A DNA stretch of 64,000 bases from Spinellus fusiger (taxonomy: Eukaryota > Mucoromycota > Mucoromycetes > Mucorales > Phycomycetaceae), in contig JALLLS010000015.1 of assembly GCA_025094145.1 (NCBI GenBank), positions 62,001 to 126,000 of the forward strand. Direction: 5' to 3'. A program made the translations under genes and the position numbers. Shown here piece after piece: positions 1 to 64,000 of the stretch (positions are counted from its first letter, which is position 1; each line of letters begins with the position of its first letter). The notes under the pieces were generated by a model that saw nothing but the letters and a program-made list of their open reading frames with translations, was not told the DNA's origin and did not search any database.

Positions 1-1747
1 TTGTATAAAAAGAAAGCCAATAGTACTATATTTAAAATATGCTGTATATTTAGATTAAAGGCAGATTTATTAAGACTAATAAGTTTCTGGGCAATAATGC
101 TATTGACACATATTAAAAGTATAAAGTTGATTTGAAAGCATAATTAGCTAATATGAGATACAGTAGCCAAATAAGTGTTGATCTAGTAGTTTGAATAACG
201 AGAAATACAGATCTGATCTGTAGAATAGTGCTTAACACCACCAAATAGAAAGTATAGAGCAAAGCAAAGAGATTAGAACTTCATAGGAAAGAAAGACTTA
301 TTTATTACAGTCTTAGTCCACTAGATAGAGTTAATTTATTTCTACAACATCCATCTTAACTATGGTTAAGAGAGACCAGCCTTTATTGATAATAAAGAAT
401 TGAATTGTTTATACTAATATTATTATTTTAGTTATGAGTACCTCATTGTATATTTATTACTTATTTATAGTTCTCTTACTAAGTAATGTCTTTATCGCTA
501 TAGAATATATTTTCTAAGCCATAACACCTCAATATTCTCTAAATGTTTTTTTTTTGAATAATGAAAAAATTCAGACGGCACTTTAACATAGTTTTTATTA
601 TACACCATCTTCAGAAACAATTCTTACTTCTTTTCAGAGAGTGAGAGAGGGAGGGAGGGAGAGAAGATAAAGACTGCATAATATCATAGTTTCTTATTGC
701 ACAAATCTATAACTTATCTGATTTTTATAACAAACAAAAAGAATATCAAATTCATTAAAGAAGATTGAAGAGGGAATGTATATGATGAAAGTGGTAGTAA
801 GCCAGTTGAAATGAAGATTCACAGTGAGCAATTCTTGTTGAAGAAGTACTGTGAGAATAATTGACGCTTGTAATAGTGTCTATTTTGGAATATCCTCGAG
901 ATTACTACCAATATTCATATTCAAAACTGCATATTTATTTGAATAAAGAACATTTATAAAAGCTATAGGCTTGTTAAATAAGAGACTATGTGGTCTCTAT
1001 CTTTTATCTGTATAGAGTAGGTTCAACAAATTTACTATCTTTTATTGGAAATATTTTGAACTCTTCTCTTAAAAATTACTATCTGTTTCCTGAAATATTA
1101 TACAGTACACTATTTCTGAAAATTATTCGTTCACAAAAGATAGATCAGATGCACAAATAATTTTTTTAATAATAATAAAAACTAATATTAAGTCTTAAGA
1201 CTTTCCAGAAATAATAATAATAATAATAATAATAAATAGATAATGCCTTTAGTATCAAATAGTGTATTTTTATAGTCAATTAGTGTTTTTTTTATTTTTT
1301 ATTTTTAACTTAATATGAGTAATAACATTTAATTTCTGACAGAGGATAATCAGGGTAGAGTTACCACAGAATTTGAATAATATAACTAATTTGACAAGAT
1401 ATAAAGTCGCAGCCCACTCCTATTGAACTTGATCCTAAAAAGAAACGCGATTTGACTATAAAAATCCGCCATTTGATACCGTAAGCACTTGACAGCTGGT
1501 CATCATCAGAATAGGAAAGATAATATCTACGTTTGAATAAACAAACGTAAACTATGAGATTTATCCAATCATAATAACAGTGGAAATTAAAGAAAAATAG
1601 TATTCTTATACATTAGAGGCAACTCTATGTGTACTACTTTTTAAACTTTGGCTCATACTCCAATTGAAATACAATAGTCCAAATTACTGTTCCTCAAATG
1701 AATATAAATACGTAAGATTTACATTCTTTTCATTCCACTAATTTATC
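1..1747. other. AT-rich intergenic region, no gene seen
   Basis: No supported coding region on either strand. It holds a GA-rich tract (about 639-668), an AAT microsatellite (about 1211-1236) and long A/T runs. The last 100 bases or so before 1748 should contain the promoter of the aminotransferase gene, but I see no confident TATA box or operator. Confidence 0.6.
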
Positions 1748-3114
1748 ATGAAAAATCTCCCACAATCCTTTGGAAAAGTTCTTCGAAAAGACTTTTTTAT
1801 TGAAGAGGGCCATATACCCCTCAACAATGGTGCTTTTGGTGTTCATCCTCTTTATGTAGCTGAAGCCCGTATTCGATATCAAAGACAGGCAGAGCTTAAC
1901 CCAGAGCGTTGGTTGCGTCGTACTGTATTCACTGAAATTGAAAAATCAAAAAAGATCCTTGCTTCTATTGTTCATTGTGATCCTGAGGACATTGTGTTCA
2001 TTAGCAATAGTACAACAGCTGTTAATAGCTTACTGAGAAGCCCTTTATTCAAACCAGGCGATAAACTTCTTCACGTAAGTTATTTCTGGTAACCAACAGG
2101 AGAAATAACACTTATCCATCCCATAGTTCAATACTGCTTATAACGCAGTGTTGAAAGCTATTGAGTTTGTAAACGACAACTATGGTGTCGAGCTGGTACA
2201 GGTTGATATCAAATACCCAATAAGTGATTCTGAAGTGCTAGCAGCTACAAGAAATGTTCTTGAAAGCTACCGTGGTTTACCAGGAGACATTAGACTGTGT
2301 GTCATGGATGCTATTAGTTCTACGCCTGGTGTACGCTTCCCATTTGAAGCTATGACTTCTCTATTGAAAGAGTACAATGTCTTATCTCTCATTGATGGTG
2401 CACATACATTAGGTAAGTAATTGTATCTATAAACTACTTACGAACATGTCTTATAGGTCATATTCCATTGAACCTTGATGAGGTGGATTGTGATTTCTAT
2501 CTTAGTAATCTTCATAAATGGTTTTTTGTGCCCCGACCAGCTGCTTTTATACGGGTTGCTAAGCGTAATCAGCATCTAGTACACCCACTCACTATTAATA
2601 GTGACTACAAGAGCAATAAGGAGGGCTTGAATGCTTTGACTTTCAGAGATGAATTTGGATGGCCAGGAACCAGCGATTTCAGTAACTTCCTATGCATTGA
2701 AGATGGTAAGCCAACTTTTGTCTGTAGTTTCTTAACCGGGTAATAGCCTACGAATACCGTAAAACACTTGGTGGAGAAGAGGCTATCATAAAGTATTGCC
2801 ATGATTTAGCTGTTTGTGGTGGGGATCTGGTGGCTAAAATATTTGGTACAAGTGTTATGGAGGTCCCAGAAAAAAACTTAACTGCATGTATGGTCAACGT
2901 ACGATTGCCCCTTGTTCAATCACGTCTTTCTGATTCAGAGACGGGTAACTTTGTTTTTGAGAAGCTACTTCATGAGCACAACTGTACAGTTTATGTGTAT
3001 CCTCATAATGACCAGTGGTGGGTTCGTTTAAGCCCACAGGTCTATAATGATTTAAGTGATTTTGAGTATGTAGCAAAGGCTCTTCTTGAAGTCATCAAGT
3101 TATTGGAAAAGTAG
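1748..3114 (+). CDS. PLP-dependent aminotransferase class V (isopenicillin-N epimerase / Egt2-like)
   Basis: Four exons join in frame: 1748-2074, 2127-2412, 2457-2705 and 2747-3114. The introns are 41-52 nt with GTAAG-type donors and TAG acceptors. The predicted protein is 409 residues, normal for a fold-type I PLP enzyme. The start region (LNNGAFG near residue 25) and a following NPERW stretch resemble isopenicillin-N epimerase-like and Egt2-like members. SLIDGAH carries the cofactor-contacting Asp (about residue 199), and SNLHKWFF carries the Schiff-base Lys (about residue 225). The family includes cysteine desulfurases, epimerases and the ergothioneine C-S lyase Egt2. The N-terminal pattern favours the Egt2/epimerase-like branch, but the substrate cannot be read from the sequence. 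There is no targeting peptide, so it is probably cytosolic. The ORF is intact after splicing. Confidence 0.85.
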
Positions 3115-3629
3115 AATAAAAATAATCTTTTCTACAACTACCACTTCTGACTAAAGTAATAAGGGTTTCTGGGGTTTTCTTATATCTATAGTACTAAGAA
3201 TATCTTAATACAACACTCCTTTTACTAAATTTATTTATTTTGTACTTGAAATGAAGGAAACCTTAGTAATGCTAAATGAAAATCTAGAGAGGGTAGATAA
3301 TCAATCCTCCATACAAAGGGTGTTTATCTATTTTTGGCAATTCAAAGCTATAACCCGGACACTGAATCATAAGACCCTTGTCTCCTTATGAATTACATCT
3401 ACTCAATAGAGCACCTTCAACAATAGGTACTAGCATACGTGACTGCTATATAAATCTTATCTTCATTGACAAAATGAGTATCTCTGGCTCATAAGAACTA
3501 GGATGGTAAAGGAAGGCATTTATTAAGCATTTAAAGACAATAAAAATAGTCGGAGAAGAATAGAGAACTGGTCTGATAAAAAGAGTATTTTCTAACAGGA
3601 AATGTTTATACAGTCATTGCATTTGTAGT
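3115..3629. other. Intergenic region between convergent genes
   Basis: About 515 bp between the stops of the convergent aminotransferase and FAM210-like genes. It is AT-rich with no supported ORF. It must contain both 3' ends (AATAAA-like words occur at about 3114-3124 on + and in the A/T-rich stretch before 3630). Nothing else recognised. Confidence 0.5.
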
Positions 3630-4274
3630 CTAGGGTTTTGTAGCTGCAATAGCAGTTCCTCCCAAGAAACGAGGTGCATATTTTGCCCAGCCAAGCTGAT
3701 GCAGTTTCCGCACGACGGCAGGAGTAATAGCAGCTGTTACGGTCAGTCGAACAGGTAAGAATAATGTCTTGTGAATTGTGTAGGCTAGTAAGAAGATGGA
3801 CGTAAATGAAGGACGCTCTTCTTCTTCAGACTGAGGTGTTTCTTCAATATTTTTAGCTTCTGGAGGTGTTTCCTTGACTGGTAAACCCACGTATGTTTTT
3901 GCACTATTAAGAATATCCATAGCACTTGCTTCTACTTGTTTTACTTTATCAAGGCCAGCAAACTCAATGGCCAGTAATACGGCACCAAGGTCAATCATGC
4001 CAATACCCAAGTAGACAATCACTCCTGCTGCACCATATTTCTGAGCAAGTTCCTTGAGCTTTCCTACTTTCTTTTCAGATTTTGCATGTGCTAATACTTG
4101 AGGTGAAGATGTCAGGGTTTCGATTTTTGTTGTTGTATTATCTTTTATGTAGTATCTTAGTCCTTGTTTATAAGGAATTATAGGTTTTCGAACTGGAAAT
4201 AGGGTCCTTGAAGCTACTCTCGGCCCTAATGGTTTGGCAAGGTGGTAAAGACGAGTAAAAGAACGGAAAGACAT
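3630..4274 (-). CDS. FAM210/DUF1279 family mitochondrial membrane protein
   Basis: Uninterrupted 214-residue ORF. The N-terminus is Arg/Ser-rich and lacks acidic residues (RSFTRLYHLAK... to about residue 45), typical of a mitochondrial presequence. Residues about 68-115 contain the DUF1279 signature: KELAQKYGAAGVIVYLGIG followed by MIDLGAVLLAIEFAGLD, the latter part hydrophobic. After an acidic Glu/Pro linker (about 145-160) a second hydrophobic region (about 163-200) ends in LGWAKYAPRFLGG. The human relatives FAM210A/B act in the inner mitochondrial membrane, in mitochondrial translation and metabolism. The role here is inferred from the family only. Length and domain order fit a full-length fungal member. 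The ATG is the first in frame and is preceded by A/T-rich promoter DNA. Confidence 0.85.
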   Translation of the reverse strand: MSFRSFTRLYHLAKPLGPRVASRTLFPVRKPIIPYKQGLRYYIKDNTTTKIETLTSSPQVLAHAKSEKKVGKLKELAQKYGAAGVIVYLGIGMIDLGAVLLAIEFAGLDKVKQVEASAMDILNSAKTYVGLPVKETPPEAKNIEETPQSEEEERPSFTSIFLLAYTIHKTLFLPVRLTVTAAITPAVVRKLHQLGWAKYAPRFLGGTAIAATKP

Positions 4275-5180
4275 AGTAAAGGGAAAGGAACAACCATTGA
4301 GGTTGTTTTGACGTATTTAACTCGGAACAAGTATAGCGTGACTGCCCTGACTTCGGAACATATCAGTCTAAATATAAAAAAAAGTGGCATTCATGTTTAT
4401 TCGTAATCCTTCAAACTCCGACATATATTTCCACTTTTCCCCATTTTTTATACTTAAGCTTTGTGTGGCAAAACTATTTTTATTCCTTGACTATAGACAT
4501 TGAATTTATATCAAAAAGATATAGACACTTAGATAATCTATATTTTCAGGTGATGAATAATTTTTTTATTTTATAATACGGAATATATAGGGATTGTCAG
4601 TGAACAACTGGAATTTAGTTGATTCAACTTAAAGAGTGGAAACAATCAGACCCCGAATGACTCAAACTAAGCTTTCTAAGGTACATGAACAACTTGAATC
4701 AGTTTAAGATGTATTTCTTTATTTGATGAAAAATACAGTTGCTTCCTGAAGCACCTTGCTATTCATAGCGACAATTAACTTTAGGGTCAATAAGTCTACA
4801 AGAAAAGAACAAGAAAAAACAGGCAAGAAGGAATACATGGTTTTATCTAGTGTAATCAAAGTTACCATTATTACGTCCTGCAATTATAACAATAACTATA
4901 ATATTATAGGCCCTTTGTCTTCCGATAATGCATAAATTCGGCAGGTAGTGACAGATCATAGACCGTGTTAGTAACTGAAGCCCAATTCATGGGGTTTTCT
5001 TAACAGAGATGTATAGCTTGGAAGAAATAAAGTATTTTTTATTTCATTTCATATCTGTTCTTCATCAGTATTGACATCATTTATACATGTATATATAATA
5101 AAACTATTAGTCTATTAGTAAAAAACCATCTCTCTATGTAGATAAAGACTACTTATTTATGTAGTGGGATAGTCTTAAAG
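4275..5180. other. AT-rich intergenic region, no gene seen
   Basis: About 900 bp upstream of the FAM210-like gene, ending at the inverted-repeat terminus of the next mobile element (5181). No ORF with family resemblance and no structured repeat apart from A/T runs. Confidence 0.5.
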
Positions 5181-6569
5181 TACACACCTAAAGATCTTTA
5201 GGATATAAAAAGAAATAGTTGAAATACAATTGTTTAAAAATAACAAATTGATTTGAAAAGGAGCAAAAATAAGTTGAGACCTATTCATGTTAGTTTTTAA
5301 ACAAATAAAAACTATGTAGATTTACCTGTAAATGTCTGAATCACATAGGAAAACACTTTCGATGTGGCGGTATATAATATAAATATAAATATAAATATCT
5401 ATGCTTCTCGACAGAAAGGAACTGGTCAGTGGCGATCATTCAAAACCTCTTCTGCAATTGTATAGATATTCTTTGATGCATTCACATCTCTGTTCCAAAC
5501 AATTCCACAACTTTCGCAAGCGTGGATATTGTTGAAATTCATGAATACCTCGGTGAGGTTATTTGTGTTATAAGTGTGGCAGATCTTGAGAAAAACAAAA
5601 TAAAACAGAGTAACTGTTAGAAGAGCTTTTCATATTATTTGACAGGTCAATCATGTTTACTCTCGATTTTCGAAATTTATCAACATCAACCATAAGAAGA
5701 TCTCTACCCTTTTGTCTCTTTTTTCAATGATTGATATAAAATTCTCATCAAACCAACACGATGACCTTTGAACTTGGCAGCATCTTTTACCTTTATTCCT
5801 GTGCTATAGGCAACGACTGGCAGTTTGGTAGGATTATACTCCAATCCTTTTAGGTGCCAATACCCCTTTTCAATAATAAAATAATAGTAAAAATAATTAG
5901 TTCGAGATGTATTAATGTACTCTCTATGTGTGTGTCGTATTACTCTTGCACTGGCACCTTCTTCTTGCCTTTGTCTTTGTAATGGATTCACTGAGTTTAT
6001 TATAGTAAAAGAATATACAATAGAAACTGACTAACATGTCAGACATAATAAACATATAATCACCAGATCACAACTGTTGGTTTATATGCCAAACAAAGGC
6101 AAACAAGTTAAAGAGGGTAGAAGTTATGAAGAACAACAGACAGTGTAATTTGCAGGTATTTATATCCAAGCAGAAGAGAACAAAACAAAATTTCACAATT
6201 CATTTGCTTAATCAGAACTACCAAAGTAATGTAGACTACAACAACATTTTAGAAAGAAAAGAATTTCTTAAAGAACAGTTGCCTAGTTACCCGTTGTGAT
6301 CAAATCGTATGTTGTGTTTCTGTTCATGTACCCTTTTTGAATTCCCTAGACTAGCCTTTGTACTAATAATCTATTTTAAGTCCCCACTAGAGACCGAACT
6401 ACTACCAATTCATCTCTCTAGTGGTCTTGTTGATAACCGCAGTATCCTTTATTACAGATACTTGCAAACCTTTGATTTTAAATACAGTTCCATAAAAGGG
6501 CAAAATATTTTCGGACGTAAAAGGAAGTAAATATCACCGCCTAAAGGCCAGAGAATCTTTGGGTGTGTA
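5181..6569 (-). mobile_element. TIR element (copy A) carrying a Fanzor-type nuclease relic
   Basis: About 1.39 kb bounded by TACACACC at 5181 and its inverse GGTGTGTA ending at 6569. The imperfect terminal inverted repeat extends about 30 bp: AAAGATC...ATATAAA inside the left end, and GGCCTTTAGGCGGTGATAT (read on the minus strand) inside the other. Read on the minus strand, a non-coding 5' part (6569 to about 6000) is followed by the nuclease relic (5991-5399) and about 200 bp of non-coding 3' end. The last 900 bp or so are strongly similar to copy B at 45.6-46.5 kb. No clear target-site duplication could be assigned. It is a degenerate, probably immobile copy: at about 1.4 kb it is too short for a full-length Fanzor gene. 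Confidence 0.75.
5399..5991 (-). pseudogene. Fanzor (TnpB-like RNA-guided nuclease) C-terminal relic, copy A
   Basis: The reading frame runs from about 5991, shifts near the KKETKG stretch, then continues as GRDLLMVDVDKFRKSR. A GTAAAC...CTAAC...CAAG intron-like segment (5660-5585) is followed by ICHTYN...ACESCG, then VWNRDVNASKNIYTIAEE. This is the C-terminal pattern of TnpB/Fanzor proteins: a zinc ribbon followed by the RuvC-III catalytic Asp in the NRDxNA context. One ribbon Cys is changed (CxxH/Y instead of CxxC in the first pair). An in-frame TGA follows EVLNDRH. The N-terminal half, including RuvC-I, is absent. I read this as a dead copy. The family call rests on motif recognition, not on a database search. 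Confidence 0.7.
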
Positions 6570-6675
6570 GAAAGCAGTCATGTGATCAAGACAGCTAATT
6601 TAACAATAAGATAATCCATGTGCCATCTTTGAACTTGGTCTCATTGTCCTTTCTGCTTCCATTACTACTAGGGCA

Positions 6676-9600
6676 ATGTATATACCTATTCCAACTGTAT
6701 CTCATGAGGAAATTATCAATGTTCTTGAGGACTTCTATAAGAATCACAGAATAAACTCGGACCATTCTAGTCCACATGAAGTATCTTCACTTAACAACCA
6801 CTATACATATGACTCTGTACACGACACTCACTCACCGACAGAACACTCTCAGTTCATACCCGTTTCTGATAGGAGCAGAATAGACAATAGAAACAGGTAG
6901 AAAGAAGCGGTATAATAGCTCAATAGGACCCTATGAGAATTAATACAAAGCTGTTCTTTCCTTCTTTGTCTTACTAGTGCCTTTGTCTCAACTACAGGTA
7001 GAGACAAAAGCCCTTATAGTAGCAATGGGACTTTTCCTGAGACAACACCATTCAATCACAATCACAAGTACTCTGAAGAAAAATCTTTAGCTGCCAGTGA
7101 TAGAATACTAAAAGACACGCCAATCAAAACCAACCGCCCCTCACTTACCTGCTTTGAGGATATGAAATCTTCTGCTATGCAAAATTGGACAAGTGGTGTG
7201 GATTTCGAGATGCAGTCAAAAGAAATCACAAGGGCAAAACAAACTCCCTGGCTTACAGCGTCTGAATTCAACAACCTATCATCACCTAAAGAAGCAATCT
7301 CTATACTTCCTCCAAGTGAGGTGACGCCACCCACCTATGCAAAGGTTACTTCTCAAAAGCCTCCTGCAGATCCTCCAGCATGGATATTATACAATGAACA
7401 TTCTTCTGAACCAACAAACACAGTCTTTTCTACACCACAATCTATCATCTCCTATGAAACAGAATTCGAAAAAATACCAGTAGAAGAGAACGTAAGCCTA
7501 TTCATATTTGCCTATTCAATCCAGCGCCAGTTGTTTGGAGAACATACTCTATCTCGCTTTCAAGAAAGAATAGAAGATATGATACAGCTTGTACACTCTA
7601 TGGATTATCGTACATTGGGAATGTTCATTCAGGCATTATGCTTCGCTGTTGAACTAGAAAGAGCAGAACTTAAGCTTACTACTGAGCCCTATGCTGCAAA
7701 TGAACCTTCTTTCCGGGAAGATCTTCCCAAGACAAGGGTTTCTGATGCACTTGTGACTCATTATCCTATATTTCTTGAGGCTATTGAAACGTACATTCAG
7801 ACATACATAGCTTCACCAGAAGAAGTCATCTCACTGTTAAAATTCTTCCTAAACTTTGCAGTTCAATGTCCAGTGTGTGTAGACTCGATCCCTTTGGGGG
7901 CCATTAACATCCAGTTCAATGAGAAGAAATCCATCTTTCTTGAGAATGAGATTCAGCAAGTGAATGGCTTGCTTCGAGAGATTTCTTCCCTTCAAAAGAG
8001 AGATATTTGGTTTAATATCAATGATGAATCTTCCCATGACCACCCTTCTGATATGATGGGACCAGAAGGCATTAGTGCTTATTGGATAGAAGAGTGGCGA
8101 TCATTAAAAGAACATTCTCTTAAATTGTTTACGGGCAGTATGCTTGCTGAAGAAGTGCTGGATAGATTGAATTCTAAAAATGAAACGATTTATCCAATGT
8201 GGTATCCTGAAGGAGTAAAAACAAACGTCGTTGGAAATAGTGATATGGCCTCCATTGTTAACACTTCATGGCTGTCTTCGAGCCTGGACATTTACTTGTC
8301 GGTACACTATGCTATCTTGCGTGAATTATTATGGGGTCCTGTTCGACAGGCATTAAAGTGTTATGTTACTCAGCAGAACCCATCTACAGAGAACATCTAT
8401 TGGAGTGTAATTCATGAGTTACAAGTGTACAGTACATCTTTATCAGCTTCTGTCATTACACCTACCATAGTATTTGAGTCGTTAATCAATAAGGCAGTCG
8501 GTACATCAGACCCAGTTTCTATCCAAGAGGGATCACTAGCAGTACTGATACCCTCCACCCACAAATTACCCCATGATCTTGCTTCTCTAGCCTCTTTATC
8601 CAGTCATATTATTACAGGCACTGTATCCAGTTTTATTTCTCAGCCTGTTTCTAATGATACTCTTGATACACTTTATATGTTATCTCTGCATATTGAGCAG
8701 GAAGAGATAAAGAAACTCCGCCGTTCCTCAGGCTATACCATGATTGCTACCTCGATGAAAGGTGCTCCTATGTTGCCGATTCTTTCATGGTTACGAAAAG
8801 AAGCTACTCAGTTCGATAAAAGAATGTTCTCAACACCTGTATTGGATCGGTTATTGACAGTGACTCACAATTCACCCGCTGATTCATCCTCTAATAATCA
8901 AAAACAACCCAAAGAAAATCAAAGAGAAATAGATGAAAATCATACTGTACCTTTATACTTGCAAAATTCCGAGATTGATATTTCCTGTATTGTTACTGAA
9001 GCATTTGCCAATAGTAAAGCACGTCCTGGGCAGGGTGTATGGCCACAACTGCCATCCAAGTATATGTCTATGCCCATCCACAGTCGACCTGATATATACA
9101 CGCTATCACACAGTCAACTCAGTGCTGGAAAACATGCATTATATAATCGTGTAGCTGTCATCTCTGGCTCTACAGGTACAGGAAAAACGTACTTGGCCAG
9201 CAAAGTGGGAGTGTTGACACATCAAGCACTGGTGACTAGTCAAGTATTTCATCCGATTCTACTATTGACAAAAAATGAAGCAACCCTTGAGGAAATTCTT
9301 GAAAATGTAGTGGATGAGATCCCTCATTTAATCCACTTGGGGATCAGTACAAATAACAAGAAACTTATTCCTCGTGAGGGCTACAAACTATTTGGTATGG
9401 ACTCAAAAGATCAAAATCGTCGCTACATCCTTCAAATGGAAAGACATCAGGCAACTCTACAAGCCAATTTGAAAGCATTATGGGATTATCGATTCCGTAT
9501 ACAAAATTCAGATTTTCATACACTGATGACTATTATTCCTCCTGATTATATGTATCATCTAAGGCAGGTCATTCATAAAAAGCCTTACAATGTTTCCCTA

Positions 9601-12600
9601 AAGAACAACGAGCGTATCGTAAGAGCATGGCTTTATGATACACAGCCTTCTCAAAACAATGTATCCGACTCTCTCCCCCTAACAAAAGACTTTGAACTAT
9701 GGAATACTGCTTACACAGCTCTTTTGGAATCCTTGTCCCCCCCTGACACATACAAGCGTACCTCTCATTTGACAGATCCTAGTGCGTACAGTGATAAACT
9801 ATCATGGATCCAGAACCATAGACCTCATATTTACAGCATTGAAGAAGCCACGAATTGGCCACTATCCACCTCTCCTTCTGCCTCTCACATCCGTACTGCT
9901 CTTTATAACATATGGTCTCGAAAACCCCCCGAGTATATCTGGTTTATCAGTGTCGAAGAAAGAAGAGAAATTTGGGTTAATGCTGTGCGCACCGTATTGA
10001 GATTCATTGATCAAGATATTGACAGACACTTGGAAGAGCAATTGAAACTGTCCGAGGCCCTAGATGCTTTTAGACTACAGCGATGGGGTGCTGAGTGTTG
10101 TTTGAGTCGTTTCATTGGCATGACTATGGAGTTTGCTACAGTGCACCAAGAGTTTGTAAGAAGCCTTTGTCCAAGCATTGTTATTGTTGATGAAGCCTCC
10201 GAAATCCTGGAGTCGTCTCTTATTCCTTTTATTTTTGGTCCTCGAATGGAGCATCTTATTCTTTTCGGCGATGATAAGCATATGCTGAACTCACAGGCAC
10301 TAGATGCATTATCAGATTCACCCCGAGGACTGGATGTCTCCTTGTTTGAACGATGGACAATGACAGGTGGTAAAGTGCTCCAGTTAAAAGAACAGTGGCG
10401 TATGTGCAGTGAGATAAATGAGATACACAGCGTGCTGAGTCCTGTTTTATTGGAAGAGGAAAACAAAATAGATAGTACAGTGCCACCGCTCTCTGGACTT
10501 GACAATCGCACATATTTTGTATCAATGGATACAGAAATAACTTGTGAATATACTGATAATGAATTGAGTAATAAGTTTGGAGAAAAGATCTATGAAAGTA
10601 TGTCTGATGAGGCCCGTTACGTGTGTCGATTGGCACTTTATTACCTGCAGCAAAGCCAAGAACCTATCGATGCATCTATTCTTGTACTTGATCCTGTGCA
10701 AAAGAGGCTAATACAATGGTTAATTATGAATGAAATGAAAAACTACAGCAGGTTATCAAAGGCTCCTTTATTATTGACAGTTTTATTGGTGGAAGAATGC
10801 GGTATTCAAGAAAGAGATATTGTTTTCTTCTCGCTTTGCATGTCAAAAAATAGCAAAGCATCCGAAGAACAGATTTCTTTTGCTTTATCTCGAGCAAGAT
10901 ATGGTCTTTATTTTGTGGGAGATACTTCAGCTCTTGTTGGAACCCCTTGGAAGAAGATAATTCACTACATGAAGTTAAAAGGTAAACTATTCACATCTAC
11001 ACACACATATATATATATTCTATCAATGCGTGTTTTACTTTTTATGGAGCATTGACTCTTTCTCTTTCTTACTCACTATGAAGGAATATGCTCACCTAAC
11101 CTCCAGTTACGCTGTATGAAACACAAAGATCGTACAACCATTGTTACTTACTGGCAGGACTTTAATAAAGTCGTTAATGGAGGATGCGCGGTAGAGTCGA
11201 TTTCATAGTACCAAATAGAAAAAGAGAGGGAAAAATTCACTTACTATGATTTTTAGTTACCCTGCGAAACCCTTATGAAATGTGGCCATGTGTGTCAAGA
11301 AGTAACTATAGATGCTGCACTCTTTTTCTTACAGTATTCTATTAGAGCTGCCATATTCTAGACCACTCTCGGATTCCGTGTACAAACAAATGTGTCAGAC
11401 CTCGTCCGGAAGGATGTCCACATGCATGTCCCAATAGTTGTCATGTGTGTGAAAAACAAAAAAGGGCATGTCCTCCATGCACAGAACTTGTGTGTTTTGA
11501 GCCTCCTTGTGGGCATGAACGTCTAGTTGAATGCTATACGGTTATATTAGATAATATGGACAATGCTAGGAGGTTTATGGAAGAACAGTTAACAAAAATA
11601 GGGGAAGTTGCTGATAATATTGGCAGAAACTTTCAAATAGTGTGTACTGAGAGATGCAGCAGACCGTTGAGTTGTGGTCATGCCTGTCCTAACCTAGTAC
11701 GTACTCCGGTGATAAAATATGGTTTTGTGCTTATACGTGTGCATTGATATGAACTGAATTTTAGTGTGGGGCTGAACACTCTCATGATGCCATTGAATGC
11801 AAGGCCAGCTGTACAAAACAGTTGATTTGTGGGCACTATTGCGCAGAAGGTAAGTCTGTCTTAGGTGAGCGTAATGTTAACACGATTAGGGTGTGCACAG
11901 CCTAATGAACATACTGAGAGATGCCTAGAGCCATGTCAGCAAGTATGTTCTCATAGATACAAGTGTGGAAGAGATTGCTGGGAAGTCTGTACTCCTTGTA
12001 ATGAAAGCTGCCCTTACAGTGTATGTAGACTAAGATAATTCACTGTTATTATTACTATTATTATTACTATAATGTTGACACATTGTATACTATAGTGCGC
12101 TCATGGAAAGTGTAATAAGCGATGTCATGAAGTAAGTATATTGACTTACTATTAGCAAGAGAATAGCACTGCTTAACCGTACTGTTTAGAAATGTGATCG
12201 ACCTCCTTGCAATGAGAGCTGTAAAGAAATCCTGCCTTGCTCGTAAGTGGTTAAATAACATAGTAAACGGATAGGTATAGACATTCATGAACTTTTTTCT
12301 TTCTTTCTATAGACATTTATGCATTGGACTTTGCGGTGAAGAATGTCCACCCTGTAGAGTATGCTATCCTGATATAAAGTGCTCCATTTCCCTACGAATC
12401 TTAGGAGAATTCGAATCAGATGAAAGATCTTATGTTTTACCAGAGTGTAAATGTGGTATGTGTCTGAATTCCCATTTGGTTCATCCAATAATATTAAGCG
12501 TTCTCTCGCCTTACTGATTATTGCTATTAGTTTTCTCTGTTGAGTTTCTTGATATGTACTTTGAGAATCAGGCAAAGAATGGTAAGTTAGGATAGATTTA

Positions 12601-13106
12601 CTCGTGTATTTATCCCATCCTAGGTGAACACAATGCTATTAAACTGTGGCTGTGTCCTCTATGCCAAACACCCATTTATACTGCATTGAGGTATAACATG
12701 TACATTAAAACAGAAATTGCTCTTGTCAATAAGATCAAGGCTCAACAAAACGCAAAGGCCCAGTTGATTACACCTAATGAAAAACGCGATATAATTGAGG
12801 CAATGAATTCAGAGATACACTCTGGTATTCATAATATTGTGGGAGGCCGTTGGTTTGTGTGTGAAAATGAACATCCATACTTTATTGGTAAGTGTTTTGA
12901 AGTCTATGCATGAACAATGGATTCTAATCATTGTGAATTCTTTCTGTATGCTAGGTGACTGTGGAGGTGCCACACAAATAGCCAATTGCCCACAGTGTGG
13001 TGCTATTATTGGTGGATTACAGCATAAAGTAGTAGAATCTAACCGATTCTATGGTGAATTTGATGGTTCGCATCATCCTGCATGGCCTGGACAGTCTATT
13101 TCATAA
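6676..13106 (+). CDS. ZNFX1-like SF1 RNA helicase with NFX1-type zinc fingers and RZ finger
   Basis: Thirteen exons join in frame: 6676-6896, 6978-10981, 11084-11190, 11257-11301, 11346-11696, 11765-11849, 11890-12020, 12096-12131, 12190-12242, 12313-12455, 12531-12581, 12624-12887 and 12955-13106. They give 1880 residues, close to human ZNFX1 (about 1900). Walker A GSTGTGKT is at about 804-811, Walker B VDEAS at about 1145, and the motif VI-like FALSRARYGLYFVGD lies near the end of exon 2. Exons 3-10 encode Cys/His knuckles of the NFX1 type (GGCALPC, CGHVCQESCH, CGHYCAEGC, CAHGKCNKRCHE). The C-terminus is an RZ finger (GGRWFVCENEHPYFIGDCGG...CPQCG). Relatives bind RNA and work in small-RNA inheritance (worm ZNFX-1), antiviral defence (human) and RNAi heterochromatin (fission yeast Hrr1). 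A silencing role here is inferred. The start codon is the first in-frame ATG of exon 1. All key residues are present and the gene appears functional. Confidence 0.9.
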
Positions 13107-15160
13107 AAGATATACCAATATTTTATTATTAATTTCTTCATAAATAAATATAGTGAACTGGTTATAAAGTAAATAAAAATAAGCAAGATACTTTATATAC
13201 CTGTCATTATATCTAGCATATTCTCTATCTCTTACACTTTACACTTACTATGACCAAGTTTAAGTGAAGGTCACCTTATATATTTCAAGAAGGGATATTC
13301 AAAAGTATCTTTTGTATTATCTCAATATAGTCCATATGGATCATTCCAGCGTCATTTCTTTTTATTTGTTCAATTATCTTACTCTGCCTTTGTAGCACGG
13401 ATATAAGAGCTGTAATAGATTCGAAAACTTTAATTCACTGGTATTGTTAATTGTAAGTTGTTGGCCTCTCGGCTGTTCTTTACTCTTGATGGACATACTT
13501 TTTCGTATTACACAGATCCAAGGCAGTACATTATTTCCGAAAATAGTGTAGTAAGATCATTAGAAGTATAAATTCAAACTAATGACACTATCTTGTAATA
13601 ATATAGTGACCAAAAAGAATGTCTCCGGATCTTTCAAATCTCAAGCTATTTCTCTTTTTCAAATACTTTGTTTCTTATAATATATGCACCATCCAACACC
13701 ACAAACATCTTCACCAAGACTCCCGAGATATACATCAAAAGATACTAGTACTGAAATCTATTCAACTATCCTTCATGAGGGCAAACATAGCTATCAAGGT
13801 ATCAAGATAAATTTCAATGAAGTACTTTGAAATAGGATCTTATTATTGCAGTCGGGTAGCAAAGTCTCTTCTTACAAAAAAACATAGAGCCTTGATTCTA
13901 GTGGGCCCAAGAGCATATCCACTGGACTCATGAACAATAGCAGAAGATAGTCTGGTTGGATAAGTCCAGAGTTGAGCCGATGGGCTATGTTAGGAGCATC
14001 AAAATAAGAAGGTAACATACTAAAACCTTTAATTCTGATAATGTCATAGAAACAAGCAAGTCTGGAGGTGGTGGTGTGATGGCATGGGGCTGTTTCAGTG
14101 AGGAGGCTACTCTGATACTAGAATAGGGTAAGATATCAAAGGCAATAGACAACCTCATTGCCATCATAAGGTGGAGATGATAGGCAGTCAGAAATGCCAG
14201 TAACTAACTGTGGTTACTAAGAAACCTTACAATAAAACTGTGCTTATGTATTATAAACACTCTTATCTTTATGTATTGAAACTTTAACGTCTTTATCTAA
14301 TAAACTCATAAATCTATAACACTATTAATAAGAGTATGAATATATATATATATATAAAGAAATCTGCACTCAAAAAAGGGTGATTACTTTGAGTGTTACT
14401 TTACATTGGTGATAATAGAATAGTATCAGTGCAGAATAGGCAACAATGCAACATCTATTTGCATGGATGGCCGTAGAAAAGTAGAGAATAGGTGGATTTG
14501 CTAAAACTAGCTAGAATAATGGAATGTTGCAGAAGAGAAATATATATATAATAGCGAGTTGCATATTTTAAATAAAAAGAAGTCAACACAAGTCTTTGAG
14601 TCCACAAGAAGAGTGGTTTATACCCTTGGTAAAGGTATAGTTGTTGGATCTTGCTCTGTTTCTGTTTTTTCTCTTTGTTTGTCCTTTTCTTTGGTCCGTC
14701 GTTAGGTAAGGTTGCCGTTATCTGTTCTCTCGTATCCCTACAGACCTACTTCCAGAGTGTCCCCTCCAGACCGCCACAACCATAGTTCTTGCAGCAGTAG
14801 AGAAGCGAGTTTCTCATATACACCACACAAGATCTCCCCCTCCATCCCATACACTTGCAAGAGCAGCTGTATTTCCCCTAATGTCCTGCGTGTCTTCTTT
14901 GTTCTCTCAGTGCCCCAACACTACGGATGGGTAATATTGTTTTATTCCACTCTCATTACACATATTACCTTCTGGGTACTAAATTCTTAATGCAGTGAAC
15001 AAATGAGATTTTTTTCCCTTCCCAGTTTGAGTTGGCACCCCTTTCACCCCCCTCCATCTCGATCTGTAATATTCTTATCTATGTCTCCATTTAGAATGTA
15101 GCAAGTTGCTAAATTATTAGGCGTGAATATTTGACAGTAATTTAAGTGCTTTTACCTGTC
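13107..15160. other. Intergenic region with transposon debris
   Basis: About 2 kb after the helicase gene. Apart from the Tc1/mariner fragment near 13.86-14.18 kb (listed separately) and an AT microsatellite (about 14340-14358), no supported gene. A C-rich stretch at 14.7-15.05 kb has short ORFs without recognisable features. Confidence 0.5.
13860..14180 (+). pseudogene. Tc1/mariner transposase fragment
   Basis: Three frames read in turn give KKHRA, then WTHEQ-stop-QKIVWLDKSRVEPMG, then SGGGGVMAWGCFSEEA. This matches the central part of Tc1/mariner transposases: KKHR...WT.E.W.KVVWSDESRFE, whose first catalytic Asp lies in the SDES position, followed by GGGVMVWGCF. There are several stops and frameshifts, no flanking inverted repeats were identified, and neither the N-terminal helix-turn-helix nor the second and third acidic residues are present. 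A dead relic. Confidence 0.65.
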
Positions 15161-16333
15161 TACACACCCGAGGATTTTTCTGGCCTTTAAGCGGTGATAT
15201 ATCCTTCCTTTTACGTCACAATAAAAATTCCCTTTTATGTGTCGATGTTTAAAATCAAAAGGTTTGCAAGTATCTAGATTATTATTTCCTTTTGTAGAAT
15301 ACCTCACTATCAAATTGTATTATCAATAGAATATAGTGTTGATGAATAGAGTTGTTTATTGTAATAGTATAGCTAATACTATAGTATGACTATAGCTACT
15401 GCCTAAGTAGATTCCTTCATAGAAATAGAATCTATACCCTAAAAGCCTTGTACTATATCCTTGGGAGATAGATAACCATGCTCAGGAGTATACCTTAGAG
15501 ACCCTAGACAGTATATAAGAAAGAAAAGACCACATGAGACTGACTTGAAAGGAGTCTTTACTTGCCTAATATCAAAAGAGTGTATTAGTAATAATTCAAT
15601 CAAGAGAGATAGTATGCTTACCTTGTACTCCATATTTGTCTTGAGAATAATAAGCCATATATTATCTATTAAAATAAGTTAGTACTATATCCTGCCTGTA
15701 AGAACGGTGAGCTTGATAAATTCAAGAAAGTGCAACACTCCAAGACCCTTCAGAAGAGAGAAGAATCTTACAGTGACATGTCATGGTCTTTAAAGGTAAA
15801 AAGCTTATATATATGATAGTCAAAGAAAAGACCAATAAGTTTATTATTATTATTATTATTTATTTTATTTATGTGCAAAAACCAACAATGTTTGAAGATC
15901 ATGACCAAATCTGCTGGAGTTTCTGATGAGATGATTTCTCAATACTTTTGGAATCAGGACATGGCAGCAACATTGAACTTTCGTCATGTTCGTTTTTTGG
16001 GCTAAGAGAAGAAGGCAAACGGTCCAAATGCTTTTGTCGATCCAAGACAGTACAGTCTGTTGGTACCAAAAGAAAGGAGTCGCTCTTAGCTAGTGGTAGT
16101 CGACCCACCAAAACATCAAAGAAGAATCCGGTGTAGTTATCACTGCACTAAACCAAGATACACATAAGTCTTTTTTGGAGCCATACTACATTTCTACACT
16201 ATTTTATTCTTCAAAAAAGGTACCAATAATTTATGAAAATGCCCTTTTTAAAACATGTTAGCCAATCATAAAAGTAGTATTTTTGTATTGTCTGTGTATT
16301 TACTTTTATATCCCAAAAATCTTTAGGTGTGTA
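15161..16333 (+). mobile_element. TIR element with a second type of Fanzor-like relic
   Basis: Starts with TACACACCCGAGGATTTTTC (15161) and ends ...AAAATCTTTAGGTGTGTA (16333), the same terminal repeats as copy A. The left 480 bp match the elements at 43.8 and 59.3 kb: GGCCTTTAAGCGGTGATAT, then a stretch encoding VLYPWEID-like peptides. The right part (15.69-16.14 kb) encodes a TnpB/Fanzor-like zinc-ribbon/RuvC-III relic. Within it lies a TTA microsatellite (about 15840-15863). About 1.17 kb in total, degenerate. Confidence 0.65.
15694..16136 (+). pseudogene. Fanzor-like nuclease C-terminal relic, distinct lineage
   Basis: Pieces in shifting frames read CKNGELDKFKK, then TPRPFRREKN...TVTCHGL, then CKNQQCL, and finally YFWNQDMAATLNFRHV followed by LREEGKRSKCFCRSK and a basic tail. 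The order Cys pair, TCHGL.RC...C, W-N-x-D-x-A-A-x-L-N-F-R-H and a Lys/Arg-rich end is that of the zinc ribbon and RuvC-III segment of TnpB/Fanzor-type proteins. It differs clearly from copies A and B (VWNRDVNASKNIYTI). Several frameshifts and stops make it a pseudogene. The alternative, another transposon-encoded zinc protein, cannot be fully excluded without a profile search. Confidence 0.55.
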
Positions 16334-17229
16334 ATAAATAACCATATCAGCTGTTTCTTTTCTTCTATTTGATGTATTATTAGTATACTTAATATAGGCA
16401 TTCAATAGCCATTATTTGATTGTCTCTGATTTTTTAAGTAAATAAAAGAATACTTGATTCTAGTAACAAGTTGACCAATGTAGCAATGTATTGTGTTTCT
16501 CCAAGAACTTTTTTGAAGAATACGATACGTTGCATCTTTATTTCATCTTTAGTCATTTAGTTCAGTAGAAACAATAAAGATGGCTGTCAAATGAACATAA
16601 TTTCTTATCTGTTGAAACAATGAAATCTATTGAATAGCTAGAGAACAATGTCAGATAAAGAACTATGTTTGCTTGCTACATTGAATCTCTCTTGACTCTT
16701 GTTTTAAATTAAACAGGTTGCTTGATTGGTTATTTATTTTAAATGAGTCCTCCTTGATCACTCTTTTAGTAGTCTAAAAATAACACTAATGAAACTTATT
16801 CATTTCAAACATTCAGGCATTGTTGATATTTGATATGAAAAGAGACAAGCCTTCTTTGTATGTGTATTTTGTATCAAAGTCTGGTAACAATCAATAGCAT
16901 AACATAGCATAGCATAGCATAGCGTAACATGATATGGTTCACCACTTGTTAGAAATATTTAAATCATATTAAAGGAGAATATCAAATATAGTTTTAGCTT
17001 TTAAAAATAATAATTTGAAAATAGGATTGTGAAGAAAGTGGAAGATAAATAGGCTTTCCCTGTTGTTTTATACTTTGAACTAATAAAATGCTTAAATATA
17101 GGAATTCCATGTGTCGCAAACTGTACAGGCTGTTCGAAGGTCGGCAGATGGTACGATGGACTTTTAAATTGTGTGTGCTCTATGGAAGAGGACATCTGTA
17201 ATCAGTACTTGATGCTGCCGTTATTAACA

Positions 17230-17470
17230 TTCAGACAATACATTTCGTGTCCACAAAATGTTTTATCATGCAACTCCATGATAATAAAAATTAAGAGAAT
17301 CCTTGTAAGACCAAGGCCAAGACAATTGGAATTAAAAATCCACCACGTTGAGAAGCATGTCTTTGCTTGAACCCCATAGAAAGGGTTGCACCTAGCATGG
17401 AGGGTCCAGTTTGCTTCCAGAGATAATAAGAGTTCCGTCTGAAAGCTCTCACAAATAGAGAATGAACTAT
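17230..17470 (+). pseudogene. Possible Tc1/mariner transposase C-terminal scrap
   Basis: One frame reads KTKAKTIGIKNPPR-stop-EACLCLNPIERVAPSM, which resembles the WP..SPDLNPIE.VW..M region around the third catalytic residue of Tc1/mariner transposases. Only the LNPIERV core is convincing and the catalytic Asp is lost. No terminal repeats were found. It could be chance resemblance. Confidence 0.3.
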
Positions 17471-18782
17471 TTTGGAAATAGCTTTTATTTCTTTTTTAAA
17501 TATCTATGATGGCAATGGTACCTTTTCTTACAACAGTAAATTGATCCTCGGATAATTATTAATAAATAATAGTCGAGCAAATGTAGCACTGTAATTAAAT
17601 GACTGAAGTGTGGCTCTATGAACACAAAGTACCTACCTTCCACAGAGGGTTCCGACAATGTCTTGTTATGTTCTATAGCCCCTTCTTATTCTCAATAGCA
17701 TAATCAAGGCACTTGTTATGTCTACTTATAAAGCCCATAAAACAGGACAAGAAAGATAAATAGAAATGTGCTGAAAAGTATGCAGTGTTTTCAGACTCAT
17801 GAATTTTCGTTCTTTTATAGAGTAGAGCTATCTTATTATTAATTCAACTCAATTCAGGTATGGATAGAAAGGACCTCTTTTCTTTCTTTTGAAAATTGGA
17901 GTTGTTTTCTATTGAATGAGAAGTGATTTTTTTTATGTTGGCTATGACTTGATGCTATCCATTTTCCTAGTGTTTAGTGCTATTTTATGGATAAATTTAA
18001 ATCTTATCTATTAGTTTATTTGTTTGCTTGTTTGTCACTTAATTCACATGATGTCTTTTTTTTTCTTTCTTTCTTTCTAGTAACTCATGCTGATAAACGA
18101 ATTTATAATAATATTCATACATTGATCTATTACTTTATGTGTTTATTTATAGGGAGACATGTGGATGTGTCTGTGGTGGATCCATTTTCCCGAATATTCA
18201 ATGTTAAACACAACAAATGCACACTGAGTACAGAACAAACACACAATAAGAAACAAGACAAGGAATAAACTCTTGTTTTCGTATTTAATTCTGTATCCTA
18301 AATCTGTTACTTAGTCTCTGCACTGTAGTATATACTTTTGCAATCAACCTCATAAGCCACTTTCGCCAGTATGATTGGCTACCTATGTATCACGGCATTT
18401 CAATCCTCAAAGCACATTCCAAATAAAAATAAAATAAAAAAGTCACTCTAGCCCACAGTAGTCATGGCTGCCTATCTAGGCGGAACGGTCTTTGGCGGAG
18501 AGGATCTCATTCACATCTGTACTTTTGAATGACGAGTTAGGCAGTTGTTGTAATGCTTACATATCTCAAAATAAGTTTATCTGAACCCTATTCTCTCTCA
18601 TCATCAGTGCAATGTCCAGAATAAATGTAGATTCTACACGCCATAATGTAGTGATCTATCTATACTCAGCAATCCTCATGGGTAATATTTGTCTTTCTGC
18701 CTTTGTTTATACAACCTGTAGTCTCCTTGGAGTTACTATTAGATTATCAAGTCATTCCTGAATCATTCCCGGGGAAGGCTTA

Positions 18783-18822
18783 AGAGATGCCTGAGAGATG
18801 CCTGAGAGATGCCTGAGAGATG
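18783..18822. repeat. Short tandem repeat, GAGATGCCT(G)A unit
   Basis: Three to four near-perfect tandem copies of a unit reading GCCTGAGAGAT, ending in GCTTTAGTGAT. It lies about 420 bp upstream of the SH3 membrane-protein gene. No known function. Confidence 0.7.
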
Positions 18823-19240
18823 CTTTAGTGATACGTAGGCTGTCCAAATGTAATACTCAAGTAATACGCAGGTTGTCCAAAGATCCTTCAAAGGCAATAC
18901 TCAACTGGTTTCTGGGCGGTGCTTAGGCGGTGCTTGGGTCGACACACTGTTCAATGCCACATAAAGCACAGTGACTTAGACAGAGAAGGATATTAGAACT
19001 CCGAAATCACTTCATTCATTTCATTTCTCTGTACAACTCAGAGATGTATTTTCGATAACTGTTTTTATGGGTCCTCTCTTTTTTTAGCCCTACGTCTTCT
19101 CACCTTTTCACTTTCCACTCTCTTCTCCCTTTGGCCTGTCTTTTCTGCCTCCTTTCCTTTCCTTCCTTATCTTTCTTCACTCTGCACTCTGCCCTTGAAA
19201 GACCTTTTCTGACCCTATACCACTCTCTTTTGACTCTACA

Positions 19241-20758
19241 ATGAACATTCGGCATACGATTGCACCATGTATTCTGCTGACCGTCTCTACTGCCATGTCA
19301 GCTCATGCTAGTCCCCTGTGGGTGGCTGATAAGAGTGTTCACGACGTCAGAAAGAGAGCAGAACCCGGTGTGGGTGCCTCCAAAGAAGACCCGCATCACG
19401 GTAGGAATACACATAATAAAAATGGCTTAAACATTGGTCCTTACCGAGATGACTTGTCCCTTAATATTTCACAACGATAAGATCTACAAGGTTCAACTTC
19501 CGCACCCAGTGAAGTGCATCAAAGTGTAAAAGAAACACCTGCATTTCTATTGCACATCAATAAGGATTCTGAAAACACCAGTTTCGTTGCTGAACCTGTG
19601 AAAGACGATACTTCCACTGATCCTAGAACAGCAACACTCAATCCCTCTCCTTCAAATGAGAGAGAACCTCCCAATGCAGATAGAACCGCCGTACACTCTT
19701 CTGCTGCTACAGCTACAAGAGAACCTCCCAATGCAGATAGAGCCAACACACACACAACAGCCACACCCATCACCAGCACTTCCTCCTCCTCTTCCTCAGC
19801 TCCTATTACTACTACCACCACCACATCTACCACAAGCAGATCTTCTTCTTCAACCACGCCTTCCATCAAATCAGCCACTAGTGATAATGGCATCAATACT
19901 TCTGTTCATGCCACTACAACATCGAAAAAAGTATTACCCTTAACAGCAGCCTTATCTGCCCCCAGTAGCCAGTCCACAATGAGTTCAGACACAGCAGACA
20001 CCACTAGCGTCTCTCCTGGTGCTGTTGCTGGTGTTATTGTCGGTATCTTTGCTGTCATTGGTGCTATGGCTGTTTTTGTTGCTATGCGTAAAAAGAGAAT
20101 GGCAAAGAGTCGTGCATTAGCTGTGAAGCCTGATCCCTTTACCATGGGATTCGGTAGTCATGATACTCCTCCTCATGAAAAGAGCTCTATCCACACACCC
20201 TACTCCATGACACAGGCAGGCCACTCTATCCAAAGCGTGCTTCCTACTGCTCATCCTTCCTACACAGCGGAATCCATTCAAACAGCCCGTCCTATTTCTG
20301 CCTTGTCTCCTATGCAAGAGATGAGAATGAGCAGACCCATCAGTGCCATGACATCAGGCATGGTGGGTGTGTCTGCTTCTGCGTCTACTTCTGCTGTGGG
20401 TCTTTCTGCCATGGGTGCTGGTACCATGGCTTATGATGCTGCTCATGAAGAGCAACAAATGCCTATGACTTCATTGGGCGTGTTTACCGTTGTGTCTACC
20501 TATGCACCTACATTGAGTGATGAAATCGACATCCAGCCTGGCGATCAAGTAGAAGTATTGGCAGAATACGACGATGGTTGGTGCCAAGGTATCAATCTTT
20601 CCAGAGGCCAGGCACGCGGTGTCTTCCCTAAGCACTGTTTGGACTATGCCATGCTACCTTCTGAGCAGCAGTCTTCTGTTTCTCTTGGAGAGAAGTTTGA
20701 TAAGTCTTCAAAACGTGTGAGCTCAATGTACATGTCATTCCAGACACAAAACAAGTAG
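19241..20758 (+). CDS. Fus1-like type I membrane protein with cytosolic SH3 domain
   Basis: Two exons (19241-19400, 19491-20758) give 475 residues. Residues 1-23 form a signal peptide (TIAPCILLTVSTAMSAHA), followed by KR-containing and then Ser/Thr/Pro-rich sequence (to about 225) likely to be O-glycosylated outside the cell. This stretch holds a repeated REPPNADR motif. A TM segment (about 230-252, GAVAGVIVGIFAVIGAMAVFVAM) is followed by basic stop-transfer RKKRMAK, the motif PDPFTMGFG, a linker, and an SH3 domain (about 382-440: VVSTYAPTLSDEIDIQPGDQVEVL, DDGWCQGIN, GVFPKHC). The layout matches yeast Fus1, an O-glycosylated SH3 membrane protein of cell fusion. The actual role is unknown. A paralogue lies at 49.9-51.1 kb. 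The start ATG is the first in the exon and gives the signal peptide. Confidence 0.85.
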
Positions 20759-21348
20759 ACAAATGTCCATCGATCCATGACTGTCTAGAAAGCTATTCAT
20801 AATATAGGATTCTATAGATATCATATGTGTTTTATTCTCTTCAATGGCTGTTTTAGTAGTTGATCTGCTAATTATTACAGAGTATCGCTTCTACATGCGT
20901 ACTTGCTCCACTCTTCTCTCTTATTCACTTTCTTTTCTCTTTTCTTCTCTTTTTTTTTCTCTTTTTTCTCTTTTTTCTCTTTTTATTATTACTATAGATA
21001 TATACATTCATATAAACATCTATCTATGAGTAAAGAGTGTGTGTGTGTGTGGACATGAATAGATAGAATGATAATTAAATAAATGGGTATCTCATAACTA
21101 TGTCTACGAGTTGCTTGATAATATACCAACTCATACCATGTCATTGTCCAATGTCTCTTCATCTCTTTTGAAGCACCAACTACTCCTGCCCATTGTCTTA
21201 TAAAACAGTTTTATATGTGGGATGACTCAACATACCATGAAAGATAGTAATACAATAACATAAAGACAGAAAACAATACATACTATAAGCTACAGGCATA
21301 AATATAAATATAGAAAATAAAGTACACTTCATAGGATATTACTGTACA
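20759..21348. other. Intergenic region between convergent genes
   Basis: About 590 bp between the SH3 gene and the convergent membrane-protein gene. Contains a T/C-rich tract (about 20935-20985) and a short GT repeat (about 21038-21051). No gene recognised. Confidence 0.5.
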
Positions 21349-22903
21349 TCAAGCTGAGTCTGTCATAAATTTACGATTATTTGACTCTGAAACAAAAGAG
21401 TGTCGACTGTCCGCCATGTCCTGTTCCTTGACACCCACAGTCAATGCACGCGTATCAATAATACCATGAAAATCATCTGTTTCTATAGAAGATTTAAAGG
21501 GTGCAGCTGGATGAGGCGAATGAACAGATAAATGTTCTTTGGATTTGTTATAATAATCTCGAGGTTTTCCTGCAACCTGCATAGAATCTGTGTCTGTGAT
21601 GTGTTGACCACCTTCAATGAAATAATGTGGGTTGGGATGATCATGCATATAGTTGGGATGAGATAGTATAGTACGGCGATTCTCCCTTGACTTTCTTGTT
21701 GTTCGATTGGAAGTGACCTATGTGTATGTTTGAGTGATTCTACTCGAGTAATCCCAGTACGCTCTCTTACCCAGTGTATCGTAATTACATTGATAGTAAC
21801 ATCTACTGTACAGCAGGTTAGGCAAATCACACCTCTCTCTCTTCCATCCAATGCAATGAGAGCCATAATATTGGCAAAGGAGACAAAGAGACAAACAACA
21901 GAAGCAAACAGTGTTCTTTGAGCAACTTCTTGGAGACGAGATACTTTTTGACTGATAACAATGTCTTTATCTGTCTTTGTCAGTTTCTTCACAAACAAGA
22001 TGGTCATGTAGAGGTTGAACAACTATACATAAGGAATAAGAATAGGCTCATGGTGACATTTTATAAGCTTCACACTTACAAAATCATATACCTAAAGAAT
22101 AGTTCATGATGAATAGTTTGCTCATTGAGTACATTTTAAAATAAAAATAAAAATAAAAATAAAGATAAAAACGATCAACCTACCAGTAATGGAACACTTG
22201 CAATGGCTCCAAATCCAATAATACATTCACCTGTCTCTGTAATATCTGATCTATGATAAGACACCTATATGAAAAATAAATATACTCTCTATCATTGTAC
22301 ACATTTACCATGAGTGAGAATATTGCAATGTAAGGAGTCAGCAAGAGACAGTGTATCTTATAGCTGAGTGTATTCCATCTTGTTTGATGTGCTGTGGAAA
22401 TAGCCCACACCTTTTCTATCAGCCTTTTAAAATACAATGAGATACTGTTGTTGTTGTTTTTTTTTTCAATAGAGTACCGAGTTTATTTACCAGCAGTAGA
22501 TGGTCAGCTTGGTTCCAGAATAGAATAGATCACAGGTCATAATAGACAAAAAGCATGAAATCTGATTGTCTTTGTTGTTGTTGTTATTATTATTATTGTT
22601 GTTGTTGTTGTTATTGCAAATAACCCATTGATGCCAAATGAGTGAATATATTTAATACACGGCTTATAGAGTATTACCATTGTTTGTTGATGTCAGTATC
22701 ATACTACTAGATGTAAATGCCCAAGAAAGAAGGTAAAGAGCTTTGACAAGCCAACGGGTGTAAGATAGGTACTTGTATCTTGCACGGTATGTTTTGATAC
22801 CACACAAACTAGACATAATACTGATACAAAGAATAGAAACAAACTGAGAAATCAGTTCGCCAGTATCAGGCTGAACTGTCTTTGTAAAGAGTATTGTCTC
22901 CAT
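21349..22903 (-). CDS. Polytopic (about 7-TM) membrane protein, unknown family
   Basis: Six exons on the minus strand join in frame: 22903-22678, 22569-22491, 22444-22309, 22264-22184, 22022-21771 and 21717-21349. They give 380 residues. Hydrophobic segments occur at about 17-37, 50-70, 78-98, 122-142, 155-177, 200-222 and 225-245, joined by short polar loops. The C-terminal 125 residues are hydrophilic and His/Ser/Asp-rich, so probably cytosolic. Seven hydrophobic segments with a long tail recall fungal GPCR-like receptors, but I recognise no signature and claim no family. All splice sites are GT-AG. The model rests on frame continuity across five introns. The exact 5' exon could be longer. 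Confidence 0.65.
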
Positions 22904-24727
22904 TTTCTAATGTAAATTGGCTTCTGGTAGAAAAGTATGAAAATACAAACATAAACTAGCGGCTATCTTTAATAATTTAAACAATTAATAGAAATAAATC
23001 ATTGATGTCCTACTGTCTATGGACTTATTCAATACCTCCTTAATTTTACAACTCACCCCACAAGCCATTCTGAAACCTATTCTTTTGATCGATTCTACTG
23101 ACAATTACGGTCAATATAAATTCCATGCCGTTGAATAAATCGTACTGTTTCTCTAATCTATCTTTAATAGATTAGAAATACACTAAACATATTACTATAT
23201 TCTATCTATTTCCATTTCATAATGACATAAGAATCCATTCTATCTACACCCTATTATTCTTTTTACCACCCACGCTAATACCACATGAGTAAGCAAATAA
23301 AGAATAAGACATCCCAATTTAAGTGTACTCCAAGTGAATAAGTGAGAATTTCTCTAGGATTAAGGGGGAGTGGAAAAGGCCAGACCCACCGAAACTTCCA
23401 TTTTCATTTCACTCATCGCATTTTCATCATTCATCAGCTCTGTCCTACATTATCTTAGGGTGACAAGTGCCAATGTAAACCACGAGAAAAAAACGTTTTT
23501 TACAGGTAAACCCCCTTGTCTGCCCTCCCCTTTTTTTATTTTATATTTTATAAACAAGAATAAATAGATAGATATGAACAATGAAAAGAAGGTTATTGAA
23601 TAACCTAAAAGTATCCATTTTCCCGGTTGACATTATAAAGACATTTATATATTTATAAATATAAATATAATATATAATAAAAAATAGGTGTCCATCTTTA
23701 CAAACTAGAGTGCCAGTGATAGACTTTGCAGTATATTTTTAGCTTGTATTTTTACTGTTTTTATGGATAAACTAACAAAGGACAAAACATGAAACGTAAA
23801 TACAATGCCAATGTAATAACTCAATTGTACCACTGTATGTGAGCCACACTCTTGTTATTTACTTTCTAGCACAGATACATATTGATTAACTTTCAATAGA
23901 ATGTTTCTATTCTATATTTAAGTAGGATAATACTAAGAACAATACTCTGTTCTATAAAAACCCTTGAGAACAGTCCGAAAAGGGGGTTATTACTATTACT
24001 ATTACTATTACTATTATTGATTTCTCTATTTGCATAGTATAACTTGATCTATGGAATATATCCGTATTTTATATTCTGCAGTAATACTTCAGTAAACAAG
24101 ACTACCTTGTATTATGTCTTTTAAAGAACCCAATAAATAAACCATAAGAGCACTCACCTACAGACTAGCTCTATTGTTGTTCACAAGTCTATTATAGCAT
24201 CCAGAAATCAATTTCTGACATTGCCAGGGTGTTAAACATGAGTTCTTCTACTCTACGAGAGATTCTGAAGTCCACTGCCATGGAATAGGCCCTTTTGACA
24301 ATCCACTTATTGAGAGATCATGAATGCTTGGAGAGAATGTGTGAACCAAAAAAAGAGATTCTGACCGAGCACTGTGAAAAAGAAAAAACTGTTTATTCAA
24401 CCATCCTATCATTGAATTGGCCAAAGACTAATGTATAGTCTTTTCATTTTTTTTTCATTTTTTAAAAATTGATAAGGATCGAGGAAGAAGTCACTCATGC
24501 CCAAGTCATAAAGACAATAGCTTCAAATAAACATAAGATCGTATCTTATCTACTGAACCCACAAGACTAGGTATAGATAATAATAATAATAATAATAATA
24601 AATTATTTATTTATACAAAATATTCTTTTATTTACTTTATGAATATTTTAAGTCTATACCACTCATTTTCATGAGGTGATTACAATACAAAAGTGAATTA
24701 TACAATTATTATTTCTGGGTTCTCCAT
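22904..24727. other. AT-rich intergenic region
   Basis: About 1.8 kb. It holds a TATTAC microsatellite (about 23988-24018), an AAT repeat (about 24576-24601) and a stretch at 24.18-24.47 kb that weakly recalls a transposase helix-turn-helix (IARVLNMSSSTLREIL in one frame, broken by stops). No supported gene. Confidence 0.5.
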
Positions 24728-27700
24728 CTAGTTGCGAAGAGTGCCTGTCACTAAAGCCAACAGAGCCATACGAACAAACAGACCATAACGCATTTGACGG
24801 AAGTAAGCAGCTCTTTGGTCAAAGTCTACTTCAGGTTCAATTTCATTGACACGAGGCAAAGGATGCATGACAATCATATGTGACTGGGCCTTGCTCAACA
24901 CATCGTTGTTAATGATATAGTCATCCTTCACACGGAGATACTCTTCCTCGGTAGCAAAACGTTCCTTCTGAACTCGAGTCATGTACAAGACATCCGTGGT
25001 ACCAATCACATCATCCAAAGAGCGGTAGACGTTCTGAGTCACACCGGCTTGCTTGATCTCTTCTATCAAATCAGCAGGCATTGACAGAGACTCGGGTGAA
25101 ATGTAGTTGATGGTGACTTGGTAGTAAGCCAACAGCTTGACCAAACTGTGTACAGTACGGCCGTTCTTGAGATCACCCACTAAAGTGATGGTCAATCCAT
25201 TGACAGTGCCGAGTTCTTCACGAATAGTAAACACATCCAAGAAAGCCTGGGTAGGGTGTTCACCAATACCATCACCAGCATTGATCACGGGCACCTTGGA
25301 GTACTTGGCAGCCACTTGAGCACTGCCTGCTTGAGGATGACGAAGGACAATCACATCAGTGTAGCATCCAAGACTGCGAACAGTATCAGCAAGAGACTCT
25401 CCCTTTTGGACAGAAGAAGTAGTGGCACTCACAGCGACTACTTTACCACCCAGGCGGTACATGGCAGCTTCAAAAGAAGAAGAGGTGCGGGTGGAGGGCT
25501 CAAAGAACATGGTGCTCATGACACGGCCCTGCAACAGGTTGATGGATCCATAACGTTCTACCAAAGTACGCATTTCTTGAGCGACACCAAACAATAAGTG
25601 CAAGTCGCTGCGATCAAACTGCTTAGCACGGAGAATATGCTTGTTGTAAAAGGGAGAACGGCTCACGACACGAGCCAAGGAGGCAGACAGCTCATAGGTA
25701 GGTGCTTCATAAGACACGAGCTGTTGCTGATCCTGGGCACCTGCTAATTTAACAGATTCCTGGTAGGCCTGAGGTGTCTTGCGCTGAAGAGCAGATTCAA
25801 GCACAGAAGCAGCATCTGCCTTGTGGACCTTGGGCTCTTTTGTAGCAGGCTTAATGGTTTGTGCCTGAACAGATATATTACGGCCAAGGGTACCATCAGA
25901 AGAACAGAGACCATCCATAAACACAGTCTTCTCATTCATCACTACTCTGTGAACAGAACCACTAAGGGTACGGCCGGCCAGGGGAGACCAAGCATCGCCT
26001 TCGGTAGTCCACACACGCTTACGGTCAATCTCCACTTCGATAAAGGTCTCGGGTTGAGCCACCAAACCAAAGATACGGCGAGGGTTTTCATAGAGACGGT
26101 CAGAGATGTCCTGAAGCTGAAGACGACCACACGACACAGCATCCAAAAGCAAAGGAAGAGCCTCATCAATGCCTTCTACCTTGGACACAGTCTTGCCTAA
26201 TTCCTTGGCCAGATTGCTGGGCGTCGAACCAATGGAGAAACAATCAATGGTCTCGAGTTTGTTCCATAAAGCCACTTGGTCTTCCTTAGTAGGCAGGAGT
26301 TGGGTGTTGTTGAAGTCCTCAGAGGCAAAGAAAAGTGCGTAGACAGACACATCGCATGTCACCTCCAATCCCTTCTTCTTGCTCATTTCGATCAATGCCA
26401 AGTCACTCTTGTTCATGACATTGGAGACGTGGATGATACTGTTGTGCAAAGAAGCAAGCAATAAGATAGAGGCAAGATCAGTACCCTTGGCATCAGTGAC
26501 AATCAAATGAGAAGTGGGCCATGAGGAGAACACAGAGTCAAACACGGAGACTTGGCCGCTACCAATCTTGTCAGTGTTGATGTAGACTGCAGCAGCATCA
26601 GCAGCAAGGTCACCCAACTTGGAAGCATTCTCACTAGTAGCAACGACATTGAGAAGATAGTCAGTGTGGGCAGACTTATGAGCAGCAACATGAGTGGATT
26701 CAAAGGAAGCAATGTTGGTGGCATTCTGGGGAATAGCTGACAGAGTAGTGAAACCGGCTGCCAAGGAAGCCTTGGACACTATACCAAAGTCCTGACCACT
26801 GGGCATGTGGGCGTTGATGTTGAATAAACCAGGCAAAGTGGCAGTAGTATGGCCAGTCTTGTAATCAATACCAGCAATCTCATAGTTACCGCTTGGGTTA
26901 CGAACAAGGGCTTCAACAAACACCTTGGCGCACTTCACATTAGTCAAAAGAGGGATATCGTAGTCAACAGCCATTCTACGAGAGCGGTAACCCTTGGACA
27001 TATAGGAAGCAGGACGGCGGTAACGGTTGCGAGAAGGCAAGTTGATGTACAAGTCAATCAAGTTATTTGCCAAGTGCTGCTGAAGAGAATACTCGGCCTT
27101 CAGTGTATCATCACCTGCACCATCCAACACCTCAAGATACTTGACAGGAATATTATGTTCCTGGATGAAATCTGCAGTACCAGCAGTAGCAAAGAGAGTG
27201 TAGCCAAGTTCATGGAGCTTTCTAACAGAGGGCAGCATCTCCTGCTTCTCCTTGTAAGAGCCAATGGAGAGCAAGATGTTCTTCTTGGGAAGATTGAAGC
27301 CAGTGGCCACCAATGCCTTGAGATAAGCAGAGTACTTGTCCTTGCCGAAACAAGCTACTTCACCAGTAGAAGCCATCTCCACACCCAGCACAGGATCAGC
27401 ACCCGACAAACGACTGAATGAGAACTGAGGCACCTTCACACCAACACAGTCCTTGGGAGTAGTCACATTGGGATAGGGCACAACAGGAAGACCCAGCATG
27501 GCGTTGGTGGCCATCTCAATAAGATCCACACCTGTCACTTTGGAGACAAAGGGGAACGAGCGAGCAGCACGGACATTGCACTCAATCACCTTGATTTCAT
27601 TCTCCTTGGCAATGAACTGAATGTTGAAGGGACCAGTGACATTGAGAGCACGGCCAATCTTGGCAGTGGCGATCTCAATCTTGCGCACTGTCTCTGGATC

Positions 27701-30700
27701 CAGATCTTGAGGAGGCAAGACAAGAGTAGCATCACCAGAGTGAACACCAGCATTTTCAACGTGTTCAGAGATAACGTGCATGATCATCTTTCCGTCCAAG
27801 GCAACAGCATCCATTTCAATCTCCTTAGCTTCCTCTATGTACTTTGAAATAACAACGGGGTGATCGCGTGAAACAGCAGCGGCTTCATTCAGGTAAGATG
27901 CAAGATCATCCTTTGAGAACACAACATTCATAGCAGCACCCGAGAGAACGTAGGAAGGACGCACAAGCACGGGGTAGCCCACCTTGTTACAGAAAGACTC
28001 GGCCTCTTCAAAGCTGGTCAGTTCTTTCCACTGAGGCTGGTCAACACCAATGCGATCACACATACGAGAGAACTTGTATCTGTTCTCAGCATTGTCAATC
28101 ATCTCTGGAGAAGTGCCAAGTACTTTGACATTTTGACGATACAGTGGGAGAGCAATGTTGTTGGGAGTTTGTCCACCCATGGACATCAAAACACCAGTAG
28201 AGCGTTCAATTTCATAGATATCAAGGACACGTTCCATGTTGATGTTCTCAAAGTACAGACGGTCTGCTTCATCATAATCGGTAGAGACAGTCTCGGGGTT
28301 GTAGTTGACCATGACAGTCTTGATACCCTTTTCACGCAAAGTACGAATGGCACGCACAGCACACCAATCAAACTCAACAGAAGAACCAATGCGGTACACA
28401 CCAGAACCAAGTACCATAATACCATTGTCCTCAAAGGTAATATCGTGCTCCACAGCATTGTAGGTCATGTAAAGGTAGTTGGTGAAGGCAGGGAATTCAG
28501 CAGCCACTAGGAGAACAGTGAGTTGACGTGTCTTTTTTCTTTTCCTCTTATGTTAGTGTCTCTTACCTGTATCAATCTGTTTAACAAAGGGAGTGACGCC
28601 GTATTCTTGACGCAATCTGCGAACAGCCAATTCATTGCTGTTGATCTTGGTGGCAATTTGACGATCTGAGAACCCAAGTTGCTTGGCAGCACGGATAAGG
28701 TTACCAGGAACACTGGGTTTGGTGAATCCTTCAAGTCGCTTGTCAAGGTTAACAATGCGCATCAATCTGTTCAAGAACCATTTGTCGATCTTGGTCAATT
28801 CCCAGAGACGATCCACTGTGTAGCCTTCGTGCATAGCATTGGCAATGGCAAATAGACGTTGGTCAGAGGGATTGCAGAGTTCATCCTCGAGATTCTCATT
28901 GTCAACGTACTCGTTCTAGACAGTAGATAGCATGTATCAATAACAACATCACTATAAATGAGAATAGAAATACTATCAAATAAAGAGGTTGACTTACTGC
29001 ACTAAACCCATCAAAGTTATAGTCAATAGCACGAATTGCCTTTTGGATGGTCTCTTCAAAGGTTCTACCAATAGCCATCACTTCACCCACAGACTTCATG
29101 GAGGAACTAAGGGCAGTGCTGACACGGTTGAACTTTTTAAGATCCCAACGAGGAATCTTAACAACAACATAATCAAGTGAAGGCTCGAAACAAGCACAGG
29201 TCACTTTGGTGACACTGTTGGAGATTTCATTTAAAGGAATACCAAGACCCAGCTTGGCAGCAACAAAGGCCAAAGGATACCCGGTGGCTTTGGAAGCAAG
29301 AGCTGAAGAACGTGAAAGACGGGCATTGACCTCAATAATGCAGTATTCCTTGGAGAAGGGGTTCAAGGCATACTGGATGTTACATTCACCCACCACACCC
29401 AAATGACGGATGACATTGACGGCTGTGGTACGGAGCATGTTGTAGTCTTCATCAGAAAGTGTCTGGGAAGGAGCCACGACAATAGAGTCGCCTGTATGGA
29501 TACCCAAAGGATCAAAGTTCTCCATGTTACAGACAGTAATACAGTTATCTTGACAATCACGCACAACTTCATACTCGATTTCCTTCCATCCTTTCATTGA
29601 CTTTTCAACAAGTACTTGAGGAGAAGTAGCAAATGCCTTGTTACAAAGAGCGATCAATTCCTTCTCATTGTCAGCAAATCCAGAGCCAAGACCACCCAGA
29701 GCATAGGCGGCACGACAAATGACAGGATAACCAATGTTCTTGGCAGCTACCAGGGCTTCTTCTACAGTGACAGCAGAGGCAGAGGGTGCGCACTTTTCGT
29801 TGATCTCGTACAGTGCCTGAGCGAACAAATCACGATCTTCAGTAGTAATGACAGTATCAATCTGTGTACCCAGCACCTTGACACCCAGTCCCTCAAACTC
29901 ATCCTTGAGCCTAATACCGACATTAAGGGCTGTTTGGCCACCAAAGGTGACATAAATACCATCTGGCTTTTCAAACTGAATGACTTTACGAACAAAGTCG
30001 GGTGTCACAGGAAGGAAGTACACCTTGTCAGCGAGACCCTTGGAGGTTTGGATAGTGGCAATGTTGGGATTGATGAGAATGGTATAGATGCCTTCTTCCT
30101 TCAAGGCCTTGATGGCTTGGGAGCCAGAGTAATCGAATTCACCTGCTTGACCAATCGACAAGCCACCTGAACCCAACACAAGAACCTTGTTCACAGACAC
30201 TCTGGGGTTCTTTAAGATATTGTCGGCCTTGAGACCTCCAGGCATTTGAATAGGAGCCAATGTGCCTTGGTCTGCACATTCCTTGGCACTGTTGATAAAG
30301 ACATCGAACAGAAACTCGGTGTCGCGAGGACCAGGGGTGGATTCAGGATGGAACTGAACAGAGAACACGGGCAGTGTCTTGTGGATAATACCTTCATTAG
30401 AGCCATCGTTGGCATTCACAAACAATTCTTCGAAATCAGCAGGCAGAGTAGCGGTGTCCACAGCATAACCGTGGTTCTGAGAAGTGATGTAGCAGCGGCC
30501 AGAGACCATGTTGGTGCAGGGAATGTTTTGGCCACGGTTGCCATACTTCATCTTGGCAGTCTTGGCACCCGAGGCAAGGGCAAGGATCTGATGACCCAAG
30601 CAGATACCAAAGATGGGCTTGGTGACGTTCTTGAGCACAGTCCGGAGATGGGCAATGGTTGTCTCTACTGTGGTAGGATCACCAGGACCGTTGGAGATGA

Positions 30701-31771
30701 ACAGACCGTCGTAGGAGTCCGTGGGTTCTTTGGTGAAATCATAGTCCCAGGGCACAACCTTGAGTTCCACACCACGATGGACAAAGCAGCGGATCTGGTT
30801 GTACTTCATGCCCACATCCACAGCCACAATGCGAAGGGTGCGGCCTGATGCTGTTTTGATGGCCTTTTCAGGGATAGGTGTGTACAGTTTAGGTTCCTTG
30901 AGGGAGACTTCGGCCACCAGATTGCGCTGGTTGGGATCCACCCATTCTACATCCTGGTACTCCTGCATCCAGCGTTCTGTGCTGTCGACCTTGCTCAGAC
31001 CCAGAGCAGAGGCAGCAGAGTCAATGAAAGAGACACATGTGGAAGGGAAGAGAATCTTGGCAAGAAGAACACCCTGGGTTCTGATCTTCTTTGTCAGGGC
31101 GCGAGTATCAATACCGTAGATGGCAGGTACATTGCTTTCCTTTAACCAGCTGGACAAGGAGGAAGTAGCCAAGTAGTGGGAGTAGTCGGTGGCATAGCTG
31201 CCTACGATCAAACCAGCCACATGGATTTCAGAGGACTCAAAGTATTTAGGTATGCCCTCGAGGTATTCATCCATGGCCTCACGAGAAGGTACACCATAGT
31301 TACCCACAAGAGGGAAGGTCAAGACAAGTATCTGGCCACGGTAGGAAGGATCGGTCAATGACTCGGGATAGCCCACCATGCCTTGACGAGTAGAATGATA
31401 TAGGATAAGGAATCCATCAGTCAGTCAGTCAGTCAGTCAGTCAGTCAGTCTCTCTCTCTCTCTCTTTTCTCTTTTCTCTTTTCTCTTTTATTACCTGTTT
31501 GAAAGACACATTCACCGGAAATGCTCTTTGATTCTGATCCAAAAGAGATACCTTGGTAGCTAGTACCATCTTGTAATACAAGAGCAGCAGTTGTAACATC
31601 CTTGGGTTCTTCTACAGCTGTCACAGCACGGTGGGGTCCAGAAGGCGACCGAGGAGAGAAAGGCAATGGTGTGGCATTGGCAGCAGGAGCCAGAATGCGG
31701 CCACCCAAACCAGTAGCAAAAGCAGGTGTGCCAGCAGTAGTCACAGGAGGAATAGGAATATTGGATGCCAT
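24728..31771 (-). CDS. URA2: Ura2/CAD-type carbamoyl-phosphate synthase / aspartate transcarbamylase
   Basis: Four exons (31771-31495, 31381-28998, 28915-28567, 28506-24728) encode 2262 residues, the size of yeast Ura2. It catalyses the first two steps of de novo pyrimidine synthesis: glutamine + bicarbonate + ATP to carbamoyl phosphate, then to carbamoyl aspartate. Domains in order: glutamine amidotransferase with nucleophile Cys about 353 (GICLGHQ) and His437/Glu439 (FHPE); two CPSase ATP-grasp halves (about 490-1350); an MGS-like regulatory region where UTP feedback is expected ([11 protein letters not shown]); an inactive dihydroorotase-like domain; and ATCase (about 1950-2262) with [19 protein letters not shown] and HPLPRVNE. 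The DHOase-like part lacks the metal-binding HxH (NINAHMPSG instead), as in other fungal Ura2 proteins, so a separate dihydroorotase is needed. Intron 1 holds a CAGT microsatellite. The protein appears fully intact. Confidence 0.97.
31420..31490. repeat. CAGT and CT/TTTTC microsatellites in intron 1 of the URA2 gene
   Basis: About seven tandem copies of TCAG, followed by a CT run and TTTTCTC repeats, all within the first intron (31494-31382) of the minus-strand URA2 gene. Confidence 0.85.
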
Positions 31772-33254
31772 ATTAAAGTGTTAAAGTATACTTTTTTTTT
31801 GTATATGTGTGTGTGTGTGTGATCGAAGAAATGTACAGGGAAACTTGCTGCTTTTTATTGTTTTGCCACTAGAGATCCTTTTCTTATAGATAGATAGATA
31901 TAAAAAGTAATAATAATAATAATGTTAGACTTGCTTATTAAAACACAGTAGTTACAATGTGTTTTTGTTTGTTGATCTATCTATTTCTCTTATTTTGTAA
32001 TCACCTTGTTCAAACGAGAACAGACGATGATAATTGGATACAGAGTATGGAGTGGAAGCGTGTGTTTTACAGAGAAAACGACAAGGTTTTATTGGATAAA
32101 AATATATGATAAAAAGAGGAAGATGGAGGAATGAAAGAGTATTCCAGGATTGTCAGCCAAAGGAGCTGAGCCGATCATAATGACAAGAAGGAGACCCTTT
32201 TTATAGGCCTTGATATTTGCCTCTAAAAAATCTATTGTTTATATTTTGATCTCCGAAACACAGTCCAATCAAGCCGTCCAAGTGTTGTGGTTTTTGAAAA
32301 AGACAGTCCAAACAAGTCACTTTCTTATTTGGGTGTTTTCAAAAGACAACTCTCTTCCCCGCCCCTTCCTGCCCCAATAGATCAGAGCAAGATGCTTCTT
32401 TAGGCCGCCATCCAATGAAAAAAAGATTCAAGGAGGTTAATCCTTTCTAGGTCTAGATGAGTGAGTCATCTGTAGGACAGATAAATAGCTGGTAAGCAAG
32501 CCTCATTTTGGATCCTTGGTGTCTTTCTTTCTATTGTTTATCACTTGGAAACACATAGCAGGCCATAGCAGAGAGGGGTTTATTTTTATTTTTATTTATT
32601 TATTTATTTATAATAATAGTAGATAATATTAATAATAAATAATATTAATAAATATTAATAAATATTAAGCAGAGACAAGGCGACAGAACTGGGGTGTGTA
32701 GCCTATACTGTAAGGAAAAAGGAAGATTATATATTAGTGAGATTGCCAACAAGACCTATACTATTTCCAATAAAGCACACCCATCTTCACACTAAGACTT
32801 CTTTTCCCACTCTATACATCACTGCAATAGAAAAGAGACTAAAGAATAAGGACAAGTGTGAAAGTACAAGGTAGTGTATTTAGACGGATCCTTCAAAAAA
32901 GAGGGATCTTCTTAATCTATGAATGGCTTAGCCTTCATATTATCTTAATGGCATAGATTTGATTCTGGCTGAGAATAAAAAAGGAAATGTTCCTATGGAC
33001 ATTCCCTTATTGGCACCTGTCTTTATAGGCACTTACTTTTATAGGCACACTGATAAGTCAACACAATAATAGCAATCATTAGGGTGTTGGTATTTATTCT
33101 TTACGGCTCCACTTGTTGAACCTGTGAGATACTATAAAATAGAGAAACTTGCCATAAATCATCCTGGAAAAGATGAACTCTCTTTTAATAGAGTGCATAG
33201 AGTGCTACTATGAATACGACTTGTAACAGAAACACAAAGTAGGGTGTTTTCTCT
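31772..33254. other. Upstream region of URA2 and intergenic DNA
   Basis: About 1.5 kb with no supported gene. It contains the promoter of the URA2 gene on its left side, short GT and GATA repeats (about 31800-31821, 31889-31902) and a TTTA/AATATT-rich repeat (about 32583-32670). No individual regulatory site can be assigned. Confidence 0.5.
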
Positions 33255-33530
33255 TTATTTCTCTGCTAAAGACACTGGCACTGTGGACTGTCTTTTATGA
33301 ATCGTCATCATGTCCACATCCGTCCCACGCAGAACAACATGCTTATAAACACCAATGGGAGATTGGAGGTTGTCTACTTGGAAGCGGTTGTTTTCACTGT
33401 CTGTTCCGCACAAGTCGCCCTGAACAGTTGTGTTTCCATACATCTCAAATGTAGTTGTGGACATGTTCTGGCAGGCGTCAAGCCACATACTTAGATAGCG
33501 ACTGCGTAATATCTCGTGCGAGTGACTCAT
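33255..33530 (-). CDS. Gemin7-like SMN-complex subunit
   Basis: Single-exon ORF of 91 residues. The body reads LRSRYLSMWLDACQN...TTFEMYGNTTVQGDLCGTD...NRFQVDNLQSPIGVYKHVVLRGTDVDMM. This matches the compact Gemin7 Sm-like fold: an N-terminal R.RYLR helix, then F.M.....V.G.F.A.D....NFQV..L.TPIGV...A.LR..DV. Gemin7 pairs with Gemin6 in the SMN complex that loads Sm cores onto spliceosomal snRNAs, which fits a genome this rich in introns. Length agrees with short fungal members. The ATG lies just downstream of a GGTGT-rich minisatellite. The call is from motif recognition of a short protein. Confidence 0.7.
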   Translation of the reverse strand: MSHSHEILRSRYLSMWLDACQNMSTTTFEMYGNTTVQGDLCGTDSENNRFQVDNLQSPIGVYKHVVLRGTDVDMMTIHKRQSTVPVSLAEK

Positions 33531-33537
33531 AGTGAAG

Positions 33538-33625
33538 TCTATGTGTGGTGTGGTGTGGTGTGGTGTGGTGTGGTGTTGTTGTTGTGGTGTTGTTGTTGTG
33601 GTGTGGTGTTGTGGTGTGTGGTGTG
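33538..33625. repeat. GGTGT minisatellite upstream of the Gemin7-like gene
   Basis: Tandem GTGGT units with GTTGTTGTG variants. It begins only about 10 bp before the start codon of the minus-strand Gemin7-like gene, so it falls in its 5' leader or promoter (CACCACA/ACAACAACA on the coding strand). Confidence 0.85.
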
Positions 33626-36600
33626 GAAGTGTTCTTGGAACTGATGTGGCTGTTATCTCTCAAGGGTGTCGGAATGAAATCGGGCTAGAAAAACTCTAAA
33701 TACAGGACATGAGATATATCTTGTTAGAGTCGAAAATAATCTGTAAGATATGTCCAAGCAGGGTTTATATTCCAATAGAGAACTTTCATTTTTATGTGTA
33801 TTGTTCTTGTAGATTATAATATGCTTTATTGGTTCATAATAGGATTTACAATGGAGTAGATTGCGCACTGCATAAATAACATGAATAACATGGGTAACAT
33901 AAATAACATAAAGAGAGAGAGAGGAAATGAAGGCTGTACTATGGAGTCAGATGAGAGAAGCACAAAACATGCAGAAAAAAAAGGGAACTGCGATACAATG
34001 TACCACTCTTTAATGTATAAAGCACACACAAGTGCAATGAAAAGGATCTGGCATGGATGAGGCCATCGATAGAAGCTAAACAAATCTCAGATGATAAATG
34101 CAACACAAGAAATAGGGTTTATTCATCTTCAATTAGTCATTGTGTCTGATAGAAGAGTAGAACACGGCAAAGAGGTGCAGCAAAAAGGCAAGAAATTAGC
34201 CATGCATTTGAATGTAATGGAGTGTCTGCACATCAACACAATGGATGTAGAAAATACTTGTAACAGTATGTGTTGTCTTTGGCGAATGGGATCATGTGGA
34301 GAGGAAGTTGATGAAGAGCAAAAACAAATAACAAAAGGTATATGTACAGACAAGTGCAGTACAGTGCAGTGCAGTGTTGTGTATTTATTTATTTTGTTTA
34401 CGACGAGAATTCAAAGGGACTCTCTTGTATGTCTTGTTTGCACTGTGTAGGAATTCAAGGCCATCTCTTTGGCTGACATTGATAAGAGTGTTCTGTTACT
34501 ATGACAGTGGATAGCGAGAAACAAGACCCGATATCTAATGAAAATAAGGAGGTAGGGGAAGTACTCTATACTCTGTTATCACACTAGGTATACAATGTAC
34601 ATGTGATACACATCTGTGGAGGGCTGGATAAAGCAATTCCGGCGATGACTGTTCATGGGAATGCAACAGGTGTGTAGCCAATAATGTAGTGCTATGCTAC
34701 GGATCATTCGCAATGAGAGTGTGTCTCCAACCTTGTACAAAGTGCAATGAACATAAAAGCAAATGAATAAGCCTTTGTGCTGCATTGTAAGCCGTCTTCC
34801 TTCTTAGTGTAGTGGCCATCAAGACAGAATGCACATGACATTCTTAGTCGAAATGTAAGGAGAAGAGCAGGAGGAGGGTCACTCCAATCTGCTGCCTAGA
34901 GACGGGAGAAGGTTCCTATTCGTCTCTTTCTCACTCTAGAAAACACCCACCCATGAAAGAGAAAGGGCCTTGTCTCTTGCTGTGATTTGATGCCTATTCC
35001 AGTGCCTATTCCAGTGCCTATTCCAGTGCTTATTCCAGTGCTCATTTGATACTAGCACACTACTCTACAGATACCGCCTTACTACTCCACAGCTATGGTG
35101 GAGACTCGGCTAAAGAGTAGAAAAGATAGGCTATGTGATGTCATGAGAATTTCAGCGTTCTGCTGCATCAAGAAAGGAAGCTTTTGCCAGAGGTAGACGG
35201 GTGGGTTAGGGAGTCACTCAATGCTCAAAAAAGCTAGTGTTTGAATTTGGATTCAATTTCTTTTTAGATGAAAAGAGTAAGGGCAGTGACTTATTTTTAT
35301 ATCTATAAATGAACTTCTTGAACCTTAAAGAGAGACACACTTTGGGTGTAAATGTGTTGCCTGGAATCGGCAGGTGGATAGGCAAGTCTATTTGTTCCAT
35401 TAGTGAATAAAAGAGTGAAAAATGGCGTACACAAACTATGACTAGAATCCTAGTGCTGGGAATTGAATTGGATGGGGGAAACAAGCCAAGAAAAGGTTGT
35501 GCAGGCCTTTAAGCAGACTAGCATGACAGCAAAGGCCTCACTGGGATCTTATTTGGTACTCAGAGAAAGATACTCTGCCGCTTACTCTATTTTATTATTT
35601 TACTTTATTATTTCCTTCTTTTCATGGGAGCAGTGCCCTCAGATCATCCACGCCATACACAACAGAATGGCTTGGTGGTGATTTACAGACTGTTCATTGA
35701 GACTGTATGTTCTTGTCAAAGAAGAAGTGTGTGCTGTTGAATGGAGTAGATCAATAGCAAGGATGTCTTTTATACAATTTGAGTGATTTCTTTTCTTGAT
35801 TGCTCTTAAAGAGAATAACAATGAAAGAGTTGAATGTTGTTCAGTGCTATTTAAGAGAACAAGTCTTTGATTCCTATTCCAACGATATATTATGTATATT
35901 GTATACAATAAAACACAATACAATACAATAAAACACAATATGTATACAATACAATACAATACAATAAAAAGTGATCAAAGGTACTCCATTGTCCCATAAA
36001 GAGCCTTGGGTTGAATTGGTCCTTGGAGTGAGACGATGGAATAAACTCCGAGTATGTATTCACTAAGGGCGTATGAACAAACACATAATATCAGTCATTT
36101 ACACAAGAATAAAAGAAGAAACCCTCCCTCAAGAAATAGTCTCTGATGTTGCTGTCTTTGAAGTATTAGACATGTGGCAATGACTATGGTATAGAGTTCA
36201 CTCCATTGAAAGGAATCTGTACTTGTATCCAATGCATAATAAAGATGAAAGAAAGGGTTCATTGGATGTCGACACCCTTTTTTTTTATTTTGTACTGTAG
36301 ATTCCGTGTTGTTGAGCAAGTGATTCTATTCTATAGCCCGTTCTCTCTTTCTCTAACTCTTCTATAGCCTCAGAATACCAGGTGTAGGCTTCTAAAAGAA
36401 AGACATGGTGTTGTTAGAATAGCAGGGGGTTGTTAGGGAGGGTTGGAGAGAGAAAAAAGCCACGATGATGACTGAGGTGTGGGGTTGACTTTCAACAAAA
36501 GACTTTTTATCTTTTGAACACCTTTTACTATGACCCTATCTCTATGGCAACATAATACACTCTCGATCATTCCCCGGAGTTTATGGCTGGAGAAGACAAG

Positions 36601-37602
36601 GACCTAATTAGTCTGCTGCATTATGAAGTAGACTTCAATGGTACAACAAAATAGTAGCCAGCCTGGTACTGAGATGAAACACTACTGTAGTACACATCTT
36701 ATCTTTACAAATAAGGCAAGTGGAAGAGTACAGACACATAATGAGAGACAGACCGACAGACCGACTGACAGACCGACAGACCGACAGACCGACTGACAGA
36801 CAGACAGACTGACCGACAGAGAAAGAAGAGGAAATAACTCACATGAGGTCAGATCCATCGATCATTTCTGTCTATACCCAGTGTGTCAAAAGGGTTGATG
36901 TTCAGTCATCCATTGAAACCCAGACAAGGCCTTACACAGACAAATGAATGAATGGCTTTGTTTCTGTAAAAGTAATGTTGTGCAAAAGCCCACCCACCAT
37001 TAGTCCTGCCCTGGCTGTCTTTCTAAGAAGTGTGTTTGTTTAGTGGTAGTGGATGTGCATTAGCCAATAGTGAAGTGGAGAGAGGGTGGATTGGAGAGGG
37101 TGGAGAGTGGTGTAGGATAAGACAAGTACTAATTGCCTGCCTACCTGCCTACTTGCCTGCCTACCTGCCTACTTGCTTGCCCACCCTCTCTTCTCTCTCT
37201 CCACTCCACTCCACCCTCTCTCCACTTCACTCCACTATTCAGGCAGGAATCAAAATTCATCTCCGTCATATCCAAAGAATGGCTCTAGTTTCACTCATAA
37301 CAGAGATAGAATATAAGCTTTGGCCTTTTGTCGCCCAATGATATTCCTAGTCCGCCTTCATTGGTACCACTTGTGTGACCATGCATGAATCTTTCTAGTA
37401 TATATAGACTTGACTTTTTCTCCATTTTCAAGCACTTCTTTATTATCTCCTGCCATTCCCCCTCCTCTATTCTCTGATCAGATTCGAGTGGCTTTATCAT
37501 AGACACACACACACTCTCTCTCTGCATTCGTGGATATTTTCTGGATTGATTCGAATCAACAACAACAACAACAGCAACAGCAACAGCAATAAGAGTAACA
37601 AC
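33626..37602. other. Long intergenic region; a few unresolved short ORFs
   Basis: About 4 kb with no gene I can support. Three places look faintly coding: 34501-34670 (+), where MTVDSEKQDP... could be spliced to VYNVHVIHICGGLDKAIP; 36095-36600 (-), with fragments such as EAYTWYSEAIEELEKERTGY preceded by a CTAAC...TTTTAG acceptor-like sequence; and 35970-36075 (-). None gives a full gene model or a known motif. Repeats: a TGCCTATTCCAG tandem (about 34990-35040), ACAAT repeats (about 35905-35965), a GACCGACA array (about 36748-36822) and CCTGCCTA repeats (about 37134-37178). Confidence 0.4.
36748..36822. repeat. GACCGACA / GACAGACT minisatellite
   Basis: About nine tandem 8-bp units (GACCGACA and GACTGACA variants). 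Intergenic, about 0.8 kb upstream of the Sfp1-like gene. Confidence 0.85.
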
Positions 37603-39022
37603 ATGCCTGCTCCCATTGATTACTTGACCATCCGCAATGTGAGCACACACACCCTCCCGAAGCTTGACATTAACGTAGAGTAAGTCTTGTTGACAGTTTT
37701 CCCTAGTGTGGTACTCATGCCCATGACTACTTGAGCAGTCCCTATGAGTTTCAGCCCTACCAGCCACAGAGCAGTAGCAACAAGGATGCCTTTGAATCGC
37801 GTGAACTCGAGGCTTCTTTTTGTCGTGACTTTGCTTGTTGTGGTCTTATTCTGAATGATCTTCATGATCTTCTCCAGCATTATGAAGAATGTCATGTGCG
37901 ATTAGAAGAGGATGATGTCAGTGATTATGAGGAAGACAATGAATGCTGGTCTCCCAGTCTTTCTTTCTGCTCTTCAACAGACACCTCTCCGCCCAACAGT
38001 CCTCTGAGTGAGGACTTTGCTCTTCCCAAGATCAACTTTATCAAGAAGAAGGCAGCAGCCTATCTATCTGACCTTTACAATGCAAGCACTGCCTCTCCTG
38101 CCTCTCTGATGGGTGTTCTTTCTTCTTCTGATGTTTCTGATGCTTCTGATGCTGATGCTTTTGATGCTTCTTTTAATGCTTCTTCTTTTGATGCTTCCTC
38201 CTCCTCCTGTGAACATGACGCTGCATTTCAAATGACAGAGCAAGAACACACTCCCTCTGAAAATCCCTCTGAAAAGTCCCAAGGCAAAAAGCGCTCTTAC
38301 CAACAATTGATGGAATCACAAAATACCATTTCAGGTGTCATTTCAGGTGTCATGCCAAGTGCTATGGATCTATTGACCCAGTCAGCAGCAAAAAAGGTGG
38401 TCTATGCAGGTCACCCTTCCATGGGCATGTCAGAAACACCTGCTTCCATGATGACAGATGAGGAGTTCTTGGCTCAGGCAGGCGTCTTATTAGCCACAAC
38501 CCATCCAGGTAAGCAGTGTTCTTCATTGTTCAGAACTTCCCTCCCCTCCCTCATGACAGACACTGGACTATGAAATAACATGTCCCCTCCCTTTTCTGTT
38601 GGTTAGGTGTCAATGTAGACAAGCCCTACAAGTGTCCTGTTCTTGGCTGTGACAAGGCCTACAAGAACCCCAACGGTCTGAAATACCACAACCAACATGG
38701 CCATTGCAACCTCATCTCGGATGAAAACGAGAACATTGCCTCAAAACCCTACCAATGCACCATTGGTGACTGTGGAAAGCGCTATAAAAACCTAAATGGT
38801 CTCAAGTATCATATCGAACACTCCCACATGACTGCACTCAACCACACCTTGGCAACTTTTGGCTCTACTCTCTTCCACGCCTCGTCTTCTCTGACATCAC
38901 TTGATCCACATGAAACTGAATTTTCGCTTGAACACGCCATCCCCCCTCTGCTCTCCCTGCAAGAAATAGACACAAACTACACCTCACTGCCAATGACAAC
39001 ACTCCATCCTTTGCTCTTTTGA
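37603..39022 (+). CDS. Sfp1/JAZF1-type C2H2 zinc-finger transcription factor
   Basis: Three exons (37603-37638, 37707-38508, 38607-39022) give 417 residues. Near the N-terminus (about 51-76) is the split finger CRDFACCG.ILNDLHDLLQHYEECH typical of Sfp1 and JAZF1. An acidic and Ser/Asp/Ala-rich middle follows, including an SDASDADAFDAS repeat. The C-terminus has paired fingers (about 287-312 and 331-359) with the diagnostic YK(N)xNGLKYH sequence, KCPVLGCDKAYKNPNGLKYHNQHGHC-like and CTIGDCGKRYKNLNGLKYHIEHSH-like. Yeast Sfp1 drives ribosome-biogenesis genes in response to nutrients. A similar role is inferred. The small first exon (12 codons) is chosen because its GTGAGC donor and the CCCTAG acceptor keep the frame. 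It could instead start elsewhere. A CAACAACAG-rich leader precedes the ATG. Confidence 0.87.
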
Positions 39023-42000
39023 AAGAAAAGGGTCCCTGTGCTCTTCTGTCTGTATGTCTGTCTGTCTTTCCTACTCTTGCACCATTAGACAGGTGGAAGG
39101 GTGCTCTGTCTTTGTCTTCTTCATGGGAAAGCAGTCCCTCCTTCCTTGCGCCTTCCCAAGAAGAGAAAAGAAAGACAGAAAGACAGAAAGAAAAAAGGGG
39201 GACTTTTTGATCTACTTGTTGTTGTTGTTTCTAGTATAGCCATTTGTTTGTTGCTGTTTGTTTATTTGTTTATTTGTTTATTTGTTTGGATGTTTGGTTA
39301 TTTGTTTATTTTGTAAATATAAAGATATATATAAAAGATACATATAAAAGATACATATAAATACATCTCAACCCATTGTTGTTGATCTTTGAGATCTATA
39401 AGAAAGGCATGGCAATGTCGGATACTGTTTGTATTTCTTCATCGTCAAGGCAAAAGATGATCATCAGAAAACAGTCTACACACAACGCACTCTTTGCTAT
39501 AGGAACAGTGACTCCCATACACCATGTCTCTTTTCTCGTCCTGTGGGTTAACATCGTAGGCCTATGCGAATCAATAGACAGATAACACTAACAAAAGAAA
39601 ACCATGCTAGCCAATGTGCCGTTGCTCAATGGGTGATTCCATGGAGAATGAGTTCATCAACACTGTGTGGTTATTATGCACTCTCTCTAGGGGTGGCTCT
39701 GTCTTTATGAATGCCATGGACAACAATTGAATGGAGACTCATTCTATTCACTAGGGACCATTGCAAAGAACTGTTATCAGTACACACAGCTCACAACCAC
39801 TCTGTTACGCCACAGCAAAGTCATTCTCGTGAGTGACATTGGGTTCCTACTTTATTCAACTACGCTCGTCCTAGGTCGACATGCTTTTTGACCGCCCTTC
39901 ACCTCTTTTCGATCGGTGCAACATGACTTTTTATATTCTTCTTTTTCTTTTGCTTTGCTATCTCTTGGTCGTCTTTGTCTTGTGTGCATCGGCTGTTCTT
40001 CCATCGTCGCTCTGTCCTCTGTAATACGGACACTAAAGAGAAAGAGTGAAAAGAATCGTAAAGCAAGACACATCCATAGCCACAGTAGGCCATGGTTGAG
40101 AGTAAGAAATAGACACAGTGGACTCCACATGACGATAGGTAACTTGCACCCAATCGTTTGACAGTTCACTATCAAAATGAGCCAATAATCTCTCAGCATA
40201 AATGTCACAGTAAATCAAGAGAAGCATGGCCACGGGTGGAGTTGTAGCCTTTTGAAGAACAGTGTCACTTGTAATTATTATTCTTTCTCTTCAAGAACTA
40301 GGCTGTTTTGATGTCATGCATAAGAGAAAAGGGTAGATAGCATAAAGTACATGCACTCATCTATGAAAGGCAAAGGTGCATTGAGAGGACTTGCTGTTAC
40401 TCAACCCTCTGAGTGTAGAGAGTTCTCTATAAAAGAATGACGACTGAGAGTCTACCTTTTTTTATTATCTTTTTTTATTTTATTTTTATTTTTATTTTTA
40501 TTTTTATTATCTTTTTTTATTTTTTTTGGTGGCACGCATACAAAGTTTAATTGCTGTTGTGTACTTTATGCTTATGACCGCAGTTTTTATTTTCTTGGCA
40601 AGATTTCCATGATTAGAATGGGACACCCTAATGCTGTAAGACACGGGTTTATTACACCAAGATGTACACATATCAGGAGTTCAAGTACAACAACCCTGGG
40701 TTGCGCCAAAGTACGTACAGGTGTCTGGGGTGCATTTCCATGAAAGGGCAACATGCAGCCAGTGTCCATGTGAACTGCTCTCCACTTTACAGCGAATGGC
40801 AGTCGTGGAACTAGGCCAAGGTGTGTTTTAGACTTTTTGTTTTGAAATCAATGACTGTATTTGAACAGCAAGGGTGACGACTCTTTAGCCTCTACACATG
40901 GTTTTTATTTATTTATTTATTTAGATTTATAATATACATAATAAACTGTTAAGAAATAGCATCATCAACCAACATCCTATCAGTAGAAAAGAGAAAAAGA
41001 GCATTGTCCTTTTTTCTTTTTTAATAATAAGAATATACATAAAAATATATAAATAAGACTAGCTTCGACTCTTACACTTGCTGTTCACATTGCTATTATG
41101 ATGACAATGCCCATGGTTCTGTTTATTCTTATACTTATGCCCATGGTTCTGCCATGGATAAAGACATAGGCAAATGATAGCTAATATGTTCCTACTGATG
41201 CATGTTACTTGGATAGCCTTTTATGACTTAGTGTATCCAACGACAAGAGCATACAGGAAAAAGAAAAAGAAAAAACAAGAGCTCAAACCAATAAAGTCTA
41301 AAGTTACATTATACGACTGGACTCCGCTTTTTATGGTTCACAGCATTTATTCTTTTGAGGGTACCAGAACAAGGCAATAGAAAGAACATCTCTGATGATG
41401 CCGATTTCTCTCTATTTAAAACCACTGTTTACGAATGATAATAGAATCAACACTCCACCTACAGTCTATAACGAATTATCTCGAATTATCTGATAAATAG
41501 AAGTGACTGATCCTTTAATAAGCAATTTCCTATTCACTTTTAACAGTAGACATACAAAAGGAGAACAGATGGAAGATATACATAAAGACTATTCAAACTT
41601 CTAATTATAATTCACTCATTCAATTCCTCAATTCCTCACTTCATTAGCAGACTAATGATCGAGTCAGTTTTCTATCCATTCATTCTTTACAGTCTTTAAT
41701 GTCCTTCCATCTCAATCACCCATACATCTACTCATCTACTTATATGCTTTCTCTGTGGGTCAATGGGCTATTCAAAAGTACACATACTATGAAAAGAGAT
41801 CCTAGCAAGATTACAATGAAATAGTAAATACACTGATCTTTGTAATATCTAATGCCAGTTATAACGCCACATCTTTTCACTAGTATTGCCATAGACTCTT
41901 GTCTCACAGTGAAAGCCTTTAAAATAAAATGAAAGTGGGTAATACTCTAGTTTCATTTTAGTCATCTACAATAAGCTTGTGGACCCGACTCATTCATTCT

Positions 42001-42309
42001 AACCGTAAAGTTTGTGCATTCCTCATTAGTATTCTCTCCCAGTAGTGCATTCAATAAAGTTCGGGTAAATGTTGTGATCAAGTTAGTTTATTATTGCAAC
42101 TATTTGTTTCCATAGTATCCAACCGTCTTGTAGCCTGGTATAGTCATCATTAAGCTTTCTACAGGCACACTCCATTAAATTGAGTACCTTTGAATATAAA
42201 TATCAGGACGAAATATTTAGAATATGTTCAACATTAAATAAACTACTCCACATTTGATATAAAAGCCTTAAACTTAAGCATACCAAAGATCAACATCTTT
42301 AATTATTGG
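39023..42309. other. Intergenic region with possible unresolved small gene
   Basis: About 3.3 kb. The first part is the 3' end of the Sfp1-like gene with TTTATTTG repeats (about 39247-39300). At 39.4-40.3 kb the minus strand shows stretches that read like protein, such as TPPVAMLLLIYCDIYAERLLAHFDSEL (about 40230-40070) and KETWCMGVTVPIAKSALCVDC (about 39545-39480). I could not join them into one model or recognise a family. The rest is AT-rich with TTTTA repeats (about 40460-40530). Confidence 0.4.
40033..40260 (-). CDS. Possible exon of an unrecognised gene
   Basis: The frame is open from about 40260 to the TAG at 40033. It reads ATTPPVAMLLLIYCDIYAERL, then HFDSELSNDWVQVTYRHVES and SYSQPWPTVAMD, which has the look of a real, mixed-composition protein. 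A GT donor after VAMD and the TTTCTCTTTAG acceptor at about 40032 would lead into CPYYRGQSDDGR. The 5' end is not resolved. No family recognised. It may be chance. Confidence 0.25.
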   Translation of the reverse strand, partial: VLQKATTPPVAMLLLIYCDIYAERLLAHFDSELSNDWVQVTYRHVESTVSISYSQPWPTVAMDVSCFTILFTLSL

Positions 42310-42720
42310 GAACAGAATAATAATAATACAGTTAATATTTCGTATGGTCTCCTTCGGCATCAATGACTGTCTGGTATCTATCTGTCATACTTTGAATTTA
42401 TTGTTGTGCAAGTTCAATACCAACTCTCTCACCCACTCCTCTGTAAGTAAAGCCTTCAAACATTCAATATTGGTAATAGATGCCCTTCCTTTTTCAATTC
42501 ATCTTTCAAAGGCCCACCAGACATATTCCAGGTGTCTAAGGCTCCTTTCATTCACTGTTTTAGGGGTTTCCATGACTCCCCAAATGTAATAATGATCTAT
42601 ATTCTTTGATGTTCCTGATACTATTCTGAACTGTTGGGCCTTACTACAACTACTTTTGCAGTGACAGTCAACCTTAATCATGTTTTCAACTGGTAATAAA
42701 TGCCCCATCACCTTCTATCT
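42310..42720 (-). pseudogene. Tc1/mariner transposase C-terminal relic
   Basis: Minus-strand reading gives VMGHLLPVEN..., then LEYVWWAFER-stop-IEKGRASITNIECLKALLTEEW, and ends QIDTRQSLMPKE/...VIDAEGD.TKY in the neighbouring frame. This is the C-terminal part of a Tc1/mariner transposase (IEHVW..L..RI, then a TDRYQAVIDAEGDHTKY-type tail). Stops and frameshifts show it is dead. It differs in sequence from the copy at 60-61.4 kb, so a separate family member. Confidence 0.6.
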
Positions 42721-43816
42721 TCTGCTTTGTTATATTCTCCACAAATGTGAGCTTCTGAAAATGTATCTGACATGTTGTGTTGGCTTGGCACTATTTGGAA
42801 AGAAGAGCTTTATGCAAAGATAAAGATATTATTTTTATTATATTTTCGGCAAGTGTTAAATTCAAGTGAGTGTGTGGCTGTACAAGTACTCCATTGCTTA
42901 AGAAAAAAAAAGTTACAGATTCTATTTTGCTCTTCTATTCTCATTACTATTCTTTAGTGAGCCTATGGAATAAAACAAAAAGAACATTGGGGTCATGTAT
43001 AAGGAATAGAATAGAACAGATGAGCTCTCTATTCAACCAATGGACTTATGGGTGCAAGCATAAAGTCAAAGACAGGGTCGAATTCTTCAAGTTAACAACA
43101 ATAAAACAACAACAGGTAACGATCATAATTCAGAAGATCTTATGTTTTGTCTTAAACATGTGTGTGTGTGTGTATGCGTGTGTGTGCGTGTGCGTGTTTT
43201 AAATCATCTAATCATGATACATATTTTTTAAAATATATATTGAAACATTGTTTAGAAATGCTACCAATTGTAGTTCAATTGACCCTGTGTAGAAAGGTAG
43301 TGCTTGCCATTGAATAAATACATAACACTTATATACTATGTTTATACACAACACTAAAGCCAAGTGTATAAGAATGAGGTTCCCTATGTTCTTTATTAGA
43401 GAACAGAGATGGACTGGTTCTTAACCTATAGTATAATGTTGCCCACTTTACTATAAATGTTTGCGTCAGAGAGAACGAATATGAGCACACTCTTTAATGG
43501 AAGCAATCGTGTCACGGATGATTTTATTTTTATTTTTTAAGCCTAATTAATTTCAATCCCCATAACTGATATCAGTAGATAAAGAAGCAGTCTTGGGCAG
43601 GATGAATACTTTGAATTTATACTAGAGTAATGTTAAAGAGCTGTAGAGTAGACTGTAATGAATTCACAAACACAATTCATTTATTAGTCACTAGTCCTTG
43701 CCTATTGCTTTCACTTGTATTCTAAGCAAAATGGAGTGAGATAATACACGCAGTTGATTCGTACAATTTCTCTTTTAATCTAGGCATCGAGACACATTTT
43801 TGTAAAAGATTCTTTC
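42721..43816. other. AT-rich intergenic region
   Basis: About 1.1 kb with a TGTGTG/GCGTGTG repeat (about 43160-43197). No supported gene. Ends at the TIR of the next element. Confidence 0.5.
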
Positions 43817-45063
43817 TACACACCAGGAGATTTTTCTGGCCTTTAAGCGATGATATCTTCGCCTTTTAAAATCGAAGACTTCTTGCCTTTTATGGAACTT
43901 CATTTAAAACGAAAGGTTTGCGGATATCAAAAATAATATTTCTTTTTGTGGATACCTCAATATCAAATTATACTATTAGTAAAATATATTGTTTATGAAT
44001 AAAATTGTTTATTATAATAGTATAGATAATACTATAGTATGACTATAGCTACTGCCCAAGTGAATTCCATCATAGCAATAGAATCTATACCTAAAGGCCC
44101 TGTGCTTTATCCTTGGGAGATAGATAACTATGCTCAGGAGTATACCCTAGACATTATTGACCTTGTAGAAGACCACCTAAGACTGACTTGAGAGCCTTTG
44201 CTTAATAACAATACAATAAGTGTCTTGTGGATTACAATGAGCTCAAGCCTAGACGAAGACACTGCTTACTTTTTCATCACTAGACTAGTCTTTGGTAGTG
44301 TCTATCACCTCTTTCTATTGTTTCTCTTTGTTAATAATGGCACATTACCTTGCTCAGTTATGCTCATCTTGACTAGTACTTGAGTGTTAAGTTGTATGTG
44401 CAATGTGTGAAATAACAAAGGGAGGGGAATATCAAAACAAATTATTCTTCTTTATTCTGGTGAGGTATACACTAGTCTCCACTCATCAAATTCAAAGTCA
44501 AATTCACGTCAAATCTACAAGTCAAACAATTCACACTCTATTTGCCTTGTCGGCCTAGTCAATAAAGAATACAAAAAAAAAACTCTATTTGCCTTGAGCC
44601 TAAAGCCCAGTATTAGAAACAATACCCTGTTATCATCAAGTACTATTGTTAATAACAGTTACAATAACATAGTTGTTGAAGTGATTATGAATATTGAGTC
44701 AATAAATGAATACAATGTTCCTAACATAAGTGAGTTTGGTTCTATTTTATGGACAATGACCACTAGAGTTAATTTAGTGTGTTCTATAGTAAATCTTTCT
44801 TAAGCAGTGTCATACTGCAAATACTGTGGGCTTAAGAATAACACATTATGTTAAGAAAATAATATCAGTGATTGAGTTGCAATGTCAGGTTTACTTCTTC
44901 CTTTTATCCAACTTTATAGTGCTTAATTACACAGTCCATAGTCAATGCCAAGGCAGACAGACAGCGAAAAGGTTCTTTTTAAACACATTAGCCAACAAAA
45001 CAAATAATATAATTTCATTGTTCATGTATTTCCCTTTATATTCCAAAAATATTCTGTTGCTAT
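43817..45063 (+). mobile_element. TIR element related to 15.2 kb and 59.3 kb copies
   Basis: Starts TACACACCAGGAGATTTTTC (43817) followed by GGCCTTTAAGCGATGATAT. Its 3' end (about 44965-45063) matches the shared terminal region (TTTTTAAACA..TTAGCCAA ... CCCTTTATATTCCAAAAAT) but has lost the final GGTGTGTA. The interior encodes VLYPWEIDNYAQEYTLDIIDLVEDHLRLT (43.97-44.19 kb, in one frame), then scattered ORF pieces up to IESINEYNVP...FGSILWTM (44.69-44.76 kb). These match the 59.3 kb copy. The encoded protein is not recognised. No nuclease motif is seen in this copy. Confidence 0.55.
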
Positions 45064-45559
45064 GAGACAAGAGACACACAGGACCTCGTAAGGCTGGTTA
45101 CTCATACGAAGATTGACAGAAAAGAGAAGGGTGTGGGCTGACAGAAGGCAAACTAATGGTTGTAATAATAATGGCATCTTATGGAAATACAGAAAGAAAA
45201 CAAGTCGAGAATAAGAAACAGTCAGTTGCTCAAGTCCTTAAAGCCTATCTTGTTTATACTCTAGGAAGCTGTTTGGATTAAAGTCTATTTTATTAAGGAT
45301 GTAGACAACTAAAGATTTATACTATTTTAATATTTCTTTATTTTACTATGAATTTGTCTAATTTGCTGTTCTCAAGCAATAGATATGATCTTCATAGAAC
45401 ATTCAGGCAGACTGGGAAAGATAGCTGTCCTGTTCCATAGTGTGTATAATCTCGGTTCTGTATTTCAAGGCCATAGAATTCCATAAAGTGATTTTATTGT
45501 AAAAAGGGGCTCTCTCTTCCCTTGAAACATACATAGGACAAGAGGAGGAAACCCATCTC
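45064..45559. other. Intergenic region between element copies
   Basis: About 500 bp with no supported ORF. It may contain the unrecognised, diverged 5' portion of the Fanzor element copy B, whose left terminus was not found. Confidence 0.4.
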
Positions 45560-46526
45560 TAAATTTACTGAGATGTTGTTGTTTTTCATAACTTCTACCC
45601 TCTTTATTTTGTTTGCCTTTGTTTGGCATATAAACCAACAGTTGTGATCTGGTGAGTGTTTGTGTATGTTTATTATGTCTGACATGTTAGTCAGTTTCTA
45701 TTGTATATTCTTTTACTATAATAAACCCAGTGAATACTTTAAAAAGGCATAGGCAAGAAGAAGGTGCTAGTGTGAGGGTAATACGACACACACATAGAGA
45801 GTACATTAATACATCTCGAACTAATTATTTTTACTGTTTTATTATTGAAAAGGGGTATTGGCACCTAGAAGGATTAGAGTATGATCCTACCAAACTGCTA
45901 GTCGTTGCTTATGGCACAGGAATAAAGGTAAAAGATGCTGCCAAGTTCAAAGTTCATCGTGTTGGCTTGACGAGAATTTTATATCAATCATTGAAAAAAG
46001 AGACAGAAAGACGGAGATCTTCTTGTGGTTGATGTTGATGAGTTCCTTACATCGAAAGTAAACATGATTGACCTCTTACCCAATATGAAAAGCTCTTCTA
46101 ACAGTTAGTTTTATTTTTGTTCTCAAGATCTGCTATACTTGTAGCACAGACAGCCTCACTGAGGTATTAATAAATTTCAACAATATCCGCGCTTGCCAAA
46201 GTTGCGGAATTGTTTGGAACAGAGATGTGAATGCATCAAAAAATATCTATACGATTGCAGAAGAGGTTTTGAATGGTCGCCACCGACCAGTTCCATTCTG
46301 TCGAGAAGAATAGATATTTGTATTCATATTTTATATAGCCACATCGAAAGTGGTTTCCTTTGGGATTCAGATATCTACAGGTAAATTTACATGATAATCT
46401 TTATTTGTTTAAAAACTAACATGAATACATCTCACTTTATTTTTGCTCCTTTTCAAATCAATGTCATTTTTAAACAACTGTAGTTCGACTATTTCCTTTT
46501 ATATCCTAAGGACCTCCTGGTGTGTA
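45560..46526 (+). mobile_element. Fanzor-bearing TIR element, copy B (5'-truncated)
   Basis: From about 45560 the sequence matches copy A (reverse strand of 5181-6130) through non-coding leader, coding relic and 3' non-coding end, finishing with CCTGGTGTGTA at 46526. The left inverted repeat is not visible, so the copy is truncated or diverged at its 5' end. The similarity over about 900 bp, with intron and 3' end in the same positions, shows that both derive from one family. Confidence 0.7.
45730..46312 (+). pseudogene. Fanzor (TnpB-like RNA-guided nuclease) C-terminal relic, copy B
   Basis: First frame: RVIRHTHREYINTSRTNY, HLEGLEYDPTKLLVVAYGTG, KVKDAAKFKVHRVGL to KKETERR. A one-base frame change follows, then LVVDVDEFLTSK. 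An intron-like segment lies at 46058-46127 (GTAAAC ... TCTAAC ... CTCAAG). After it, ICYTCS...NIRACQSCGIVWNRDVNASKNIYTIAEEVLNGRHRPVPFCREE ends at a TAG (46312). The two CxxC pairs of the zinc ribbon and the RuvC-III Asp (NRDVNA) are all preserved here. RuvC-I and the N-terminal domains are missing, so the copy cannot encode an active nuclease. Known Fanzor proteins in fungi are often carried by DNA transposons, in agreement with the terminal repeats. Confidence 0.72.
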
Positions 46527-49500
46527 GAGATTAGACCTTGCTATTGTTCTTTATCTCAACTTTGTCTTTTTTATTATTATTCCACAAGCGGTGTAGATTT
46601 TATTTATGAAACAGTTTAGAGGCTTAACAACCAATCATTTTACTTTTTTTTATCAAATGGGTCAAGTCATCAACTCATTGTTACAACAAACTTACACAAC
46701 CGAGTTCCATCTGCCAAAACTATAAATTTTAAGTTTCAGATGAACATTAGGCTTGTGAGTCCTTTTGTTTTTCAGAATAAAATAGAAATAAACTGTACAT
46801 CTAAAGTGCTTCATTGATCTGCAATGCTAGAAAGACACACACACAGACACACACACAAACAAACAAACACACAAATTCAAATAGAATACAGTTTAATTAT
46901 TATTCCTATATCAAACAAGTCTGAATTACTTTTTATTTATATCCAGCACCATTTGAAAATAAAAAGATATGTTTCTATATAAAAACAGAAATTAGAAAGC
47001 AGAAAAAGATTTAACACACAAGTACTCATAGATGAGGAGGTTCAAAATTGGAGAGAGGCCTATTGTCAGAACTACCCAGGTCAATATTTCCAATCTCATC
47101 GCTATTTTATTTCTGAAAATTGAACCATGGGCTTCTTGTGTCCTATATTTATTTTCACAAAACAAGCGAACTCCCATTTATTCCTTGTCATAGTCTGTGC
47201 TATATCTATAGAGAGAATATAAAAATTGTAAACTAAAAGCATAAGCCTATAAATGAAGTGAAGATAATAAATCCTAGGGTGACTATTTTATTTTTTATTT
47301 GCAAGACACTTTTATTCTCTTTCTTTCTTTCTTTCTTACCAACTCAGCTATTGTCTGCAGCAATTTAGAGAGCCGTCATAGTCAAAGAGAAAGAAAGAAA
47401 GAAAAAATTCCATGTTTCGATAGCCAAATTGAAAGAAAGCACGCATACTCGCATACATACGCATAAACACACATGATGCTTCTCATCCTTTCTATACTGC
47501 TTTGAATCTTTATTAAATTAAATGCAGGTTCCTAGGCATGGTTTTCTTATCATCCTATTGAAAATTCGGTATCAGTGGAACTTCATTTGTTAATTTATAA
47601 ATGAATAGAATCCACAACAGGAGAAGTATGAGTACTTAAATAGTATGTTGACCTGCATGAAGCAAAGGCATGGAAACATCAAGATAATTTATCAAAATAA
47701 GGAAATATCGGGATGAAATATACTTTTCTGAGTGTCCGTGCAACGCACAATGCAGGTGCGGTAGTTTAGTCATGGCGGCTATTTCCCTATCAACAACTAA
47801 AATGGGTGGGTTGTCTTTTGGCACGGACACTTTATTGTGTAGACAATAAAATAGGTGGAATAAACAGTGGATAGATGAATGACTCCATTTTACACTCTAT
47901 CTAGGAGTTCCTATCAATTGAACTCTTGTTATACTCTTTATCAGACATGACTCTAGAATGACTAAAGAATGGCTTTAAGATGATAGATCAGTCGTTGACA
48001 TGGCAACTGCTCCCCTGTCTGGCAGCTGACTTTGGATAGTGGATGTTTAAGTAAGGCTAACAGTTATCCACTTGATAAAAGTCTTTCATACACACATACA
48101 CACACTCATTCTCTCTCACTCTCACTCTCTCACTCAGTGTCTCGTTGCTTAGCAATATTTTAATCTATAGAATATTATTGAATGATAATCCAAGTAAAAG
48201 CCATCATTCAATAATATTCTTGATATAAATTGAAATGCAAGGATTGTTGCAGCTATCAATCCTCAATGATTCAGGCTGTCAAAGGGTATCCTCCACATTA
48301 AAAAGCATGTGTCAGATTGTGTATGGGTAGTATACACATCTCAATAGAATAGATACTGTTTAGGTTTATGCTGAGACTATTACATGATTTCAGTCATGTC
48401 GACTGTATGTAGTAATAGAATAATCATACGTATATTCATTGGCAGTTTTGCTATTCAGGTAATACTAAGGGCCTTTCTCCGGGTACATTTGCTTATTAGT
48501 GTTAGCATTATCGTCATTACTCTTTACGATCTTCTAGAAACAACAATAATGAGTTGGAACAATACAAATCGATTCTTTTACTATCCATTAAACTTGACTA
48601 TTTTAGCTTGTTCAATGGGTTATTCTAATCTCAGTCTGCTGTTCGATTCAAAATGACAGTCGAAAAAAGAAAAAGGAGATTCTAAGCTGTCGAGCTTGAT
48701 AAATATTTAATCTCTCATAGCAGTTGTTGATAGCTGATTGTATCTGTTGCAGTGGTGTCCAGAATAAAAACGGGTCTAATTCATATTTGTAACATTTCAT
48801 TGTGGGTATTTTTACTATCTTACAAGTAGCTCGATGTTCCATTTGTAATCAGTCCAATAATAACAGTCCTTGCTGCTCAATGTAACTTGTTTATTTTACA
48901 GTAATTAAAAGAAAGAACAACGTGAAAGAAGCATTCACTGTTTACGTTTCTTCTTTCTTCTAATAGCTACTATCCAATATCCAGCCAACATACGATAGCT
49001 GTTTTGTTACGGTACTACATGTTTTTTCTAGTAACATATCCCGTGGGTCGATTCTTTTAAAAGAAACCAAACTTCATTGGAACATCTCTGACTTGTTTAT
49101 ATCTTAAATATTATAAAATGGTAATAGCTAGCTTGTCTTTGCACGGTGACCAGAACTAAATAGGGCTGGCCTAGCCCTCACGTTCTTTATTTTTCTTTCC
49201 GTCTTTCTTTTGGAATTAAAGTACCGATACAGCACAAACATCTTAAACATTGAATGGCCTTTGGTGTTATGAACTTATATTATAGTTGCACCTTGGTGAC
49301 TCGAGTAATAATACTATATTTTTTTTTATTTTTTTATAAAAAAAAAAAGAGACTTTTCAAGAGTATAAGAATATAGATAACTTTAATTTTTATAAGCATT
49401 AAGAAGTAAAGAATAAAAAGAAAAGAATAAGAAATAAGAAGAGTGTGATTTATAATAGTGATTGTCTTGATCTCCTGAGCTCATACACCTCTTCGATGGT

Positions 49501-49899
49501 TCCCAGAGAGGAGTAGTAGCATGCGTGCGCTTTATCAGGCCGTGAAGAGGTATACAGGCAGTGATAGTCTCATATTCAATAAAGAATAAAGGTAGCAATG
49601 AATAGATTCCTTTTATTACTATTGTTGTTGAAAAATTGTCTTCATAATAGAACTTGTTTTAATAAAGTCATCGTGATCGAGTGAGATCTACGAAAAGACA
49701 ATTCATGTACTGTTGATCTCTTTTACCTGTGATACATTTAGAATGTGTTCGTACAACTCAACATGGGATTTCTGGATTTATTCTGCTGTTCTCCATGCTA
49801 CTCTTCTCTTGTTCTTTTTCCCTCCTTTACTATACCATTCCTTTCTTTACTGTCTCTCATTTCTATTAAAATAGAAGATTTAAACACTATCTTATTGAC
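46527..49899. other. Long AT-rich intergenic region
   Basis: About 3.4 kb. CA repeats (about 46837-46872) and GAAA/TTTC repeats (about 47317-47336, 47388-47406) are present. Short open stretches at 47.64-47.83 kb (-) and 48.38-48.66 kb (+, hydrophobic) lack recognisable motifs and splice partners. The last part is the promoter of the second SH3 gene. No supported gene. Confidence 0.5.
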
Positions 49900-51093
49900 A
49901 TGAATCACTATCCTTTGAATTTCGCCGCTGTCCTGGCCTCTATTGCTGCTGCTATTGATACAGCACAGGCCGTTCCTATTTGGTCAGACCCAACAAGCTT
50001 CCAAGACATAAACAGACGTGCAGAAAAAGAAACTACAAACAAATCTACAGGTAAAATGGACTGACTAGACACAAATACATTGGCAAGTGATTTACTATTA
50101 TTTAAACTCTTAGTGTCAGCCACCCACACCACTACTACCACTCCAAATACGACAAAAGCACTTCCTTCAGCAGTACCAGAAAAGAAAAAGTCAACACCAA
50201 CAGAAGCACTAGCAGCACTAGCAGTAGCACCACCACCTACCACCACCACCACCACAATAGCAGCAGCAGCAGCAGATGAATCTAAAGAAACAATTAAAAG
50301 TGCAACTCAGAAATCTTTAGTTTCTGCAACACCTACATTGTCCACAATAGTCAAACCTACATCTTCCAGTACTGCTCAAATACCCAAATTCGAAATAAAT
50401 AGCAAAACTCCTAGCGCAGCGCCTTATGGTAGTTCGATTGGTCTCTCGGCTGCTTCGTCCACACACACACCTAATGCACAAGTCACTGCTGAATCATATA
50501 ATTCATCCTCTGGCCTATCTTCCAGTGCTATAGGCGGCATTGTTGCTGTAGCAGGTGTTGCTATTGTGGGTGTTATGGGATTCACTTTAATGCATTACAA
50601 GAAAAAGAGAAACGCCTTGTCCGCTGCTACACCAGACCCATTCACTATGGGCTTTGGTAATAATACTATTCCTAAAGAACCTACATTTCAATCTCCTGCT
50701 GCCTATGCTACTATGACTCCTACACTCGTACCAGTAGCTACTCCTCTTGCTTCTCACACAGAAAAGAAACTCCCCAATCACCTCCCTCCTGTCATAACCG
50801 AGCAAACCCAACCAGGATCTGTAGGCGTATTTACTGTTGTCTCCAGCTACACCCCTACGCTTAGTGATGAGCTTGATATCGAAGTAGGAGACCGTATAGA
50901 GATATTCTCTATTTACGATGATGGTTGGTGCCAGGGTATTAACTTGACAAGCGGCAGTTCCAAGGGTGTTTTCCCTAAACATTGCACTGATTATGCCAGT
51001 GCCACTATTCATGATAAGACCATGAGTGTTGTTTCTATGGATCTTGGCAAGGGAAAACGTGTGAGCTCAATGTACATCAAAAAGCCTTTGTAG
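49900..51093 (+). CDS. Fus1-like type I membrane protein with SH3 domain (paralogue)
   Basis: Two exons (49900-50050, 50114-51093) give 376 residues. Signal peptide 1-25 (LNFAAVLASIAAAIDTAQA), NRRAEKE cleavage-like site, then a Thr/Ala/Pro/Ser-rich extracellular part. TM at about 190-211 (AIGGIVAVAGVAIVGVMGFTLM), basic KKKR stop-transfer, PDPFTMGFG motif, linker, SH3 domain at about 285-345 (VVSSYTPTLSDELDIEVGDRIEIF, DDGWCQGIN, KGVFPKHC) and a C-terminal KRVSSMY tail. The domain order, the intron position right after the signal/propeptide region (phase 1) and the two short motifs are all shared with the gene at 19.2 kb. The extracellular parts hardly align. An old duplication is the simplest reading. 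Function inferred from architecture only. Confidence 0.85.
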
Positions 51094-53999
51094 TACCGAG
51101 TAGCTTCTCTTTCTCTCTTTCTCTTTATAATCTCTTTCTTTTCTCTTTCATTCTCTCCAGTGTCATCATGTTTATTATTATTATTATTTTTCTTATATTG
51201 AACACACAAACAACTGTTTGCTCATTTATTACATTAGACTGCTCATTCTACACCTATAGCATGTTATTCTTGATCTATCATTTAATTATCTTTTTATAGC
51301 GAGTCTATATAAACTCTCTGTATTTCCACTAAAGATATTAGTTCCGTTCAAAAGTGACTCAATGCTATGAAAATCCTATTCTAAATAAGTTGTCTACATG
51401 TCACTACCCTAGTCACTGCTTATGACACCAACACATTAGTGTGTTTATCCTTAGACGTTATCCTATGCTATTTAATAAGCCTATTCAATTCCATGATGTC
51501 TTTTATTACTATTATCAAAGGTGTGCCCACTATATTTGTATATTTGTATCTCCCTTTATATAAAAGAAGAACAAACATGTATGCAGCCAAAGATGGTAAA
51601 GAGCAGATACATACTCTCTTTATAAACAATAAAGAGTACCCTTCAACCTGATCTATATGTTTCTTACAATGATAGATCAACTCTTTACATGGAGTACAAA
51701 AAACCTAATAGAGTTCTCCATAATGTTTGATACATTTGCCATGTACTATCTATTGTTACTACCCTCATTTCTTCTTCTAATATAATAGTAACAACACTAG
51801 TCATTGCAAGAAGAGTATTTTGACAAGGAATGGTCCCTTTCTTTCAAGAAGAAGAGATTTTTTACCAGTGAATCTTCTCCATTCCCCACCAAGACTAGTA
51901 GTTGATTCTTTACTTGAGAATTTCATAATACAGTGGCAGAGTATACATACATCTCGAATTCAAGGAAAGAAGATGGGTTGGTGTGAGATATTGATTAATG
52001 CCTATCCTCATGTGTCTATCTATACGGTGCATAAAGCATAGGCCATTATTGTTGTTTATCAATAAGAATAAGAATAAGAATAAGAAGAATAAAGAAATAT
52101 AGCTACATATATTAGAAAGAGTCTTTCTATAGACTATAGATTGGTGAAAAAAGTAAAGTGAATCGATGGAGATCTTTAGAAAAGAGGGTGTAGGTTGATA
52201 CACCACAGAGCATGGTGTAAAATCAAGAGAAAGAAAGAGAAAGAAAGAGAAAGAAAGAGAAAGAAAGAGAAAGAAAGAAAGAAAGAAAGAAAGATGATGG
52301 AAGTATAGAGTTGCCCTGTCTCTGTTCTACTTTTTTTGTTCTAACCTTTACCCGATCTTATTTATTCATCACAACAGAGCCCGCTACTCCTCTTCGTATT
52401 TTTAGCTGTAGTGTAGAACCATTCAGAAAGAGGAAATTAAATGAAAAGAGATTAAAATGACACTGATGCTATGTCAGACTGATTTAAAAATAATACACTA
52501 AACTCAAGAGTCGACTCCTTTTGTTGGATTCATGTATCTCACTCATAACGTATCTCAACAAGAAGAGTCCTATACAAATAACCGTGTCTTATATTCATTT
52601 TACTGTCTTGAATAAGAAGGAATATGCTTGTGGATCAAGTCAAAGGACAATTACAACAACAACAACAACAGCAACAAGAATAAAAACAATAGTAACAATT
52701 CAACTGAGATTCAAATATCATAACTGAAGTGTTTGTACAGGTCTTTAACTTAAAATAAGACGAATTGTAACTATTAAAACCAATAAGAGATCAAATGGAG
52801 AGGAATAGAAAGTAAATTAAGACAAGCTGTAACTTCTTATAGACAAAGTTATTGATCGACGATTTAAATGCAGATATATTCATCCTAATGAAAACTGTCT
52901 TGTATGCAGTAGTGTAGAATACAGTAAGAATAATGATGTGTCTCTACAGAGTAGATCTAGTCATTGACAGCTATTGAACACCTCTTCTGTGCTATTGACT
53001 ATGCTTTTAATGCATTCATTGATATCAGCCACAAGAAGACGCTTGCCCATGTGTCTGTTTTTTCGTGTTTTGGTGTAAGATATCTGTCATTATAACACAA
53101 TGACCTTTTTTTTTAATAATAAATAGGAATTGACAGTAGAATGATCATTCTTATAAAGAAAGAGGCTCCTATAGGAATAATAATAGTAGCAATAGTCCAT
53201 CTTACAGTGGCTTCATGATCTTTCCTAGGCTAGAAGAGAGAGAGAGAGAGATCATAATTGATCTATCTATTCATCAGTCTACACAGCCATGACTAGTAGA
53301 ACATAACCCTGGACACTTCATACTGATCTCTAAGCTCAGGGTTATCCAACTGCTAAATCATACAGAATAAAATAGTCATTTTTATTCTCTAATTCAGAGT
53401 CTATTTGAATTATTTGATAAATCAGAATGTGCCTTGATGAGATGGTTGGGAATTGAAATGAATGGGTTTGGAATAATCAGAGTCATTTACTGTGATCTGA
53501 AATTGGTCAAAAGCCTCTTCTCAAACACATCAATGTTTTACAAGCATAGGCATGTATAAAGAGAACCTGTTGATGAACGTCCTTTGAATATATATATATA
53601 TAAGAAAGGCAATGTCAAGACAGATAACAAAGAGAGTGAATTGCTATAGTCTAGAAAGAAGCATACCTAGCAATGGAGAGACTTCTTTTCTTCTTTTCTT
53701 CCACCAAGTGTACTGGATTGAAATCTCTATGACATGTACCATGGAACACGGCTTTAAACCACATGCAATTTATCTTAATTCCCATATTGGATAATGCAAA
53801 TGGTTAAAGATGCCTACAGACAAAACATCTATAAATAATTCTGTCTATAAGAACTGTTATTGATTTGTCTCAATTTACTCTTGCTTCTCAAATCGATTTC
53901 TTATTGGTCTAAAGTAATTACAATTCGTCTCATTTTAGGTTAAAAAAAAGCTTGTAACCACCCTATTTCTTGGAATTGCGCAGAGCAGCAATCGTCTTT
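51094..53999. other. AT-rich intergenic region
   Basis: About 2.9 kb with no supported gene. Contains GAAA repeats (about 52226-52295), CAACAA repeats (about 52656-52676), GA repeat (about 53236-53250) and TA repeat (about 53590-53601). Short ORFs lack motifs. Confidence 0.5.
52226..52295. repeat. GAAAGA microsatellite
   Basis: About 70 bp of AAGAGAAAG / AAAG units, purine-only on the + strand. Intergenic. Confidence 0.85.
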
Positions 54000-54839
54000 A
54001 TGAATCCTACCTGCACTCATCTTAGAGTCATTGCAAGTCAATGCAGTCACCGACCCTCATTCTCTCTATCAAAGATCTACAAGAGATCATATTCTTATAA
54101 CAGTAACGATAGCAACGATAGCAGTGATAGCAACGATAGCAACGATAGCAACGATAGCAATGATAGCAATGATAACAACAACAACAACAACAATAGCAGC
54201 AATGGCACCAACACTACACAAAAGAGTACTTCCAATCCTAGTATCAGTAGTAGAAAATCCCTGCATACATCATCTTCTAGTCCCAACAAACATGACAGAA
54301 ACAAAACCCAAGCAACACCACCCACTCCTCTACTCTTCACTATTCCAACACAGGAGTTTGCACACAACATGTTCTTCTCTCTTCACAGACCTCTGATGGG
54401 ACTATCTCATAACCAACACACCTCTTTCATGCTGGACTTCTTTACTATTGAAGAGCAGCAGGGTAAGCTAATAGACCAGAATAGGAAGAGTGTCTTTTAA
54501 TGTTATTATGCAATAGACAGTAATAGCTTAACAGAGACGCTACTTCATCAATACATGGCAAATCTCAAGCCTTTCCATCCTCCACCATTGCCTGGTCCGT
54601 GGACTACTGTCAAGTCAACACACACCTCTACTATCACCCTCAGTAGAGATCATCTTGCCCCTCTCTCTGCCAATGCCTCCACTCTATTCTTCACTAGAGA
54701 GAGTGATGGAATGCTTGACTGTTTAATGGCAATGCATAACAAGCTAAAGGCAGAAGAAGACAATTCCAAGTTGGATGTTGAAAGAAAGAAGATGAAGTTC
54801 TTTGATTCTAAACATCTAAAAGTAAAAGATGAAGAGTGA
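54000..54839 (+). CDS. Unrecognised protein with N/D/S repeat, possibly mitochondrial
   Basis: Two exons (54000-54462, 54517-54839) join in frame to 261 residues. I do not recognise the family. The first 38 residues are basic, Ser/His-rich and free of acidic residues (THLRVIASQCSHRPSFSLSK), which would suit a mitochondrial presequence. Residues about 40-75 are a low-complexity tract from a 9-bp DNA repeat (NDS units, then poly-Asn). The conserved-looking part follows: EFAHNMFFSLHRPLMGLS, FMLDFFTIEEQQ, then across the intron LTETLLHQYMANLKPFHPPP, and a charged helical C-terminus (NKLKAEEDNSKLDVERKK). The intron is 54 nt with GTAAGC and AATAG. ATG 54000 is the first in-frame start. Confidence 0.65.
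54095..54195 (+). repeat. Coding AGCAA(C/T)GAT repeat
   Basis: About nine tandem 9-bp units (AGCAACGAT and variants) followed by AAC repeats, encoding (Asn-Asp-Ser)n and poly-Asn within the 54.0-54.8 kb gene. Exactly nine-base periodicity keeps the frame. Confidence 0.9.
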
Positions 54840-55097
54840 GTTCATTCCTACTCTTCCTCTCCAAACATGTCCTTCTTTTTGTTTATGTTTTTGTTACTGT
54901 TATTATCATTTTGCTGAAAAGGCCTTCTCATCCTTGTATATCTCTACAATAAACTTCTCTTTCTATGTTCTTTTTGTTTGTTTGTTTGTTTGTTTGTTTT
55001 TGTTTTATAAAAATGTGTAAAGTACAAAACTTCATTCAAATCTATGTACAACTCGTTTATCGCAAAAGGGCTCTAATGGCTGCACAGTGGATTCCTA

Positions 55098-56499
55098 TTA
55101 TTTTGAAGCCTTGGGTGCCTCCTTTGCCTCTTCTTTCTTTGTTTCTATAGCCTTGGTCTCCTCCTTTCCTTCTACAGGCTTTGTCTCTACAGGTGTGGTA
55201 TCTGCAGGCTGTGTCTCTACAGGTGTTGCATCTACAGGCTGTGTCTCTTCTCCTTCAGTCGCTGTCTCCTTTGTCTTTCTAGACTGTTCTACACGAGCAA
55301 TCTTCAAGGAAACCACACGACCATCCAAAGTAATTTCTTGGAATTTGGCCAATGTCTTTTGTTGTTCTTCTTCAGACTCTGTCTCCACAAATCCATAGCC
55401 CTTGGAGCGACCACTTTGATAGAAGAATGAGCCAATGCCCTCTCCTCTTCCTTCTCTCCCTCCCTCCTTCCTCCTTACCTCTTGATTCTAGCTACAGCAG
55501 CAGATTTGATGTTATATCCCTTGAACAGAGCCATCAACTCTTCATCTGTCGTGGCAAAAGGCAGATTGGCTACAAACAGTCGTGTCTTTGAGTCTTCTAC
55601 AGGGGCTCTGGGCTTGGGCTTTCTGCCTTCACGGGTCTTGTTCTTGCGTGTTCTTCTTCCAGCACGACTCTTGCGAGGAGTAGCCTCCTCACCTTCATCT
55701 TCACCTGCCTCTGTGTCGGATAGAGTGCTAGATGGAACTGGCTTTTGTGCTACTTCTACCTGTGCTTCATCTTCAGATTCTTCAGCAGTTGTGCGACGAC
55801 GACTTAAAGCATGGACCTTCTACATGCATAGGAACAGTGTTCATAAGCTACCTTTTTTCTTTTTTTCTTTTTTTTCTTTCTTTCTCTCTGTCGATAGATC
55901 TCTTTTTGAGAAGTGTATATATATATATTACCTTTTTGCTGTTTCTCTTGCGGTGACGACGGGGACGAGGTTCACCTACGCGAACAGTCTTTGGGTGAGC
56001 TGTTTCCACGTTGATTTCACGGCCTTCCAGTTCTTTTTTGTTTAATTCTTTGGAGGCCTTGTCGACCTCAGCCTGGGAAGCGTAGGTGACAAATCCATAG
56101 CCAAGGGAACGAGTACCACGCGTAATGATGGTGGCATCCAAACTATACACATGTCAATGGCACTGTTCTCTCTCACTTGTTTCTAATTCTCTTCTTCTAT
56201 ACACACTCCCACCCATTAGAACACTTACACAGTACCACACGTCTTGAAGAATTCAGTGAGAGATTCTTCTGTTGTCTTGAAAGACATGTTGCCGACAAAC
56301 ACCTAGTGCCACGGGTAAGAATAGGCACTTTTCTTTTCTTTCTTACCTTGAAGGAAGGTTCTTCTGCCTCAACCACAGGTGCAGAAATAGCAGCAGTGGC
56401 GTCAGTAGCACTGGTAGCAGCAGTAGCACTGGTAGCAGAAACAGGTGCAGCAGAGACAGGTGCAGCAGCAGCGACGGTGTTAGTTTGTTGGGTAGCCAT
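55098..56499 (-). CDS. RNA-binding protein with two RRM domains
   Basis: Five exons (56499-56347, 56302-56229, 56142-55932, 55819-55479, 55413-55098) give 364 residues. The first 45 residues are Ala/Ser/Thr/Val-rich repeats (APVSA, ATSAT). RRM1 (about 52-130) begins VFVGNMSFKTTEESL (RNP2) and contains the RNP1-like LGYGFVTYAS. A basic, then acidic and again basic linker (RKSRAGRRTRKNKTREGRK) follows. RRM2 (about 210-290) starts RLFVANLPFATTDEEL with RNP1-like KGYGFVETES. The tail repeats VETQPADTTP-like units and is Glu/Lys-rich. This layout is shared by Sbp1- and Nsr1/nucleolin-like proteins, though no RGG box is seen. A role in mRNA or rRNA metabolism is inferred. One intron splits each RRM. 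Splice choices are fixed by RRM frame continuity. Confidence 0.85.
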
Positions 56500-57985
56500 A
56501 GCTACAAATACAAAGTAAGTCTTTTCTCTCTCTCTCTCTCCCCCTCTCTCTGATGGAATACCACAGCCACAAACGCATGTCCATTGCCTATCCACCAAAA
56601 AGACACTCGTCTACCTCTGTTACTTACTTTATGAATCGAGATGAGAAGCAAAGAAGAGGCAAAAGGAAATAAAACTGCGGTGGAGTCAGCACGAACAAAC
56701 GTCGGTCTCATGCTTCTCTCCCAATCCCAGCAGATAACACGTCACACGCACACACGCACACACGCACACACGCACACACTTATGGACAAAGAGGGAGGCA
56801 TTGGGAAACAGAGCCAAGACAGAACCAGAACGTGTCTTTGGATCCACCCACAGATATTCCCGTGCTCCTATATTAAATAGGCTCTCTTATGGTTTGTGAG
56901 TGTAGGATGGCTGTGGAGTGTCCTCTATCTGTTCTAATCTCTCAAATCTCTCTTCAAAGGCCAGTGTGTCGGATGGCTATAGGAAGTACAAAGAGCGAGC
57001 GAGCGGGAGGTCGGAATGTGTTGGAGCTTTTCTCCATGGAGCTGGTGGGTAAGACTCCTACAGAGATGCGTTCTTTTAAAACAATAGAGCAGCAATAAAG
57101 AGTGGATTCTATGTATGAATAGGAAGCTACTGTAGAATCAGCAGCAGAAAGTAAGTCATCCTCCCCTGTGAGGCAATGAACAGGTAATAAGGCAGTTCTT
57201 CTGGGTCTAGTACTTCTTCCTTAGTACTTCCTTAGTACTTCCTTAGTGGAGTGACTTACTCTACTGTCTCATCTCTTGGAGAATACCCCATGAAATGCCT
57301 TTCTATTTCTCCTCATAGGAACATGGTAAGAATCAGACTCCACAGATACAAGGTCCTCTCCTTGTCTCTTAGTCTCTTAGTCTCTTAGTCTATTGTGCAT
57401 GTATTTCATTCTATTTAATATCTGTCTTTGGGTAAATACGTGGGGTTGATAAGGCATTATTGCATTATTGCCCTTGATCAATATATCCTCTTTCAACTGG
57501 AATGGAATGGCTGTGATGCAAGACTAAAAAGAAAAAAGAAAAAAAAAGAAAGAAAAAAGAGTAACACGATCCACACCAAAATGACTCTTAACTTAGTCAT
57601 CCTCCCTGCCCATTGTCCTATTTCTACACTGCGTTGTTTCGCTTCCTTCCTTCCTTGCTTATAGTTCTCAGTGCCAACTCCCCACTATAGCAACCTATTC
57701 AACCACCGACATCTGTTGTCAAGCTGTTTTATACTGATCCAATTGAAGCGCCTCCTTTCCCCCTTCTTCAGACAGGCAAGACAAGAGCAGTAAGAACGAA
57801 CGGACCCTAGCAACCAATCATCCAACGTCTTGTCTCGGAATAAACTCACTACCCAGTGATCATTCTTTTTCTCTTTTTTTTTATATTATCTCTCTCTCTA
57901 TTTCCTTAATGAGCTGATAGCCAGCCTCCTGATTGGCTTATCCATCAAAGCACCAGCACACCAGACCCAAGGCCATCCACTCGTT
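56500..57985. other. Intergenic region between divergent genes
   Basis: About 1.5 kb between the starts of the RRM gene (-) and the Rax1-like gene (+), so both promoters lie here. Contains CT (about 56520-56548), ACACGC (about 56746-56778), TTAGTACTTCC (about 57212-57244) and TAGTCTCT (about 57368-57392) repeats. A 69-codon ORF at 56889 (+) has no support. Confidence 0.5.
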
Positions 57986-59345
57986 ATGAGTGTTCCCTTC
58001 AAACCCTCCTTGCGCTCTTCTGCCTACACAACCATAGCAGATAACGATACGATTCCTCGTCCATGGAGTATCCACCAAGCCAACAGCAGACTGCCTGCCC
58101 ATACACTGCAGGCATCGCTTGTCAGTGACCTCAGCCTACAGTTGGAGGAAAAAGACCATCCCATCCCACTCAATGACCTCACACAGCGACACTCGAACAA
58201 CCCCTACCTTGTCCTCTCCTCTCCTGCCAGCACACCTCTCCACCACGCTCTCAAGCACAAGACCTACAACTACACCCACCCACTGGCAGCTGCTCCTGTC
58301 GAGGCATGGCAGGAGATGAAAGACTACAACCTCCAGGCCAACGGACTCCCCACCCTTGACCAAGTGATGCGACTCCACACCCTCAGCCCTCTGACACTCT
58401 CCCACTTCTCCACCTTCCTCAGACGCCGCGACGTCCACCAGAACCTCAACTTCCTCCTTGAACTCGACACCCACGACAAGCTGTGGCGGGCCCATGTGAA
58501 CAGTGTGGAGCGCAAACAGGGCACCCATCTCGCCCACACCACCACCAACGGCTCTGACAAACAAGACAATGTGTCCCTGAGCCGCCATGACCTTGTCCAG
58601 AACGCCACCCGTATCTACCGCACCTTTTGCTCTGCTCTGGACGCAGCCCAGCCCATCCACCTGCCAACAGACCACCGGGTGGCCCTTGAAGAGCTGGTCG
58701 AGAAGCACCAGCGTCCTGAGCCTATTGTCTTTGAATCGGCCCGCATTCATGTATTCGAGATTCTCAATGTGTTCTACTACCCGCAGTTTGTGGAGACTGT
58801 CCTGTACACCAACATTGCTATTGTCAGTGCTCGTCTTTTGTTGATGGTGGGGGTCGTGTTTCTTACTCTTGGCTTCTTTCTTGAGTTTGCACTTGTGTTT
58901 CTTGACATGGGCACACGCGGGACACGGTGGTGGGGGTTTGTTTTGTTTCTGATTGGATGGACAGGTGTTATTGCCAGTGTCACTGAGTTTGGCTGGTGGC
59001 TGGCCATGCTGGGTAAAAAGTAAGCCTCTCTCTCTTTCTTTCTTTTTTTTTTCTTTCTTTTTTGTACAGTCCATAAGGAAAGAGCTCAATAACATAAAGA
59101 AACTCACTCTATTGTTGTTGTTGTTTCTCTGATTCTATACTATGTATTTATATATCTTTATATATCATCTATCATCTATCTATAAAAGTGAGCTTCGGTT
59201 TCTAGTACACACTGTCGTCCAAGACAAGTCCATTCGGCGCATGCATCAAAAGAGAGGCTGTGTGTTACTCGTACTGAGTGTAGGCGTGGCATTTCTCAAT
59301 ACTCTGGTGTTGGCGTACATCCCTGCCCATCGACTCACTGCGTAA
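57986..59345 (+). CDS. Rax1-like RGS-domain membrane protein
   Basis: Two exons (57986-59019, 59189-59345) encode 396 residues. The phase-2 intron (169 nt) is chosen because the downstream frame supplies the expected last TM segment. The N-terminal 120 residues are polar. Residues about 130-265 read as an RGS-like helical bundle (LSPLTLSHFSTFLRRRDVHQNLNFLLELD, ATRIYRTFCS, VFEILNVFYYPQFVETVL). Hydrophobic segments follow at about 279-307, 316-340 and 370-391, and the protein ends PAHRLTA. Yeast Rax1 (435 residues) has the same RGS plus three-TM layout and marks bud sites together with Rax2. A polarity role is inferred. Coding GC content is higher than that of its neighbours. The stop codon abuts a transposon terminus (next entry). 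Confidence 0.8.
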
Positions 59346-60030
59346 ACACACCAGGAGATTCTTCTGCCCTTGAAATGTGCAGAAATGTCCTCCATACAAG
59401 TCATATGTTTCTTTTCTTTTTTTCTTTCTTTTTTTATAGAATACATTACTATCAAAGTGTATTATTTTACAAGCCTATAGTGTTGGTGAATAATACTCTA
59501 GCTATACTGCCAAAATGTATTCAATATAGCAATAGAATCTATATCCTAAAAGCCTAATAGTTTATCCTTGGGAGATGGATAACACTAGAAACTATACTCT
59601 AGACACCATTGGCAGCATAGAAGACTACTTGGGACTGACTTGTGAGTCTTTATATTAATAACAGAAGTATCCTGTGGATTGCAATGAGTTCATTGAGGTG
59701 GCTATGTATATATTGAGTCAATGAATGACTATATACTGTTCTTAATAAAGGTGAATTCTGGCTCTCTCTTTTGGACAATAGTTAACTATAGTGAATTCCA
59801 TGGGCTCTATAATAAATACATCTGCACCCTCGGAAATACCACCACTACAGGATCCTTCTCAACCCAACAGTCACCGGGAGTATGTTGAGAATCTTCTGTC
59901 TAGTGGTGGCAATGAGAATGTAGCATAGCCAACAATGTTCACACAAGGCAAATCTAATGGCTATTCTAGCTCATACTCGAGTTGGAGTAGCTTCATACTT
60001 TATATTGGAGGAATAAATAGATTCTTTATA
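59345..60030 (+). mobile_element. TIR element relic starting at the Rax1-like stop codon
   Basis: ACACACCAGGAGATTCTTCTG begins at the last base of the Rax1-like TAA. The next 500 bp follow the 43.8 kb copy: YPWEMDN...YTLDTIGSIEDYLGLT in one frame (about 59555-59640), then TGTGGATTRCAATGAG, then ATTGAGTCAATGAATG. Internal deletions are evident and no 3' GGTGTGTA end is seen before the Tc1 element begins. The encoded peptide is shared by three copies but not recognised. Confidence 0.55.
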
Positions 60031-61410
60031 GTCACACAACATTAGAAAGTATACAATTTTCATTTTTTGAAATCCTGAAAAAAAAAACATGTTTCACGGA
60101 TATAAATGTTACGACCTCAAAACACATACTAATGACTTCAAATTCAACACAAAGTTAGTTTAACATATTGTTTATAGTAATGTATTTAAAAATGTTTTTA
60201 TTTAATACTTTGTTGGGCCACCTTTGGCATCAATAACTGCCTGGCAGCAATCCTTTATTGAGCCAACTAAACGCTCAACAAGATCAACGTGGATATTTCT
60301 CCAAGCTTCTTCTAAAGCTATCTTGAGCTCATCAGTATTATTAATACTGGCTCTCTTGTTATCGATAAGCTTATCAAGACAGCTCCAGAGATGTTCAATG
60401 GAGTTGAGATCAGGACTTTGGTCAGGCCAGTAATCAAAGCGCCTGATTACATCTGTGTTTTTCCACTATGCTGTATAGCCACCTGTATAGCAGTTAGCCC
60501 CATCTTCTTGGAATATGAAGTCCCTGTTCTCTTTCTCATTCAATTCAATAAAACATGGTAGAAATTCTACTGTCAAAATTTTGACATATACGTCCTGATC
60601 TACAGTGTCATCAACAAAGACCAAAAGACCCAAATCCACCAGCCCATAAACATCTCCAAATCATTAGGCTACCTTTCTCCTCATTTGGTTGTAGATATGA
60701 TATGATCAGTGTTGTATCTCTCTCCGATCTTTCAAATCCCTCTGGTTCTTCCCTGGTAACCCTCTACTTCAAACCGTGACTCATCAGACCATACGACGCG
60801 TCTCCAGTCCTCAAGGGTCCAATTGACCTGTTCCTTCGCCCAACGAAGTCTTTTCTTCCTATTTTCTTCAGACAACCTTGGCTTATGTGATTTAAAATAA
60901 TAATAATACCCAATCTGATGTATATATCTGATGAATGTTGCTCTACAGATGATTATCTCATGTGCCTTAAGTTCCAAATTTATGTAGTTATAGAAGGTCA
61001 ATGGGTTGCCTCTTAGAATGGCCTCAAGTCCTCTGAGGTCTCTCTCGTTAAGTTTTTTTTTAGTGCACCAGAACTAGGTCTTGGTAGAGGTGTATCAGTA
61101 ATCATGATTTTACTAATGATCTTTTGGACAGTAGACTTGCTAATGCTAACGACCTTTGAAATGATACCCATGGAGTATTTTTCTTTCTTTTTTCTTTTTA
61201 TTTTATTTTATTTTTTTAAAAAAAAAAAAAAGCCAATAAACACCCCATTACTCTCTTTCTTCAAGCTTATCATAAACTCTTGAGTTTTTAGTTGAGGATT
61301 ATGCGTTTGACATTTGAAATTGCTTAATGGAATGTGATTCTGTGATAAAAAGAAGAATCATGTTTAAAAATGTATAAATCAGGGGGTTGTATACTTTCTA
61401 ATGTTGTCTG
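60031..61410 (-). mobile_element. Tc1/mariner element with 21-bp inverted repeats
   Basis: The left repeat ACAACATTAGAAAGTATACA(A) (60036-60056) is an exact inverse of the right one (61387-61407). TA dinucleotides flank the ends (TATAGTCAC... and ...TCTGTAAT), as expected for TA-targeted insertion. The transposase runs on the minus strand. About 1.38 kb, a normal Tc1 length, so the element is nearly complete although its gene is broken. The perfect repeats suggest a fairly recent insertion compared with the other relics. Confidence 0.85.
60207..61190 (-). pseudogene. Tc1/mariner transposase, frameshifted
   Basis: Minus-strand reading: an N-terminal helix-turn-helix-like piece (MGIISKVVSISKSTVQKIISK), then RKKRLRWAKEQVNWTLEDWRRVVWSDESRFEVEG with the first catalytic Asp. 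A broken VMIWGCLWAGGFG-like block follows, then the second catalytic position at FIFQEDGANCYTGG. The third is at WPDQSPDLNSIEHLWSCLDKL, and the end is CQAVIDAKGGPTKY before TAA. Several frameshifts and at least two stops interrupt it, so it cannot make active enzyme. It belongs to the Tc1/mariner DDE/D family. Confidence 0.85.
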
Positions 61411-61990
61411 TAATATTAAGGAGACGTTGTGCTATGTTGCCTCTGATTATAATCAAGAATTACAAACTGCTGCTCAATCTTCTGATTCTGAGAAGAGCTA
61501 CATACTTCCTGATGGTGAAGTCATTAAGATTGGTAGCGAACGGTAAGTTACTTTTCTTCTATAGAACTATATATATATATATATATAAGGTATTTATAAG
61601 TGCACTCTTTCTTTCTTTGATAGTTTCCGTGCTCCTGAGATTCTTTTTCAGCCTATGATGGTTAATACTGAGTCTAAGGGTATCCATGAACTCATCAATG
61701 ACTCTATCCAAAAATGTGATATTGATGTCCGTAGAGACTTGTACTCTAACATTATCTTGTCTGGTGGCAATACCATGTATTCTGGAATAGCTGACCGTGT
61801 AAAGAAGGAAGTCAGTGCTCTTGCTATTAATACCAACAGAGTCACAGTTATCGCTCCGTCTGAGAGAAAATACACTACTTGGATCGGTGGATCCATTTTG
61901 GCTTCTCTTTCTACCTTCCAGCAGATGTGGATTACTAAGAAAGAGTACGATGAGTATGGTCCTACTATTGCCCTTAGAGGGTGCTTCTAA
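61408..61990 (+). pseudogene. 3' half of an actin gene, 5' end lost at a Tc1 boundary
   Basis: From 61413 the frame reads [41 protein letters not shown] intron (61543-61623) leads to [76 protein letters not shown] and a final GCF, stop at 61990. This is conventional actin from about residue 210 to the end, with an open frame and the expected intron logic. It is diverged at many normally invariant positions. Everything upstream, including the ATP-binding first half, is absent. The actin match begins within a few bases of the right end of the Tc1 element. It is either a truncated duplicate or a gene cut by transposon-linked rearrangement. Expression is uncertain. Confidence 0.8.
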
Positions 61991-62281
61991 GCTATAAAGT
62001 ATTTTATTTATACAAACTGTCTACAATAATGATAATATATATATAGAATGTTGACTATCGAGTCTATCTTAAATATGTGTAGGCATTTAGGAAAAGTTAC
62101 CTGTACAGTGCTTACGATACCAATTTGCATAAATTTAATTGGCCAATTCGCGTCTTTAGTTGGCCAATTCACAGTTCCTCTAAATAAATCCTTTTCCTAT
62201 CTTCTTTCTTTTTGTTTCCCTCACGATTATTTCAAAGTGTATTTTTTTTTAAAAAATAATAATAATAATAATAATAATAAA
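61991..62281. other. Short AT-rich spacer
   Basis: About 290 bp. Contains TTGGCCAATTC twice (about 62138-62168) and an AAT repeat (about 62257-62281). No gene recognised. Confidence 0.4.
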
Positions 62282-62919
62282 ATGAGCAAAAGAAATTTAT
62301 ATAAAGATGGCTCGTTGTTATGCGATAAACAGTCTTTTCATGAATTCTTGATGGTGATGAAACTAATCTTTTCAAATATCATTCAACAGAAATTGCTTCC
62401 TCAATTTCAAAGGTAGCCAATGAACAAAAAGAAGTAGTGGGAAGGGACATAGTTGTAGAACTATCAGACTTAATAGAGAAAAACTATAACAGAAAAAACC
62501 TGAACGTATACAAAGGTAACTGGAAAAGGAAAGTCAGGACTGTTGCTAAGAAGATGGGTTACAAACTCCTTGAAGCAAACACAGATTGTCTCGATACATT
62601 AAACTATGGAAGAAGAAAAAAAACGTCTGTCAGTTCATCAGTCAATAAATCGACCAACTCGAACCACAAGTTGGCCGACTCAGAAAAAAAGCTTGTTGTC
62701 GATCTGTACAATAGCATTCCCACTTCTGGTGAATGGACGTTGTCTACAGGAGGAGTTGTTGACGATCAGATAAAACAATTAGCAAAAAAGTCAACATACG
62801 AACACCCATTACACTCACCGATACTTGATCCAGATGGTTCTATTTGGAAGCAATATTTCACTATGGCAGAGTTAAATGAAATCAGACATTATAGGTCACC
62901 ACAATTACCAAATCTTTGA
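62282..62919 (+). pseudogene. Frameshifted ORF of unknown family, probably mobile-element derived
   Basis: ATG 62282 opens MSKRNLYKDGSLLCDKQSFHEFL. After a one-base shift near 62358 the frame continues DETNLFKYHSTEIASSISKV, IVVELSDLIEKNYNRKNLNV, NWKRKVRTVAKKMGY... to LNEIRHYRSPQLPNL at 62919, about 210 residues in all. It is basic and hydrophilic without recognised motifs. The 3' end overlaps the opposing gag-like relic by 31 bp. This pairing suggests both come from one inserted element, but that is inference. Confidence 0.45.
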
Positions 62920-63605
62920 TTATAATTTTCTCTTGTGGATTTTCTAAAGTTTTGAAATCTTCCTCTAGATTGAAAATTTCCTCGAAAGGTGTTTCCTCCT
63001 CTTGCTGTTCCTCGGAGTGGTTGATCAAATCTTACTTTATGAACTTGCTCGACCGTTTCGGTAGAGATTGCCAAGATTTTGTCTGATTCTTTTTTAGTAA
63101 GATGTTTGATGCTTGCTGGGAGATAAACGGCTTTTGTTGCAATCTCTTTTGATTCTTGATCGATAGTTTTCGCATTTAAATATCCAAAAAAAAACCGCCA
63201 GTTGTCGACGAATGCATTGCCTTTCTCTGTGAGGCACTTGAGTTTTTTGTAAAGTTAAGTTGCTGATGTAGTTGTTTCTCCAAGTTTATCAGAGTGTCTG
63301 TAATAAGCGGCGATGACTTGATAGATGTCAACATTGTCTCTCTTGAGGCCGGCATGAAAACATTTGTTAATCGTTTCTGCAGACGTCCAGGTTCCTCATT
63401 GATATCGAGGGAGAGCTTTTTGGTACTTCTTGGGATGTTGATTGAGTTCAGTCTTGGAAGTGTTGTTCGTGTCTTTGACGATTTCCGCTAAAAGTTCAAA
63501 TTCTTTGTCATTGATGTCGTCTTCAATTCGAGTTCTTTGTCTAAATTCTTGATAGAGCTAGTTGATTTGCTCTTTTGATAGTGGGATTACATTGGATTCA
63601 TTCAT
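62889..63605 (-). pseudogene. Decayed retroelement gag-like gene
   Basis: A single frame of 239 codons from ATG 63605 to TAA 62889 carries three internal stops (after KEQIN, ALPRYQ and TTTSAT). The C-terminus is the telling part: RFDQPLRGTARGGNTFRGNF, SRGRFQNFRKSTRENYNQRFG, an Arg/Gly-rich nucleic-acid-binding tail like those of gag/ORF1 proteins of LTR or DIRS-type retroelements. The N-terminal part is helical and charged (EFELLAEIVKDTN, GLKRDNVDIYQVIAAYYRH). No reverse transcriptase is present in the window. The call is moderate. Confidence 0.5.
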
Positions 63606-64000
63606 AATTTGATACTACGATTACTTAGCTTAGAAAGTTATAAATAAGATAGATCATATTTCAAATTTTATTATATATTAACTTTTTCAAATAAGAAAGC
63701 GCGGCTCGAAGAGTCCTTTACCATATTTTTTGTTCTCTTTATGGCAACTGTACTGCCACAATCCAAAATTACCCACTATAATATTCTGAAGCTTATAAGA
63801 CTTGGGGTTAGAAGATAATTTTTATTTGTTAAGTGTAATATGGTATGATTTTATTCAATTAGTTTTTCCAGTGGTATTTATACTAAAGAGTTATATCTAT
63901 AAATACTAGTTTCCAGTAAGTTTGAATGATGCATTTGTAAGTGATGATTTTCTCGAGACCAGATTTTTCCTTAAATGTATCTTTCAAATTATTGGTCAAT
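63606..64000. other. AT-rich end of window
   Basis: About 400 bp with no supported ORF or repeat. May be the upstream part of the retroelement relic. Confidence 0.4.

Follow-up and report, generated by a model that had tools for sequence, protein, structure and literature searches.

The window analysed here, a stretch of 64,000 nucleotides (contig C57:62001-126000) of the 38.1-Mb assembly of Spinellus fusiger (Mucorales, Phycomycetaceae; 197 contigs), contains on its minus strand a short coding fragment that resembles the end of an RNA-guided nuclease. This raises the question from which protein the fragment derives, what carried it to its present place and whether any part of it still works. 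The sequence-only reading had noted a zinc ribbon followed by the RuvC-III motif VWNRDVNASKNI at positions 5399-5991 and proposed kinship with TnpB and Fanzor proteins. Both motifs are indeed contained in the minus-strand frame 5426-5629, the translation of which ends ...FNNIHACESCGIVWNRDVNASKNIYTIAEEVLNDRH before the stop, and profile comparison places the region in the TnpB/Fanzor/Cas12f zinc-ribbon family: in the Pfam search the frame matches PF07282 (Cas12f1-like TNB) with E 4.2e-7 and 30.5 bits, the cut-off of this family being 26.3 bits. Judged by these matches, positions 5399-5980 of the minus strand are to be read as the C-terminal part of a Fanzor-type protein, apparently split by two introns.

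Homology to a longer Fanzor gene on contig C13 starts with the end of an upstream exon (..RQEEGASAR, 5944-5980, minus strand). It is followed by a putative intron 1 of 78 bases (gtaata..aaaag, 5866-5943, minus strand), which is the same stretch that is skipped in an annotated partial protein of S. fusiger (BDF14DRAFT_1710815, here P0001), by exon 2 (GYWHLKGLEYNPTKLPVVAYS..VDVDKFRKSR, 5661-5865, minus strand), by a putative intron 2 of 76 bases (gtaaac..ctcaag, 5585-5660, minus strand) and by exon 3 (5399-5584, minus strand), which bears the zinc ribbon (CHTY..CESC) and RuvC-III and accounts for the PF07282 match. The second intron breaks up the zinc ribbon, with 'DEFRTS' on its 5' side and the first CxxC on its 3' side. 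In copy A, as we call the copy under study, the second cysteine of the first pair is replaced by Tyr and the Glu of 'DEF' by Lys; there is a frameshift in exon 2 and an extra stop near the end of exon 3, so that the damage exceeds what the motif suggests. Across many copies a colinear reading can be followed from ..RQEEGASAR over intron 1 to GYWHLKGLEYDPTKLPVVAYGTGIKVKDAAKFKGHRVGLTRILYQSLKKRQ..VDVDEFRTSR and over intron 2 to ICHTCNT..ACQSCGIVWNRDVNASKNIYTIAEE..RPVPFCREE. The spliced C-terminal reading, a mosaic of copies, reaches 46.8 bits against PF07282 (E 3.4e-12) and matches the NCBIfam model guided_TnpB with E 1.8e-7, which is under the cut-off set by that model for whole proteins. A protein search with the same reading retrieved, besides P0001, six relatives of 522-718 residues (E 1.9e-6 to 1.7e-4). 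When the mosaic S. fusiger row is aligned with these Fanzor-like proteins, all four cysteines, EFRTS and WNRDVN show no variation.

A profile of this alignment, which is dominated by the six relatives and not by the S. fusiger row, finds SpuFz1 (1.2e-53), PpFz1 from Parasitella, likewise a member of the Mucorales (1.7e-36), and GtFz1 from Guillardia (1.3e-28) in the PDB, and weakly also LaTranC. The S. fusiger part alone finds LaTranC (5.2e-5), the TnpB-like L79 (7.7e-4), a mimivirus protein, Cas12m and, with E 0.13, SpuFz1, so that Fanzor1 is the favoured, not the proven, protein class.

The complete element that carries the fragment, as delimited by comparison of copies, comprises 1389 bp (5181-6569, minus strand) including the TA at both edges, and is a non-autonomous derivative. 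Its ends are TACACACC...GGTGTGTA; each reads TACACACC in the inward direction, and the two agree at 14 of their first 17 bases. The left terminal inverted repeat, TACACACCCAAAGATTC (6553-6569, minus strand), is located 5' relative to the Fanzor fragment and the right one (5181-5197) reads TACACACCTAAAGATCT on the plus strand. An element with inverted repeats of its own had already been proposed for this locus; its repeats are confirmed, and it extends beyond the coordinates then given. TA is the outermost dinucleotide on either side, that is, the inverted ends are flanked by TA. A search for an empty site among the extracted sequence stretches returned no convincing one, the best being a 66% match of the flanks of one copy (L051) to a long Fanzor-bearing copy (L045), and the interpretation of TA as a duplicated target therefore rests on its presence at both edges. 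Between the left end and the upstream exon lies a stretch of about 480 bp (region X, 5981-6458, minus strand) that is common to many derivatives and gave 40 scored matches from 461 candidates genome-wide. It has no match at the C13 locus, which consequently is not the direct parent of the short copies. The 3' non-coding stretch (5198-5398, minus strand) is the expected place of a guide-RNA scaffold.

The element is situated between a FAM210-domain frame (3630-4316, minus strand) and a helicase-like frame (6937-11055, plus strand), in what looks like the shared upstream region of the two. The latter encodes 1372 aa with AAA_12 and AAA_19 over the Pfam cut-off and AAA_11 just below it. Its start and the left end of copy A are about 370 bp apart, or about 100 bp if 6610-6900 is the first exon of this frame, and at this distance the insertion may sit in its promoter.

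Copies of the fragment are numerous. The zinc-ribbon profile PF07282 gave 150 matches among the best 150 of 457 candidates scored, the weakest with E 7.1e-4 and three under the cut-off. Bases 5395-6000 (606 bases) recur in all 40 scored of 514 candidates, each match covering at least 604 of the 606 bases; apart from the window itself (100%) the 39 others are 89-92% identical. The exact right-end pattern occurs 378 times in the genome and the left-type pattern, TACACACCAGGAGATTT, 515 times, while the backward-read control yielded neither. We delimited 56 copies with different right flanks after dropping five entries that represented the same place twice; some of the 56 are near-identical duplicated segments. 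Both ends were seen in 32 of them, a left end being counted when the match started no later than base 20; in the other 24 the extracted stretch was often too short to show it. Thirteen of these 32, copy A included, are 1369-1398 bp long, align as one block and have a common junction about 115 bases into the element, so copy A is a member of a class of about 1.39 kb. Other two-ended elements have kept an interior of up to 3094 bp or are reduced down to 798 bp; one of 1908 bp at L052 probably consists of two elements joined by the delimiting rule. When exact left and right patterns were paired along the contigs with complete lists (C1 to C35:79150), 32 cases of 780-4032 bp were obtained, nine of them at 1349-1383 bp. 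Elements with the ends of the Fanzor element and lacking a full gene, the feature by which ghost loci are recognised, thus occur in this family.

The window itself holds a second copy, copy B (43817-46526, plus strand), of the same family, which measures 2710 bp and has a less deleted interior, and a same-ended element of 1173 bp devoid of the Fanzor part (15161-16333, plus strand). A match links the latter to L055:4273-6372, and a further match links L055:4273-6372 to the interior of the long Fanzor-bearing copy L045. A same-ended element at L052:3245-5816 is enclosed by two Fanzor 3' fragments that are inverted relative to each other, and the zinc-ribbon places on contig C172 suggest that this unit occurs twice.

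Longer relatives with matching ends, to which the sequence-only reading had pointed as a check, were found in part: a RuvC-I-like motif is present at both C13 and C127, while the right end is the same at C13 and altered at C127. At C13:406829-412528 a same-ended element of 1056 bp is followed by a Fanzor gene and then by the same right end. C127 contains a similar gene from the N-terminal region onward, and its right end aligns but lacks the exact GGTGTGTA. The RuvC-I-like motif (GVDLGRKHIFAA at C13, GVDPDRKHIF at C127) lies upstream of and in line with the C-terminal exons, and P0001, pieces of which are encoded by C13 at 91-96%, unites the motif (GVDLG/GVDPD) and the C-terminal part in a single protein. 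The RuvC-I exon, which copy A lacks, gave 25 matches (all 25 candidates scored) that group into only 19 loci, as against 150 scored zinc-ribbon copies from 457 candidates, and at 14 of the 19 loci stops interrupt the match. Taken alone, this exon aligns weakly in hhalign, centred on the right site (E 0.12); it has no match in the PDB and matches only P0001, from the same genome, in the protein collection. The N-terminal piece likewise has no match in the PDB. The genes at C13 and C127 appear broken elsewhere, and the copy at C139 (L044) lacks exon 2 and part of exon 3; no intact Fanzor gene was seen at the three RuvC-I loci read out of 19 (C13, C127, C139). The sequence-only reading had asked for longer relatives with both RuvC-I and RuvC-II, and of these two the loci speak to RuvC-I.

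The exons retained in the short copies have decayed. Of the 50 copies that can be aligned over exon 2, 35 have it frameshifted and 37 have it broken; exon 3 is broken in 16 of 56, and both are open in 10 of 50. The Glu position of DEF is occupied by Glu in 26, by Lys in 23 and by Asn in one of 50 copies; at the second cysteine Tyr prevails (35/56) over Cys (20/56), with one copy that could not be assigned. As most copies show the frameshift and the Tyr, many of them probably descend from a founder whose protein was already dead. Minor variants affect all three codon positions evenly. The ratio of nonsynonymous to synonymous changes relative to expectation amounts to 1.22 for exon 2 and 1.09 for exon 3 in 34 copies and to 0.92 and 1.07, respectively, in 54 copies, and within this range of 0.92-1.22 no purifying selection on the exons is seen; for exon 2 the test loses sharpness, since the majority line contains the frameshift and codons beyond it are read out of frame.

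A working guide RNA at the right end is not supported by the fold, Rfam and conservation tests. RNAalifold was run on 120-base windows on both strands of 34 copies with 30 column shuffles each (60 tests), and the four lowest z-scores fell near the right end (A1068-1350 in coordinates of copy A), three of them on the antisense strand. With 100 shuffles the sense window A1148-1268 moved from z -2.55 to -0.93 (20 of 100 shuffles as low), and the sense windows from A1148 onward, with z -0.93, -0.65, +0.71 and +0.93, give no indication of a conserved fold. The lowest value of all, z -3.64 with 2 of 100 shuffles as low, belongs to the antisense window A1228-1350 (5223-5345 of the window, plus strand), which we rejected as a guide RNA because antisense windows elsewhere are also low (-2.10 to -2.66). 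Rfam returned no match over 5000-6700. Mean pairwise identity in 23 copies is 0.847-0.921 in the three 3' non-coding regions and 0.847-0.935 over all twelve element regions, so the 3' end has no general excess of conservation. As the copies are AT-rich and about 90% identical, these tests are low in power.

In our judgement copy A is very probably a dead, non-autonomous transposon copy with a captured Fanzor end, brought about by capture, truncation and amplification in trans by a transposase similar to those of Tc1/mariner elements. According to this account a Fanzor gene, probably a Fanzor1, would have been captured, in S. fusiger or one of its ancestors, beside an element with inverted repeats and TA flanks, with a second copy of the right end being used in the process. 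The composite would then have lost the N-terminal two thirds of the Fanzor gene, RuvC-I included, through an internal deletion. What remained, the final exons together with the 3' non-coding stretch and the two ends, would have been multiplied in trans by a transposase, most likely one of the Tc1/mariner group, and the Fanzor exons have since drifted without visible selection. In this account the homology, the ends, the counted copy numbers, the scarcity of the RuvC-I exon and the neutral pattern are observations; the capture, the sequence of deletion and amplification and the type of transposase are inferences. The layout at C13, where a same-ended element, a Fanzor gene and the same right end follow each other, supports this account. 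Transposases of the DDE_3 (Tc1/mariner) type are abundant in the genome (174 matches, from the best 150 of 1544 candidates scored), though none is tied to these ends, and no intact transposase with these ends was found. Some of the DDE_3 matches lie in frames of more than 400 aa with no stops inside the match. The same-ended 2.1-kb element L055:4273-6372 contains a frame of 128 aa with a weak helix-turn-helix of the Sleeping Beauty type (E 0.0035, below cut-off), relatives of which gave 150 matches genome-wide (best 150 of 421 candidates scored); it is a possible relic of the transposase source. A Pfam search of nine pieces (Fanzor N-terminal/RuvC-I, interiors of long copies, L055 and L040) returned a single match over the cut-off, a DDE_3 in L040. 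We did not accept it as the transposase of the family, as it is a neighbouring transposase and not shown to share the ends.

Two alternatives concern the coding fragment itself. One assigns it to an unrelated zinc protein, for example of the Vps36 zinc-finger type, and draws on PF16988, the sole other Pfam match up to E 1; that match (E 0.017) stays under its cut-off, while copy A's own frame passes that of PF07282, the spliced mosaic with its 46.8 bits agrees with the six Fanzor-like proteins in all four cysteines, in EFRTS and in WNRDVN, and no better-fitting profile turned up in Pfam or NCBIfam. We consider the probability of this assignment negligible. The other holds that the host has adopted the exons for a small protein with a DNA-binding or regulatory role. 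The RuvC-III Asp (NRDxNA) and the third Cys are each retained in 56 of 56 copies with exon 3, which speaks for such an adoption, but part of this sample was chosen by the zinc-ribbon profile, which favours intact motifs. Our main account, for its part, has to face that the WNRDVNASKNI stretch is the best-conserved 50-base window (0.953, the next 0.944) in the 23 copies chosen by DNA similarity; neutrality requires neither this nor the invariant Asp, though the motif itself served to choose part of the sample. Against adoption stand the few copies with both exons open and the substitution ratio near 1, and we regard it as very unlikely, if less so than an unrelated zinc protein.

A further alternative to passive amplification of dead copies deserves more weight, even if we still consider it unlikely. 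The short copies might be working 'ghost' loci that produce a guide RNA from their 3' end, with the flanking host DNA as guide; a Fanzor supplied in trans would cut the empty site, repair would keep or copy the element, and the TAM in the left flank would read (T)CTA. TAMs of TnpB and Fanzor systems generally adjoin the left end, and TA is the target of Tc1/mariner transposases, which treat both sides alike. A transposase acting on the palindromic TA should therefore leave no difference between the sides, whereas a Fanzor TAM would be present on the left only, and an excess of C before the left TA is what a TAM would give. At left-type ends the base before TA is C in 337 of 515 cases, at Fanzor-type right ends in 158 of 378 (Fisher p 3e-12, duplicated segments included), and the left value should be diluted, as the left pattern also takes in right ends of elements lacking a Fanzor, such as C13:407868. 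Along C1 to C35:79150, of the 32 left ends that have a Fanzor-type right end as partner, 25 show C, as compared with 37 of 68 unpaired ones (p 0.028) and 35 of 72 right ends (p 0.005); ends of pairs without a Fanzor-type right end show it in 5 of 13 cases (p 0.016 against the same 25 of 32). Within the 32 pairs, again with duplicated segments retained, C is present only on the left in 11 and only on the right in two (sign test p 0.022), and in flanks cut by hand, with identical ones removed, C at 19 of 26 left ends compares with G at 23 of 55 right ends (p 0.0099). There is also a precedent in SpuFz1, for which a CATA TAM, a CA conserved upstream of the left end in genes and ghosts alike and ghost RNAs active with the protein are described (PMC10432273). 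On the other hand, the 3' end exhibits no conserved sense-strand fold, no Rfam match and no general conservation excess, no intact Fanzor gene was seen at the three RuvC-I loci read out of 19, and unpaired ends do not differ from right ends in C (p 0.50). In addition, the background of C before TA in the window is 19.7%, and the right ends lie so far above it that a target preference of the transposase explains part of the effect. Because several comparisons are involved and only the genome-wide count is large, the asymmetry as a trace of a TAM is suggestive only, a lead and not a demonstration. The more far-reaching idea that S. fusiger had or has a Fanzor with the TAM (T)CTA, that the hundreds of truncated copies formed its repertoire of guide RNAs in trans, that cutting of empty sites and not transposase alone decided which insertions survived, and that the C excess on the left is the footprint of this process, appears improbable to a similar degree.

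By analogy, the preferred reading of copy A as a dead passenger makes it comparable to the 'ghost' loci of Spu-1 in Spizellomyces punctatus, where 134 ghosts and 42 loci with full or partial genes are counted (PMC10432273). In both, numerous elements have Fanzor1 transposon ends without a full gene, a dinucleotide upstream of the left end is conserved and no transposase was found within the ends (PMC10432273); inverted repeats and putative TA target duplications are likewise features of Spu-1 (PMC3627910). Unlike our copies, the Spu-1 ghosts keep a guide-RNA region of 75 nt within about 550 nt (PMC10432273), whereas the S. fusiger copies retain about 800 bp of the 3' end of the gene with exons and introns, are more numerous and gave no support for a guide RNA in the fold and Rfam tests. 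A second parallel is offered by CMe-1A/TE-N2_CMe of Cyanidioschyzon merolae, a Fanzor1 element whose 5' part is a whole separate transposon present in about 150 copies (PMC3627910). Its counterpart in S. fusiger is the C13 locus with the 1056-bp same-ended element plus Fanzor. CMe-1A/TE-N2_CMe differs in that it is described as lacking terminal inverted repeats and in that some copies encode an intact Fanzor1 (PMC3627910). The TA flanks, the terminal inverted repeats and, in some cases, a cargo consisting of Fanzor only are shared with PUl-4 and PGv-1, in which Fanzor1 resides in Tc1/mariner elements (PMC3627910), but the S. fusiger protein is truncated and dead and the kinship with mariner lacks an intact transposase as proof. 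The structure of Fanzor1 from Parasitella parasitica (PDB 9cf0; PMC11423790) is matched when the S. fusiger reading forms part of a profile with its relatives; on its own, the C-terminus from S. fusiger does not match it at E up to 1. The TAM of the Parasitella enzyme is given as ATN (PMC11423790). For SpuFz1 and GtFz1, the TAMs CATA and TTAA appear in opposite order in passages of PMC11423790 and PMC10432273, with CATA belonging to SpuFz1 according to the latter. The Spu-1 ghosts and CMe-1A are the closest precedents and the kind of element is already known; a description of this S. fusiger family was not found in the literature searched on Fanzor, fungi, transposons, Mucoromycota and Spinellus fusiger.

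The family illustrates the extent to which a transposon with a Fanzor can decay and still multiply: its nuclease is dead, yet the 3' end of the gene persists in hundreds of copies. If the flank asymmetry did reflect a TAM, the insertion sites of such families would let Fanzor targeting be read from genome sequence alone. They would also offer a way to ask whether Fanzors help elements in trans, a possibility raised in the discussion of the Spu-1 work (PMC10432273).
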